This document shows, piece by piece, positions 1 through 49,171 of a stretch of 49,171 nucleotides of DNA. The first letter of the stretch is position 1. Each line of letters begins with the position of its first letter. The notes below the pieces were generated by a model. That model made no database searches. It worked only from the letters and a program-made list of their open reading frames with translations, and was not told the DNA's origin. The position numbers were made by a program, and so were the translations under genes. Source of the stretch: Bryobacterales bacterium (lineage in GTDB: Bacteria; Acidobacteriota; Terriglobia; Bryobacterales; Bryobacteraceae); contig PLEX01000092.1 in the NCBI GenBank assembly GCA_003136575.1, positions 1 to 49,171 of the forward strand, in the 5' to 3' direction.

Positions 1-1
1 G

Positions 2-259
2 GAACTCCTTGAAATGCAGGCCGGGCGCAAAGCGCGCCGCGAGGCCGAACTCGAAGAAGCCCGCCTGCTCTTCCAACTGGCTGAAACGGAAGGCGTGGAG
101 TTCGATCCCGCCGCCGATGGTATTGTTTTTTCGCTCGAAGAAATCAAACGCTACACAGACCGTCATCACCGTCTGAACCGCGCCAAAAACTCCGAAAGGA
201 ACTACCGGACGAAGCAAAATCCGCCGACACCGGTGACCCAGACGCGCCGAGCGGCCTGA
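2..259 (+). CDS. C-terminal end of an unidentified protein (5' truncated by window edge)
   Basis: The reading frame is open from the first bases of the window (ELLEMQAGRK...) to a stop at 257-259, so the gene probably starts upstream and the ATG at 14 is likely internal. The visible 86 residues begin with a charged Glu/Arg/Ala-rich helix (AELEEARLLFQLAETEG), then a stretch with FSLEEIKRY, and end in a basic, Pro/Thr-rich tail. I do not recognise a family. A long, highly charged helix followed by a disordered tail is all that can be said. The next 260 bases hold no convincing gene. Confidence 0.45.
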   Translation, partial: ELLEMQAGRKARREAELEEARLLFQLAETEGVEFDPAADGIVFSLEEIKRYTDRHHRLNRAKNSERNYRTKQNPPTPVTQTRRAA

Positions 260-350
260 TTTCCGTCGCCAAACGCCTCGAAGACCGACTCATGGCCGGT
301 TCCTGCGCCACCGCTCTATCCATCCATTTCTTGATCGGCGTCTTTTCATC

Positions 351-380
351 GGTGTGCATCGGCGTGCATTGGTGTGCATT
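351..380. repeat. Three tandem copies of a 10-bp unit
   Basis: Direct reading gives GGTGTGCATC, GGCGTGCATT and GGTGTGCATT in a row in the noncoding stretch before the first TolC-like gene. Copies differ at one or two positions. No function is evident; it could be replication slippage or a tandem protein-binding site. Confidence 0.6.
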
Positions 381-526
381 TTCCTCCCCAAAAGACCCGA
401 CTGGAACATAATGGAAAGAAGCATCCGTTTCACCACCCGACGCGTCATCGGGGTGTTGGTGCCCGCCGCCATCCGGGCGATTAAATGCGAACCAGAAGCC
501 AGGATGAACCGTTAGGTAATATTTAC

Positions 527-2425
527 ATGAGAATTTCAAGTTTACGGCGGCTCGCCGAGCAGATCCTGATCCTCGTCCTCTGCGCCAGTTTAGGCGGCGC
601 TCAAACGGCCATCCGCATCGACGAAGCTCCTGCCAGTCGTTTCAGCCGGATCACCCGGCCCTATCAGCCCCGCTCCGTTCCGCCGATCAACCTCGCCAAC
701 ACCACGCGGATCGGCGCGCTCACCCGTAACGGGAACCTCTACCTCACTTCCCACGACGTGGTTGCCCTGGCGCTCGAAAACAACATCGATATCGAAGTCC
801 AGCGCTACGGCCCCTTGCTCGCCCGCGAAGTTCTGCGCCGCGCGCAGGGCGGCGGGGCGTTGCGCAGCGTCGGCGCGGGCGTCGCCGCCGGCCCCACCAG
901 TGTGAGCCTTTCAGGCGTCAGCATCAACACCAATGGCGCGCCGTCGTCGTCAGGCGGATCGGGCGTCAGTTCAGGCGGCGGCATCGTGACTCAACTGGGC
1001 CCGTCGGTTCCTTCGTTCGACCCCACCATTTCGGGTCTGATCGACTTCGCGCATTCCACCTCGCCGCAGAGCAACACCATTCTGACGGGAACCACCGCCC
1101 TGATCACTGGTACCCGGGCGCTCCAGGCCTCCTATTCCCAAACATGGGATATCGGCCTGACCGCGCAGCTGACCTATGCGAGCAACCGCATTCACGTCAA
1201 CAGCAACTTCTTTGCGCTGAATCCCTACACGTCGGGCGATATCGATCTGCAGGTTACGCAGAACCTCCTTAACGGATTCGGCAAAGCGGTCAATACGCGC
1301 AACATCCGAGTCCAGAAAAACAATCTCAAGGTCACGGACCTGCAATTCAAGCAGCAGGTCATTACAACAGTTTCGGCGATCCTCAATCTCTACTGGGACC
1401 TCGTCAGCTTCGACGAGGAAGTGAAATCCCGCCAACAGGCCCTCGATACGGCCGACCAGCTCCTGAAGAATAATCGGCAACAAGTACAGATAGGCACGCT
1501 GGCCGAGATCGAGGTGACCCGCGCGCAATCGCAGCTCTATTCCGCGCGGCAGGATCTGCTGATCGCCCAGACCAATCTGATGCAGCAGGAAACGATTCTC
1601 AAGAACGCGCTGAGCCGATCCGGCGTGGCTTCTTCCGATCTGGCCGACGTTCACATCGTGCCGCTCGACAGCATTACCATTCCCGAGCGGGAAGACACGC
1701 GCGCGCTTCCCGAACTGGTTTCGATAGCCATGGCGAACCGGGTCGAACTCGAACAGGCTCGCATCAATCTGGACAGCAACCATCTGAATCTCGCCGGTGT
1801 CAGGAGTTCGCTCAAGCCGTCTCTTCAGGCCTTTGCGGAACTGACGAACAACGGGCTCGCCGGCATGGCTTCGGCAGCCGCCGCGGGTCAGCCGGGAGTT
1901 TCCTATTTCGATGGCGGCTACGGCAACCTGCTCGAAGAAATCTTCCGCCGCAACTTCCCCAACTATTCGGCAGGCGTTTCCCTGAACATTCCGCTGCGCA
2001 ATCGCGCCGCTCAGTCGGACTACGTCACCAGCCAGCTGGAAATCCGCCAGAACCAGCTGAATCTCCAGAAGCAGGTGAACCAGATTCGCGTGGATGTGCA
2101 GAACGCCGTGATCGGCCTGCAGCAGGCGCGCGCGCGGTATGTCGCCGCCAAAGAAGCTCGGGTCCTTTCGCAGGAAACGTTCGACGGCGATAAGAAGAAA
2201 TACGAACTGGGCGCGGGAACTTCCTATCAGGTGGTTCAGGACCAGCGCGATCTGGCCAGCGCGCAAAGTTCAGAAGTACAGGCGATGGCCAATTACACGC
2301 ACGCTCGCATTCAGTTCGATCAGGCGCTGGGCGTCACCATGGATGCCAATCAGATCTCGATCGCGGAAGCGATAGCGGGCAAGGTCTCGGCGCAGCCGAC
2401 GCCGCCCCCGGCGGTGAAACCGTGA
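527..2425 (+). CDS. TolC-like outer membrane efflux protein (first of a tandem pair)
   Basis: A 632-residue outer-membrane channel component of the OEP/TolC type, expected to trimerise and connect to a periplasmic adaptor and inner-membrane pump. I start at ATG 527 rather than the in-frame ATG at 485 because the shorter form begins with a clean signal peptide (MRISSLRRLAEQILILVLCA, cleavage near GGA-QT). The body shows typical long amphipathic helices rich in Gln, Asn, Ala and Leu, including the repeated OEP-like segments LQQARARYVAAKEA and DQRDLASAQSSEVQA near the C terminus. A Gly/Ser-rich insert at about residues 105-155 is longer than in classical TolC. It overlaps the following paralogue by a GTGA junction, so the two are probably translated together. 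No pump or adaptor gene lies in the window, so the substrate is unknown. Confidence 0.85.
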   Translation: MRISSLRRLAEQILILVLCASLGGAQTAIRIDEAPASRFSRITRPYQPRSVPPINLANTTRIGALTRNGNLYLTSHDVVALALENNIDIEVQRYGPLLAREVLRRAQGGGALRSVGAGVAAGPTSVSLSGVSINTNGAPSSSGGSGVSSGGGIVTQLGPSVPSFDPTISGLIDFAHSTSPQSNTILTGTTALITGTRALQASYSQTWDIGLTAQLTYASNRIHVNSNFFALNPYTSGDIDLQVTQNLLNGFGKAVNTRNIRVQKNNLKVTDLQFKQQVITTVSAILNLYWDLVSFDEEVKSRQQALDTADQLLKNNRQQVQIGTLAEIEVTRAQSQLYSARQDLLIAQTNLMQQETILKNALSRSGVASSDLADVHIVPLDSITIPEREDTRALPELVSIAMANRVELEQARINLDSNHLNLAGVRSSLKPSLQAFAELTNNGLAGMASAAAAGQPGVSYFDGGYGNLLEEIFRRNFPNYSAGVSLNIPLRNRAAQSDYVTSQLEIRQNQLNLQKQVNQIRVDVQNAVIGLQQARARYVAAKEARVLSQETFDGDKKKYELGAGTSYQVVQDQRDLASAQSSEVQAMANYTHARIQFDQALGVTMDANQISIAEAIAGKVSAQPTPPPAVKP

Positions 2426-4338
2426 AGAAGGCCGCCGTGGGGCAGGCGGTTTCGCCTGCCGGTTCAAACCGGGCCAATTCAACCCGGGCGCTGGCGCTGT
2501 TCCTCTGCCTGACCCAACTTACCTGGGCGCAGCAAGTCGGCGCTCCGGCTGGTACGCCGGCGTCCATCGACCCCGTCCGTCCTGTCGGTCGAATCTATAA
2601 GCGGCCCTACGAACCGGCAACCATACCTCCCGTTCGTCTCGGCAACTCCGACCGTCTGCGCAGCCTCATCCGCGCCGGTAAGCTCTACCTGACGCCTCAT
2701 GACGCGATCGCGCTGGCTCTCGAAAACAACATCGATATCGAAGTCGCCCGCTACACGCCTATATCTCTGGCATGGCAACTCGAACGCTCGTCGGCCGGCG
2801 GCGCGTTGCCCGGCGTGCCGAGCGGCGCATCCCAGGCCAGTTCTGTCACCAACGGCCAGGGCGTCCTTGGCAGCCAGGCCGCCGCGGGCGTGGCCGGTGG
2901 CGGCGGCAGTAGTGGCGGCAACGCGGGCAACGCGACCATCTCTCAGGTTGGACCGGTTGTCCAGACGCTCGATCCCTCTATTCAGGAAACCTCCACCTTC
3001 GCTCACCGCACCGCCCTTCAGGCCAACGCCACGCAGAGCATCACTCAGGCGCTCGTTGACGATTCGCGCACTCACTCCGCCACTTACCAGGAGGGTTTTC
3101 TGACCGGCGGATCGGTGAGCCTCGGATTCAAAGACAGCTATCTCAATGAGAATTCGCCTACCGACGCGCTCAACCCCTCCGTGGCGCAGTCGCTTTCTCT
3201 GAGCATTCAGCACAATCTGTTTCAGGGACGCGGCATCGCGGTGAACGAACGCAACATCGTAGTGGCGCGGAACAATCTCGCGATGTCGGACCTTGGCTTC
3301 CGCACCACCGTCTCGCGCACGGTCGCCACTGTTCTGAACAGCTACTGGACGCTGGTGAACGACTACGAAGACCTCAAGTCGAAGCAGGAGGCGCTCGACA
3401 CTGCCCGCCAGTTCGTCGCGGAAAATCAGCGGCGCGTGGACCTGGGCGCGCTGGCTCCGATCGATCTGGTCACATCGAAGAGCCAACTTGCCACCGCGGT
3501 TCTCGATTTGGTTAATTCGCAGACCTCGCTTTCGCAGGATGAGCTGCAACTGAAGAATCTCATCAGCCGAACCGGCGCAATGGACCCGATTCTGACCGGT
3601 GTCTCCATCGTGCCGACCGGAACCGTAACAATTCCCGAAGTGGACGACACTCCGGCGATCAAGGTGCTCGTCGCCAAGTCATTCGCCAACCGAAGCGATC
3701 TGCAGTCGGATCAGGTCAGTCTGAAAAACACCGAAATCTCGAATATCGGCACCAGAAACGGATTGTTGCCCTCAGCCCAGGGATTCGCTCAATTGAGTAA
3801 CGCCGGCCTTGCCGGAAACGGCCACGTGGTGAACGGACAGACTCCATCTCTGGTCGGCGGCGCGGGAACCGCTCTCGCGCAGGTGTTCGGACGCGATTAT
3901 CCGACGGAAGCCATCGGAGTCTTCGCCAGTGCGGCGCTGCACAATCGGCAGGCCCAGGCCGATTTCGGCATCGACCAGTTGCAGTTACGGCAGTCGCAGC
4001 TGACCACCGGCGAAACGCGCAATCAGGTGGAAGTGGATGTTACCAATTCCGTGGTGGCGCTCCGTCAGGCGCGCGCGCGTTACGAAGCCGCTCACGCGAA
4101 CCTGAAGCTCCAGCAGGAATTGCTTGATGGCGAGCGGAAGAAGTTCGAGCTGGGCGAATCCACTTCATTCAACGTGGTTCAGCAGCAGCGCGATCTGGCA
4201 GCGGCGAGAGCATCGGAGTTGAGCGCGATCGTGACGTACCAAAGCGCGCGCATCAACCTCGATTCGATTACGGGTACGATCATCGAGTCGAGCGGCATTA
4301 CGCTTGCCGAGGCGAAGACCGGGCGCGTTTCCCAATAG
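2422..4338 (+). CDS. TolC-like outer membrane efflux protein (second of a tandem pair)
   Basis: This 638-residue paralogue of the preceding gene shares segments such as ALALENNIDIEV, LRQARARYEAAHA and QQQRDLAAARASEL at matching places. Start GTG 2422 overlaps the upstream stop (GTGA), suggesting translational coupling. The N terminus is odd: about 20 residues encoded partly by a palindromic repeat (2437-2460) precede the hydrophobic signal-peptide core (ALALFLCLTQLTWAQQ). This gives an unusually long n-region for a Sec signal. It also has a Gly/Ser/Ala-rich insert at about residues 120-175. The pair probably arose by local duplication. Two co-expressed OEP proteins could form hetero-oligomers or serve different pumps; neither is shown by the sequence. 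Confidence 0.85.
   Translation: MKKAAVGQAVSPAGSNRANSTRALALFLCLTQLTWAQQVGAPAGTPASIDPVRPVGRIYKRPYEPATIPPVRLGNSDRLRSLIRAGKLYLTPHDAIALALENNIDIEVARYTPISLAWQLERSSAGGALPGVPSGASQASSVTNGQGVLGSQAAAGVAGGGGSSGGNAGNATISQVGPVVQTLDPSIQETSTFAHRTALQANATQSITQALVDDSRTHSATYQEGFLTGGSVSLGFKDSYLNENSPTDALNPSVAQSLSLSIQHNLFQGRGIAVNERNIVVARNNLAMSDLGFRTTVSRTVATVLNSYWTLVNDYEDLKSKQEALDTARQFVAENQRRVDLGALAPIDLVTSKSQLATAVLDLVNSQTSLSQDELQLKNLISRTGAMDPILTGVSIVPTGTVTIPEVDDTPAIKVLVAKSFANRSDLQSDQVSLKNTEISNIGTRNGLLPSAQGFAQLSNAGLAGNGHVVNGQTPSLVGGAGTALAQVFGRDYPTEAIGVFASAALHNRQAQADFGIDQLQLRQSQLTTGETRNQVEVDVTNSVVALRQARARYEAAHANLKLQQELLDGERKKFELGESTSFNVVQQQRDLAAARASELSAIVTYQSARINLDSITGTIIESSGITLAEAKTGRVSQ
2437..2460 (+). repeat. REP-like palindromic element, copy 1 (inside a coding region)
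   Basis: The core GGCAGGCG-GTTT-CGCCTGCC is a perfect 8-bp stem with a 4-base loop (2441-2460). The reverse complement of 2437-2460 matches 18547-18570 at 21 of 24 positions, so this is a dispersed palindromic element. Here it sits just after the start codon of the second TolC-like gene and is read through in frame. Confidence 0.6.
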
Positions 4339-4380
4339 CGCAAGAGCAGCGCAGATTGTTCCTCCGGCAGAGGTTGGGTA

Positions 4381-4410
4381 GGGGGCGGTTCCCCGGAACC
4401 GATCGCCCCC
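4381..4410. terminator. Strong hairpin between convergent genes
   Basis: GGGGGCG and CGCCCCC flank an inner GGTTCC/GGAACC pairing, giving a long GC-rich stem 43 bases after the TolC pair and upstream (on the other strand) of the end of the 4549-5106 gene. There is no clear T run, so Rho-independent function is inferred from position and stem strength only. The rest of 4339-4548 contains further short inverted repeats and no gene. Confidence 0.45.
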
Positions 4411-4548
4411 GTCCGCCTGCTGACGGGCCGGCCAGCGGGCTGGCGACGGGCATGCCCAACCGCAAGCGGGGCGTAGCGCGGGAAAATCAGCGCCACACCC
4501 CGTCTGTGGGAGACCGGCCAAGCCCCGGCAATTCAGCGAGCCTTCGAG

Positions 4549-5106
4549 CTACTTCGCAGGCAACTCAAGCGACTTCTTCAGCCCCTCGTATCTGCTCTTG
4601 TGGTTCCCGTAATCCACGAAGTTCGCGATCAGGCTCGCCAGCTCGCGGGAGGTGTCGGAGTTCGCTTCGATGAAGTCCTTGTAGTCGCCCATCGTGAGCG
4701 GCCGGGACTGGTTCTTGTTGAGATATTCGATCGCGTTCGTGGTATCGTCGGCGATCTCTCTCATATACGGAATGATCCGGTCAATCGCGGTCGCCTGCCA
4801 GGCAGCGGCCTGGCCTTTCGCCGCGTTGAGGGCGGCGAGCGTCTTCCCGGCGGCGTTGATATCGTCCTTCATGCGGTTGATCTCCGCCGCGTGGCTCTGC
4901 CAGCTAAGGCTGGGCTGCCGCGTGTAGGACTCCAGCGTCGATGCGTCGACCGACACCGCATAAGACTGTCTCTTGGCTTCCGCGAGGAGCTTCGAGACCG
5001 ATTCCGACTCTTCGCCCGCCTTCAGGGAGGGCACCAGACCGGCGATGCCGCTTAACAGAAATGCGGTGAGGCTGGCCGTGCAGCGTTGCTTTAAAGTGGT
5101 TGTCAT
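4549..5106 (-). CDS. Secreted helical protein of unknown function
   Basis: A 185-residue protein with a signal peptide (basic MTTTLKQR, then ASLTAFLLSGIAGLVP). The mature part is predicted mostly helical, rich in Ala, Ser and Asp, with no Cys after the signal and no recognisable enzyme motif. The start is well supported: AAAGGAG lies about 6 bases upstream of the ATG. I do not recognise a named family; it resembles the many small exported unknowns of Acidobacteria. It follows another small secreted gene on the same strand, separated by about 190 bases holding a strong hairpin, so the two are probably separate transcription units. Confidence 0.7.
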   Translation of the reverse strand: MTTTLKQRCTASLTAFLLSGIAGLVPSLKAGEESESVSKLLAEAKRQSYAVSVDASTLESYTRQPSLSWQSHAAEINRMKDDINAAGKTLAALNAAKGQAAAWQATAIDRIIPYMREIADDTTNAIEYLNKNQSRPLTMGDYKDFIEANSDTSRELASLIANFVDYGNHKSRYEGLKKSLELPAK

Positions 5107-5228
5107 ATGGTCTCCTTTGTTTCTGCTTCTTGCTTGCGCCTCAGATCGCGATACGCCTGAAACCTATCCGGCCCGCCGTCCCCGACCTGATCCGAACGGT
5201 GGCTTTGGTGAAAGCGGCCAAAATGAAA

Positions 5229-5274
5229 CCGGCGGACACAGGTGGCGAGGGGTGGCGCCGAATGTGTCCGCCGG
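5229..5274 (-). terminator. 12-bp perfect inverted repeat downstream of the 5297-5722 gene
   Basis: CCGGCGGACACA (5229-5240) and TGTGTCCGCCGG (5263-5274) are perfect complements around a 22-base loop. On the minus strand the structure lies about 23 bases after the stop codon of the upstream secreted-protein gene. Probable terminator or mRNA 3' stabiliser; no T tract is visible. Confidence 0.5.
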
Positions 5275-5296
5275 CCAGGGGCGAGAGTGACAGCGG

Positions 5297-5722
5297 TTAG
5301 TCGACAATGGGCTTAATGTCGACGAAAACCGTCGCTATCTCCCGAGTCTGTTCCGACGCGATCGCTTCCTTTTCGGCTGCGCTGACGGGCAGATTGCCGA
5401 CCGTCATGCCCGGCGCGAACACGGAAGTCAGGAAGTACTGATTTCCTATGCGATGAAAGACCATGCGGGCGACGGAACTCTGGTTCGCCGCGGGCGCGGC
5501 AGACAGGTACACGCCTGTCCGATCGGCGCTGCAGTCGATGCGGACCACCTTCGAGACCGCGTCTCGGGCGATGGTGCATTCTCCCGCGTTGTGGCGTTGA
5601 TTATTCACCTGCCATGCGAACGGGATTTTCGCCTGCAGCCTTACTGTTTGCGCTTCAAGGCCGCCACCGATGGAACACAGGAGGACAGCCGACGTCATGA
5701 GGTTTGTCAAAATGTTTTTCAT
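5297..5722 (-). CDS. Small secreted protein of unknown function
   Basis: A 141-residue exported protein. I use the ATG at 5722, not the upstream in-frame start, because it gives a standard signal peptide (MKNILTNLMTSAVLLCSIGG, cleavage near LEAQ-TV) and is preceded by a purine-rich stretch. The mature N terminus, VRLQAKIPFAWQVNNQRHNA, matches the general pattern of a family of small secreted Acidobacterial proteins (a PFxF/W core followed by an L/HxAGxY/C-like motif), recognised from memory only. Two Cys in the mature part could form a disulfide. It is most likely a small beta-rich periplasmic or surface protein. Confidence 0.7.
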   Translation of the reverse strand: MKNILTNLMTSAVLLCSIGGGLEAQTVRLQAKIPFAWQVNNQRHNAGECTIARDAVSKVVRIDCSADRTGVYLSAAPAANQSSVARMVFHRIGNQYFLTSVFAPGMTVGNLPVSAAEKEAIASEQTREIATVFVDIKPIVD

Positions 5723-5924
5723 TTTCTTTTCTCTTTCCGTCCCCTGGGATTTTTTATCTCGTATCGGGAACGGCGGGGAAGGATGCACTGCCTCTGCCAA
5801 ACTGTGATCGCTGAAAACAAAGGCTTTACGCGTGGCAGGCGCAGTTTATTGAACCTTCAGGTGAATCCCGTAATCGAAAGGTGAGAACGGGCCTCCACAA
5901 CGCCGGAGTAACATTGGTCCGCGT

Positions 5925-5957
5925 TATAATCGAACCTTGAACAGGGTCCGCCTGTTC
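5925..5957 (+). promoter_or_regulatory. Candidate promoter -10 box and adjacent dyad
   Basis: A perfect TATAAT occurs at 5925-5930 in an otherwise GC-rich region, 80 bases before the gene at 6011. It is followed at 5939-5957 by GAACAGG-GTCCG-CCTGTTC, a perfect 7-bp inverted repeat overlapping the expected transcription start. No good -35 box is seen at standard spacing. The dyad could be an operator or a 5' mRNA stem. Confidence 0.4.
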
Positions 5958-6010
5958 TCATCACGGTCTCCCGCGGCGACGGGCCGATACAACCGAACAT
6001 TGGAGCTTAG

Positions 6011-8014
6011 GTGTCAACACTCTCATCCGGGATAGTGGCCAGTCTCGGTACGATCGGCTATTTCCTGCTGCTGTTCATCCCCGGCGCGTGGCTTACATTC
6101 GGCTTCGATCTGGACGATCTTCCGCTTTGGGCGCGATTCCTGACCGGCGCGATGCTCTCGCCCCTTGTCGCCAGCGCCGAGTTCTTCGCGTTTCGTCTGG
6201 CGGGCGTCCCGTTTGGGGCTACGGCTTGGCTGGTGTTCGCGGTCAATCTGCCGGCGATCTACGTGATCGGCAGGCGTTGTTCGCGATCGCGAATCGATTG
6301 GCGTGGGTGGCCCGTCGCGCTGGCGGTGGTTGGCTTGGCCGTGGCGTTCGTTCTTCCATTGTTTCTGGACACGGACCATCGGGTCTGGGCGCCTCACGGC
6401 TGGCTGCACGCCGACGCCGCGTACATGTTCGCGCGCGGAATGCTGCGCCCGGAAGATCCGGAAATGGCGGGACTGGTCCTCTCCTATCCGGTGTGGGCTC
6501 CGCTGGCGTTTCAGGCGATTATCAGCTGGCTGATAAACATGCCGCCTCTGACCAGCTACGTATTCCCCGACCTGATGTGTCTGATCGCGGTGTTTGGTTT
6601 CACCGCCGGCGTGGCAAAACGGCTGGGCGGCGGCAGGATTGCACAAATCGGATCGCTCATTTGGTTACCGGCCGGCACCACCCCGATGGTTTATCTGATG
6701 CTGAAGGTCGCGCCGCATTCAGCCGGGTACTGCTGCGATCTCCGATTCGAAGGAGAATGGATCAACAAGTTTCAGATCTTCAACGGCATGGCCATCGGTC
6801 TCGGTATGCTGATGACGCTGATCTATCTGCTGGTTCGATCTGACCAACGAAGCAAAGGCACACTCGCGGTCATCGGAGCGACGCTGTGTGGACTGGGTTT
6901 ACTGTATCCGCTGCTTTTGCCCGCCGCTTGTTCGGTTGTGGCAGCTTTGGCGCTCAGTCCGCTGATAAATCCGGAGACTCGAAAGTGGCCGGCGATTTCC
7001 CGCCAATGGTTGATTTGGTGCGGACTGATGGTGGTCGCGCTGTTGGCGACATACGCCGAGGTTCACATGCTCACGTCGCAACGGCTCACCAAAGTGGGCG
7101 CGGTTTCGATATCGGATTTTGCGTTTCTGCGGCAAAAAGTGAGGGCTGAACTGATCTCGACGTTCTTCTTTTTGGTGGGTCTGGGGCTGGTTTTCCGGTA
7201 CTGCTATCGCCACAGGCCACTGGCCACGCTGACTCTTGCCGGTGGCGCGGCGATGAATTACATTCTCTACGCGTTCGCACATATTCCGTACTACGACAAC
7301 GAATACAAGTATATTTTCGGCGTTACCTTGTGCCTTGCGCCGTTTCCCGCCATCGCCGTGGAGAGGATCTGGCGCGATTGGCCCCGAATGGCCGCGGTTC
7401 CGGTTCTGGCGGGGCTGGCCGCGTTTGTGATGGTAAGTTATGGCGCCTATTTGCACGACCCCGGGACAACTGCGTGGGTCCCCGAAAAGCCCGGGCCGTG
7501 GGCAAGGACTCCGCGCTACGATGCGAGCGAGTTCGCCATTCGCCTGGCTCCGGGCGAACCGATGGCCGGCATATGCGACGCGGTGCAGCGTACGACTCCG
7601 GCGGATACAGTCGTCCTTCTGAATAAGAGCGATGTCTACTATCCCGGCTACCTGGAACGGAGTCTCTACGTGCCGGCGGACAACAAGGATTACCGAGGCA
7701 CCAATAAATTCTCCGACGACATGGAAGGCGAGATTCGCGGCTACGGTTACGACCTTCTGAATCGCCGGCGAGCGGAATTGAAGACGCTCTTCGGTTCGGT
7801 GGATGCGGCCACGAGGCAGAGTGCGCTCGATCGGGCACTGGCGTTACATCGGCCGGTTGCCGTGATCACCGAGCCGGGGGACACCGCTCTGCGCGATTCT
7901 CTCATCGGCATGAGCACGCAACGGCTCTACTCGCAAAACGGCATCGATTTGTGGCTGCTCAATAACGGGGCTCCGCCGCAAAATAATGATAAGACCGGCT
8001 CCGCTAAGCAGTGA
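6011..8014 (+). CDS. Polytopic membrane protein, probable GT-C-type glycosyltransferase
   Basis: A 667-residue integral membrane protein with about eleven or more hydrophobic segments in the first 470 residues and a soluble C-terminal domain. The GTG start at 6011 follows GGAG by 5 bases. After the third or fourth helix it has a periplasmic loop with HADAAYMFARGMLRPEDPE, comparable to the acidic first loop of GT-C lipid-linked sugar transferases. The family call is by topology and neighbourhood, not by a clear signature. It overlaps the next gene, a more obvious GT39-like protein, by GTGA, so the two are probably co-translated and could act on the same polyprenyl-linked sugar. An O-antigen-type membrane protein is the main alternative. 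Confidence 0.55.
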   Translation: MSTLSSGIVASLGTIGYFLLLFIPGAWLTFGFDLDDLPLWARFLTGAMLSPLVASAEFFAFRLAGVPFGATAWLVFAVNLPAIYVIGRRCSRSRIDWRGWPVALAVVGLAVAFVLPLFLDTDHRVWAPHGWLHADAAYMFARGMLRPEDPEMAGLVLSYPVWAPLAFQAIISWLINMPPLTSYVFPDLMCLIAVFGFTAGVAKRLGGGRIAQIGSLIWLPAGTTPMVYLMLKVAPHSAGYCCDLRFEGEWINKFQIFNGMAIGLGMLMTLIYLLVRSDQRSKGTLAVIGATLCGLGLLYPLLLPAACSVVAALALSPLINPETRKWPAISRQWLIWCGLMVVALLATYAEVHMLTSQRLTKVGAVSISDFAFLRQKVRAELISTFFFLVGLGLVFRYCYRHRPLATLTLAGGAAMNYILYAFAHIPYYDNEYKYIFGVTLCLAPFPAIAVERIWRDWPRMAAVPVLAGLAAFVMVSYGAYLHDPGTTAWVPEKPGPWARTPRYDASEFAIRLAPGEPMAGICDAVQRTTPADTVVLLNKSDVYYPGYLERSLYVPADNKDYRGTNKFSDDMEGEIRGYGYDLLNRRRAELKTLFGSVDAATRQSALDRALALHRPVAVITEPGDTALRDSLIGMSTQRLYSQNGIDLWLLNNGAPPQNNDKTGSAKQ

Positions 8015-9543
8015 AGACGCCGGCTGAGCTGCAACGCGGACCCGTGACCGTCGGCACGGTCCGGGGATTTTTCGCGGTTCTCTTCGCCGTCACACTGCTG
8101 CTTCGGCTGTGCCATTCACGTCTGCTCTGGCCGGATGAAGACTACCACCTGGCCGCCGCGATCCAGCTGCTGCGCGGCAAGACGTTGTACCGCGATTTCT
8201 GGTACGACAAACCTCCGCTGAGCGCGTTGACATACGCTCTTGCCGGCGCACCAACGGGATGGGCGCTCCGGGTCTTCGATTCGGTCTGGATTCTGGCCAT
8301 TTGCGCGGTTGCGTTTCGGTTTGTGCGCGAGATGTTCGGCGATATAGAAGCTCTCGCCGCCGCCGGCCTGATTGCGTTCTTTCTGAATTTCGATCTGCCC
8401 GGCGGGATCATCCCGATCGCGCCGGATTTCTTCATGGTGCTGCCGCATCTGCTGGCGCTGTGGTGCGTGTGGCGGGCGAAGCCGCTGGCCGCGGGCGGGT
8501 GGTGCGGGATCGCGTTTCTGTTCAACCCGAAAGGCTTGTTTGTGCTGTTGGCATGTAGCCTGCTGGTGGGCGACAGGTGGACGATACGACAAAATGCCGA
8601 CGACGATTCCGAACCCCTTGCGCGCCGGGTGTTGTTGGGCGTCCTGCCGCTGCTGGCAGGTTTTCTGATTTCGAACGCCGTCGCCATGGCGACTCTGTCC
8701 GCACAGGGCGCGGCGGGCGCCTATGTCGACCAGGTCTGGAAATGGGGGCTGGTGTACGCAAAGATTCCGCCCGTGGCATCGTCGGTCGGCGACGGCCTGA
8801 GGCGCAGCCTGGACTGGTGTGGATTCCATGCGGCGCTGGTGCTCGGTTGCGTTTGGTGCTGGTGGCGGGGGCGGTCGCGCGCGACGCGATTTCTCGCTGT
8901 GTGGGCCGTCGTATCGTTCGTGGCCGTCGCGTCGGGCGCGAGGTTTTCGAATCGCTATTTTCTGCAGTTACTGCCGGTGCTCGCGATTGCGGCGGCTCAT
9001 GGCTCGGCGGTTGCATTTGCGGATGTTGCGCGCCGAAGGATCGTCATGGCAATCGCGATCGTTGCGCTTGCGGTGCCTCTGGCGCGGTTCGGCACGCGCT
9101 ACGCGATTCTCGCGCGGGATCTCGCGACTGGGCGCGAAACCAGGTGGAGCGACGCGGTGCTCGACCGCGACAGCCGCGTTGTCAGCGCATGGATCTCCGC
9201 CCACAAGCGCGAAGGCGACACGCTTTTTGTCTGGGGTTACCGGCCCGACGTTTTCTCGTACACCCGGATGCCGTTTGCATCGGCGTTCTGGGATTCGCAG
9301 CCGTTGACGGGCGTTCCGGCCGACCGGCATTTGACGGAGAGCATTTCGCTGATTCCGGAGTGGGCGGCCGCCAACCGGCGCGTGTTGGTTGAGTCGCGGC
9401 CTGACTTTATTGTGGACGGGTTGAGCCGGCTGAATCCAAAGCTCGCGATGAGCGGGTTTCCGGAGTTGCGGGAATGGATCGGATCGTACCGGCTGGCGCA
9501 GACGACCGAACTCAGCCTGATTTACGAACGCGCGGGACGATGA
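8011..9543 (+). CDS. GT-C (GT39/ArnT-like) membrane glycosyltransferase
   Basis: A 510-residue membrane protein starting at a GTG that overlaps the previous stop. After the first helix it shows DEDYHLAAAIQLLRGKTLYR followed by DFWYDKPPL. The acidic pair, the G-x-x-LY-x-D motif and KPP are hallmarks of PMT/ArnT-type enzymes that move a sugar from a polyprenyl phosphate carrier to a periplasmic acceptor. About nine to ten further helices follow, then a soluble C-terminal region with FVWGYRPDVFSYT, a motif often seen in these proteins. Substrate and acceptor cannot be told. It is convergent with the 9557-10687 gene, with only 13 bases between stops. Confidence 0.75.
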   Translation: MKTPAELQRGPVTVGTVRGFFAVLFAVTLLLRLCHSRLLWPDEDYHLAAAIQLLRGKTLYRDFWYDKPPLSALTYALAGAPTGWALRVFDSVWILAICAVAFRFVREMFGDIEALAAAGLIAFFLNFDLPGGIIPIAPDFFMVLPHLLALWCVWRAKPLAAGGWCGIAFLFNPKGLFVLLACSLLVGDRWTIRQNADDDSEPLARRVLLGVLPLLAGFLISNAVAMATLSAQGAAGAYVDQVWKWGLVYAKIPPVASSVGDGLRRSLDWCGFHAALVLGCVWCWWRGRSRATRFLAVWAVVSFVAVASGARFSNRYFLQLLPVLAIAAAHGSAVAFADVARRRIVMAIAIVALAVPLARFGTRYAILARDLATGRETRWSDAVLDRDSRVVSAWISAHKREGDTLFVWGYRPDVFSYTRMPFASAFWDSQPLTGVPADRHLTESISLIPEWAAANRRVLVESRPDFIVDGLSRLNPKLAMSGFPELREWIGSYRLAQTTELSLIYERAGR

Positions 9544-9556
9544 TCGGGTCGCCAGT

Positions 9557-10687
9557 TCAGCGGCCCTGCATCTTGAAGCCGATGTACGTGCCGTTGCTGA
9601 TGCCCATCAGCGCCAGCAGCGAGGCGTCGAAATCGGGCATCACGAGTCCCGCCGCTGTTTTCACGATGAAGACGATCACCAGCACGATCGTGAACAAGGC
9701 CATCTGGTAACGGTGCATGGACGGGCCCGTACCATCGCTCACAAGGTCGTCGAAGAAACCCTTGCTCTCGTCCGGCGGATCGGTGCCGTCGGGAATCGCG
9801 GCCAGCAGCGTCGTGCCGAATGAGATCCCCATGAGTCCGAGCACTCCGGGAGAAACCACGCCCGTGTCCCAGGTCACCATGAAGATGAACGCGAGCGCGG
9901 GAAAGATCACGAAGGTCCAAACCGCCATCTGAGTCCGCCCGAGGCTATAAGCCTTTCGGGCTCCGGCGGGAGCCGTGGCGGGTAAAGTTCCCGCGTCCCG
10001 GATAATGTCGGAATCGCGCGCATACAAGATGAATCTCACCAGGGCCACTGCAAATAACAACGCCCAGACGCCAAGCAGCCAGAGATTGATCCGCGTAAAA
10101 TCGAGATCGACGCTGGTTGGCCAGCCACCTTTGTCGCTGGTACCCGCCGAGACCGAGATCTTCCTCGCTTCCCAGGGCTTCGCCAGGATGGCGAGCCAGA
10201 TCGGCCTGGTATCGGGATTAGACACCTGAGCCGGATCGAGCACAAAGCTCAGCGCCACCACGTCCGGGCTTTTTGCGCTGGTGTCGGTCTTCGGCGGAAC
10301 GGCCGCTGCATCCGAGGCCTGCGGGGCAGTAGCCTGTGCGTTTGCAGGGGCTGCCGTTGTATCTTTCGCGGACGCCGCGCAGGCTGCCCGCACCTTGTCC
10401 AACTCAACGTCCTTCCAATCGGCTGGTACCGTCGCCGGCTGGGCGGAAACAGCGCTCTTGATCATGCGGCCGTCCAGGTACAGCAGGATATCCGGGCCGG
10501 TCGGAAAACTGGCGAGCCACGGGTTGAGTTCGGACCGGCAGACGGCAATCAGCAGATTATCGGTCAGGCGCGCATTACGGACGATCTTGTCGCCGGAACC
10601 CGCGACAAACGCATCCCGGATCGTGGGTGGTGCGACATCCGCCACAGCGCACACGGCAAATATCAACAGAGATGCAATAGTTTTCAC
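9557..10687 (-). CDS. Exported membrane protein with duplicated two-helix unit
   Basis: A 376-residue protein of unknown function, GTG start preceded by GGAGG at 7 bases. Order: signal peptide (about 1-18), a periplasmic region with an Ala/Pro/Thr-rich linker (about 110-140), a helix near 211-234, then two related units. Unit one is RTQMAVWTFVIF...LGLMGISFGTTLL; unit two is RYQMALFTIVLV...LALMGISNGTYIGFK. Each pairs a helix starting QMAxxT with a second helix ending in LMGIS-GT, which points to an internal duplication. The C-terminal LLALMGIS-GTYxGFK signature is familiar from uncharacterised membrane proteins in several phyla, but no function is known to me. Confidence 0.7.
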   Translation of the reverse strand: MKTIASLLIFAVCAVADVAPPTIRDAFVAGSGDKIVRNARLTDNLLIAVCRSELNPWLASFPTGPDILLYLDGRMIKSAVSAQPATVPADWKDVELDKVRAACAASAKDTTAAPANAQATAPQASDAAAVPPKTDTSAKSPDVVALSFVLDPAQVSNPDTRPIWLAILAKPWEARKISVSAGTSDKGGWPTSVDLDFTRINLWLLGVWALLFAVALVRFILYARDSDIIRDAGTLPATAPAGARKAYSLGRTQMAVWTFVIFPALAFIFMVTWDTGVVSPGVLGLMGISFGTTLLAAIPDGTDPPDESKGFFDDLVSDGTGPSMHRYQMALFTIVLVIVFIVKTAAGLVMPDFDASLLALMGISNGTYIGFKMQGR

Positions 10688-10770
10688 GAGGGTGCCTCCA
10701 GTTCGACCATGCCAGTCTATCGGTTACGCGTCATTTGCGTCAAGAGCCGTCACAATGCGGCCCACTGGGC

Positions 10771-10809
10771 TTACTTGAGCAACGCAGTAATATACTATGA
10801 TATATACTA
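10771..10809 (+). promoter_or_regulatory. AT-rich promoter/operator region of the vapBC locus
   Basis: A short AT-rich island contains TTGAGC (10775-10780) and TATGAT (10796-10801) separated by 15 bases, plus ATATACTA repeated directly at 10790-10797 and 10802-10809 (12-bp period). VapBC loci are usually autorepressed by the complex binding repeats at the promoter, so these repeats are a plausible operator. Spacing is sub-optimal and alternative -10 boxes (TATACT) overlap. Confidence 0.4.
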
Positions 10810-10821
10810 ATGGCGAGCGTT

Positions 10822-11080
10822 ATGCCACGAACAGCGAAGCTTTTTCTTAATGGCCGGAGTCAGGCGGTGCGCCTCCCCCGCGGATCTCCGGTTTGCGGAC
10901 AAGGAAGTTTTTATCAGCCAGGAGCCCGAGACCGGCAACGTGATCCTGTCTCGCCGTCCACATTCTTCGTGGCGGAGCTTTATTGAATTCCGGAAACAAT
11001 TCCAGGATCAGAGCCTCATTCTCGACGAGTTCATGTGCGAGAGGGGCGATGCGCCCGCGCAGGACAGAGATCTGTTTTGA
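10822..11080 (+). pseudogene. vapB: VapB (VagC/AbrB-type) antitoxin with a one-base frameshift
   Basis: Frame 1 reads MPRTAKLFLNGRSQAVRLP from ATG 10822, the classic VagC-like AbrB-fold N terminus. The continuation DLRFADKEVFISQEPETGNV is in frame 2. The frames join at a run of five C at 10875-10879; with four C the product would be a normal antitoxin of about 85 residues ending at TGA 11078-11080. As written, translation stops after about 54 residues (TGA 10984-10986), losing the toxin-binding C terminus. An in-frame ATG at 10810 is an alternative start. The downstream vapC start overlaps the antitoxin stop (TTGA). A sequencing or assembly error in the homopolymer is quite possible; a real mutation would leave the toxin without its antidote. 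Confidence 0.75.
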
Positions 11081-11487
11081 GGAATACGCTGTACCTGCTC
11101 GACACCAACATCGCGAGTTGGGCGATTATAGGCAACTCCGCGGCCGTGGACAGGAAACTGGCGGCGGTCTCGGTGACAGATGTCGCTATCTCGTCCGTCA
11201 CGGAGGCGGAACTGCGCTATGGCGTGGCTCGCCACCCGGAGGCGGCCAGACTCAGGACGCTGGTGGAGGACTTCCTCATGACCGTTTCGATTCTTCCGTG
11301 GGATTCCGCGGTGGCCAGACAATATGGAGCACTTCGAGCCGGACTGGAACGCGATGGGCGGGCTATGGGCAATCTGGACATGATGATCGGCGCGCACGCT
11401 CTCGCTCTGGGCGCGGTCATGGTAACGAACGACGGCGCATTTTCGCGGATCGCGAAGCTGAAAGTGGTCGACTGGACCAAAGGCTGA
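11077..11487 (+). CDS. vapC: VapC family PIN-domain toxin (ribonuclease)
   Basis: A PIN-domain endoribonuclease of about 136 residues. TTG 11077 overlaps the antitoxin stop codon (TTGA) and places the catalytic YLLDTNI motif near the N terminus, as in other VapC proteins; the longer ATG start at 11035 lies within the antitoxin gene and would add a foreign tail. Visible acidic residues are D in LLDTN, E in SSVTEAELRYG, D in NLDMMIGAHA and D in VTNDGAF, the four-carboxylate set that binds Mg2+/Mn2+. VapC toxins cut tRNA or rRNA and are neutralised by VapB. The toxin frame appears intact although the antitoxin frame is broken. Confidence 0.85.
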   Translation: MRNTLYLLDTNIASWAIIGNSAAVDRKLAAVSVTDVAISSVTEAELRYGVARHPEAARLRTLVEDFLMTVSILPWDSAVARQYGALRAGLERDGRAMGNLDMMIGAHALALGAVMVTNDGAFSRIAKLKVVDWTKG

Positions 11488-11534
11488 CCCTACAAAAGCC
11501 CAGTCCTCCGTCGCTCGCGTCCACACAGGTTTCT

Positions 11535-13514
11535 CTACAGAAGCCTGAAGGTCACGTCGACGCGTACGGGCGTCGCGACGGGGTTGCCGTCCTTCGTTCC
11601 TGGCCTGAATTTCCATTTCGTCAGTGCTTCGACAGCCTTCTCATCCAGCCCCATGCCCAAACTATTGAGTACAGTGACGCTCGTCACCTGGCCGGAAGCG
11701 CCGACTTCGGCAAGGAGACCCACATCGCCGCTGTACTTCGCTTTGCGCGCCTGTTCGGAGTACTCGGGATCTACTTTGAGAATGACCGCCGGAGGAGTAG
11801 TCTTCGATCCGGTATCAATATCGGTGACTCCGTCGACCGTAAAGTGCGCGCCGACCTTGGCATCTATGTAGTCACTGAAACCCTTCTCCGCATAATATCC
11901 AGCACGAAAATCCAGTCTTGCCGTGCTGTTTCCCTTCAGGACGATCCCGATTTTTCGATACGCTCCGTCCGCTTTGCCATTAGTAGTGTAATAGCCAAGG
12001 ACGTAGTAACTCGTGATCGAAAGGTTAAGCCCGCCAGGAGCAGGAGCTTGATATAACTGTTGCACTTTCTGGAATTCGAAGACGCCGATGGCCTGGGGCT
12101 TACCGTCTTCGGTCAGGGCAAAATCGTTGGCGCTGAGTCCTTCGACGACCTTGCCGTTCTGGTCCAGGACGGTGGCATCTACCTGGACCAGCCACGTCCT
12201 GCCTACAAAGGTCGGCAGTGGCGACAATACGGCTCTGACGCTCGTTCCGGCCGACTGTGGCGCGGGTGTCTGGACCGGGACAGGGACAGGCGCAGGAGTT
12301 GGAAGCACCTGTGACATCTGAACTCGGGTCTGACGCCGAGTCGTCGTCTGCACCGGTTGTATTGCCGGTTGCGGAACCGACGCCACCAGCGGCAATTGCC
12401 CGGAAACCATGTCCGACGTTCCTGAGGGAGCCGCTGACTCGACACGCACCGCCGGAGTCAGGCTCAGAGCCGCGAGGGGAAGTGCTGTTGCCAGCCCCAG
12501 GACCCAAGTGGCCACTACTCCCGCGCCGGCAACCCGGTCTCGACGCAGATCCCGATCGAGAAGCGCATACAGCCGCCGCCTCAGACAAGACCGATGAGCC
12601 ATTCCAACCGCTATCAAGGCAACCATCCCCGGTCTAACGTCCCAATCCAGCAGCAGTTTCGCGTACGCCGAAGGCTTGCCGCCCGCGGCAAGAACCCGGT
12701 TGTCGCAGGCCAGTTCCTGTTCCTCGCGCAATTGCCTTAAGGCAATCCACATTAGCGGCTGAAACCAGATGAGTGCTCGCGCAATCTCAGCCAGGCTGCG
12801 AAACAGGAAATCGTGTCCTTCAATATGCGCAAGTTCGTGACAAAGAACCGCGTCACGGCATTCGGCGGGCAACTTTTCGAAACGCGCGGGGACCAGAATG
12901 ACGGGCCGAAGGACTCCCCACGTGACGGGCGCGGAAACTGCGTCGTTTTGCAGCAGCGTGATGCGGCGCCTGGAGCCGCAGGCTTCGCCCAATTGGATTC
13001 GAGCAGCTTCCAGAGACGCGAGGAGATCGGCGTTAGTCACGGCATTCGAGGCGTTTCGTAACCGGCGAAGGCCGCGCAGCCTCGTCGTGAAGCGAACAAG
13101 AAACAGCGCCGTCGCCACAAACCACACTAACGGAATGAGGGCGGGAGTCCGGCTCAACAGCGCGGGCCAGAGGCCGCTCGGGGAGTTCGATTCCGGCAGC
13201 AGCACCCGGGTTGCGGGAATTGCGATTCCGGCCGCGTCGCTCAATCCCGTGGGCGCCGAAGGCCCGTACGCAATCGGGACCGCAGGGGACCCGAACTGCA
13301 GCCACGCCGGAGTGGCCGCGGTCCAGCGCGGAAGCACTGGCCAGGCCAATGCCGCCGCGAACAGGGCGGCGATTACCGTGGAAAGCACCAGCCGCCGCGC
13401 GTCCGCCGACTTCTTCCGCAAAATCACATTGATGAACAGGGCAGCGCCCAGCGCCGCAGTTGATTTCCAGAACACTTCGAGAACCAGGGGCAGGCCTTCG
13501 GATAATACGATCAT
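11535..13514 (-). CDS. M56 (BlaR1/MecR1-like) metallopeptidase fused to a VWFA-domain remnant and a TonB C-terminal domain
   Basis: A 659-residue inner-membrane sensor/protease. Residues 1-150 and 330-352 hold hydrophobic segments. The zinc motif HELAH is at 226-230, followed by EEQELACD near 264-271, as in BlaR1-type M56 peptidases. A Pro/Gln/Thr-rich linker (about 380-435) leads to VDATVLDQNGKVVEGLSAND, the start of the Acidobacterial VWFA-related domain (TIGR03436-like). By about 502 the sequence has already reached that domain's C-terminal YYVLGYYTTN...FRAGYYAEK, so the roughly 200-residue VWA core is missing. Residues about 570-659 are a TonB C-terminal domain (DPEYSEQARKAKYSGDVGL, KWKFRPGT). 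The ATG overlaps the BlaI stop (ATGA) and follows GGAGAAGG. Family knowledge suggests signal-induced cleavage of the BlaI repressor; the exported TonB end could sense or contact the envelope. Confidence 0.85.
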   Translation of the reverse strand: MIVLSEGLPLVLEVFWKSTAALGAALFINVILRKKSADARRLVLSTVIAALFAAALAWPVLPRWTAATPAWLQFGSPAVPIAYGPSAPTGLSDAAGIAIPATRVLLPESNSPSGLWPALLSRTPALIPLVWFVATALFLVRFTTRLRGLRRLRNASNAVTNADLLASLEAARIQLGEACGSRRRITLLQNDAVSAPVTWGVLRPVILVPARFEKLPAECRDAVLCHELAHIEGHDFLFRSLAEIARALIWFQPLMWIALRQLREEQELACDNRVLAAGGKPSAYAKLLLDWDVRPGMVALIAVGMAHRSCLRRRLYALLDRDLRRDRVAGAGVVATWVLGLATALPLAALSLTPAVRVESAAPSGTSDMVSGQLPLVASVPQPAIQPVQTTTRRQTRVQMSQVLPTPAPVPVPVQTPAPQSAGTSVRAVLSPLPTFVGRTWLVQVDATVLDQNGKVVEGLSANDFALTEDGKPQAIGVFEFQKVQQLYQAPAPGGLNLSITSYYVLGYYTTNGKADGAYRKIGIVLKGNSTARLDFRAGYYAEKGFSDYIDAKVGAHFTVDGVTDIDTGSKTTPPAVILKVDPEYSEQARKAKYSGDVGLLAEVGASGQVTSVTVLNSLGMGLDEKAVEALTKWKFRPGTKDGNPVATPVRVDVTFRLL

Positions 13515-13897
13515 TGTCCTTCTCCTTCGCGGCGCGCAATCAACGCCGCCAGTTGTTTTCTTTCCGCGGGGGATAGTTTGTCGGACATTTCGAGCAGCGC
13601 GGCGGCGGCGGCCAGCGTCGATCCTTCAAAGAACGTGGAAACGAGATGCCGGAGAGCCGATTGCCGCGCTTTGGCCGGAGCGATTACGGGCGAATAGACG
13701 TAGCGCATCCCGTCGCGCTGGTGGCTGACATGGCCCTTCTCCTCCAGCAGAGTCAGCATGCCGCGAACGGCGGAATATGTGGGCGGATCGGGAAGGGCGG
13801 CCCGAACTTCAGCCACACTTGCCTTTCCCAGACGATATAAAATCTCCACGATCTGGCGCTCCCTGCGGCCAAGTTGAATTCCGACGCTTTCGCTCAT
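13511..13897 (-). CDS. blaI: BlaI/MecI/CopY family transcriptional repressor
   Basis: A 128-residue winged-helix repressor. The start at 13897 (MSESVGIQLGRRERQIVEIL) is preferred over the in-frame start at 13969, which would add 24 residues and run through the putative operator. The recognition region, ASVAEVRAALPDPPTYSAVR, matches the BlaI pattern, as does the wing GHVSHQRDGMRYVYSP. The C-terminal half holds the dimerisation and protease-sensitive region. It is translationally coupled (ATGA) to the M56 protease downstream, the usual repressor-sensor pair. Such repressors bind dyads in their own promoter; a 20-bp dyad lies 35-54 bases upstream of the start. No beta-lactamase gene is present, so the controlled target may be this operon or genes elsewhere. 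Confidence 0.85.
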   Translation of the reverse strand: MSESVGIQLGRRERQIVEILYRLGKASVAEVRAALPDPPTYSAVRGMLTLLEEKGHVSHQRDGMRYVYSPVIAPAKARQSALRHLVSTFFEGSTLAAAAALLEMSDKLSPAERKQLAALIARREGEGQ

Positions 13898-13931
13898 GTC
13901 AGGACCTAATTTACGTGCCATTCCACTAGCA

Positions 13932-13951
13932 CATGCCAGTACACTAGCATG
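13932..13951. promoter_or_regulatory. Putative BlaI-type operator dyad
   Basis: The sequence CATGCCAGTACACTAGCATG is an inverted repeat with half-sites CATGCYAGTR, 8 of 10 positions paired exactly. CACTAGCA also recurs directly at 13924-13931 and 13942-13949 (18-bp period). Position just upstream of the repressor gene and symmetry suggest autoregulation; binding is inferred. Confidence 0.5.
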
Positions 13952-13986
13952 ATAATTTGCGGGAGTCAAGAGAAAACTACAGGCTT

Positions 13987-14190
13987 ATGGAAAACGCGGA
14001 TCGTGAGAAATCGGCGGATATCACGATCTCCCACGAGTTCCTAAGCCAAACCTGCCCGGAGATGCCGGAATCGGCGTGGCATCCCCGCGAGGAGAAATTG
14101 GCGGTGCGGCTCGCAGAATCCATTTTAAAGATCGGGCACGAGGTCAGTCAGTTCCTGCCATCGACGGTCTGCTTCGGGACGATTTCGTAA
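13987..14190 (+). CDS. Possible small protein divergent from blaI
   Basis: A 67-codon frame (MENADREKSADITISHEF...) lies in the otherwise empty gap between blaI and the SGNH hydrolase gene, on the opposite strand to both. Its third codon positions are mostly G or C, as in real genes here, and the product would be an acidic, helical protein. Against it: no clear ribosome binding site, no recognised family, and the last 43 bases overlap the 3' end of the hydrolase gene in antisense. Confidence 0.3.
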   Translation: MENADREKSADITISHEFLSQTCPEMPESAWHPREEKLAVRLAESILKIGHEVSQFLPSTVCFGTIS

Positions 14191-15503
14191 AAGTGCCGCT
14201 TCGGCTGGGCGGTGGCATGCTGCCGGGCGATGACTTCCCGCTCGAGCGCATCAAGTTCGGCTATAGCCGCGTTGTAGCGGAACAGTTCATATTGCGCCAG
14301 CGGGACTTGCACCAGGCGCCAGCGGCTCACATGCAAGTCGATATGTTGATTCGTCAGCTTCAAAACCTCGGCGGCCTGTTCAAGCATGGGCGTGTTGAGC
14401 GCGGAAAGGTTGATGCCTCTGGCGAACTGATCGGCCGGATAGGTTACTATCTCCCGGCCATCGATCCTGAGAGTATATTCGCCCGGCTTCAGGTTTTTGA
14501 CTCTCAGCGGTTGATCGTCGATTGCCGGAATGAAGTCGGAGGTGTAGGCGGCGACGCTGACGGCGGAGTCCCGCCAGTCGATTGGAAAAGGAAGCGCGGC
14601 GTCGTCTTGCGTCCAGGACAGCGTGCTCCCGGTTCGCAAAATGGAGTGAACCTGGGTACGAACCGTTCGGCTGACGGTTTGCGATTCAGCGTCGATTTCG
14701 GCCTCAGTCACGATGGCGGGGGCATTCCAGGATTTCAGCAGAGCCTCGGCCATGAGCAAACTGGCCGCAGGCCCCGGGTGGACGCGATCCGGAATGAAGT
14801 TTAGTGCCGCGGAAGGATCTTTCGCATTGACCGCAGTGAGAGGCCCGACTACCGCACCATTGAGATCGACGACCATTGCTTTCTCTCTCTGTCCGAGAGC
14901 GCTTATGAACTGCCCGAACCGTGTCAGGACTTCGTTGTAACCACCCGGGAACAGGGGCGGTCGGGTGACATCGTCGTAAGGAGAAGGTTCGAGCAGAGTC
15001 AGACGGACTTGCGGCAAAGCGGCTTTCAGGGTACTGACGAGCCTCTGGTAGCCAGTGCTGAAATCGTTATAAGTGGTCTCATTCAGGGCCTGATAGTGGC
15101 CGTCGTTCATTCCAAGCAGTATGGTCACGACATTGGGCTTGTAAGCGATGACGTCACGTTGAAGGCGGACCTGAGCCGAGCCGCCGGCGCCTCCGGCTAC
15201 TGTGTCGCCGGCCCAACCTGAATTCACAAACCGCACATTGACTTTTGGGAAACGTGTGAGGAAAAAGGCTTCGCTGAAACTCGAGTAGAGGCGGCGCTCG
15301 GTGATACTGTCGCCGTAGAAGACCACCGTGTCGCCGTCCTTCAAAAAAAATCCTTGTTGCGCCGAAAGGAGCCCGGAAATGCAATGTATCAAAAACGCGC
15401 CAGCCACCGGCCAGAGCGATAGGCGAAAGGCGAACTCAGCAGCCGCAGTCGACGACTCGCGGGTCCGTGATCTAAAACGCGACGCCAGCCATAAACAACC
15501 CAT
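14148..15503 (-). CDS. Secreted SGNH/GDSL-type hydrolase
   Basis: A 451-residue exported esterase-like enzyme. After an N-terminal basic stretch and hydrophobic signal (about 29-48, ending ISGLLSAQQ), the SGNH blocks appear in order: FYGDSITE with catalytic Ser66, NSGWAGDT (block II Gly), LLGMND with Asn133, and DRVHPG with Asp239 and His242. This composition is typical of GDSL enzymes that deacylate or deacetylate carbohydrates. The last roughly 190 residues form an extra C-terminal domain seen in a subset of secreted SGNH proteins and contain SLRVKNLKPGEYTLRIDG-like beta-strand motifs. The start is uncertain, since the first 28 residues are long for a signal n-region. No adjacent carbohydrate-degradation gene identifies a substrate. 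Confidence 0.8.
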   Translation of the reverse strand: MGCLWLASRFRSRTRESSTAAAEFAFRLSLWPVAGAFLIHCISGLLSAQQGFFLKDGDTVVFYGDSITERRLYSSFSEAFFLTRFPKVNVRFVNSGWAGDTVAGGAGGSAQVRLQRDVIAYKPNVVTILLGMNDGHYQALNETTYNDFSTGYQRLVSTLKAALPQVRLTLLEPSPYDDVTRPPLFPGGYNEVLTRFGQFISALGQREKAMVVDLNGAVVGPLTAVNAKDPSAALNFIPDRVHPGPAASLLMAEALLKSWNAPAIVTEAEIDAESQTVSRTVRTQVHSILRTGSTLSWTQDDAALPFPIDWRDSAVSVAAYTSDFIPAIDDQPLRVKNLKPGEYTLRIDGREIVTYPADQFARGINLSALNTPMLEQAAEVLKLTNQHIDLHVSRWRLVQVPLAQYELFRYNAAIAELDALEREVIARQHATAQPKRHFYEIVPKQTVDGRN

Positions 15504-16051
15504 GCCTCTATTTGAGCGTACTTGCCGCGGTTGTTGTCGTTTACGAAGATTTTATGGATTCGCGGCTTGTATTTCACCCTGCGATTGATGGCGTTGAACA
15601 AGGGGGCGCCGGACGACATCCGTCAGCGGAATATCGGGTTTTCCGCTGTGATGTGCAGACTTTTCCCGTTTGTAGTTGCGCCTGAAACGACTTGTTTACT
15701 TAACGTCCCGCATTCAGACTTTGAAGCAGTTTGTCCGGTTTCCCAACGTCGGTGAGTTCGCCCCGACGCGCCGCCTTCATCGCCGTCAGCCGTCCTGGCG
15801 TTGGAATTGAGCTCACCAGCAACAAGCGAAAAGCGTCCGACACGGTGCGACCGATTCTCGGCAACGCATCTGCGGCTTCTTTTCCTGGTACGCGCGCCGA
15901 TGCGAGCCCGAACTACCGTGTTACCGATCTGAGCTGCATTGCAGCCCAGCCGAACCGCGGTCGCCCTGCCACCTAAGACGACCTATGGTGGCTTCGGGCG
16001 GAATTCCGGAAAATTGCAGATCCGCCCGCGATTCGTTATGGAACGTGCATA

Positions 16052-16072
16052 TCCCCTCCAAAAAAGAGGGGA
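16052..16072. terminator. Hairpin CCCCTC/GAGGGG with A-rich loop
   Basis: TCCCCTC (16052-16058), loop CAAAAAA, GAGGGGA (16066-16072) form a perfect 7-bp stem, extended by weaker AT pairs on both sides. It lies 25 bases upstream of the -10 box of the BON gene, so it could be a terminator for upstream transcripts or an operator. Confidence 0.35.
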
Positions 16073-16096
16073 ATATCATTCTCCTGCGTAACAGTG

Positions 16097-16102
16097 TAGT
16101 CT
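16097..16102 (+). promoter_or_regulatory. TAGTCT -10-like box, 6 nt before the GTG start
   Basis: TAGTCT is followed by GACCTT and then GTG 16109. With a usual 6-7 base distance to +1 the transcript would start at the GTG, i.e. leaderless. No Shine-Dalgarno sequence is visible before this gene. The same geometry recurs at three other genes in the window. Confidence 0.4.
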
Positions 16103-16108
16103 GACCTT

Positions 16109-16648
16109 GTGATTACCCGGCTTTTATACGCGCTGTTTGTGTTCGCGATTGTGGGACAGAACCAGCCAGCCTCGGCAGCCTCCACCGGTGCCGTGAACCA
16201 CGCAGGACCCGAGATCCGGGCGCGGCTTCTCTCCGATGCCGAGATTGAACGCACCATGAAGGCCAAACTGGCCAAATCGAAACTAGCCGCCGATCATTTC
16301 ACTTTCAGCGTCGTTAAGGGAGTCGCCACCATCGAAGGGAAAACCGCCGTAATGCAGCACAAAGGCGTGATGACGCGCATGGCAAAGACGAGCGGAGCGA
16401 CCGCCGTGCGGAATAACATTGTGATTTCGGATGCCGCCAAAGCCAAAGCCGTGGCGGGACTGGCGAAAATCCGGACGAATTCGCCGATGCCGCGGCCTGC
16501 GGTCGTCGGCACGCAGGCGGGCGGGATTGCCGCCAACGGAACGCCCGCGAGCGGAGTTCCCACGAAAGATACTTCGGCGGGCAATGCGCCAACAGCGGAG
16601 TCGGCGATTCCTCGCGCCTCGGTGTTACCGGCAGGGACTAAGCGATAG
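16109..16648 (+). CDS. Periplasmic BON-domain protein
   Basis: A 179-residue exported protein. Signal peptide MITRLLYALFVFAIVGQNQP ends near ASA-AS. A BON domain follows at about 43-107: SDAEIERTMKAKLAKSKL, then GVATIEGKTAVMQHK and AVRNNIVIS, the conserved alpha-beta-beta pattern with the central Gly. BON domains bind phospholipid or attach to envelope proteins (OsmY, secretins). The C-terminal third is a low-complexity Gly/Ala/Thr/Pro tail. The GTG start lacks a ribosome binding site but is preceded at exactly 6 bases by TAGTCT, suggesting a leaderless message. A second exported gene begins 38 bases downstream and is probably co-transcribed. Confidence 0.75.
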   Translation: MITRLLYALFVFAIVGQNQPASAASTGAVNHAGPEIRARLLSDAEIERTMKAKLAKSKLAADHFTFSVVKGVATIEGKTAVMQHKGVMTRMAKTSGATAVRNNIVISDAAKAKAVAGLAKIRTNSPMPRPAVVGTQAGGIAANGTPASGVPTKDTSAGNAPTAESAIPRASVLPAGTKR

Positions 16649-16686
16649 CCGACGGTCTTGACCGTTTTGCGCGACAATGGCAGTGG

Positions 16687-17157
16687 ATGCTGCGGATGCG
16701 GATCAACGTCGCGCTGGCGCTGATGGGGTTGATGACGCCCGGATCGCCGCATCTGAGGGGAGCGCAGGCGGTGGGACCCGATAACGCCACGATCGTTAAT
16801 TCAGGCTCGACCAATCGAGCCGGATTCCTCATCACGGTGGATCGCTCGGGAGTGGCGGAGCGGACCTCGGTACCCCGGCGCAGATCGGGCTCACCGCAGG
16901 AGCAGGCCCTGCCGGTTCGGAAGACGTTGCCGAAGGCGCTGGCCGACCGGTTCTATGCGAATCTCACGGCGGCCAAACCGCTCAGTTCCCTGCCCGACGT
17001 TCACTGCCCAAAGAGCGCTTCGTTCGGGACCGCTTTGACCGTGAAATTCGGCGAGGATCAATCTCCAGATTTGAGTTGCGGAGACGGCGGGAGCGCCGTG
17101 CTCAGGGATCTGATTCGCGATGCGAACGAGATTGTGGCCCTGTTCGATTCCGAGTGA
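16687..17157 (+). CDS. Secreted protein of unknown function
   Basis: A 156-residue exported protein; a second Met at residue 4 is an equally possible start. The signal region is MRINVALALMGLMTPGSP. The mature part has NSGSTNRAGFLITVDRSG, then LPVRKTLPKALADRFYANL, and C-terminal CPKSASFGTALTVKFGEDQS followed by PDLSCGDG. From memory this layout (STN-x-AGF/Y, then PL-LP-x-x-C-x-KSASFG and SPDLSC) recurs in uncharacterised secreted Acidobacterial proteins, and its two Cys may form a disulfide. It follows the BON-domain gene in the same direction and is convergent with oxlT, 20 bases apart. Confidence 0.65.
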   Translation: MLRMRINVALALMGLMTPGSPHLRGAQAVGPDNATIVNSGSTNRAGFLITVDRSGVAERTSVPRRRSGSPQEQALPVRKTLPKALADRFYANLTAAKPLSSLPDVHCPKSASFGTALTVKFGEDQSPDLSCGDGGSAVLRDLIRDANEIVALFDSE

Positions 17158-17177
17158 GTCCTGCGACACCTTGAGTG

Positions 17178-18464
17178 TCAAACGCGCATCCGCCTGCGCA
17201 TCGGCGCCAGCAGAAACCTTGCCATCAGACCGGCCAGCAGGCTGCAAAACGACGCCGTCAGCAGAACGCTGTTCCACGTTCCCGTGGCCGCCACCAACAT
17301 GCTCGCCAGCGGCACGGCAAGCGCGGATGCGCCCTTCGCCGTATAGAGAAGTCCGTTGTTCGCGGCCGCGTTCTTAATGCCGAAGCTGTCTCCACAGATC
17401 GCGGGAAAGATAACGAAAATCTCGCCCCAGAACAGAAACGTCAGCGCGGCAAATCCGAGAAAGCCGTACGGGTTGCGCCCGAGGACGGCCATGCCGAGCA
17501 GCGCCACGGCCTCGAGCGAGAACATCAGCAGCATCATGTTTTCCCTGCCGATCACATCAGATAGAAGGCCCGCGATGGGGCGCGTGATGCCGTTGGCGAA
17601 GTTATCGACCGATAAGGCCAACGTCAACAAGGGCGCGGTCATCCCGAAAATGACAATGGTGCCGTTTTCAAGGCCGAAGTCACGCGCGATCGGTCCGAGT
17701 TGCGCAGTCATCACCATGCCGCCGAACGCGATCAGCAGGTAGACGAGGTAAGTCAGCCAGAAGACTCCGGTACGGATGGTTTGCGACGGACTCAATTCGG
17801 GGCCGCGATAGATGCTGGCGCGCGGCACGATCGCCTCGGCATGAACGGCCGGCTTCAGGAGGAACAGGCCCAGCGCCAGGATGGCGATTCCCTGGATCAG
17901 CCCGAACTCGAAGAACGCGTGGTGGTAACCGCTCGCGCGGATCGTCATAGAGAGCGGCACCGTCGTGACCGCCGCGCCGAGTCCGTAGCCAGCTGCGATG
18001 GCTCCGGCGGCGAGTCCGCGCCGGTCGGGAAACCATTTCAGAGCCGTGCCCATGCACGTTCCGAAGACGCAGCCGAGAGCGAGTCCGCCGAGTACGGCGG
18101 AGACGTACAACGCCTGCAGCGACTGGGCGTGCGAATTCATTACCCAGGAAAGCGCCGCGAAAACTCCGCCGGCGACGACGACGGGGCGCGGCCCGTAGCG
18201 ATCGACCAGCCAGCCTTCGAACGGAGCGAGCCAGGTGTTGACGAAGATCAGGATCGTGAACGCGACCTGGATCGACGCGCGGTTCCAGTGGTTCGCGTCG
18301 TGCATGGGATTGACGAACAGCGTCCAACCGTACTGCATGTTGGCCAGCATCACCGTCGCCAGAGAGGCGAAGGTGAGCTGCGACCAGCGGTTTCTCCACA
18401 GCGCGGCGCCGGGCACGCAATGGCCGACGGCGACGACGGGTTGTTTGGGATGTGCGGCCACCAT
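17178..18464 (-). CDS. oxlT: MFS transporter, oxalate/formate antiporter (OxlT) type
   Basis: A 428-residue major facilitator with about 12 helices. Residues near the N terminus, ANMQYGWTLFVNPMHDANHW, followed by IQVAFTILIFVNTWLAPFEG and WLVDRYGPR, match the OxlT subfamily closely as I recall it, as do GTCMGTALKWFPDRRGLAAG and the late GEIFVIFPAICGDSFG. OxlT exchanges external oxalate for formate, building a proton gradient when oxalate is decarboxylated inside. No formyl-CoA transferase or oxalyl-CoA decarboxylase gene lies in the window, so the transported acid is not proven; relatives in other bacteria carry other carboxylates. The gene is divergent from the LplT-PlsC fusion, and the shared upstream region holds TAGAATCGT direct repeats. 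Confidence 0.8.
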   Translation of the reverse strand: MVAAHPKQPVVAVGHCVPGAALWRNRWSQLTFASLATVMLANMQYGWTLFVNPMHDANHWNRASIQVAFTILIFVNTWLAPFEGWLVDRYGPRPVVVAGGVFAALSWVMNSHAQSLQALYVSAVLGGLALGCVFGTCMGTALKWFPDRRGLAAGAIAAGYGLGAAVTTVPLSMTIRASGYHHAFFEFGLIQGIAILALGLFLLKPAVHAEAIVPRASIYRGPELSPSQTIRTGVFWLTYLVYLLIAFGGMVMTAQLGPIARDFGLENGTIVIFGMTAPLLTLALSVDNFANGITRPIAGLLSDVIGRENMMLLMFSLEAVALLGMAVLGRNPYGFLGFAALTFLFWGEIFVIFPAICGDSFGIKNAAANNGLLYTAKGASALAVPLASMLVAATGTWNSVLLTASFCSLLAGLMARFLLAPMRRRMRV

Positions 18465-18492
18465 AGAATCGTATCGTGTTGCATAGAATCGT
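18462..18492. repeat. Direct repeat CATAGAATCGT, 20-bp period
   Basis: CATAGAATCGT occurs at 18462-18472 and 18482-18492, spanning the oxlT start codon and its upstream region; a looser GAATCGT follows near 18511. A two-turn spacing is typical of tandem transcription-factor sites, and each copy contains a -10-like TAGAAT on the plus strand. Confidence 0.45.
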
Positions 18493-18546
18493 TACGTGGC
18501 GGATAAGACCGAATCGTGGTGCGTTTGTCCGATAGGCTGCGGGAGT

Positions 18547-18570
18547 GGCGGGCGAAACCGCCTGGTCCAC
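18547..18570 (-). repeat. REP-like palindromic element, copy 2
   Basis: GGCGGGCGAAACCGCCTGGT followed by CCAC matches the reverse complement of 2437-2460 at 21 of 24 positions, including the GCGAAACCGCCTG core and the terminal CCAC. It lies in the leader of the LplT-PlsC gene, upstream of the start I prefer. Confidence 0.55.
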
Positions 18571-18632
18571 AAGGGGCGACAAGTCAACTTCGGGATTCAG
18601 ACGCATGCCAGCTCAGGGCTGGCCGATCGACA

Positions 18633-20489
18633 ATGAGTCCATCCCAACGCACAACTGGATACTGGCCGCTGCTCGCCGATCTGCGTTTTGAGGGCTTTCT
18701 GTGGGCACAGTTCCTTGGCGCTTTCAACGACAACGTGTACAAGATGATCGTGTCGTTTACCGCGGTGCGCATGGCGATCGACAGCGCCTCCAGTTCGCGC
18801 TATCTCGCGATCGCGGGCGCGGCCTTCATCGTTCCCTACATTCTGTTTTCGGGCTACGCCGGCCAACTGGCCGACCGGTATTCGAAGACGCGAATGCTGC
18901 AGATCACCAAGTCGCTGGAGATCCTGACCATGGCGATGGGGATCGTGGCGCTGATCGCGGGCAGCCTGAATCTGCTGTTCATCGTGCTCTTTCTGCTTGG
19001 TACGCAGGCCACGTTTTTCAGCCCTGCGAAATACGGGATTCTGCCTGAGGCAGTGGGAGAGGCGCAGATTTCCCGCGCGAACGGGTTGCTGGAGCTGACC
19101 ACGTTTGTGGCGATCGTGATCGGGACGAGCTTTGGCTCGGCGCTGTTCGAACACTGGAAGAACGAGCCGGGGACGATGGGGGCGACGATGCTGGGGATTG
19201 CGATCGCGGGAACGCTGTGCAGTCTGCACATTCCGAAAGTTCCGGGTGCGGGCAGGCGCGGGACGTTCGCGTGGAATCCTTTCGGCGAGATTGTGGCGGG
19301 CTTGCGAGGGTTGCGCACCCGCAGGCCGCTGGCGCTGACGATAGTGGGAATCTCCTGGTTCTGGTTTCTAGGCGCGCTGTTCCAGTTGGTGCTGGTGCTG
19401 GAGGGCAGCGAAATCCTGCATGTGGCGGAAACGCGCTCGGGGCTGTTGTTCACGGCGCTTGCAATCGGGATCGGATTGGGCAGCGTGCTGGCGGGGCGGA
19501 TTTCCGGCGACCATATCGAACTGGGCCTGGTGCCGGCGGGGTCGCTGATCATGGGCGTCTTCTCGCTGCTGGTTGCGGCGACGACGAATTACGGCGCGGC
19601 GCTGGGGGAACTCGTAGCTGTCGGATTCGGCGGGGGTTTTATGGCGGTACCGCTGAATGCGTACCTTCAGGAAGAATCGGCGGCGGACGAAAAAGGCCGC
19701 ATGCTGGCGACCAATAATCTGATGAACAGCGTCGCGATGGTGGGGGCTTACGCGATGCTGATCGTAATGCACGGTGTGCTCGGCTGGAACCCGCGCGCGA
19801 TCTTCGCGGCGCTCGGGTGCGCGACGCTGGCCGGCGCGGTAGTGGTCACGCGGATGAACCCGGTGATTGTGGTTCGTTTTATCCTGCTCGTCGCAGCCAA
19901 TGCGATGTTCAGGATTCGGGTGACGGGCGCGGAGAACATTCCGAAGTCGGGCGCGGCGCTGATTATCGTGAACCATGTATCGTACGCGGATGCCGTGCTG
20001 GCCGGCTACGCCACGCACCGGCTCGTCCGGTTCCTGATGTGGAAACCGATTTATCAGGTGCCCTTGGTAAGGCCGTTCTTCGACGTGCTGAAGGCGATTC
20101 CGATCGACGCCGCATCGCCGAAGACAACGGTGCGCGCGCTGAAGACGGCGAGGGAAGAGTTGCTGAAGGGAAACCTGGTGGGCATTTTTCCTGAGGGCAG
20201 CATTACGCGCAACGGCGAGGTTATGCCGTTCGAACGAGGGTATGAACGGGTGATTCGGGGACTGGATTGCCCGATCATTCCGGTGTATATCGCGGGGATG
20301 TGGGGGCATCCGTTCAGCTGCAAGGGCGGCGGGGCGTTTCGAAGCTGGGAGCTCTGGTGCCGCCCGCTGGTAAGAGTACAGGTGGGGGAGCCGGTAAGTG
20401 GCGATAAGACGCCGGAGGAGTTGAGGGAGATCATGGTTGAGGTTGGGAGGCGAGGCGCCGCTGATGCGCCCTCGGGCATTCGATCGTAA
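18633..20489 (+). CDS. LplT-like MFS lysophospholipid transporter fused to PlsC-type acyltransferase
   Basis: A 618-residue two-domain protein. Residues 1-420 are a 12-helix MFS domain of the LplT type (FLWAQFLGAFNDNVYKMIVS, FFSPAKYGILPEAVG). Residues about 425-600 are a PlsC/AGPAT domain with NHVSYAD (the HX4D catalytic motif, about 447-453) and FPEGSITRNG (substrate-binding EGS, about 519-523). I use ATG 18633 because the longer frame from 18516 adds 39 basic residues encoded by a palindromic repeat. In Gammaproteobacteria LplT flips lysophospholipid inward and Aas (PlsC plus acyl-ACP synthetase) reacylates it. Larger natural fusions carry all three parts; this one lacks the AMP-binding ligase, so acyl groups would come from elsewhere. 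Its neighbour glpD also belongs to glycerol-phosphate metabolism. Confidence 0.85.
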   Translation: MSPSQRTTGYWPLLADLRFEGFLWAQFLGAFNDNVYKMIVSFTAVRMAIDSASSSRYLAIAGAAFIVPYILFSGYAGQLADRYSKTRMLQITKSLEILTMAMGIVALIAGSLNLLFIVLFLLGTQATFFSPAKYGILPEAVGEAQISRANGLLELTTFVAIVIGTSFGSALFEHWKNEPGTMGATMLGIAIAGTLCSLHIPKVPGAGRRGTFAWNPFGEIVAGLRGLRTRRPLALTIVGISWFWFLGALFQLVLVLEGSEILHVAETRSGLLFTALAIGIGLGSVLAGRISGDHIELGLVPAGSLIMGVFSLLVAATTNYGAALGELVAVGFGGGFMAVPLNAYLQEESAADEKGRMLATNNLMNSVAMVGAYAMLIVMHGVLGWNPRAIFAALGCATLAGAVVVTRMNPVIVVRFILLVAANAMFRIRVTGAENIPKSGAALIIVNHVSYADAVLAGYATHRLVRFLMWKPIYQVPLVRPFFDVLKAIPIDAASPKTTVRALKTAREELLKGNLVGIFPEGSITRNGEVMPFERGYERVIRGLDCPIIPVYIAGMWGHPFSCKGGGAFRSWELWCRPLVRVQVGEPVSGDKTPEELREIMVEVGRRGAADAPSGIRS

Positions 20490-20506
20490 TTATTCTCCGT
20501 CCGGTG

Positions 20507-20512
20507 TAGAAT
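20507..20512 (+). promoter_or_regulatory. TAGAAT -10 box, 6 nt before ATG 20519
   Basis: TAGAAT, spacer TAAGCC, then the ATG of the antitoxin gene. The transcript would begin at the start codon. No Shine-Dalgarno sequence is present. A separate promoter here would let the toxin-antitoxin/glpD group be expressed independently of the LplT-PlsC gene. Confidence 0.45.
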
Positions 20513-20518
20513 TAAGCC

Positions 20519-21151
20519 ATGACTGGATATACACCGACACAGGCCGCCGCGTTGACCGGCCTGCCGTTGGCCGCGGTTCACAAGGCCATTGACAGCCGGC
20601 TTATCCTCCCGATTGCCACGCGCTCGGGTACAGCAGTTCGGCGGCTGCTCACGAGAGAGCACCTGATCTTTCTGCAACTGGAAGCCAGTGGCCTTCGCTT
20701 GTTGCCCAGACGTACGCGGCAGGAGATTGCCGAGGAGCTTCGTCAGTCTCCCGGAGCCGATCGGATTACCGTGCGCGAGGGGACTGCTCTCCGCATTGAA
20801 GTCCGGCCGGCTCGCCGTCACGTCGCGAACCAGTTGAAGAATTTCGCACGTATCGGATCAATGGTCGTGAGCAATCCCGACATAATGCGGGGAACCCCGG
20901 TTTTTAAAGGGACACGGGTTCCCGTTCAACTGGTAGCCGACATGCTGAATCAGGGCGCGGTGGCCGGAGAAATCCTCGAAGGCTACCCGACCTTGAGCCC
21001 GGAAATGGTCGCGATGGCACCGTTGTACGCACGGGCGTTTCCCCGGCGCGGACGGCCCGGAAGGCACCCCTGGCAGACAAATCCGGGGCCGGGCAAGAGG
21101 CCACGCGGCCGCGGAGTTTTCAAACTGAGCAGTTTGCGCACCCATGCATGA
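20519..21151 (+). CDS. DUF433-domain antitoxin (VapB45-like)
   Basis: A 210-residue antitoxin candidate. The N terminus (YTPTQAAALTGLPLAAVHKA) resembles a helix-turn-helix/MerR-like DNA-binding unit, consistent with autorepression. Residues 116-172 are DUF433: VVSNPDIMRGTPVFKGTRVP, then ADMLNQGAVAGEILEGYPTL and SPEMVAMAPLYA. The last 35 residues are basic and Gly/Pro-rich. The two-part layout and the downstream DUF5615 protein match the VapBC45 type known from mycobacteria. The stop overlaps the toxin start (ATGA), the usual antitoxin-first coupling. A leaderless -10 box precedes the ATG. Confidence 0.8.
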   Translation: MTGYTPTQAAALTGLPLAAVHKAIDSRLILPIATRSGTAVRRLLTREHLIFLQLEASGLRLLPRRTRQEIAEELRQSPGADRITVREGTALRIEVRPARRHVANQLKNFARIGSMVVSNPDIMRGTPVFKGTRVPVQLVADMLNQGAVAGEILEGYPTLSPEMVAMAPLYARAFPRRGRPGRHPWQTNPGPGKRPRGRGVFKLSSLRTHA

Positions 21152-21537
21152 GATTTCTGATAGACGAGTGCCTCCACGAATCGCTGGCAGGCGTGGCACA
21201 CGATGCGGGTTACGCAGCTCAGCATGTTAATCACCTCGGCCTGAGCGGGCAGCAGGACCGAGTTCTGGCGCTGCGCATTATCACAGACGAATACACGTTC
21301 GTCACCAACAATCGCGCGGACTTTATACAACTACTCGGCAAGACGGCGATTCACCCGGGACTGATTATCGTCGTACCGAACGTAGTCCCCGCACTACAGC
21401 GCATGTTGTTTGGAGCGGCCCTTCGGTATTGGGCGGGAAGAAATCTGGTGAACACCGTGATCGAAGTGAGGCTTGCAGGAGAAGACGTGCGGTGCGTTGA
21501 ATACGAGCTACCGACCCGGGGAGGCCGACATCTGTGA
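21148..21537 (+). CDS. DUF5615 PIN-like toxin (VapC45-like)
   Basis: A 129-residue PIN-like protein partner of the DUF433 antitoxin. MRFLIDECLHESLA carries the first acidic cluster (DE), followed by GYAAQHVNHLGLSGQQDRVL and the late TFVTNNRADFIQLL, where the usual second acidic residue is the D of RADF. DUF5615 proteins have the reduced PIN fold and are presumed ribonucleases. The start overlaps the antitoxin stop (ATGA). Its own stop overlaps the start of glpD (GTGA), which is unusual: a toxin-antitoxin pair is translationally tied to a metabolic gene. Confidence 0.75.
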   Translation: MRFLIDECLHESLAGVAHDAGYAAQHVNHLGLSGQQDRVLALRIITDEYTFVTNNRADFIQLLGKTAIHPGLIIVVPNVVPALQRMLFGAALRYWAGRNLVNTVIEVRLAGEDVRCVEYELPTRGGRHL

Positions 21538-23105
21538 ATCGAACCGAAATGTACCGCCGGCTGCGCGCGCACGCCGGACCGTGGGACATGATCGTGGTGG
21601 GCGGTGGCGCTACGGGCGCCGGTGTGGCGATTGATGCGGCATCGCGGGGCTACGAAGTACTCCTGCTTGAACGGAGCGACTTCGGCAAAGGCACCTCCAG
21701 CCGGAGCACGAAGCTGGTTCACGGCGGTGTGCGATACCTCGAACAGGGCAACGTTTCGCTGGTGATGGAGGCGCTGAAAGAGCGCGGACTGCTTTTGCGC
21801 AACGCTCCCCACCTGGTGCGCAATCTCGGCTTCGTCGTGCCGAATTACGATTGGTGGGAAGCGCCGTTTTACGGGGTCGGGCTGAAGCTTTACAATCTGC
21901 TGGCGGGTAAGCACGGGTTCGGGGCGTCGCAGTTCCTTTCGCGCGAGGAGACGCTGGAACGGCTGCCCAATCTCAACACCGAAGGGTTACGCGGCGGCGT
22001 GATCTATTTCGATGGGCAGTTCGACGATTCGCGACTCCTGATCAACCTGGTGAGTACCGCGAGCGAGCAGGGCGCGGTGGCGCTGAACTATGCGGAGGTC
22101 ACCGGGCTTAGCAAGGATGGCGACGGCTTCGTTAACGGCGTCGTGGTGCGCGACGTGGAATCGGGCGAAGAGTTTGCCGCCGGGGCCAGAGTTGTGGTGA
22201 ACGCCACAGGTCCCTTTGCGGACGATCTGCGACGCAAGGCGGATCCGGCGGCCGAGCCGATGATCGCACCGAGCCAGGGGATTCACCTGGTGCTGGATGG
22301 TGAGTTTCTGGCCGGCGAGAGCGCGATCATGGTTCCGCACACGAGCGATGGTCGCGTATTGTTCGCGATTCCCTGGCATGGACACACGCTGATCGGCACC
22401 ACGGACACGCCGGTTGCGGAGGCGGTGCCGGAACCGGTGGCGCAGGAACAGGAAATCGAGTTCGTGCTGCAGACAGCGTCGTTATATCTGGCGAAAAAGC
22501 CCACCCGCGGGGATGTGAGGAGCGTGTTTGCGGGGATTCGTCCGCTGGTGCGGGCGGGAGATTCGTCGAGCACGTCGGCTTTGTCGCGTGGCCACACGAT
22601 TCGCATCGAAAACTCGGGGATGGTGACGGTCTGCGGCGGCAAATGGACGACGTACCGCAATATGGCGGAAGATTGTGTCAACCACGCCGCGACGCTGGGG
22701 CAATTGGCGGAGCGCGGTTGCGTGACTGAGCACCTGAATATCCACGGATTTCATTCGAGCGCTTCTCGATTCGGGCGGCTTGAGGTTTATGGCTCGGACG
22801 CGCCGGCGATTCAGCAGTTGATGGACGCCGAGCCGTCGCTGGCGGAGCCTTTGCATTACGACCTGCCGTATACCGCAGCCGAGGTGGTTTGGGCTGTGCG
22901 GGAGGAGATGGCGCGGACGGTGGAGGATGTGCTGGCCAGGCGGACGCGGGCGTTGTTCTTGAACGCGCGGGCGGCAATTGCGATGGCTCCGCGCGTGGCT
23001 CAGTTGATGGCGCGGGAGTTGGATCGAGATGCGGAGTGGGAAGCGGCGCAGTTGGTGGCGTTCCACGAGACGGCTCGGGGGTTTCTGCCGCGTCCTGAAT
23101 GCTAA
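21534..23105 (+). CDS. glpD: Aerobic glycerol-3-phosphate dehydrogenase
   Basis: A 523-residue FAD enzyme that oxidises sn-glycerol 3-phosphate to dihydroxyacetone phosphate at the membrane and passes electrons to quinone. The Rossmann FAD site is MIVVGGGATGAG at about 19-30, followed by the family motifs GTSSRSTKLVHGGVRYLEQG and GGVIYFDGQFDDSRL. Later come ALSRGHTIRIENSGMVTVCG and GGKWTTYRNMAED, all characteristic of GlpD. The GTG start overlaps the preceding toxin stop; GGGGAGG about 9 bases upstream favours this GTG over the ATG five codons in. Length is normal. With the LplT-PlsC gene upstream, the cluster concerns glycerophospholipid turnover. Confidence 0.93.
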   Translation: MNRTEMYRRLRAHAGPWDMIVVGGGATGAGVAIDAASRGYEVLLLERSDFGKGTSSRSTKLVHGGVRYLEQGNVSLVMEALKERGLLLRNAPHLVRNLGFVVPNYDWWEAPFYGVGLKLYNLLAGKHGFGASQFLSREETLERLPNLNTEGLRGGVIYFDGQFDDSRLLINLVSTASEQGAVALNYAEVTGLSKDGDGFVNGVVVRDVESGEEFAAGARVVVNATGPFADDLRRKADPAAEPMIAPSQGIHLVLDGEFLAGESAIMVPHTSDGRVLFAIPWHGHTLIGTTDTPVAEAVPEPVAQEQEIEFVLQTASLYLAKKPTRGDVRSVFAGIRPLVRAGDSSSTSALSRGHTIRIENSGMVTVCGGKWTTYRNMAEDCVNHAATLGQLAERGCVTEHLNIHGFHSSASRFGRLEVYGSDAPAIQQLMDAEPSLAEPLHYDLPYTAAEVVWAVREEMARTVEDVLARRTRALFLNARAAIAMAPRVAQLMARELDRDAEWEAAQLVAFHETARGFLPRPEC

Positions 23106-23165
23106 CATTTAAAGGGCTTTTGGAATTCAGCGCGCCAGGCCACGATACTTCTCCGGAATAGCGAT

Positions 23166-24020
23166 ATGGCAAGCAAGGAAACTATGCGATCCCCGCTCGA
23201 CGAGAAATTGCCTTCGCCGGCGCAAGCCGCCGGAGCGGGCGTCCCGCCGCGTCAGGTGCCTTCCTCCCTCGTGCACGAGTACCGTCCGAAAAGCGCCGAA
23301 TACTGTGTCTGCGTCTTCGTCATCAATGAAAACGGAAAGTTGCTGAAGCAACTCGGCAAGATGAGGCCGCACGTCTCTCTCGCCGACGTCGTGATCGCCG
23401 ATGGCGGCAGCACGGATGGTTCCACAACGCGCGAAGTTCTGGAGCCGCTGGGCGTGAATACTTTGCTGGTAAAAACGGGTCCCGGCAAGCTCGGAGCGCA
23501 GATGCGCATGGCCTTCGGGTGGGCTTTGGATCGCGGCTACAAGGGAGTCGTCTGTATCGACGGCAACGGTAAAGACGGCCCGGAAGCGATCCCGGAATTC
23601 ATCGCGAAACTGGAAGCGGGCTACGATCACATCCAGGGATCCCGCTTCATCCCGGGCGGCATTTCCGAGCACCTCCCGCGGAGCAGGTGGTTCGGCTTGA
23701 AATTCATCCATGCGCCGCTGATTTCGCTCACCAGTGGATTCCGGTACACGGACACCACCAACGGATTCCGCGGCTACAGCAGGAAACTGCTCGAAGATTC
23801 CCGCGTCGCGGTGTTTCGAGACGCGCTGATCGGCTACGAACTGCACTGGTATCTGGCCATACGGGCCGCGAAACTGGGCTTTCGCGTCTGCGAGACGCCG
23901 GTTGCGAGGCGCTATCCTTCTTACGGCCCGATTCCCACCAAAATCAGCCCGGTCAAAGGGAATTTGAAGATGATACAGTGTTTGTTGGCGACGTGCCTCG
24001 GACACTACGATCCTTCCTGA
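23166..24020 (+). CDS. Family 2 glycosyltransferase (dolichyl/polyprenyl-phosphate sugar type)
   Basis: A 284-residue GT-A fold transferase. After a Pro/Ala-rich N-terminal extension of about 45 residues come CVFVINENGKLLKQL, ADGGSTDGST (nucleotide-sugar binding), CIDGNGKDGPEAI (DxN/DxD-like metal site) and IQGSRFIPGG, as in DPM1-like enzymes. No C-terminal membrane helices are seen, so it is probably a cytoplasmic or peripheral enzyme. The GT-C-type membrane proteins nearby (24971-26668 and 6011-9543) would need polyprenyl-phosphate sugars, the usual product of this class. An SDR gene follows 132 bases downstream on the same strand. Confidence 0.8.
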   Translation: MASKETMRSPLDEKLPSPAQAAGAGVPPRQVPSSLVHEYRPKSAEYCVCVFVINENGKLLKQLGKMRPHVSLADVVIADGGSTDGSTTREVLEPLGVNTLLVKTGPGKLGAQMRMAFGWALDRGYKGVVCIDGNGKDGPEAIPEFIAKLEAGYDHIQGSRFIPGGISEHLPRSRWFGLKFIHAPLISLTSGFRYTDTTNGFRGYSRKLLEDSRVAVFRDALIGYELHWYLAIRAAKLGFRVCETPVARRYPSYGPIPTKISPVKGNLKMIQCLLATCLGHYDPS

Positions 24021-24152
24021 GAGATTCGCGCAAGTCCGGCCGCAGAACGCGGCTGAAAGGGTGGCTACCGCAGTCAGGCGCCGCGTCCGGCGACCTTTGC
24101 GCTCCTGAGAACCCCCTCCTCGCCCTCAATCCTAAACGGTAAGAATTCCATT

Positions 24153-24932
24153 ATGCCTTCTGCTCTGATTGGTCACACCGGGTTTGTCGGCGGCAACCTT
24201 GCCGCGCAAAACCAATTCGATTTGTTCTACAACTCGAAAAACATCGAGGAAATTGCCGGACGGTCCGTCGACCTGCTGGTTGTCAGCGCGATGCCAGCGG
24301 CCATGTGGATCGCCAATCGCGAGCCAGAAGCGGACCGGGCCGTGCTCGATCGACTCGCGGCTAGTCTCAGGCAGGTGCGCGCCGGGCGGGCGGTGCTCAT
24401 CTCCACGACCGCTGTGTACCCGGTGCCCGTTGACGTCGATGAGGAGTCGGTGATCGATCCGTCCGCGCAAACGCCATACGGGCGTCATCGATTGATGCTG
24501 GAAGAAATCGTGAAGGACCATTTTTCGGGTGCGCACGTCGTTCGGCTTCCGGGCTTGTTCGGCAACGGCCTGAAGAAAAACGTCATTTACGACCTGCTGC
24601 ACAACAATGAAGTGCACAAAATCAATTCAGCCGGCGTATATCAGTACTACAACCTGGATCACATCTGGGCCGATCTGCAGACCGCGATGACGTCCGGTCT
24701 CCGGTTGGTCAACTTCGTCACGTCGCCCGTCACCGTCAACGAAGTGGCGCGTGAGGCGTTCGATCTCGAATTTTCGAACGATCCGGGCACGGCTCCGGCC
24801 AAGTCCGCCATCCGTTCTTTGCATGCCGCGCGGTTCGGCGGGCGCGCTGGCCACCTTTACGACCGCTCCCAGGTCTTGAGTGAATTGCGTGCGTTCGTTG
24901 CCCGTGAGGGCGCCCGACAACTTGAACATTAG
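24153..24932 (+). CDS. Extended SDR family NAD(P)-dependent epimerase/reductase-like protein
   Basis: A 259-residue Rossmann protein. GHTGFVGGNL at residues 7-16 is the nucleotide-binding G-x-T-G-F-x-G motif. ISTTAVYPVP matches the active-site Ser/Thr strand of sugar epimerases, and TPYGRHRLMLEE occupies the catalytic YxxxK position but has Arg in place of Lys (Y-G-R-H-R). That change is found in some atypical SDRs and may alter or abolish redox activity. LPGLFGNGLKKNVIYDLL and VYQYYNLDHIWADL follow the substrate-domain pattern. It is shorter than classical sugar epimerases (about 310-340). The neighbouring GT2 gene suggests a role in making or sensing a nucleotide sugar. Confidence 0.7.
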   Translation: MPSALIGHTGFVGGNLAAQNQFDLFYNSKNIEEIAGRSVDLLVVSAMPAAMWIANREPEADRAVLDRLAASLRQVRAGRAVLISTTAVYPVPVDVDEESVIDPSAQTPYGRHRLMLEEIVKDHFSGAHVVRLPGLFGNGLKKNVIYDLLHNNEVHKINSAGVYQYYNLDHIWADLQTAMTSGLRLVNFVTSPVTVNEVAREAFDLEFSNDPGTAPAKSAIRSLHAARFGGRAGHLYDRSQVLSELRAFVAREGARQLEH

Positions 24933-24970
24933 TCTGCGGGCGTGTTTGAGATGGCGCAACACGGCGGCGG

Positions 24971-26668
24971 TCACTGAATGAACCGTATAAAGAGGTTAAA
25001 TTCGGGGACGGAGATCCAACCCGAATCGTTATCGAACGCCGGACGTCGCGGCGAGATCACGGCCCTTGCTCCGTTCGCGCGGAGTTTCGCTATCACCGAT
25101 TCGACCTGTGCCGCGGGAAGCTTCGACAGGGTGTTAACATCCTGCGGGATGGCCATACTCACACGCGCGCCGAGAAGCCGCGCATAACCGTAACCATAAC
25201 CGAAGAAAAAGTCTCTCCCTGCGACGCATATTTCGTCGCCACGGCGGACTCCGAGTCCCGCCAACTTCCGCGTCAAAGAGGAGTCTCTGTCGGGAACGGC
25301 CCTTGAAAACAGCACCGCGACTGTCGGGCCAACAGATTCCCGGTAATTGGCGGCCAGGAGCGCGGCGGCCACAACACAAAGAATCACCGGCGTCGCCTTG
25401 CGGTCTTTCATCACGATCGAAACACCCACGAATGTGCCCACCCAGCCGAGAACAAAGAAGCCACCGAAGTAGCGGGGAGTGAGCATTACTGAGGAGTAGA
25501 CGAGGACGGCGAATGCGGGCCAGAGGAAGAGCCAGAGATGCTTCCGCATGGCGCGATAAACGCCTTGAAACTTCAAACCCACGAGGGCAAATACGGCAAC
25601 GCCACAGAACATGGCGAGCCAGGGCAGCGCCAACCGAACAACGTCCGTGCCTTCCATCGGAGCCGCGCGATCTATCAGGCCGAGAGAATGAAGATACCTT
25701 CTCCCCTGCTGTCGAAAATCGAAATGAAGCTTCAGACCGTCCATCCAATAGCTGGGATCGTACCAGAGCGGAAACGTAACGCCTGGAGGCCCATTGAACT
25801 TCAGAACGACGGGATTTGTCGTCGAGATCCATTGTGGCGGATGCAGCGGAAATCCGGCATACGGCGAACGGCCTGCCCAAAAATCGAGGGGCAGAGGACC
25901 CAAAGGCACCGAACGATTCACGCTTCGAGCGTAATTTAGACGACCCGAGTCTCCGAATGTCAACCGCCCTTTACTATAGCTCAGCGCGATCACCAGGGGC
26001 GACACAGCGAGAAGGAACGAGAGCGCAACAATAGCCGTGCCCTTACGGCCAAATTCGCCGGATGGCGGCCAAAGAAAAAGGATGATAATCAGACCGAGCG
26101 AAATCGGCAACAGCGCCGCCTTGGTCGCGTACGCCAGCGCGAGTACCGCACCGAGCAGGATATGATGTGCGATCCGCGGCTTCGGGAGGCTGAGGCGGAC
26201 ACATACTCCGGCAGCCAGGTAAACCGTACCCTCCAGCATTTTATCCGCGCCGATTCCCCAAAGAGTCGGATCTATATTGGCGACATACAGCGCCGCGTAG
26301 GCCAATGCCGCGATTCCGTAGAAGCTTCCGGACTCAAACACGGGCCCGTGCCGGGATGCAACCCACCTGAGCAGGTTGAAAAAGAAGTATGTAAAGCAAG
26401 AACACGCTGCGACAAATATCAGCCAATCGACTCCATGCGCCACGGCGAGTTCGTCCGACGGCGAGGGATGGACCAGTTTCACAGCCACTGCCTGGAGTGT
26501 CGGGTAAGCGGGACTCCAGTAGCCGTTCGATACCAGATACCATGGCGAGACGCGCGCGGCGTTGCCCGCAATGTCCAGATAGGAGACCCCATCCGGGTCA
26601 ACCCGGCCTCTGGCACTCCACGCGATCGGTAGAGCGAGCACGGCGCACAGGAGCGTAGCCAGTAGCAT
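24971..26668 (-). CDS. Polytopic membrane protein, probable GT-C-type glycosyltransferase
   Basis: A 565-residue membrane protein with a signal-anchor, about ten further helices and a soluble C-terminal domain (from about 470). The first periplasmic loop reads VDPDGVSYLDIAGNAARVSP followed by GYWSPAYP. An acidic residue, SYLD-x-A and W-P-x-YP in this loop recall GT-C lipid-linked sugar transferases, though the family is not certain. Its ATG overlaps the stop of the decayed TIGR03435 gene (TGATG), so it may depend on re-initiation after a broken gene; a hidden promoter is the alternative. It is convergent with the SDR gene, 38 bases apart. Confidence 0.65.
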   Translation of the reverse strand: MLLATLLCAVLALPIAWSARGRVDPDGVSYLDIAGNAARVSPWYLVSNGYWSPAYPTLQAVAVKLVHPSPSDELAVAHGVDWLIFVAACSCFTYFFFNLLRWVASRHGPVFESGSFYGIAALAYAALYVANIDPTLWGIGADKMLEGTVYLAAGVCVRLSLPKPRIAHHILLGAVLALAYATKAALLPISLGLIIILFLWPPSGEFGRKGTAIVALSFLLAVSPLVIALSYSKGRLTFGDSGRLNYARSVNRSVPLGPLPLDFWAGRSPYAGFPLHPPQWISTTNPVVLKFNGPPGVTFPLWYDPSYWMDGLKLHFDFRQQGRRYLHSLGLIDRAAPMEGTDVVRLALPWLAMFCGVAVFALVGLKFQGVYRAMRKHLWLFLWPAFAVLVYSSVMLTPRYFGGFFVLGWVGTFVGVSIVMKDRKATPVILCVVAAALLAANYRESVGPTVAVLFSRAVPDRDSSLTRKLAGLGVRRGDEICVAGRDFFFGYGYGYARLLGARVSMAIPQDVNTLSKLPAAQVESVIAKLRANGARAVISPRRPAFDNDSGWISVPEFNLFIRFIQ

Positions 26669-27636
26669 CAGCCGAAGGTGGGCGAACCGGGGAGTAGCCC
26701 TTTCCTGCGTAACTCCGGTCGAATCTTCCGGAATCGAATCTTCCGGAATCGAATCTTGCGGAGTCGCATTCTCCGGAGTCGAATTTTCCTAAAAATCGAT
26801 GGGCCGCTGGCAGGGTCGTCCGCGAGCGTTGCCAGCGGCGGAGTCCCACCGACTGGAGGCGGCCTGCGCGTAGCTTCGTCGCGCGCAAATTCCAGATGCA
26901 GATTAAAGATCCCGGTGATCCCTGTCGCGTCGATGACGTGGCGATCCGGAATATTGGAAAGCTCATCCGAGAGCGTGCTCAGGTGGACCCCGCCTGCGTC
27001 CAGGATCACTTTCGTCGCACCTCCGGTATCCTGCACAAAGCACAAATGAGCTTCTCGCCTGTAGCGGCGAACCTCGGAGGAGGAGGGTTTGCGGGGTCGA
27101 ACGTAATGCAGCCTCCGTCGTCCATCGGTTTCAGTTTGAGTCCGCCTGTGGCTACCGTCAGTGCATACATCGGGATTTGTTCTTGCTCGCGATGAGTTTT
27201 CAGCTGAAACCTTTCTTCAAGAAGCGCCCCAAGCATCGGTCCCGTCATCGTTCTGGCCAATGAAGATCCTGTCGCTTTTGCGTCGATGGCGTAGCGCTCA
27301 GAATGTATCCAAGCCGGACCTCCCCTGATCCGCTCGCCGCCATTGGGCCGCGACGAATCATTGAGGAGCGGATTTGCGCACGGAAATGGAGACGAGATTG
27401 ATGACCGTCATACACCGAACGCTGAGCCTCCCAGGTGACGTGTCGAAACTGCCTCCACTCCTGCCGTTGGGCGGAGTGTCCCTGGCGCTGCAGGGCTTTA
27501 CAGAAGCCACCTCGAATTTCGGCGTGGCGTCTACTGTCTGTGACCGGGCCAAGCAAGCGGCCAGCGCCAATGCACCGCCGATAAGTCCAAAATCTGACAC
27601 CGTCTGCCGGGCGCGGCGGGAAATGGTTGTTACCAT
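26668..27636 (-). pseudogene. Frameshifted TIGR03435-family secreted protein
   Basis: The N-terminal part (from ATG 27636) has a signal peptide and the family motif FEVASVKPCSARDTPPNG with SPGRLSVRCMTVINLV. It hits a stop near 27358. The homologous continuation GGPAWIHSERYAIDAKATG and LGALLEERFQLKTHREQEQ, then YALTVATGG, lies in another frame to about 27006. The C-terminal part, LSDELSNIPDRHVIDATGIT then GIFNLHLEF, is back in the first frame. Two compensating frameshifts (near 27360 and 27035) therefore split it. The normal C-terminal end of the family is replaced by a 15-bp minisatellite encoding a very basic repeat. TIGR03435 proteins are a large Acidobacteria-specific exported family without known function. 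Sequencing error could explain one shift but hardly the degraded tail. Confidence 0.75.
26718..26792. repeat. 15-bp minisatellite, five copies
   Basis: Plus-strand units are GTCGAATCTTCCGGA, ATCGAATCTTCCGGA, ATCGAATCTTGCGGA, GTCGCATTCTCCGGA and GTCGAATTTTCCTAA, at 26718, 26733, 26748, 26763 and 26778. The period is a multiple of three, so on the minus strand it adds five-residue basic repeats (KIRFR-like) to the pseudogene's end. Confidence 0.85.
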
Positions 27637-28018
27637 GGCGAGATCATGGCAATTTGGAGGCCGGGAAGAAGTCCCCGCGTCGCCCGACACATTCTTCTCA
27701 TTGGGGCTGTGGCGTGCCCGCACAACTGGGCCTCTTCCGCTCACGTAGACAGTCAGCGCGGGGACCTTCGAAGTTTATCGTTCTGGCGTGACCGCACGGG
27801 CTCCAACTCAATGCTTCGAGTTGTAGAAACTTCCTTGACCTTGCGCGCGCACATCCTACGTTCCAGCTTCCGATAAATGGAGATTATGGTCAAAATCGCA
27901 AAAAAGGCCGCCCCGACCTTTGACAAAGTGCGACGCGCAAAACGCCCACACGCAGGCAACTTGGGGCCTTCCCACACACTCACAAACCCGACTGCGAACC
28001 GCCCACAACCGACCGTCA
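27637..28018. other. 382-base region without a convincing gene
   Basis: This separates the stop of the PLP decarboxylase gene from the start of the TIGR03435 pseudogene (both minus strand) and should hold the latter's promoter. CATGAT lies 6 bases before ATG 27636 on the minus strand, a weak version of the leaderless pattern seen elsewhere. Open frames here (for example minus 27753-28148, plus 27877-28101) have Pro/Arg-rich, noncoding-like composition. Confidence 0.4.
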
Positions 28019-29383
28019 TCACCCATCCCCCGCCACCCGCAATATCGCCGCCAGGCTCCGGTCCACATCCTCCTCGGTCGTCCGCCACGAACAAACGCTG
28101 ATGCGCATCGCGGTGCGACCCTGCCATTTCGTCGGACCGCACCAGCACGTACCCTCCGCCTGCACCGCCTCGATCACGCGCAGCGTCTTCTCGGGCGATC
28201 CGCCATTATCGAAAGCCACCAGCACCTGATTCAGCACAACGTCGTTCAATACCTCATATCCCGCATTCCTGAGCCCCTCGGCGAATCGTGACGCGCATCG
28301 GCAATCGCGCTCGATCATCTCCGCCAGCCCGCTGCGGCCAAGCGATTTCAACGCCGCCCAGATCTCGATCCCGCGCGCGCGTCGCGAAAGCTCCGGCGTA
28401 TAAAGCGAAGGCTCGCGGTGCTCTCCCGTCGGCAGATACGCGGCCGTCATGCTCATGGCTGCGTGCAAAATCTCCGGATCCCGCACAAACGCCAGTCCGC
28501 TGTCATAGGGCACGTTCAGCCACTTATGCGCATCGGTCGCCCAGGAATCGGCTTCGTTAAAACCTTTCACCAGATGGGAGCGCGCCGGACTCACCGCCGC
28601 CCACAATCCGAACGCGCCATCCACATGCACCCACGCGCCCGCCGCGTGCGCCCGGGCGATGATTTCGCTCGCCGGGTCGAACGAACCCGTATTGACATTA
28701 CCCGCCTGAATGCAGACAATTGCAGGCCCACGCAGCTCCGGAAACCCTTCCGCGATCATCCGCCCCTGATCGTCCACCGGCACGGTCGTCACGCGCTCGC
28801 GGCCCATCCCGAGCATCCCCAACGACTTCGTCACCGAAGGATGCGCTTCGCCGCCGACCACCACTTCCACCGGCGGCGCGCCGAACAGTCCTTCGCGCTC
28901 GACGTCCCAGCCCACTTGCCGCAGAACGCTGTGCCGCGCCGCCGCAAGCCCGGTGAAGTTTGCCATCGTTCCTCCCGTCACGAAGGCCGCGCCACTCCCT
29001 GCCGGCAAAGCCAGCGCTTCGAGCAGCCAGGCGAGCGAAACCTCCTCGAGCACCGTGCCGACCGGAGTCGCGGCGAACAGCCCGGCGTTCTGGTCCCATG
29101 CCGAGGTCATCCAGTTCGCCGCCAACGCGGCCGGAAGTGCCCCACCGATCACGAATCCGAAGAAGCGCGGTCCGGCCATGCCGACCGTGCCCGGCGAACC
29201 GAACTCGTCCAGCAAACCGATAACGTCCTCCGCAGCCGTCGGGCCTTCGGGAAGCGGCTCAAGAAAACGATCCAGCCCGCGAATCGCCTCGGCCGACGGC
29301 CGCACGCGCCTCTCCTGAATATCGTCGAGAAAACGCGCCGCGCGGACCGCCGTGGCCTGCAAGAGTGGACCCATGTAAGGCAT
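28019..29383 (-). CDS. Group II pyridoxal-phosphate-dependent decarboxylase
   Basis: A PLP enzyme of about 454 residues in the aromatic amino acid/glutamate decarboxylase superfamily. I start at 29383 (MPYMGPLLQATAVRAARFLD); upstream in-frame starts at 29419 and 29461 would run into the divergent gene's leader. Visible motifs: FGFVIGGALPAALAANWMTS, GAAFVTGGTMANFTGLAAAR, VHVDGAFGLWAA (the Asp that binds the pyridine nitrogen) and TDAHKWLNVPYDSG with the Schiff-base Lys. Members decarboxylate amino acids, and some act as aldolases or lyases; the substrate cannot be read from the sequence. It is divergent from a secreted oxidation operon, with 66 bases between starts. Confidence 0.85.
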   Translation of the reverse strand: MPYMGPLLQATAVRAARFLDDIQERRVRPSAEAIRGLDRFLEPLPEGPTAAEDVIGLLDEFGSPGTVGMAGPRFFGFVIGGALPAALAANWMTSAWDQNAGLFAATPVGTVLEEVSLAWLLEALALPAGSGAAFVTGGTMANFTGLAAARHSVLRQVGWDVEREGLFGAPPVEVVVGGEAHPSVTKSLGMLGMGRERVTTVPVDDQGRMIAEGFPELRGPAIVCIQAGNVNTGSFDPASEIIARAHAAGAWVHVDGAFGLWAAVSPARSHLVKGFNEADSWATDAHKWLNVPYDSGLAFVRDPEILHAAMSMTAAYLPTGEHREPSLYTPELSRRARGIEIWAALKSLGRSGLAEMIERDCRCASRFAEGLRNAGYEVLNDVVLNQVLVAFDNGGSPEKTLRVIEAVQAEGTCWCGPTKWQGRTAMRISVCSWRTTEEDVDRSLAAILRVAGDG

Positions 29384-29449
29384 GGTACCCCGAGCCAGCG
29401 TTGAATCGGATAGAATGTTCATTCGCGGAACCAGAGGAGACTTTCCCCC

Positions 29450-30670
29450 ATGAAGATCCACGTCGCAGCCCTTGCGGCATTCACGTTATGCCTGCCCTCC
29501 ATGCAGACGGCGCAGGCACAGACAACGGCCAGGCCGTTCAACATTTATTTCATCGACACGGAAGGAGGCCTCTCGGCGCTCTACGTTTCGCCGTCAGGTG
29601 AGTCGATGCTGCTCGATACGGGCAATCCCGGCGACCGCGATGTGGACCGGATCACCGCCGTCCTCAACGACGCCGGCGTCAAGCAGATCGACTACATGGT
29701 GCTGACTCACTATCACGTCGATCATGTCGGCGGCTTTGAAGCGCTGTCGAAGCGGTTTCCGATGAAGCACTTTATCGACCACGGCGAAAACAAAGACGTC
29801 CGCGAACAGGTGCCGGGCTTCGCGGCGATGTATGCCGATATGGTGGCCAAGGCCGGACCGGGCGCGCATACGGTTGCCAAGCCGGGCGACATCATCCCCA
29901 TCAAAGGGCTGAACGTTGAAGTCGTGACGGCGGCGGGACAGGTGCTGAAGAAGCCCATGAAGGCTCCCGGCGCGGGCAAGCCGAATCCGGAGTGCGCGAA
30001 TTACAAGAAGCAGGCGGAAAATACCGATCTCGATAACGCACAATCGCTCGCTCTGGTCTTCGAGTACGGCAAGTTCCGCACTATCAATATGGGCGATTTT
30101 GTCTACAATCTCGAAGGCGATCTGATGTGCCCGAATAATCCGATCGGCACCGTCGATCTGTATCTCACCTCGCACCATGGGACAGATCAATCCGGATCGG
30201 CCGTGCTGGTGCATGCGCTTCAGCCGAGAGTCGCCGTGATGCACAACGGCACCCGAAAGGGCGGCGCGCTGCCGGTTTATCAGGTGCTGCACACGTCGCC
30301 TGGCCTCGAAGATATCTGGCAGCTGCACTGGTCATACACTGGCGGACTTGAAAATAACGCGCCCGGTGCGTTCATCGCCAACATTGAGGATCCGGTCGCG
30401 CTGGGCAACTCGCTCGCGAACCCCGCGCCCGCACAGGGTCCCGGCGGCGGACGTGGCGGCGGCAGAGGCGGAAGCGGCGGCGGTCGCGGCGGTGGGGGTT
30501 TCGCCGCGAGCGGTTCCGGTGGACGCGGCCCCGGCGGCGGACGTGGTCTGGCCGGCGGGCACACGGGTCCGGCGTTCCTGATTAAAGTAGCCGCCATGCC
30601 GGACGGAAGCTTCACGGTGACGAATACGCGCAACAACTTCAGCAAGACCTACGCGGCGCGGAAAAACTAG
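29450..30670 (+). CDS. Secreted metallo-beta-lactamase-fold hydrolase with an RGG-like insert
   Basis: A 406-residue exported MBL-fold protein. Signal peptide MKIHVAALAAFTLCLPSMQT ends near AQA-QT. The core shows NIYFIDTEGG, MLLDTGNPGDRD, the metal motif THYHVDH at 86-92 (HxHxDH), GDFVYNLEGDL and TSHHGTDQSGS, the layout of ComEC/Rec2-like MBL domains. Residues about 328-370 are a Gly/Arg-rich segment (repeats of GGGRGGGRGG type) inserted before the final beta strands, likely disordered and possibly able to bind nucleic acid or polyanions. The start follows AGAGGAG. It sits 3 bases from a cytochrome c/PQQ dehydrogenase gene, so the two are one operon. Substrate unknown. Confidence 0.8.
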   Translation: MKIHVAALAAFTLCLPSMQTAQAQTTARPFNIYFIDTEGGLSALYVSPSGESMLLDTGNPGDRDVDRITAVLNDAGVKQIDYMVLTHYHVDHVGGFEALSKRFPMKHFIDHGENKDVREQVPGFAAMYADMVAKAGPGAHTVAKPGDIIPIKGLNVEVVTAAGQVLKKPMKAPGAGKPNPECANYKKQAENTDLDNAQSLALVFEYGKFRTINMGDFVYNLEGDLMCPNNPIGTVDLYLTSHHGTDQSGSAVLVHALQPRVAVMHNGTRKGGALPVYQVLHTSPGLEDIWQLHWSYTGGLENNAPGAFIANIEDPVALGNSLANPAPAQGPGGGRGGGRGGSGGGRGGGGFAASGSGGRGPGGGRGLAGGHTGPAFLIKVAAMPDGSFTVTNTRNNFSKTYAARKN

Positions 30671-30673
30671 AAG

Positions 30674-32983
30674 ATGAAATTCACGATCTCGTTGTACCTC
30701 GCGGCAGGCGTGTGCCTTTCGGCGGTCGGCTTGTCGGCGCAGGCGCCGGATGCCGTGAAGAACCCGCTGGAAGGCAACCCGGCCGCCATCGACGCCGGGC
30801 GGCAGATTTACGCTTCGGTCTGCCAGGCATGCCACGGTTCGGAAGCCCGGGGCGATCGCGGTCCCGCGCTGACGGGAGCGCTTCACCACGGCAATTCCGA
30901 TAACGAAATATTCCGCACCGTGCGCGGCGGCATTCAGGGCACGCAGATGCCTCCGTTCGCGCAGTTCACGGCGGATCAAATCTGGCAGGTGATGGCATAC
31001 ATTCGCAGTCTCTCCGGTACGCCGAATGCATCGGATACGACGCCGGGCGACGCCAATGCCGGCCGCGCGGTCTTCGATGGCAAGGGCGGATGCCGGACGT
31101 GCCATCAGAGCAATCTGGAGGGCGTCGGATTGAAGCCGGCGCAGGAAACGCGTTCGGCGATCGTGAGTCCGGGCCAGCGGCCGATCGTCACCGTGAAGAC
31201 GAAGGACGGACACGAATACCGCGGGCTTGGCCTCAACAACGATACGTTCTCCCTGCAGTTGCGCGAAGCCTCCGGCCAGTTGCGGAGCTTTGCGAAATCG
31301 GACGTGACTATTACGGTTGATCAGAAGTCGATCATGCCGTGGGATTTCGGCCGGAAACTCACCGGCGCGGAAATCAACGATGTGGTGGCGTATCTGAAGA
31401 CGTTGAGCGCCCCTGCTCCGCCGGCCAGTGTACTTACCGCCGAACGCATTCGCAACTCGGCGTCCGAGCCGCAGAACTGGCTGACTTACTGGGGCGATTA
31501 CGCCGGACATCATTATTCTTCGCTCTCGCGGATCAACACAACGAACGTAAAGAGTCTGCAGGCAAAATGGGCGGTCCAGATGCCCGGCGACGGCACGCTG
31601 GAAGCTACGCCTCTGGTTGTGGATGGCGTGATGTACACGAGTGGTCCGGTGGGTCAGGTTTACGCGCTCGATGCCGCCACCGGCCGCCTGATCTGGAAGT
31701 ATCAGCGCACGCAGAAGAAGGTCAATCCGTACGAAGCGAATCGCTTTAACCGGGGCGTCGCGGTGCTCGATGGCCGCGTCTTCTTCGGCACGCTCGATGC
31801 GGCGCTCATCGCGCTCGATGCGCATACAGGCGCGCCGCTTTGGGAAGTCCAGGTGGCGGACACCATGCTGGGCTACAGCCTCACGTCCGCGCCGCTCGCG
31901 CTGAAAGACAAAATCGTCACCGGCATTTCGGGCGGCGAATACGGCATCATTGGGTTCCTTGAAGCGTTCGATCCGGCCACAGGCAGGAAGCTCTGGCACA
32001 TCAATGCAATCCCCGGTCCCGGCGAACCCGGAAATGAAACATGGGCGGGCGATAGCTGGAAGCATGGCGCGGGCGGCATGTGGCTGACCGGCAGTTACGA
32101 CGCGGAACTGAACACGCTCTACTGGGCGGTGGGCAATCCCGGCCCGGACATTAACGGCGACGTCCGCATGGGAGACAACCTGTACACCTGTTCCGTTCTT
32201 GCGCTCGACGCCAATACCGGCAAAATCAAATGGCATTACCAGTTCACGCCGCACGACACGCGCGACTGGGACGCCACCGAGGATTTCGTGCTGGTGGACC
32301 GCGTGTGGCACGGCCAGAATCGCAAACTTTTGATCCAGGCCAACCGCAACGGCAATTTTTACGTGCTCGACCGGACCAACGGCAAGTTCCTCGCGGCCGC
32401 CCCTTTCATGCGAACCAACTGGGTAAAGGGCTGGGACGCCAACGGCCGGCCGATGACGATTCCCGCAGCCGACGCGAACCCGACGGGAGTCTGGGTCTAC
32501 CCGTCGCTGATAGGCGGCACGAATTTCCAGGCACCGTCGTACAGTCCGCTGACTGGTTGGCTTTACTTCGCGTATCACGACGGTGGCCAGAAGTTCGCCA
32601 TCGGACCCGCGCCGTTCGAGCCAGGCAAGCAATTTCAGGGCGATAGCGGAGGCAGCGAGAATGTCGGACCGCCCGCGGCTGACGCGCCGGAATCGCAGGG
32701 AATCGCGGCATTCGATCCCGAAACGATGAAGGTGGTTTGGAAGTTCGAAGTGACTGAGGCGTCGCTTACCGCCGGTGTGCTGGCGACCGGCGGCGGCGTG
32801 GTCTTCGCATCGTCGCACGATGGAAACTTCATCGCGCTCGATGCACGCACCGGCAAAGCGCTCTGGCATTTCGGCGCGGGCGGCGATGTCGCGGGTTCGC
32901 CGATGAGTTACTCAATCAACGGCAAGCAGTATGTTGCGGTTTCCACGGCGCAGGTGTTGTACGCGTTCGCGCTGCCGGACTGA
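30674..32983 (+). CDS. Cytochrome c-PQQ quinoprotein dehydrogenase
   Basis: A 769-residue periplasmic quinohemoprotein. The signal peptide covers about 1-23. A first cytochrome c domain has CQACH at 50-54 and QMPPF (axial Met near 92). A second has CRTCH at 140-144, but about 75 residues separate it from IMPWDFGRKLTGAEINDVVA. The insert (TVKTKDGHEYRGLGLNND) resembles a small beta domain known from Planctomycete/Acidobacterial haem-binding proteins. From about 262 onward is an eight-bladed PQQ propeller with W-motifs (YALDAATGRLIWKYQ, LEAFDPATGRKLW) and HDTRDWDATED, where the Asp after W is the likely catalytic base. It should oxidise an alcohol or sugar and pass electrons through its haems. 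The following secreted aldose 1-epimerase suggests a sugar substrate. No pqq synthesis genes are here. Confidence 0.9.
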   Translation: MKFTISLYLAAGVCLSAVGLSAQAPDAVKNPLEGNPAAIDAGRQIYASVCQACHGSEARGDRGPALTGALHHGNSDNEIFRTVRGGIQGTQMPPFAQFTADQIWQVMAYIRSLSGTPNASDTTPGDANAGRAVFDGKGGCRTCHQSNLEGVGLKPAQETRSAIVSPGQRPIVTVKTKDGHEYRGLGLNNDTFSLQLREASGQLRSFAKSDVTITVDQKSIMPWDFGRKLTGAEINDVVAYLKTLSAPAPPASVLTAERIRNSASEPQNWLTYWGDYAGHHYSSLSRINTTNVKSLQAKWAVQMPGDGTLEATPLVVDGVMYTSGPVGQVYALDAATGRLIWKYQRTQKKVNPYEANRFNRGVAVLDGRVFFGTLDAALIALDAHTGAPLWEVQVADTMLGYSLTSAPLALKDKIVTGISGGEYGIIGFLEAFDPATGRKLWHINAIPGPGEPGNETWAGDSWKHGAGGMWLTGSYDAELNTLYWAVGNPGPDINGDVRMGDNLYTCSVLALDANTGKIKWHYQFTPHDTRDWDATEDFVLVDRVWHGQNRKLLIQANRNGNFYVLDRTNGKFLAAAPFMRTNWVKGWDANGRPMTIPAADANPTGVWVYPSLIGGTNFQAPSYSPLTGWLYFAYHDGGQKFAIGPAPFEPGKQFQGDSGGSENVGPPAADAPESQGIAAFDPETMKVVWKFEVTEASLTAGVLATGGGVVFASSHDGNFIALDARTGKALWHFGAGGDVAGSPMSYSINGKQYVAVSTAQVLYAFALPD

Positions 32984-32991
32984 AGGCCCAA

Positions 32992-34026
32992 ATGAAACTC
33001 ACACTCCTGTTACTCGCATCTCTCGCATCGGCTTTCGCCCAGTATTCGGTTCAGAACGATAACGGCATCGTCCGCCTCACGGATCGCAGGGCCGATACGG
33101 TGGTCTCCATCATGCCGGCGTTGGGCAACAACGCGTTCCGCATGACGGTCAAGGGCAAGGACATTCTTCAGTATCCTTACAAATCCGACGACGATTTCCG
33201 CGCGCACCCGAACTTTGCCGGCATCCCGTTCCTCTGGCCATGGGCAAACCGTCTGGACGACACGGCCTTTTACGCCAACGGCAAAAAGTACAACCTGAAC
33301 ATGGATCTCGGCGTTGTGCAGGGCCGCCCCGGCAGTCATCCCCTGCACGGTTTCCTCGTTACGGCGAATCAGTGGCAGATCGTGGAAGCGAAGGCCGACA
33401 CGACATCGGCGTGGGTCACGAGCCGCCTCGAATTCTACAAGCAGCCCAACTGGATGGCGGAATTTCCGTTCGCGCACACGGTGGAAATCACCTATCGCCT
33501 GAAGGATGGCGCGCTCGAAGCGTCGGTGAAAGTGGAGAACATGAGCAACGAGCCGATGCCGCTCTCGATCGGCTTCCATCCCTACTTCCAGTTGACCGAT
33601 TCGCCCCGCGACGAATGGACTTTCGGGATTGCGGCGAAGACTTACTGGGTTCTGGCACCCGATAAAATTCCGACAGGAGCGACTCGTCCGATCGAAGAAT
33701 TTCTGCCGAAGCCGCAGGGCAGCGCGCTCAAGGGCCTGAGTCTCGACGACGTCTTCAGCGACCTGATCCGCGACGCATCCGGCAAGTCGACGATGTGGGT
33801 AAAGGGCAAGTCGCAGCGGATCGACGTGACGTTCGGACCGAAGTATAAGGCTGTCGTAGTCTACTCGCCCGGCGGACCGAATAACGATTTCATTTGTTTC
33901 GAGCCGATGGCCGGCATCACCGACTCAATGAACCTCGCGCAAAAGGGGCTGTACAAGGAACTACAGTACGTGGCCCCCGGCCAGAAGTGGCAGGAGAGTT
34001 TTGCGATCAAGCCGAGCGGATTTTGA
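32992..34026 (+). CDS. Secreted aldose 1-epimerase (mutarotase) family protein
   Basis: A 344-residue GalM-superfamily protein with a signal peptide (MKLTLLLLASLASAFAQ), so it acts outside the cytoplasm, unlike classical GalM. Motifs are FAGIPFLWPWANRLDD, SHPLHGFL with the first active-site His, SIGFHPYFQL with the second His, and a late FEPMAGIT whose Glu is at the expected catalytic-base position. The enzyme interconverts alpha and beta anomers of aldoses. Placed 8 bases after the quinoprotein dehydrogenase, it could supply the anomer oxidised by that enzyme. It ends the three-gene operon. Confidence 0.85.
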   Translation: MKLTLLLLASLASAFAQYSVQNDNGIVRLTDRRADTVVSIMPALGNNAFRMTVKGKDILQYPYKSDDDFRAHPNFAGIPFLWPWANRLDDTAFYANGKKYNLNMDLGVVQGRPGSHPLHGFLVTANQWQIVEAKADTTSAWVTSRLEFYKQPNWMAEFPFAHTVEITYRLKDGALEASVKVENMSNEPMPLSIGFHPYFQLTDSPRDEWTFGIAAKTYWVLAPDKIPTGATRPIEEFLPKPQGSALKGLSLDDVFSDLIRDASGKSTMWVKGKSQRIDVTFGPKYKAVVVYSPGGPNNDFICFEPMAGITDSMNLAQKGLYKELQYVAPGQKWQESFAIKPSGF

Positions 34027-34131
34027 CGCGGTCGACTGCGCAATCCGGTTCCTGAGCCGCGTCGGCCGCACCAGCCAAAGACACTGGAATTCCATCGGCC
34101 GCGGTGAGACAATTGAGACAGGAGTTTTGTG

Positions 34132-34665
34132 ATGGCGACAGCGGTAACGATGTCGGGTCGGCAGTTTGACGCTCTCCCTTATGAAGAGGGCCGTCGCCTT
34201 GAATTGCTGGAAGGAGAACTGATAGAAGTGTCGGTTCCGACCCCGCTTCATCAGGACGTTGTGTTTAATGTCCTTGCAGCTCTGCGCCGTTATCTGAGCG
34301 GGCACAAGGGAGCTGCCTTTGCCGACGTGGAATTCGCTTTGTCGGACTTGCTGCGTCTGCGCCCCGACGTGTGCGTGCTTCTGGCGGACAAGGCTGGCAA
34401 GCTCGACCGGAATCGTATCCCCATCCCCGGTTCGCCGGATCTGGCGATCGAAGTCATCTCGCCGACCGAACGGGCAAGCGAAAGCCACGGCAAAGTCCAG
34501 GCGTACCTCCGAAACGGCACCGCGGAGGTTTGGCAGATATTCCCCAAGTCGGGAACCGTGGAGATTCACCGGCGCGAGGGCAGCGTCACACTCGATCGGA
34601 CTCAAACAGCCGCCAGCGAACTTCTGCCGGGCTTCGGTGTTGCGGTAAGTTCCTTTTTTGAGTAA
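34132..34665 (+). CDS. Uma2 family (DUF820) putative restriction-like endonuclease
   Basis: A 177-residue PD-(D/E)xK-fold protein. I prefer ATG 34132 over the GTG one codon earlier because AGGAG is 7 bases away. Family features: YEEGRRLELLEGELIEV at the N terminus, then RLRPDVCVLLAD and DLAIEVISPTERASESHGKV with the acidic residues and Lys of the nuclease-like site (D, E-x-x-S-P, K), and AEVWQIFP at the end. Uma2 proteins occur in many copies in Cyanobacteria and Acidobacteria; their role is unproven. It is a single gene, not obviously linked to a toxin partner. Confidence 0.8.
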   Translation: MATAVTMSGRQFDALPYEEGRRLELLEGELIEVSVPTPLHQDVVFNVLAALRRYLSGHKGAAFADVEFALSDLLRLRPDVCVLLADKAGKLDRNRIPIPGSPDLAIEVISPTERASESHGKVQAYLRNGTAEVWQIFPKSGTVEIHRREGSVTLDRTQTAASELLPGFGVAVSSFFE

Positions 34666-34729
34666 GTGAGGCGGAAGCGTTTGGTTGCGGTCCGCGCAAA
34701 TGAGGCGTCCTCGATTCCCGTCTCCGCGT

Positions 34730-34735
34730 TAGAAT
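34730..34735 (+). promoter_or_regulatory. TAGAAT -10 box, 6 nt before ATG of xseB
   Basis: TAGAAT, spacer GAACCG, then ATG 34742. The message for the xseB-ispA group would start at the initiation codon. No Shine-Dalgarno sequence is present upstream. Confidence 0.45.
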
Positions 34736-34741
34736 GAACCG

Positions 34742-34981
34742 ATGGCTGCTCCTGAGCAAAACGCGGGCAATTTCGAAAGCTCTCTCGACGAACTGGAAAA
34801 GGTAGTGAAGGAACTGGAATCGGGCGATCTGCCGCTTGATCGCTCGCTTGACCTGTTCTCCCGCGGCATGAAGCTGAGCGAAACCTGCCGCAAGCAGCTC
34901 GAAGAAGCCGAAACCCGCGTCGAACAGTTGATACGCAAGGAAGGAATGTATCAACCCGTGCCATTCGGTCCCGACAAATAA
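34742..34981 (+). CDS. xseB: Exodeoxyribonuclease VII small subunit
   Basis: A 79-residue helical protein with the XseB pattern: NFESSLDELEKVVKELESGD, LPLDRSLDLFSRGMKLSETC, then RKQLEEAETRVEQL. It binds XseA to form exonuclease VII, which degrades single-stranded DNA in both directions. The length is normal. ispA follows 12 bases downstream, a very common bacterial arrangement (xseB-ispA). The large subunit gene xseA is not in the window, and the upstream gene is unrelated. Initiation may be leaderless. Confidence 0.9.
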   Translation: MAAPEQNAGNFESSLDELEKVVKELESGDLPLDRSLDLFSRGMKLSETCRKQLEEAETRVEQLIRKEGMYQPVPFGPDK

Positions 34982-34993
34982 CGCATTCCGGTC

Positions 34994-35878
34994 ATGACCC
35001 TCAAGGAATTCTTTTCGGAGCAGCAGCGTCTGGTCGACGCCGCCCTCGATCGCTTCACTCCCAACGAATCGGAACACCCCGCCACGATCCACCGCGCGAT
35101 GCGCCATAGCCTGTTTGCCGGCGGCAAGCGCATCCGGCCAATCCTGTGCATCGCTGCTGCGGCGGCCGTCTCCGACGATGCGCCGGCCGCAATCCACGCG
35201 GCCTGCTCGCTGGAGATGATCCACACTTACTCGCTGATCCACGACGATCTGCCCGCGCTCGATAACGACGATTTCCGCCGCGGCAAGCCCACCTGCCACA
35301 AAGTATTCGGCGAGGCGATGGCCATTCTCGCCGGCGACGCACTGTTCACTCTGGCGATCCAGACGCTCGCGCGAATCGAAAATGCCGACCCCGCCCGCGT
35401 AGTGGCGCTGATTTGCGAACTCTCATTCGCCTCAGGCACCGTGGATGGCATGATCGGCGGCCAGGTGACCGACATCGAAGGCGAGCGGCAACCGCCCACG
35501 CCCGAACTGCTCGACAGCATCCATCGCGCCAAGACCGGAGCGCTGCTGCGCGCCAGCGTGCGGATGGGGGGGATCGCGGCCGGCGGCGACGCCGCGCAGA
35601 TCGACGCGCTTTCGCGATACGGGGAACACGTCGGGCTGGCTTTTCAGATTGTGGACGATATTCTCGACGTGGAGGAGTCCTCCGAAGCGCTGGGCAAGAC
35701 GGCGGGTAAGGATGCCGCGCAGGGGAAGATCACGTTTCCCGCCGTCTACGGACTCGAAAAATCGCGCGAGATGGCGCTGGAACAGTGCCGCCTCTCGCAC
35801 GAAGCGCTTTCGCCGTTCGGCGAACGGGCGCGGCGTTTGCATGAGATCGCCGACCTGATCGTAGAGCGGAAGTCTTAA
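34994..35878 (+). CDS. ispA: Farnesyl/geranyl diphosphate synthase (polyprenyl synthetase)
   Basis: A 294-residue trans-prenyltransferase. It condenses isopentenyl diphosphate with allylic diphosphates, supplying farnesyl diphosphate for undecaprenyl carriers and quinones. Motifs: FAGGKRIRPIL (IPP binding), IHDDLPALDND (first Asp-rich motif, bacterial DDx4D form), GDALFTLAIQ, HRAKTGALL, and QIVDDILDVE with the second Asp-rich motif. Length fits IspA. It is followed by tlyA after 36 bases. The downstream polyprenyl-dependent glycosyltransferase candidates elsewhere in the window need its products indirectly. Confidence 0.92.
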   Translation: MTLKEFFSEQQRLVDAALDRFTPNESEHPATIHRAMRHSLFAGGKRIRPILCIAAAAAVSDDAPAAIHAACSLEMIHTYSLIHDDLPALDNDDFRRGKPTCHKVFGEAMAILAGDALFTLAIQTLARIENADPARVVALICELSFASGTVDGMIGGQVTDIEGERQPPTPELLDSIHRAKTGALLRASVRMGGIAAGGDAAQIDALSRYGEHVGLAFQIVDDILDVEESSEALGKTAGKDAAQGKITFPAVYGLEKSREMALEQCRLSHEALSPFGERARRLHEIADLIVERKS

Positions 35879-35914
35879 AACAGGCCCGTTGCCGCCGGTC
35901 CCGTAGTCCCTGAT

Positions 35915-36652
35915 ATGGAGAAGATCCGCCTCGATCGCTGGATGGTTGAAAACGGTTTCGCGGAAACCCGCGAGAAGGCCGGGGCGCGCATCATGGCCGG
36001 CGAAGTTCAGATCGACGGACAACGCGCCGATAAGGCCGGCCAATTTGTGCTACCCGCCTCTCGCGTGGAGGTTCGCGCGAAACTCCGCTATGTCAGCCGC
36101 GGTGGCATCAAACTGGAGTGCGGGTTGAAACACTTCGGAATAGATGTGACAGGAGCCGTCTGTGCCGATATCGGCACTTCCACCGGTGGATTTACCGATT
36201 GCCTGTTGCAGCACGGCGCGGCGCGAGTGCATTCGGTCGACACCGGTATGGGGCAGATCGACTGGAGCCTCAGGAACGACCCGCGGGTTGTGCTGCATGA
36301 GGGATTCAACGCGCGCCATCTCGAACCGGCCGATCTGGGAGAGCCGGTCGACCTCGGCGTCTGCGATGTCAGCTTCATCTCGGCCACTCTGATCGTTCCC
36401 GCGATTGTGCGCGTGCTGAAGCCGGAGACGGGGCGAGTGGTGGTGCTGGTGAAGCCGCAATTCGAGGTGGGCAGGGAACAGGTGGGCAAGGGCGGCATCG
36501 TGCGCGAATCGGCATTGCACGAGGCGGCCTGCGCGCGGGTGAGAACGTGTGTGGAAGAATCGGATTTCGGCTTTGAAACCGTCGAAATCATGGAAAGCCC
36601 CATAACAGGCGCGGAAGGCAATAAGGAGTTTCTGCTTTATGCCCGCCGTTAA
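35915..36652 (+). CDS. tlyA: TlyA family rRNA 2'-O-methyltransferase (S4 + FtsJ-like)
   Basis: A 245-residue protein with an N-terminal S4 RNA-binding domain (RLDRWMVENGFAETREKAGA then RIMAGEVQIDG) and a Rossmann methyltransferase domain. The SAM site is CADIGTSTGGFTDCLL. The K-D-K-E tetrad of 2'-O-methyltransferases can be placed at K in SRGGIKLE, D in VCDVSFIS, K in VLVKPQFE and a late E. In mycobacteria TlyA methylates 16S and 23S rRNA and affects capreomycin sensitivity; it was first described as a haemolysin. The 3' end overlaps nadK by 14 bases, a frequent pairing. Confidence 0.9.
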   Translation: MEKIRLDRWMVENGFAETREKAGARIMAGEVQIDGQRADKAGQFVLPASRVEVRAKLRYVSRGGIKLECGLKHFGIDVTGAVCADIGTSTGGFTDCLLQHGAARVHSVDTGMGQIDWSLRNDPRVVLHEGFNARHLEPADLGEPVDLGVCDVSFISATLIVPAIVRVLKPETGRVVVLVKPQFEVGREQVGKGGIVRESALHEAACARVRTCVEESDFGFETVEIMESPITGAEGNKEFLLYARR

Positions 36653-37502
36653 GACCGTCGGCATATTCGCAAAACCGAACGCGCCGGCCGCCATCCGGCT
36701 GGTGCCGGAACTGCTCGCCTGGCTCGACGCGCGCGGCGTCAAAGCGCGTATGGACGAGGTCGCCGCCGGTTACGCGGGATCGCAAGAAGGTTTGCCGCGT
36801 CCGATGGTGCCTGATGGCTGCGATCTCGCGATCGTGCTCGGCGGCGATGGAACGCTGCTCTCCGCCGCCCGCGCGCTTGAGGGCCGAGCCATACCGCTGC
36901 TCGCGGTGAATCTGGGCGGATTGGGCTTTCTGACGGCGATCCCGGTGCCCGATCTGTTCCCCGAACTCGAGCGGGCGCTAACCGGCGTCCATCGGCTCAT
37001 GCGGCGCGGTTTGCTGCGCGTGCTCGTGCGGCGTGGAGATGCGATAGTGGACGAATATCAGGCGTTGAACGACGTTGTGATCGCGAAGTCGTCTATCGCG
37101 CGTATTGTCGATCTGGACGTTTGGGCGGGCGACTCGTTCGTCTGCGAATACAAAGCCGATGGCCTGATCGTTTCCACGCCCACCGGTTCCACGGCTTATT
37201 CGCTCGCCGCCGGCGGTCCCATCATTTTCCCTACCGTCGCGGCGGTCTGCATCACGCCGATTTGCCCGCACACGCTCACCAACCGGCCGCTCATCATCCC
37301 GGCGGACCTCACGGTGCGCGTGGTGAGCCATATGAAGGACGAGGATTCGTTCCTCACGGTGGATGGCCAGGTGGGCGGCGCGCTCGAGCCGGGCGATGTA
37401 GTGGAATGCACAGCGTCGAAGTCGGAAGTTCTGCTGGTGCAGACGCCCGACAAGACATTCTTCGACGTGCTGCGTCAGAAACTCAAGTGGGGGGAACGGT
37501 AA
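36639..37502 (+). CDS. nadK: NAD kinase
   Basis: A 287-residue NAD/ATP kinase making NADP. The signature LAIVLGGDGTLLSAAR includes the GGDGT nucleotide-binding motif. NLGGLGFLT, ALNDVVIAKS (NDxxI motif), STPTGSTAYSLAAGGPI and the late LTVDGQVG are all family hallmarks. Length is typical. It overlaps tlyA by 14 bases, indicating co-translation. A small membrane protein gene follows 61 bases later and may be part of the same transcript. Confidence 0.94.
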   Translation: MPAVKTVGIFAKPNAPAAIRLVPELLAWLDARGVKARMDEVAAGYAGSQEGLPRPMVPDGCDLAIVLGGDGTLLSAARALEGRAIPLLAVNLGGLGFLTAIPVPDLFPELERALTGVHRLMRRGLLRVLVRRGDAIVDEYQALNDVVIAKSSIARIVDLDVWAGDSFVCEYKADGLIVSTPTGSTAYSLAAGGPIIFPTVAAVCITPICPHTLTNRPLIIPADLTVRVVSHMKDEDSFLTVDGQVGGALEPGDVVECTASKSEVLLVQTPDKTFFDVLRQKLKWGER

Positions 37503-37563
37503 ACGCGTCTCCCGCCGGTTGCGTCGAAAAGCCGCGTGATAAAGTCAAGGTGAACCCCGAATA

Positions 37564-37992
37564 ATGGAATCTCAAACACAGGCCGCCGCTCCGGCCGAAT
37601 CTATGCCGCCCCTGAACGTGTGGCTGCTGCCCGTGCTGGCCGGGTGGATCGTTCCCGGCGCGGGCCATTTCATGCTGAAGAAAACCGGCCGCGGGGCGCT
37701 GCTGTTCGCCGCCGTGCTGCTGATGTTCCTGTTTGGCCTGTCCATGAGCGGGATGATGTTCACGCCTGAGAAGGGCGCGGATCTTCTGACGTCGGTGATC
37801 AATTACGGCGGTTTTGTCTGCAATCTTGCCGCGGGCGGCATGTATCTGCTGGCGACGATGTTCGGCTACTCGCAGCCGGATATGCCGGGCGCGGTTCACG
37901 ATTACGGGAGCAAGTTCCTGGTCACGGCGGGTTTGCTGAACATTCTGGCGATGGTTGACGCGTACGAAATCGCGGCGAAGAAGAAAGACTAG
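37564..37992 (+). CDS. Four-helix membrane protein (DUF6677-like)
   Basis: A 142-residue inner-membrane protein with about four hydrophobic segments. GWIVPGAGHFMLKKTGRGAL near the start is a recurring motif in Acidobacterial membrane proteins that I associate, from memory, with DUF6677; the C terminus GSKFLVTAGLLNILAMVDAY fits too. The PGxGHxxLKKxxRG pattern resembles a helical hairpin of small TM2-like proteins. Function unknown. The next small membrane gene starts 7 bases after its stop, so they form a short operon. Confidence 0.75.
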   Translation: MESQTQAAAPAESMPPLNVWLLPVLAGWIVPGAGHFMLKKTGRGALLFAAVLLMFLFGLSMSGMMFTPEKGADLLTSVINYGGFVCNLAAGGMYLLATMFGYSQPDMPGAVHDYGSKFLVTAGLLNILAMVDAYEIAAKKKD

Positions 37993-37999
37993 GGAACGT

Positions 38000-38185
38000 A
38001 TGCCGAAGATCAATCTCTCGCACTTTGAAGCGGCGTTCCTGTTTTCGCTGTTTGTGTCGGTGGTGATGGGAATCACGTCGAAGAAGACGCAAAACGAGCG
38101 CGTGCATTACGGGTTTTATTGTTTTGGCTGCTTCATGCTGGCGTTGTTCGGAATCGGCTGGATGATGAAGCTCGGACACGGGTAG
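38000..38185 (+). CDS. Small two-helix membrane protein
   Basis: A 61-residue protein. ATG 38000 (MPKINLSHFEAAFLFSLFVS) is chosen over an upstream start at 37955 because it begins directly after the previous stop, follows a GGGA sequence and removes a very basic out-of-place extension. Two hydrophobic segments are separated by SKKTQNERVHYG, with the basic loop presumably cytoplasmic. No family recognised. Its 7-base spacing from the DUF6677-like gene suggests a joint function. Confidence 0.65.
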   Translation: MPKINLSHFEAAFLFSLFVSVVMGITSKKTQNERVHYGFYCFGCFMLALFGIGWMMKLGHG

Positions 38186-38217
38186 GCGGTTGGGCTACAA
38201 TACTCGGCAGGGAATAT

Positions 38218-38385
38218 ATGAAGCAGCGCCGAAACGTATTTGAACGGCTGGCGGCATCCCGCACCCTGGTCATGGAAGTGACTGCCATTCTGCTTTTTGC
38301 GATAACGGCGGCCAAGGTTTTGTTCTATCAGGCGAACCCGGTACTGAGGTCGATTTTCGACTATTCTTCGGCGCTTTCCCGGTAA
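38218..38385 (+). CDS. Small single-helix membrane protein
   Basis: A 55-residue protein (MKQRRNVFERLAASRTLVME...) with a basic N terminus and one hydrophobic segment (VTAILLFAITAAKVLFY). AGGGA lies 6 bases upstream of the ATG, and TACAAT at 38196-38201 could be a -10 box for a short leader. No family recognised; it is too short for a confident functional call. Similar small basic single-pass proteins often associate with larger membrane complexes. Confidence 0.5.
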   Translation: MKQRRNVFERLAASRTLVMEVTAILLFAITAAKVLFYQANPVLRSIFDYSSALSR

Positions 38386-38404
38386 GATTCGCCGTTCCGA
38401 TCCG

Positions 38405-38701
38405 ATGGCGCCGCAACCACCGCAGGTTCCGCCGCCACCGACTCCTTTCGTGTCGTTCTGCTGGGGTATGTTTGGTTCCGCGCTTCCTGAGGTTCTTCGG
38501 CTTTATAAACTCGCCGTTGCCGGGCAGCCGCAGCCCGAGTTTCGTTGGTACTACATCGTGATGTCCTGCGTTTTTATAGTTTTTGCGGGCATTTTCACCG
38601 TGGCTTGGAAGCCGGAGAATCCATTCAAAGCTATCTGGGTGGGTGTATCGTTCCCCGTGTTAATTTCCACGATGATACAGAACGCTCCGTCGCTGCATTG
38701 A
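38405..38701 (+). CDS. Small two-helix membrane protein with Pro-rich N terminus
   Basis: A 98-residue protein beginning MAPQPPQVPPPPTPFVSFCW, then a hydrophilic middle (LRLYKLAVAGQPQPEFRWYY) and two hydrophobic segments (IVMSCVFIVFAGIFTVAW and IWVGVSFPVLISTMI). The Pro-rich start and two-helix layout recall uncharacterised membrane proteins linked to accessory regions, but I cannot name a family. It is the last of four small membrane-protein genes in tandem, and composition changes just after it. Confidence 0.6.
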   Translation: MAPQPPQVPPPPTPFVSFCWGMFGSALPEVLRLYKLAVAGQPQPEFRWYYIVMSCVFIVFAGIFTVAWKPENPFKAIWVGVSFPVLISTMIQNAPSLH

Positions 38702-38835
38702 GGATGTCGCTCCGCGGCTTTGGCCCGGCGCCGAGCAGATCGAGCGCGCGGAACCGGCCGGTGTCTGGACATTCTGAACGTGGGTCGCTCGGCGTACCGA
38801 ACTCTTGCCGGTTTACCGCGCGCCTGTGCTCGACT

Positions 38836-39291
38836 TCAGGGTGCCGCGGTCGCGCCGATAGCAGTGAACTCGAACGCGGTGGCGTACAGCGTCGCTGCGT
38901 CAAACGTTCGTTGACGCAACCCGACGCCAGGCTGCCCTTCCAGCCACTCAACGAACACCTGCATAAAACTTCCGTGCGCAAACGACAGAAGAGAACTTGC
39001 CCAGTCCATGTAGGCGCGCAGGAAGGTTGCGGTGCCTTGCTGGATCACAGCTTCGTAGGGGATATCGGCAGTCCGGCAGAACTCCCGGAAGTCATTCCGA
39101 AAGCGCCCCATGAATACTCCCTCCCAGATCGCCTCGCTGTCATAGATTGGAAACAGACTGGGATTGTAGAAATGGAGGAATTTTGAGACCGCCATCGTGG
39201 GATAGCCGCGCTTCGGCTTGATTCCCTGCATCTTCGTGAGGCTGGATTCGAGGAAGGGTCCGGTACCGCTATTGAGAAAATCCGGTAGCAT
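38836..39291 (-). CDS. Unidentified protein, probably the 3' part of a longer, frameshifted gene
   Basis: The 151 residues from ATG 39291 (MLPDFLNSGTGPFLESSLTK) look like a real protein with PTMAVSKFLHFYNPSLFPIY, but the same frame continues upstream with convincing coding sequence (RSFVERCQRTKNFEYIYNEL, then QQIFETIKREFSEFSWRGPV) to an in-frame stop at 39580-39582 without a good start codon. Just upstream, protein-like sequence (QRRALDAVGGGRWLDPNGNL then NLYEAS) occurs in a different frame from about 39656. The simplest reading is one gene from near 39650 with a frameshift around 39480-39510. Family unknown. The region is AT-richer than its neighbours, which suggests acquisition by transfer. 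Confidence 0.5.
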   Translation of the reverse strand: MLPDFLNSGTGPFLESSLTKMQGIKPKRGYPTMAVSKFLHFYNPSLFPIYDSEAIWEGVFMGRFRNDFREFCRTADIPYEAVIQQGTATFLRAYMDWASSLLSFAHGSFMQVFVEWLEGQPGVGLRQRTFDAATLYATAFEFTAIGATAAP

Positions 39292-39656
39292 GACAGGGCC
39301 ACGCCACGAGAATTCTGAGAACTCACGTTTGATCGTCTCGAAAATCTGCTGCGGCTGCCAGCAGTCCGCAGGGCTGCTGGGACGGAAAACATTCCACCCC
39401 GATTTTCCGGGCCGCTTGAGCTCGTTATAAATATACTCGAAATTCTTAGTGCGCTGACAGCGTTCGACGAAGGATCGAAGGCGCTTCGCGATGCTTCGTA
39501 GAGATTGAGATTTCCGTTTGGGTCCAGCCAGCGACCCCCTCCAACGGCATCCAGAGCGCGGCGTTGCCGGTCGGGCGTTTCAAAATAGCTACGAAGCCTC
39601 TGCCCAGACGCGATACCAATCCCGCCCGCCGGGTCTGACAGCTTGGGCGTGATTAC

Positions 39657-40118
39657 TTACGGCACACGCGGATTCGGCTCTGACGCCGACGGGATGCTGT
39701 ACTGCGTCGCTGGTTTGGGCTGATTTGAAACAAAACGTATTCGTCCGCTTTGGTCTCCCCGCTCTGCGTACCCTTCCCTCACCAGAATCGGGCCAATGTA
39801 CGATGTCAGGCCCCATTGGTCGAACTGCTCCTTCAGCCATTCCTCGACGCTCCCGGGAGGCGGATCAGGGCAGTGTCCGAGGGTCACTTCCTGGCCCGAG
39901 AAATTCGCAAGCAACCTCCGATATACCTCTGCCTTCACGAGCGACGGCTTACTCCAACCAGCGGGCTGCGATCTGTCTTTCCAGATTATTGATGTCCCCT
40001 GCGTGACCGAACCGTCGGACTGGAATTGGCTGCGTCCGCCCCATGTCGGCAAAGTCACCATGAACGCCATCCTATTACGGGTAATTGCGTTCCTGGGAAT
40101 GCCACCCGCGTCATCCAC
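39657..40118 (-). CDS. Unidentified soluble protein
   Basis: A 153-residue frame starting at GTG 40118. It has a plausible globular composition with SLVKAEVYRRLLANFSGQEV, GSVEEWLKEQFDQWGLTSYI and GPILVREGYAERG, and no signal peptide or membrane helix. I do not recognise it. Its stop is followed immediately, in the same frame, by more protein-like sequence (VITPKLSDPAGG...), so it may belong with the broken gene at 38836-39656, either as the neighbour in an operon or as the front of one decayed gene. The 225 bases between its start and hppA hold no other gene. Confidence 0.5.
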   Translation of the reverse strand: MDDAGGIPRNAITRNRMAFMVTLPTWGGRSQFQSDGSVTQGTSIIWKDRSQPAGWSKPSLVKAEVYRRLLANFSGQEVTLGHCPDPPPGSVEEWLKEQFDQWGLTSYIGPILVREGYAERGDQSGRIRFVSNQPKPATQYSIPSASEPNPRVP

Positions 40119-40343
40119 GGGCTGGCCCGTCCGCAGACACGCGGCTACGCCTAACGGCGCGCGGGAGGGACCAACACATGGTTTTGACGGTACGATGGGC
40201 TGGGACAGCCCGGCTAACCGTCCGCAACGGACTACTCCTCATCTATCTCATTGCGCAGAAGGAACTTGTTTGTGTAGTCTGGTTCAGGATCACCCGGTGT
40301 CTCTCACCAGCACCGCCATAACCCTGAGGATATTATTGAAACC

Positions 40344-42830
40344 ATGAGTTCAAGCCCAAACAGCGCCGCCCGGTTCGCGGCGGTTCGCCGGTCGCTGCGC
40401 TGGTTTTCCAGTGCACGTTTTTATACCACCTTTCTATTGTCCTTTTCAGTCTTCCTGCTCATGCCTTTGTTGGCCCGCGCACAGGACAACTCCGACACCG
40501 CGTCCGGCGGCGAAGCCAACCTCATCCTGCCGGATCTCAGCATCGGCACATTCTTCGGCGTCGACGGCCGCGCGCTCCTGATGGGCGGCCTCATCATCTG
40601 CGCGCTGGGCCTCCTGTTCGGCCTGATAACCTACCGCCGGCTGCGCGATCTCCCCGTGCACAAGTCCATGAAGGACGTTTCGGAACTGATTTGGGAAACC
40701 TGCAAGACATACCTTTTCACCCAAGGCAAGTTCCTGCTCATCCTGGAAATCTTTATCGGCACGATCATCCTCGTCTACTTCGGCTACTTCCGGCAATTCA
40801 CCGCGGTCAAGGTGCTGATCGTTCTGTTGTTCAGCCTGATCGGCATCGCAGGCAGCTACGGCGTCGCCTGGTACGGAATCCGCGTCAACACGTTCGCGAA
40901 TTCCCGCACGGCATTCGCCAGCCTTCGGGGGCTTCCTTACCCCTGTTACCAGATCCCTCTGCGAGCGGGAATGAGCATCGGGATGGTCCTCATCTCGGTT
41001 GAGCTCCTGATCATGCTCTGCATTCTGCTCTTCATCCCCAGCGACTACGCCGGGCCGTGTTTCATCGGTTTCGCCATCGGCGAATCGCTCGGCGCGGCCG
41101 CGCTGCGCGTGGCCGGCGGCATCTTCACCAAGATCGCCGATATCGGCGCCGACCTGATGAAGATCGTATTCAACGTCAAGGAGGACGACGCGCGCAATCC
41201 CGGCGTGATCGCCGATTGCACCGGCGACAACGCCGGCGATTCGGTCGGCCCGTCGGCGGATGGCTTCGAGACCTACGGCGTCACCGGCGTCGCGCTGATC
41301 ACCTTCATCCTGCTGGCCGTCCGCGAGCCTTTGGTGCAGGTACAGTTGCTGGTCTGGATCTTCGTGATGCGCATCATGATGGTCGTGTCGTCGGCCGCCT
41401 CGTACTTCATTAACGAAGCGATCGCCAAAGCCAGGTACTCGACGGCGGAAAAGTTCAACTACGAGCATCCGCTGACATTCCTCGTCTGGCTCACCTCGGT
41501 TCTTTCTATCGCGCTGACTTACATCGTTTCGTGGTTCATGATTCCCGATCTTGGCGGCGACCCCACGCTCTGGTGGAAGCTATCGAGCGTGATCACCTGT
41601 GGCACGCTGGCCGGCGCGGTCATCCCGGAACTGGTGAAGGTTTTCACTTCGACCGAATCTCGCCATGTTCGCGAAGTAGTCACATCTTCCCGCGAAGGCG
41701 GCGCGTCGCTCAATATTCTTTCCGGCCTGGTCGCCGGCAACTTCAGCGCCTTCTGGCTCGGCATGACGATGATGCTGCTGATGGCGGCCGCCTATGGAAT
41801 CAGCACAACTGGCCTGGGATCGCTCATGCTGGCGCCCGCCGTCTTCGCCTTCGGCCTGGTGGCTTTCGGCTTCCTCGGCATGGGTCCGGTAACGATCGCC
41901 GTCGATTCGTACGGACCCGTCACGGACAACGCGCAATCCGTTTACGAACTTTCGCTCATTGAAGACGTCCCGGGCATCAAACAGGATCTGCACCTGAACT
42001 ACGGCTTCACGCCGGATTTCGTGCGCGCTAAGGAAAATCTGGAAGAAAACGACGGCGCGGGCAACACCTTTAAAGCGACAGCCAAGCCGGTGTTGATCGG
42101 CACCGCCGTGGTGGGTGCCACGACGATGATTTTCTCCATCATCGTGACGCTGACAAAGAAGCTTTCGGTCAATCTGGAGGACCTGTCCATCCTCTACCCG
42201 CCGTTCCTGCTGGGCATGATGGCGGGCGGCGCGATGATCTACTGGTTCACCGGCGCTTCCATGCAGGCGGTGACAACCGGCGCATACCGCGCGGTGGAAT
42301 TCATCAAGAAGAACATGAAGCTGGAAGGCGCAACCAAGGCGTCCGTTGCCGATAGCAAAGCCGTGGTCGAAATCTGCACGCAGTACGCGCAGAAGGGCAT
42401 GTTCAACATCTTTCTGGCCGTCTTCTTCGCCACGCTGGCCTTCGCATTTGCCGAATCGTTCCTGTTCATCGGCTATCTGATTTCGATCGCCCTGTTCGGC
42501 CTGTATCAGGCGATTTTCATGGCCAATGCGGGTGGCGCATGGGATAACGCGAAGAAGATCGTGGAGACCGAGCTGAAGCAGAAAGGCACGGAACTGCATG
42601 CCGCAACTGTGGTTGGCGATACGGTCGGCGATCCATTCAAGGACACTTCCTCGGTGGCTCTGAATCCGATTATCAAGTTCACCACGCTGTTCGGACTGCT
42701 CGCCGTTGAGCTGGCAGAACAGCAGGCGGATACGCTCAGGCATGTGCTTGCGGCTGTCTTCCTGGTCGTCGCGCTGGTCTTCATTTACCGTTCGTTCTAC
42801 GGAATGCGAATCGTCGCCCAAAAGGATTGA
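40344..42830 (+). CDS. hppA: Membrane-bound ion-translocating pyrophosphatase
   Basis: An 828-residue integral membrane pyrophosphatase that couples PPi hydrolysis to H+ and/or Na+ export. Hallmarks: GGIFTKIADIGADLMKIVFN, EDDARNPGVIADCTGDNAGD followed by VGPSADGFETYG (residues about 280-310, PPi/Mg2+ site), VDSYGPVTDNAQS (about 520-532) and a late GDTVGDPFKDTSS. The variant wording (DCTGDNAGDSVGP rather than DNVGDNVGD) places it in the divergent bacterial branch. In GNTFKATAK, Lys577 occupies the position where Lys marks K+-independent enzymes, but this branch is poorly covered by that rule. An N-terminal extension with a cleavable-looking signal (residues about 27-47) is unusual for the family. 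A hydrolase gene follows directly. Confidence 0.93.
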   Translation: MSSSPNSAARFAAVRRSLRWFSSARFYTTFLLSFSVFLLMPLLARAQDNSDTASGGEANLILPDLSIGTFFGVDGRALLMGGLIICALGLLFGLITYRRLRDLPVHKSMKDVSELIWETCKTYLFTQGKFLLILEIFIGTIILVYFGYFRQFTAVKVLIVLLFSLIGIAGSYGVAWYGIRVNTFANSRTAFASLRGLPYPCYQIPLRAGMSIGMVLISVELLIMLCILLFIPSDYAGPCFIGFAIGESLGAAALRVAGGIFTKIADIGADLMKIVFNVKEDDARNPGVIADCTGDNAGDSVGPSADGFETYGVTGVALITFILLAVREPLVQVQLLVWIFVMRIMMVVSSAASYFINEAIAKARYSTAEKFNYEHPLTFLVWLTSVLSIALTYIVSWFMIPDLGGDPTLWWKLSSVITCGTLAGAVIPELVKVFTSTESRHVREVVTSSREGGASLNILSGLVAGNFSAFWLGMTMMLLMAAAYGISTTGLGSLMLAPAVFAFGLVAFGFLGMGPVTIAVDSYGPVTDNAQSVYELSLIEDVPGIKQDLHLNYGFTPDFVRAKENLEENDGAGNTFKATAKPVLIGTAVVGATTMIFSIIVTLTKKLSVNLEDLSILYPPFLLGMMAGGAMIYWFTGASMQAVTTGAYRAVEFIKKNMKLEGATKASVADSKAVVEICTQYAQKGMFNIFLAVFFATLAFAFAESFLFIGYLISIALFGLYQAIFMANAGGAWDNAKKIVETELKQKGTELHAATVVGDTVGDPFKDTSSVALNPIIKFTTLFGLLAVELAEQQADTLRHVLAAVFLVVALVFIYRSFYGMRIVAQKD

Positions 42831-42835
42831 GCCTT

Positions 42836-43807
42836 TTGCATCCGACGCGCCCAACACGCCGCGCGGCTTTGCTCACGGCATGTGGCGCGGTCGCGTCCGC
42901 GCAGCAAACTCTCGGCCCTCCGCCGCATCCGAAAGGGCCGAAGGTTTTTCTCGACTACGATCAGGTGGAACTCGACGCCGCCTACGACCAGACGGTTTAC
43001 GAGCCGGATATCGATCAGCTGTCGGCGAAGCTGAAAGCCGATAGCGACATGGTTCGCGCCCGGCTCGGAAACCCGCGGCGCGCGGCGTATGGATCGAAGG
43101 AAATCGAAAAGCTGGATATTTACCCGGCCAGCCGCACGAACGCGCCGATCTTCATATTCATCCACGGTGGCAGATGGCGCGTCGCAACGGCTCACGATTA
43201 CGGCTTTCCCGCCGAGACATTCGTTCGCGCCGGCGCGCACTTAGTGGCTCCGGACTTCGATTGGGTGCAGGACGTGGGTGGCGACCTGAACGTTCTCGCA
43301 TCACAGGTGCGCCACGCGATAGCCTGGGTTTATCGAAACGCCGCATCGTTTGGCGGAGACCCGCGGCGCATTTACCTTGGCGGCCACTCCTCCGGGGCGC
43401 ATCTGGCGGGTGTGGCAATAACCACAAGCTGGAAGGACCTCGGTCTGCCCGGCGACTGCATCAAAGGCGCCGTCCTCTTGAGCGGCATGTACGATCTGAA
43501 ACCCGTGCGCCTTTCCAGTCGCAGTTCGTACGTGAAGATCGACGACGCCACGGAAGACGCACTGAGTCCGCAACGTCATATCGATCGGCTTTCGGTCCCG
43601 CTTGTCGTCGCGTACGGGACGCGCGAGACGCCCGAATTTCAACGCCAAAGCCGCGACTTCGCGGCGGCGGTGAAGTCTGCGGGAAAACCCGTGGAACTGA
43701 TCGTGGCGAGGGATTGTGTCCACATGGAGACCGTGGAGAGCCTCGGCAATCCCTACGGCCTGGCCGGAAGCGCGACGCTGAAGATGATGAAGCTGGTCGC
43801 GGAGTAA
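42836..43807 (+). CDS. Exported alpha/beta hydrolase, kynurenine formamidase-like
   Basis: A 323-residue hydrolase. TTG 42836 is preferred because AAAGGA lies 9 bases upstream; another TTG at 42827 overlaps the hppA stop. The N terminus PTRRAALLTACGAVASAQQ looks like a Tat-type signal. FIFIHGGRWR is the oxyanion HGG motif, LGGHSSGAHLAG the nucleophile elbow (GxSxG), and DCVHMETVES carries the expected catalytic His. Overall it resembles the kynurenine formamidase/carboxylesterase group in layout; the true substrate may be another small ester or amide. It is 5 bases from hppA, hence co-transcribed, though a functional link to pyrophosphate is not obvious. Confidence 0.75.
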   Translation: MHPTRPTRRAALLTACGAVASAQQTLGPPPHPKGPKVFLDYDQVELDAAYDQTVYEPDIDQLSAKLKADSDMVRARLGNPRRAAYGSKEIEKLDIYPASRTNAPIFIFIHGGRWRVATAHDYGFPAETFVRAGAHLVAPDFDWVQDVGGDLNVLASQVRHAIAWVYRNAASFGGDPRRIYLGGHSSGAHLAGVAITTSWKDLGLPGDCIKGAVLLSGMYDLKPVRLSSRSSYVKIDDATEDALSPQRHIDRLSVPLVVAYGTRETPEFQRQSRDFAAAVKSAGKPVELIVARDCVHMETVESLGNPYGLAGSATLKMMKLVAE

Positions 43808-43845
43808 CCGGTGTCGGCCGTTTACCGATTTGACCGCGCCAACTG

Positions 43846-43869
43846 GCGGCCCGCTTCAAAAAGCGCCGC
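43846..43869 (+). terminator. Hairpin after the hydrolase gene
   Basis: GCGG, two unpaired C, CGCTT, loop CAAA, AAGCG, CCGC form a 9-bp stem with a bulge, 36 bases after the hydrolase stop and just before the -10 box of the sigma-factor gene. No T tract follows. Likely separates the hppA unit from the sigma/kinase operon. Confidence 0.4.
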
Positions 43870-43879
43870 AGGCCTGACA

Positions 43880-43885
43880 TAGTAT
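43880..43885 (+). promoter_or_regulatory. TAGTAT -10-like box, 6 nt before ATG of the ECF sigma gene
   Basis: TAGTAT, spacer GGACCT, then ATG 43892: leaderless geometry. No Shine-Dalgarno sequence is seen. If the sigma factor controls its own operon this box may be its own target, but no matching second site was found. Confidence 0.4.
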
Positions 43886-43891
43886 GGACCT

Positions 43892-44491
43892 ATGTCGGCT
43901 ATACCTGAGCAGAGCCCGGAGCTACCGGTGACGCGACTGCTGATCGACTGGAAGAGCGGTAACAAGGAAGCGCTCGACCTTTTGATTCCCATCGTCTATC
44001 GCGAACTCCGCGCGCTCGCGGACCGACAGCTTCGCGACGAACGCGCCGCCGCAACCATACAGCCCACCGCTCTGGTGCACGAAGCCTATGTGAGACTCGT
44101 CGCGCAAAACCTGCCCGATTGGGAAAGCCGCGCGCATTTCTTTGGCGTGGCCGCGCACCTGATGCGTCAGGTTCTGGTGGACCACGCGCGCCGCCGCCGA
44201 AGCGGCAAACGCGGCGGAGGCGTGGAGAAAACATCGATTGAAGATACGGTGAGCTTCGCCCCGGCGAAGGGACGGGACATCGAAGACCTGGACGACGCGC
44301 TGAATGCGCTCACGGAATTCGACGAACGCAAGGCGAAGGTGATCGAACTTCGGTTTTTTGGTGGCTTCAATCTTGAGGAAACGGCGCAGGCGCTGGGGAT
44401 CTCGACGGCCACCGTGACGCGGGAGCAGCGCATGGCCGAGGCATGGCTGCACCGCGAAATGGCGCGGGAAAAAGGAGCGTCCCGGGATTAA
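43892..44491 (+). CDS. ECF-type RNA polymerase sigma factor (TIGR02999-like)
   Basis: A 199-residue sigma-70 family regulator. Region 2 shows LDLLIPIVYRELRALADRQL, then TIQPTALVHEAYVRLVAQNL and FFGVAAHLMRQVLVDHARRR. Region 4 has VIELRFFGGFNLEETAQALG and ISTATVTREQRMAEAWL, a helix-turn-helix. This wording is that of the ECF subgroup regularly found next to Ser/Thr kinases in Acidobacteria and Planctomycetes. The stop overlaps the kinase start (TAATG), so sigma factor and kinase are made together and the kinase probably controls sigma activity, in place of an anti-sigma factor. Initiation appears leaderless. Confidence 0.9.
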   Translation: MSAIPEQSPELPVTRLLIDWKSGNKEALDLLIPIVYRELRALADRQLRDERAAATIQPTALVHEAYVRLVAQNLPDWESRAHFFGVAAHLMRQVLVDHARRRRSGKRGGGVEKTSIEDTVSFAPAKGRDIEDLDDALNALTEFDERKAKVIELRFFGGFNLEETAQALGISTATVTREQRMAEAWLHREMAREKGASRD

Positions 44492-47298
44492 TGGCGCCGC
44501 AGGCACAACCATGGGCCAAAATCGAGGAAATCTTCCATCAGGCGCTGGAACAGGATCCGGAAACGCGTGACGCGTGGCTGGACAACGCCTGCGGGGGCGA
44601 CGCGAGTCTGCGCTCGGAAGTAGCGGCGCTGCTGGAGAGCGACGCCGCCGCCCGCGAGGGCTTCGTAGCCGGCAATGTGCAGCGGGCGGTCCGGAACCTG
44701 GCCGACACTCAAACGGGTGAAAGGCCGCGAATTGAAGGCAGGATGATCGGGCAATGGCGTCTGCTTCGCGAGATTGGCCACGGAGGCATGGGCTCGGTCT
44801 ACCTGGTCGAGAGGGCTGATCAGCAGTACGAGTCGCAGGCGGCGATAAAGCTGGTTCGCCAAGGCCTCGATACGGATTTCATCCTCCGGCGTTTTCGCCG
44901 CGAACGCCAAATCCTGGCCCGGCTGGACCATCCGAACATCACAAAAATGTTCGACGGGGGTACCACCGAAGACGGCATCCCTTATCTCGTGATGGAGTTC
45001 ATCGACGGGCTCTGGATCACGAAATACGCGGAGAAGCACGGGCTCAGCACGGAGCAGCGGGTCGGACTGTTGCTGCCCGTTTGCTCCGCCTTGGCTTATG
45101 CGCACCGTAATTTCATCGTCCATCGCGATATGAAGCCCGGCAATATTCTGATCGACGCAACCGGTATTCCGAAGCTGCTCGATTTCGGGATCTCGAAATT
45201 GCTGCTTACCGACCGGCCGGAGCTTCCGAACACACAGGGCGGGGCCATGATGACGCCCGATTACGCGAGTCCCGAACAGATTCTCGGAGAACCGGTGACG
45301 ATCGCGTCGGACGTTTATTCGCTCGGCGCGGTGTTGTACGAACTTCTGACCGGCGTGAGACCGCATCGCATCGACCAGTGCACACCTCTGGCTTTGGAGC
45401 GCGCCATCTGCCTCGATCCCGTGCGCGTGCCAAGCGCAGCAGTGGGCGAAAACCGGACGCTTGCGCGGCGGCTTAGGGGCGATCTCGACAATATCGTGCT
45501 GCGCGCCATGCAGAAGGAACCCGAGCGCCGTTACGCCTCCGTGGAACAGCTTGCAGACGATTTGCGTCGCTATCTGGACCACCGTCCGGTACTCGCGAGG
45601 CCGGATTCGGTGACGTACCGGATCGGCCGTTTCATCCGCAGGAATCGCGTCGCAGTCGCGCTGGGAGCGGCAGTAGCGGTGGCGTTGCTCGCCGGCGCAA
45701 CGGTGGCAATTCGCGAAGAGCGAATCGCTCACGAACGCTTCGAGGACGTCCGGAAACTTGCCACCACGTTCCTGTTCGGCGTGGAGGAAGCCGCTCGTCC
45801 GCTGCCCGGTTCGCTGCGGCTGCGGCAACAAATTGCCCGCACCGGAGTCGAGTACCTGACGAACCTGTCCCGCGGTTCCACCGGCGACTGGGCGCTGAAG
45901 CGGGAGCTGGCCGACGCATGGCTTCGCATCGGCGTGGTGCAGGGCGGGCAGGAATCTTCCAACCTCGGCGATCTTCCTGCCGCGCTGGCCAGTTTTTCCA
46001 GCGCGGGCAAGCTGCTGGACGAGGTTTTGGAGCACGATCCCGGAGACGCACAGGCCTCATATAGCCGGGTAGCCGTCCTTTACGAAACAAGCGATCTGGA
46101 GCGAGTCAGTGGGCATTACAAGGAGGCCGCGGACGCCGCCGAATCGGGTCTCCGGATCGCCGAATCGCTGATGGCCAGGGTTCCAAAGAATATCGATGAT
46201 CCGAAAAATCTCGATCTCGTTCGTTACGCCGGCCTGCTGCATCTCGATCTGGTCCGCGTCCGGCAGCAGAAGGGTGAACTGGAACAGGGCCAACTCGAAG
46301 CCGAAAGCGGCGCGCGCCTGTTGCGGCGAGTGGCGGACGCCAGGCCGGAAGACCGCGACGTGCAATTGAGCCTGGCGGATCTGGATGCGCGAATGGGTTC
46401 GCTGCAGGCATCTCTCGGCCATCCGGCGGATGCGCTGGCAAGCTATCGGAGCGAGGCGGAGATTCTGGAGGCGTTGCGGGCGCGCCTTCCCAACGACACG
46501 CGGTCGAGACGAGAACTGATGTTCGCATACGGGCACATCGGCGATACTCTGGGCAATCCCGAGTACGACAATCTGGGCGATTTGCCGGGAGCTTTCGCGG
46601 CCTACGAGAAGATGGCGGAACAAGCGAAATTCCTGAGCGACGCCGATCCGGCGGACGCGCGGGCTCTCGGCGACTATGGAATTGCGCTGTTGCGGCTCGG
46701 CCTGGCCACGCCCCCGGCCGGCACACTCCGGCGCGAAACGCTCGAGCGCTCGCTGGACCTGCTGACCCGCGCCGAAACGCGTGTACCGCAGAGCCGCATG
46801 ATCGCCACTCATAAGGTCTGGGCGGAAACCGAATTGGGCGACTACCAGTCCGCGATCACGACCGGCGAAAGGATCCTGAAAGGCGCACCGGACGACGCTC
46901 TGACGTTTCGGCGAATGGAAGCGGCGGTCGGCGCGCTCGCACGGGAACAAGCCCGGAACGGCCGTCGGGCGGATGCGCTGGCGACGCTCGACCACTCGCT
47001 CGCGTGGGCGAAGAAGTTCGACGACACCGCGCCGCCCGCGTCGATCGCGATCCGGCCCGGCGTCGCGCAGGCATGGCAGACCGCGGGAGCGGTATACGCG
47101 ATGCTCGCCGACGGGGAAGGCGGGCAACGCGCGGCCGAAGACCGGGAGACGGCGCTCGCGTGGTACCGGCGGTCGCTCGATCAGTGGAAAAAACTCGAAG
47201 GGCAGAAGGGATTTCTTCCTCTGTATGCGGCCGCGATGGAGGCCGCCGGGCGGGCGATGGCCACCATCGGCGCTCAGGATAAAGGGGTACGTCGATGA
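44491..47298 (+). CDS. Transmembrane Ser/Thr protein kinase with TPR-rich sensor half
   Basis: A 935-residue Hanks-type kinase. ATG 44491 overlaps the sigma-factor stop (TAATG); an earlier in-frame start at 44443 lies inside the sigma gene. Order: a helical N-terminal segment (about 1-80), kinase domain with GHGGMGSVY (96-104), the ATP-binding Lys of AIKLV (120), catalytic HRDMKPGNIL (211-220) and DFGIS (231-235), activation segment MMTPDYASPEQI, then one transmembrane helix (about 385-407). The C-terminal half is helical repeats of TPR type (DLPAALASFSSAGKLLDEVL, HPADALASYRSEAEILEAL), outside the membrane if topology is standard. HRDM replaces the usual HRDL. This architecture is common in Acidobacteria. 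The stop overlaps a globin gene (ATGA). Confidence 0.92.
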   Translation: MAPQAQPWAKIEEIFHQALEQDPETRDAWLDNACGGDASLRSEVAALLESDAAAREGFVAGNVQRAVRNLADTQTGERPRIEGRMIGQWRLLREIGHGGMGSVYLVERADQQYESQAAIKLVRQGLDTDFILRRFRRERQILARLDHPNITKMFDGGTTEDGIPYLVMEFIDGLWITKYAEKHGLSTEQRVGLLLPVCSALAYAHRNFIVHRDMKPGNILIDATGIPKLLDFGISKLLLTDRPELPNTQGGAMMTPDYASPEQILGEPVTIASDVYSLGAVLYELLTGVRPHRIDQCTPLALERAICLDPVRVPSAAVGENRTLARRLRGDLDNIVLRAMQKEPERRYASVEQLADDLRRYLDHRPVLARPDSVTYRIGRFIRRNRVAVALGAAVAVALLAGATVAIREERIAHERFEDVRKLATTFLFGVEEAARPLPGSLRLRQQIARTGVEYLTNLSRGSTGDWALKRELADAWLRIGVVQGGQESSNLGDLPAALASFSSAGKLLDEVLEHDPGDAQASYSRVAVLYETSDLERVSGHYKEAADAAESGLRIAESLMARVPKNIDDPKNLDLVRYAGLLHLDLVRVRQQKGELEQGQLEAESGARLLRRVADARPEDRDVQLSLADLDARMGSLQASLGHPADALASYRSEAEILEALRARLPNDTRSRRELMFAYGHIGDTLGNPEYDNLGDLPGAFAAYEKMAEQAKFLSDADPADARALGDYGIALLRLGLATPPAGTLRRETLERSLDLLTRAETRVPQSRMIATHKVWAETELGDYQSAITTGERILKGAPDDALTFRRMEAAVGALAREQARNGRRADALATLDHSLAWAKKFDDTAPPASIAIRPGVAQAWQTAGAVYAMLADGEGGQRAAEDRETALAWYRRSLDQWKKLEGQKGFLPLYAAAMEAAGRAMATIGAQDKGVRR

Positions 47299-47735
47299 AC
47301 CTTACGCCGCGACAGAAGACGCTTGTACGGGAAAGCTTTGAATCGGTTCGCGAGTACTCGGACTCCGTGGTGGTGCTCTTCTACGGCCGGCTCTTTGAGA
47401 TTGCGCCAGAGGTGCGCGGCCTGTTCCACATCGAAATCCGCGAGCAGGCGCGCAAGCTGATGGACATGCTGACAGCTCTTGTAGAAGCGCTGGATCGATT
47501 CGGCGCGCTGCGGCCTGACTTGGCCGAACTGGGCCGCCGTCATGGCGAATACAAGGTGGTGCCCGCTCATTACGACGCACTGGTGAGCGCGTTGATGTGG
47601 GCGTATGGCCATGCCCTCGGTCTGGAATTCGATCGCGAGACCCGGTTGGCGTGGGAACAACTGCTGCACGCCGTCTCGGCGGTGATGATCGAAGGCGCGG
47701 CTACCGCCCAGGCGAGTCCGCGCGTAAGCGAGTAG
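47295..47735 (+). CDS. Single-domain globin
   Basis: A 146-residue haem protein of the bacterial haemoglobin/flavohaemoglobin N-domain type. VVLFYGRLFEIAPEVRGLF has Tyr30 at the expected distal B10 position. LGRRHGEYKVVPAHYDALVS has His83 as proximal F8 ligand, with the Y-x-V-x-x-x-H/Y pattern of Vgb and Hmp. There is no reductase domain. Such globins bind O2 or NO and act in sensing, NO detoxification or O2 delivery. Its ATG overlaps the kinase stop, so globin, kinase and sigma factor form a translationally linked unit. This suggests that haem-ligand status and the kinase/sigma pathway are connected; that link is inference. Confidence 0.88.
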   Translation: MNLTPRQKTLVRESFESVREYSDSVVVLFYGRLFEIAPEVRGLFHIEIREQARKLMDMLTALVEALDRFGALRPDLAELGRRHGEYKVVPAHYDALVSALMWAYGHALGLEFDRETRLAWEQLLHAVSAVMIEGAATAQASPRVSE

Positions 47736-47748
47736 AATCTCCCGCTCT

Positions 47749-47771
47749 GGCCGGTCCGGCAGCAACCGGCC
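47749..47771 (+). terminator. Hairpin after the globin gene
   Basis: GGCCGGT (47749-47755) and ACCGGCC (47765-47771) form a perfect 7-bp stem 13 bases after the globin stop, followed by an AT-rich stretch (CAAAATCTTCAAAAAATGAT) that can itself pair AAAATC with GATTTT. Probable transcription end of the sigma-kinase-globin operon. Confidence 0.5.
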
Positions 47772-47810
47772 GCAAAATCTTCAAAAAATGATTTTGGGGT
47801 CCGTGATTGA

Positions 47811-47875
47811 GTTTTCCTCGTCTTTGCGCCCGTATGAGTGGGAAGCGAAGTTTCCCGCTAAGAAAAGAGGAAAAC
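47811..47875 (+). promoter_or_regulatory. Structured 5' leader that can hide the ribosome binding site of the peptide gene
   Basis: GTTTTCCTC (47811-47819) is a perfect complement of GAGGAAAAC (47867-47875). The right arm contains the Shine-Dalgarno sequence for ATG 47880, so pairing would block initiation. Inside the loop, GGGAA (47840-47844) can pair with TTCCC (47852-47856). This looks like a translational switch (thermosensor, ligand- or protein-responsive); the signal is unknown and no riboswitch class is recognised. Confidence 0.45.
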
Positions 47876-47879
47876 ACAA

Positions 47880-48182
47880 ATGGACACGAAGAATCTGAAC
47901 GAAGCTCAACAGACGCAAAACGAAGCTGCGGAACTGAATGCAGGCGAACTGGATGCGATCGTCGGCGGCGCGCTGAACGCCTGCTTGAAGACTGATGTCG
48001 CGGCGACGCAAATTCACCCGTCGCTCACGGCCAACCACAACGAAACGGTCTACGTACGCTCGGCGACGTGCGACGACGAAGAACTGAACTCGGCGGAACT
48101 GGACACGATCACGGGCGGCATGTCTCAGGAGAACGCGCATCTTATGCCAAGTTTCGTTATGGACCCGGTCAAAAAGCAGTAG
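47880..48182 (+). CDS. Small precursor-like protein with two double-glycine leader motifs
   Basis: A 100-residue protein with a good ribosome binding site (AGAGGA). The first 30 residues are an acidic, amphipathic leader ending AGELDAIVGG-AL, the consensus double-glycine cleavage motif of bacteriocin and RiPP leaders (ELD-x-V/I-x-GG). A 37-residue segment with two Cys (ALNACLKTDVAATQ... RSATCDDEEL) follows, then a second motif NSAELDTITGG and a 20-residue tail (MSQENAHLMPSFVMDPVKKQ). Two GG sites in one chain are unusual and could release two peptides. No C39 peptidase, ABC exporter, lanthipeptide synthetase or radical SAM gene is visible, so any processing machinery lies elsewhere. Confidence 0.6.
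   Translation: MDTKNLNEAQQTQNEAAELNAGELDAIVGGALNACLKTDVAATQIHPSLTANHNETVYVRSATCDDEELNSAELDTITGGMSQENAHLMPSFVMDPVKKQ
47952..47972 (+). repeat. 21-bp exact direct repeat shared by the two peptide genes (second copy 48272-48292)
   Basis: GATGCGATCGTCGGCGGCGC plus a final G is identical at 47952-47972 and 48272-48292 and encodes the DAIVGG-A leader end in both genes. Exact identity at DNA level points to recent duplication or strong constraint on the cleavage motif. Confidence 0.8.
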
Positions 48183-48214
48183 CGAGAAACCTTAACGAAT
48201 TGAAAGGAGAATAT

Positions 48215-48331
48215 ATGAAAACGAAAAACAGCGGGACCAGGTCCGTTTCGGAACTGGACGCAGTTCAATCCGATGCGATCGTCGGCGGCGCGCCGGACGC
48301 GATCGAATACAAGGAAGGCGGCAACGCGTGA
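48215..48331 (+). CDS. 38-residue double-glycine leader peptide gene
   Basis: Starts at ATG 48215 with an excellent AAAGGAG 6 bases upstream. The product begins MKTKNSGTRSVSELDAVQSD, continues AIVGG and ends with a 13-residue tail rich in Glu, Ala and Gly (APDAIEYKEGGNA). The leader is homologous to that of the gene 33 bases upstream (MDTKN... ELDAIVGG), sharing a 21-bp identical segment. The short tail lacks Cys, Ser and Thr, so it is not a lanthipeptide core; it could be an unmodified exported peptide or a decaying copy. It is followed by about 200 bases without a gene. Confidence 0.6.
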   Translation: MKTKNSGTRSVSELDAVQSDAIVGGAPDAIEYKEGGNA

Positions 48332-48538
48332 CCGGGCGCAGTTGGTAGCGGCGCGCCAATTGCCTCGCAGCCGCCGTATCTTGTGCGTGGCGCGACCCTG
48401 CAAATCAGATGGCTGACAGGGCGAAATTGGGAGGTGCGGCGTTGAGGCTCACTGAACATCCGCAATTCTGCGGCAATGCCTGGCGATCCGGGCCGCGTGG
48501 GGGAAGCTCGTCCGCGGCAAACTCTCGCCTTGCGGCCC

Positions 48539-49171
48539 TTAACGGGGATACGAGCCGTCGTTCACGTCGAGCGTGATGCCGTTGACGTATACCGGGGAAG
48601 CCGAGCCGAGCCAGAGAATGGATTCGGCGACTTCTTTCGGCTCGCAGGCGCGGCCGGAATAGACTGCGCGCATCACGTCGTCTTTGCGGGACTGCGGGAG
48701 CTGTTCGTACATCTTCGTGCGCGTCGGACCTGGCGCGACGGCATTCACAACCACGCCGCTGGGGCCAAGCGCCCTCGCCCATGATTTCGTCAGATTCAGG
48801 ATGCCGGCTTTGGTGATGCCGTACCAGAGGTCGGGATGGCCCGTGAAGGCCGAGACTGAACTGACGTTGACAATGCGCCCCGAGCGTCGCTCTTTCATCT
48901 GTGGCGCAATCGCCGCGATGAGTGCTGCGGGGGCTTCGAGGTTGACGGCCAGGATTTCGCGTCGATGCGCATCGGGAATGGCGTCAAACGGATCGCAGTA
49001 AAGCACGGCGGCGTTGTTAATAAGGGTGTGGATCTCGCCGAGGCTGTCCACGAGACCGGGAAGTGCATCGATGTTGAGGAGATCGAAATCGACCCGTTCG
49101 CCGTCGCTTTCCGGGCCGAACTGTTTATCGAGCGCGAGAACCCGCCATCCGGCGTTGCGGAAGGCGCGGGC
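48539..49171 (-). CDS. SDR-family oxidoreductase (5' end beyond the window)
   Basis: The visible 210 residues are the C-terminal four-fifths of a classical short-chain dehydrogenase. Motifs: TLINNAAVLY (NNAA), RIVNVSSVSAFTGHPDLWYG with catalytic Ser and Tyr, ITKAG supplying the Lys of YxxxK, and VNAVAPGPTRTKM (PG motif). The frame is open to the last base, so the Rossmann start (GxxxGxG) lies outside. It ends VNGITLDVNDGSYPR, the usual SDR tail. Substrate unknown. It is convergent with the peptide genes, separated by about 200 bases with nothing recognisable. Confidence 0.88.
   Translation of the reverse strand, partial: ARAFRNAGWRVLALDKQFGPESDGERVDFDLLNIDALPGLVDSLGEIHTLINNAAVLYCDPFDAIPDAHRREILAVNLEAPAALIAAIAPQMKERRSGRIVNVSSVSAFTGHPDLWYGITKAGILNLTKSWARALGPSGVVVNAVAPGPTRTKMYEQLPQSRKDDVMRAVYSGRACEPKEVAESILWLGSASPVYVNGITLDVNDGSYPR

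What the first reader, a model, noticed from the sequence alone, without database searches (positions are those of the whole stretch)
47880..48331. Two adjacent genes with three double-glycine leader motifs and no nearby maturation genes
Seen: AGELDAIVGG, NSAELDTITGG and AVQSDAIVGG occur in two short, well-initiated genes; the first gene carries two motifs, bracketing a 37-residue segment with two Cys. Known: this motif ends leaders of class II bacteriocins and many RiPP precursors, cleaved by C39 peptidase/ABC exporters. Inference: a polyprotein-like precursor that could yield two peptides, plus a third small peptide, controlled next to a sigma/kinase/globin operon. No processing enzyme is in the window, so this would be an orphan or trans-processed family.
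Basis: partly seen in the sequence, partly recalled or inferred. Interest (0 to 1): 0.75.

Follow-up and report, generated by a model that had tools for sequence, protein, structure and literature searches.

The report
Two-leader secreted-peptide precursor, exporter elsewhere
An Acidobacteria genome carries a small gene whose product looks like two export-tagged peptides joined in one chain, apparently cut and secreted by a transporter encoded elsewhere in the genome; a close relative has the same design stretched to about a dozen repeats beside that transporter.

Summary
The 100-aa ORF (47880-48182) carries two canonical double-glycine leader motifs (23.6 and 28.1 bits on a matrix of leaders from other genomes); the 38-aa ORF (48215-48331) has a much weaker one (10.1 bits, window noise level) but shares 22 identical bases with the first. 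Both look coding.

"No maturation enzyme" is true of the window, not of the genome. One NHLM-type export operon (C39-peptidase ABC, second ABC, HlyD) lies on another contig, with Q/C/H/D active-site residues kept and its own small peptide bearing the same leader. Across 121 family genomes leader peptides track this exporter (5 of 6 against 0 of 113, training genomes left out).

In a congener the exporter is flanked by polyproteins of 8 and about 12 tandem [leader - GG/GA - xx - NHNQ] units; in seven of these the leader is under strong purifying selection. The window genome has seven NHNQ units on two contigs; the 100-aa ORF, with NHNE, reads as a diverged two-unit member.

Best reading: tandem leader-core precursors cut and exported in trans. 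Cleavage at both sites, products and function are unproven. New variant of a known kind; no Pfam/NCBIfam model above cut-off, no paper in the searches named.

The parts
47866..47871 (+). Shine-Dalgarno-like AGAGGA of ORF1
   Evidence: sequence
47880..48182 (+). ORF1: 100-aa precursor with two leader motifs (two-unit precursor)
47928..47969 (+). leader motif 1, AELNAGELDAIVGG (L-12, E-8, L-7, I-4, GG)
   Evidence: 23.6 bits on a matrix from other genomes
   Evidence: sequence
48033..48044 (+). NHNE tetrapeptide, counterpart of NHNQ in the paralogues
   Evidence: 2 of 1000 core shuffles reach the HMM score
48078..48119 (+). leader motif 2, EELNSAELDTITGG
   Evidence: 28.1 bits, best 14-mer of the window
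48120..48179 (+). predicted core 2, MSQENAHLMPSFVMDPVKKQ (20 aa)
   Evidence: sequence
48203..48209 (+). Shine-Dalgarno-like AAAGGAG of ORF2
   Evidence: sequence
48215..48331 (+). ORF2: 38-aa peptide, probable short paralogue of ORF1
   Evidence: codon use; 22-nt exact match with ORF1
48248..48289 (+). weak leader motif SELDAVQSDAIVGG of ORF2
   Evidence: 10.1 bits, not above window noise
43892..44491 (+). ECF sigma factor, TIGR02999 (context; link to the peptides not shown)
44443..47298 (+). Ser/Thr protein kinase with TPR (context)
47295..47735 (+). single-domain globin (context)

Best explanation
ORF1 and ORF2 encode precursors of small secreted peptides. By analogy with LahT, each leader ends in a helix that docks by L-12, L-7 and I/V-4 into the groove of the C39 domain of the NHLM-type transporter encoded on contig C168. 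The chain is cut after Gly-Gly and passed out through the ABC1/ABC2-HlyD export complex. ORF1 is a two-unit precursor: a cut after the first GG and a second after the internal GG would give a 50-residue peptide (two Cys, NHN motif, second leader as its tail) and a 20-residue peptide. It is a diverged, dispersed member of a family in which [leader - GG or GA - short variable stretch - NHNQ - acidic linker] units are repeated 1 to about 12 times per gene. Shown: ORFs, motifs, exporter in the genome, co-occurrence, tandem relatives, selection on leader and NHNQ in one polyprotein. Inferred: that this exporter handles these peptides, that both sites are cut, that the peptides are not further modified, and that they act outside the cell (bacteriocin-like or signal).
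For: Motifs: 23.6 and 28.1 bits against a matrix from other genomes. Exporter: PF03412 has 1 match in the own genome, in a gene set that passes the NCBIfam cut-offs of TIGR03794, TIGR03796 and TIGR03797, next to a TIGR03896-like protein below its cut-off. Its C39 domain is closest among solved structures to LahT (6mpz, 161 bits), and the residues aligned to Gln21, Cys27, His101 and Asp117 are all kept. A small ORF just upstream of the exporter genes has the same leader type, IGPADADEIAGG, 24.0 bits. Co-occurrence in 121 family genomes: leader match at E<=0.05 in 8; NHLM ABC1 over its cut-off in 6, plus G077 with the gene split over two contig ends. Without the two genomes used for the leader profile: 5 of 6 against 0 of 113, p=3e-8; with E<=0.1, 5 of 13 against 0 of 106, p=7e-6. 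Genus, own genome left out: 3 of 3 leader genomes have C39 against 2 of 15, p=0.012. Tandem design: in congener G001 two polyproteins flank the exporter (21 NHNQ units in that region). The own genome has 7 NHNQ units on C105 and C79. Selection in 7 equal-length units of polyprotein B: dN/dS 0.026 in the leader, 0.063 in NHNQTAASDE, 0.118 in the linker. Link of ORF1 to the family: an HMM from 28 units without the window gives it 20.4 bits (best domain); shuffles of its first core average 15.2 and 2 of 1000 reach 20.4. Leader rules and P' tolerance of LahT: PMC6363468, passages.
Against: No direct homologue of ORF1, so conservation of its own GG sites is untested. Core 2 has no NHN. The NHN in ORF1 comes 21 residues after GG, against 3-7 in 26 of 28 units and 12 in the other two. 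Most of ORF1's score on the unit HMM comes from the leader. ORF2's motif is weak. G143 has a clear leader peptide but no C39 match; G008 and G016 have C39 but no leader match at E<=0.05. G069 has a C39-ABC below the NHLM cut-off and no leader match at E<=0.1. Only 6 of 12 exporter loci read here had a GG-leader ORF beside them by a pattern scan that also asked for a ribosome-binding site; several of the other six are cut by contig ends. Any C39, as opposed to the NHLM type, correlates weakly with the leader (p=0.026). Several tandem genes are interrupted: an in-frame TAA in polyprotein B of G001, a fourth unit out of frame after a C-run on C105, and start and GG frames that differ on C79; decay and assembly error are not distinguished. 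In polyprotein A a rough estimate from four partly misregistered segments gave dN/dS 0.18. No expression or peptide data.
Confidence: 0.7

Rival explanations
1. Single-cut precursor: the exporter cuts ORF1 only at the first GG, and the internal motif is a relic of a fusion or of a lost unit, or serves only as a second docking helix. One 70-residue peptide is secreted. (A variant of the best explanation, not exclusive of its other parts.)
For: Nothing shows that an internal site is used. Core 2 lacks NHN. Some tandem genes are frame-disrupted, as expected of decaying units.
Against: The internal motif scores higher than the first (28.1 against 23.6 bits), and in the seven polyprotein units tested the internal leader is under strong purifying selection (dN/dS 0.026).
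Confidence: 0.3
2. RiPP: the cores are chemically modified (for example lanthionine, heterocycle or radical-SAM) by an unlinked enzyme before export, as NHLP/Nif11 precursors often are.
For: NHLM exporters often go with precursors beside modification enzymes (PMC2887384, passages). Weak sub-threshold similarity to lantibiotic and other RiPP models.
Against: None of the five exporter-locus proteins scanned in G000 (the other ORFs of C168:1-12000 were only looked over, one scanned) and none of ten flanking proteins scanned in G001, G062, G073, G075 and G100 is a clear modification enzyme; one in G100 has a borderline LANC_like match. The best stretches lie over the leader. The whole genome was not searched for LanM, YcaO or SPASM proteins.
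Confidence: 0.2
3. Not export precursors: ORF1 and ORF2 are small cytoplasmic or regulatory proteins, or decayed gene fragments, in which the GG motif is a leftover.
For: No orthologues found; no promoter or terminator match; ORF2 motif at noise level.
Against: Two high-scoring motifs at exact spacing, good ribosome-binding sites, coding-like codon use, and co-occurrence with the exporter.
Confidence: 0.12
4. A C39 exporter is really a neighbour, beyond the contig end or in an unassembled gap, so the peptides are not dispersed.
For: 242-contig, 83%-complete assembly.
Against: C131 runs 8.6 kb past ORF2 without an exporter. Leader peptides on C79, C105, C184 and C198 show that dispersal is real in this genome.
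Confidence: 0.05

Closest known systems
Double-glycine leader peptides of C39/PCAT (AMS) exporters, e.g. the Lah/LahT system
   Same: L-12, E-8, L-7, V/I-4 and GG or GA; small precursors with variable cores; C39 domain closest to LahT with the active-site residues kept
   Different: Two or more leader-core units in one chain; exporter on another contig; no match to Nif11-type leader models
NHLP / Nif11 precursors with the three-gene NHLM exporter (Haft 2010, PMC2887384)
   Same: Same exporter families TIGR03794/03796/03797, similar end of the leader, co-occurrence with the exporter
   Different: ORF1 and ORF2 match neither the nitrile-hydratase-like nor the Nif11 leader models; short leaders; no clear modification enzyme among the neighbours scanned
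CTB family bacteriocins of cyanobacteria (NF038167)
   Same: Leader region resembles it (19.5 bits; cut-off 32)
   Different: Below cut-off; single unit as far as I recall (not checked)
Multi-core precursors (microviridin AMdnA, cyanobactins, cyclotides; PMC5934393, passages)
   Same: Several products in one chain
   Different: Those repeat cores behind one leader or with enzyme signals (partly recalled); here the exporter leader itself is repeated before each core

Membership tests
Double-glycine leader precursor of a C39/PCAT exporter | L-12, (E-8) L-7, V/I-4 and GG/GA/GS before the core | tested here: met
   ORF1 motifs 1 and 2: 23.6 and 28.1 bits; rule from PMC6363468 (passages)
Double-glycine leader precursor of a C39/PCAT exporter | same, for ORF2 | tested here: inconclusive
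   10.1 bits; Ser at -7, Gln at -8
Double-glycine leader precursor of a C39/PCAT exporter | a C39 exporter in the genome with intact active site | tested here: met
Double-glycine leader precursor of a C39/PCAT exporter | cleavage after GG during export | not testable with these tools
   needs protein chemistry
NHLP (nitrile hydratase-like leader) | NHase-alpha-like leader, NCBIfam model | tested here: not met
   no such model among the matches listed at E<=10 (HMMER's filters drop most matches above 0.1)
Nif11-type precursor | Nif11-like leader, NCBIfam model | tested here: not met
   no such model among the matches listed at E<=10 (same caveat)
CTB family bacteriocin NF038167 | score over cut-off 32 | tested here: not met
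   19.5 bits for ORF1
Type-A lantibiotic PF04604 | score over cut-off 21.7 | tested here: not met
   20.4 bits, two stretches, the best at residues 11-38
NHNQ tandem leader-core family (described here) | leader unit followed by NHN[QE] | tested here: met
   unit 1 of ORF1 only: 20.4 bits, 2 of 1000 core shuffles as high
NHNQ tandem leader-core family (described here) | NHNQ 3-7 residues after the GG/GA, in every unit | tested here: not met
   21 residues in unit 1, NHN absent in unit 2; 26 of the 28 training units have 3-7, two have 12

The most novel reading that the evidence does not exclude
A C39/NHLM exporter that works on polyproteins: every unit carries its own copy of the export/cleavage leader, so one chain is threaded and cut again and again. 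It releases a set of peptides with a constant NHNQ motif and a diversified N-terminus (3-4 residues between cleavage site and NHNQ in that polyprotein, dN/dS about 2 over four codons). The window gene is a dispersed two-unit version served in trans.
Probability: 0.42. Interest if true: 0.75.

Novelty: new variant of a known kind. Interest (0 to 1): 0.56.

Why it matters
C39 exporters are normally pictured as cutting one leader from one peptide. Repeated leader-core units beside such an exporter would mean that it can process a chain several times, a directly testable question about the transport cycle. It also gives a rule for finding precursors that annotation misses: tandem GG/GA leaders and a short fixed motif, scattered over the genome of NHLM-bearing Acidobacteria, a group whose secreted peptides are little studied (my impression).

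Tried and rejected
A relative search with the full ORF1 protein gave nothing convincing: 14 of 61 genomes at E<=1; outside the own genome the best E was 0.18, mostly in long frames (only L007 was read). Of the two further own-genome hits, C79 (L019) was kept and C107 (L021) judged chance. The genome-contig scan found no relative. A second genome-contig scan, with the NHNQ polyproteins and two narrow patterns, found one locus, the congener's own record CAIQWJ010000036.1. Pfam and NCBIfam hits of the polyproteins are sub-threshold; UDI and GH94 matches were dismissed as composition. PF05402 (PqqD) in the genome led to a lasso-peptide cluster, not to these genes. Literature: 'LNPQPLPP' 0 papers; 'NHNQ' 89 papers, of which I saw 20 listed, all unrelated; six phrases on two or multiple GG motifs, 5 papers, of which PMC3132745 reports one 79-aa sactibiotic-like peptide with two GG motifs (passage) and PMC7595303 concerns several separate peptides (passages); phrases on repeated leaders, 0; broader searches, of which 5 of 5, 20 of 45, 20 of 201, 20 of 52 and 20 of 41 papers were listed. 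PMC2887384, PMC6363468, PMC5934393, PMC8939145, PMC3140520, PMC3132745 and PMC7595303 were seen as passages, the rest as listings with the start of the abstract; no whole paper was read. Structure prediction was not used.

Full report
Observation. Both short genes exist as described, with good ribosome-binding sites and coding-like codon use. ORF1 carries two double-glycine motifs that are the two best-scoring 14-mers of the window against a matrix made from 34 leaders of other genomes (28.1 and 23.6 bits); 100 simulated windows never exceeded 15.6 bits. ORF2's motif (10.1 bits) is no better than a match inside the kinase frame (10.8), so the claim of three motifs should be read as two strong and one weak. 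The 34 leaders were mostly located with a profile that included the window's motifs, a mild circularity. ORF2 shares a 22-nt exact stretch with ORF1 around the GG codons, which suggests a short paralogue.

Is there a processing enzyme? Not in the window, and not in the four ORFs scanned of the 7.8 kb of contig C131 beyond it. The genome has one match to the C39 peptidase family, on contig C168. It lies in an NHLM set: cyclic-nucleotide-binding protein (TIGR03896-like, below cut-off), HlyD (TIGR03794), C39-ABC (TIGR03796), ABC without peptidase (TIGR03797), then a SLATT-domain protein (below cut-off). The C39 domain aligns best to LahT (6mpz, E 1.9e-46); by the numbering in PMC6363468 (passages) the residues aligned to Gln21, Cys27, His101 and Asp117 are all kept. 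Just upstream of the set is a 44-residue ORF ending ...IGPADADEIAGGRLDPYKN, 24.0 bits on the same matrix. The exporter therefore has a neighbour peptide with the same kind of leader as ORF1.

Do the leaders and the exporter go together? A leader profile from 14 segments of G000 and G077 was run over 121 genomes of the family: 92 have a match at the loose limit of E<=3, but 8 at E<=0.05 (G000, G077, G062, G073, G075, G087, G100, G143). NHLM ABC1 passes its cut-off in 6 (G000, G062, G073, G075, G087, G100), and in G077 it is split over two contig ends. Leaving out the two training genomes the table is 5 of 6 against 0 of 113 (p=3e-8). The limit of 0.05 was chosen after seeing the list; at 0.1 it is 5 of 13 against 0 of 106 (p=7e-6). 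A C39 domain of any kind (46 of 121 genomes) correlates only weakly (p=0.026), so it is the NHLM type that matters. In the genus, C39 occurs in 6 of 19 genomes and leader matches at E<=0.05 in 4; without the own genome, 3 of 3 leader genomes have C39 against 2 of 15 (p=0.012). Exceptions: G143 (leader, no C39 match), G008 and G016 (C39, no leader match at that limit). Beside the exporter a GG-leader ORF was found in 6 of 12 exporter loci read (G000, G001, G062, G073, G075, G100; that of G100 is only 30 residues with a GTG start) and not in G008, G009, G013, G016, G077, G087, several of which are cut by contig ends. G009 and G013 have theirs elsewhere; that of G013 reads like a nitrile-hydratase-type leader ending TSELSDVELEAVAGG (read from DNA, not scanned).

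Tandem units. Other leader peptides of the own genome led to the main point. A gene on C105 (685-1203) contains three in-frame units [leader - VAGG or VAGAG - NHNQN] and a fourth out of frame behind a run of seven C. A second C105 gene (3427-3789) has one unit and was found at E 5e-6 by a profile that did not include it. C79 has two units. With a further small unit, 21 NHNQ units lie around the exporter, and one more on another contig. In seven equal-length units of the second polyprotein dN/dS is 0.026 in the leader, 0.063 in NHNQTAASDE, 0.118 in the linker and about 2.1 in the four codons after the cleavage site. The last figure rests on very few sites. The TPR proteins next to the NHNQ genes of C79 (own) and C36 (G001) are 59% identical over 316 residues, so I take these as corresponding loci; in G001 this locus adjoins the exporter, in the own genome it is on another contig.

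Where ORF1 fits. Unit 1 of ORF1 has NHNE. An HMM from 28 units that excludes the window scores it 20.4 bits; shuffles of the first core with the leader kept average 15.2, and 2 of 1000 reach 20.4. A bare NHN[QE] arises in 0.16% of shuffles of the 70 residues after the first GG. Against this, the distance from GG is 21 residues, while 26 of 28 units have 3-7 and two have 12, and unit 2 has no NHN. I take ORF1 as a diverged two-unit member, with moderate confidence. A 55-residue peptide of G077 (L099:2720-2887) also shows two leader-like segments in one chain, but each scores only weakly on the profile (E 0.1 and 0.86; sequence).

Mechanism. LahT recognises about the last 13 residues of the leader, places V-4, L-7 and L-12 in a hydrophobic groove, accepts GG, GA and GS, and tolerates diverse cores (PMC6363468, passages). 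ORF1 offers that recognition element twice. The simplest reading is two cuts by the C168 transporter, giving peptides of 50 and 20 residues; whether the second leader stays on the first peptide is unknown. Haft and colleagues saw the same correlation of leader and three-gene exporter for NHLP precursors and argued that the exporter, rather than the modifying enzyme, conserves the leader (PMC2887384, passages). No clear modifying enzyme was seen among the neighbours scanned, so unmodified peptides are the default guess, not a result.

Genomic setting. The peptides follow an ECF sigma / kinase-TPR / globin operon. In G006, which has no C39 match, the kinase-globin pair is kept (globin 71% identical) and no GG-leader ORF was found by pattern in the fetched 16 kb, so the peptides are an addition in this lineage or a loss in the other. 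The globin of G003 lies at a contig end and is uninformative. The C79 locus also has a TIGR02999 sigma factor directly upstream and a kinase beyond. This is suggestive of common control, but the number of such sigma factors in the genome was not counted.

Novelty. Leader and exporter are known. The NHNQ polyproteins matched no Pfam or NCBIfam model above cut-off. Repeating the whole leader-core unit before each core, next to and apart from a C39 exporter, turned up in none of the paper searches named in Tried and rejected, most of which list only part of their hits; one 79-aa sactibiotic-like peptide with two GG motifs is in print (PMC3132745, passage). Hence: a new variant of a known kind.

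Noticed in passing
L035 (G000:C38:30000-41249), 4729-9263: Likely lasso-peptide cluster in the same genome: PqqD-type B1 (8931-9263, -), Transglut_core3 B2 (4729-5229, -), asparagine-synthase C (6805-8646, -) and a precursor-like ORF 8683-8865 (-) with YKKPAKMVVLGGISTVVQTSVFAG (the lasso assignment is from recall of the class).
   Followed up: partly
L003:1441-1584 (C198, -) and L028:1480-1611 (C184, -): Two small GG-leader peptides with the same core start, GG-LNPQPLPP; no paper in the library holds this string.
   Followed up: partly
L140:8951-10534 (G001 C36), L048:685-1301 (C105), L019:1296-1653 (C79): Tandem NHNQ genes are interrupted: one in-frame TAA, one unit out of frame behind a C7 run, one start frame that differs from the GG frame. 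Decay, assembly error or recoding not distinguished.
   Followed up: no
L048:630-690, L048:3370-3430, L019:1250-1300: NHNQ genes share a 5' region with GGATCAACC inside an inverted repeat and GCCC(A/G)AAAGGAGGGC, which would put the ribosome-binding site in a hairpin loop; seen by eye, not folded.
   Followed up: no
L048:1-600 and 3740-4330: Long, nearly identical DNA stretches around the two NHNQ genes of C105, seen by eye (not aligned): probably a recent duplication of the neighbourhood.
   Followed up: no
L140 polyprotein B, four codons after each GA site: Variable residues between cleavage site and NHNQ (dN/dS about 2.1, few sites) against a nearly invariant leader.
   Followed up: partly
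L106:2861-3037 and 4995-5180; L104:2906-3091 (G077): GG peptides with a longer leader of another type (LTIRLTEDQQKQI...ATGKSI.ELN and similar), a possible separate leader family.
   Followed up: no
L162:4435-7724 (G000:C131, beyond the window): Adjacent FRG-domain and AIPR-family proteins on the - strand, families I recall from phage-defence contexts; not tested.
   Followed up: no
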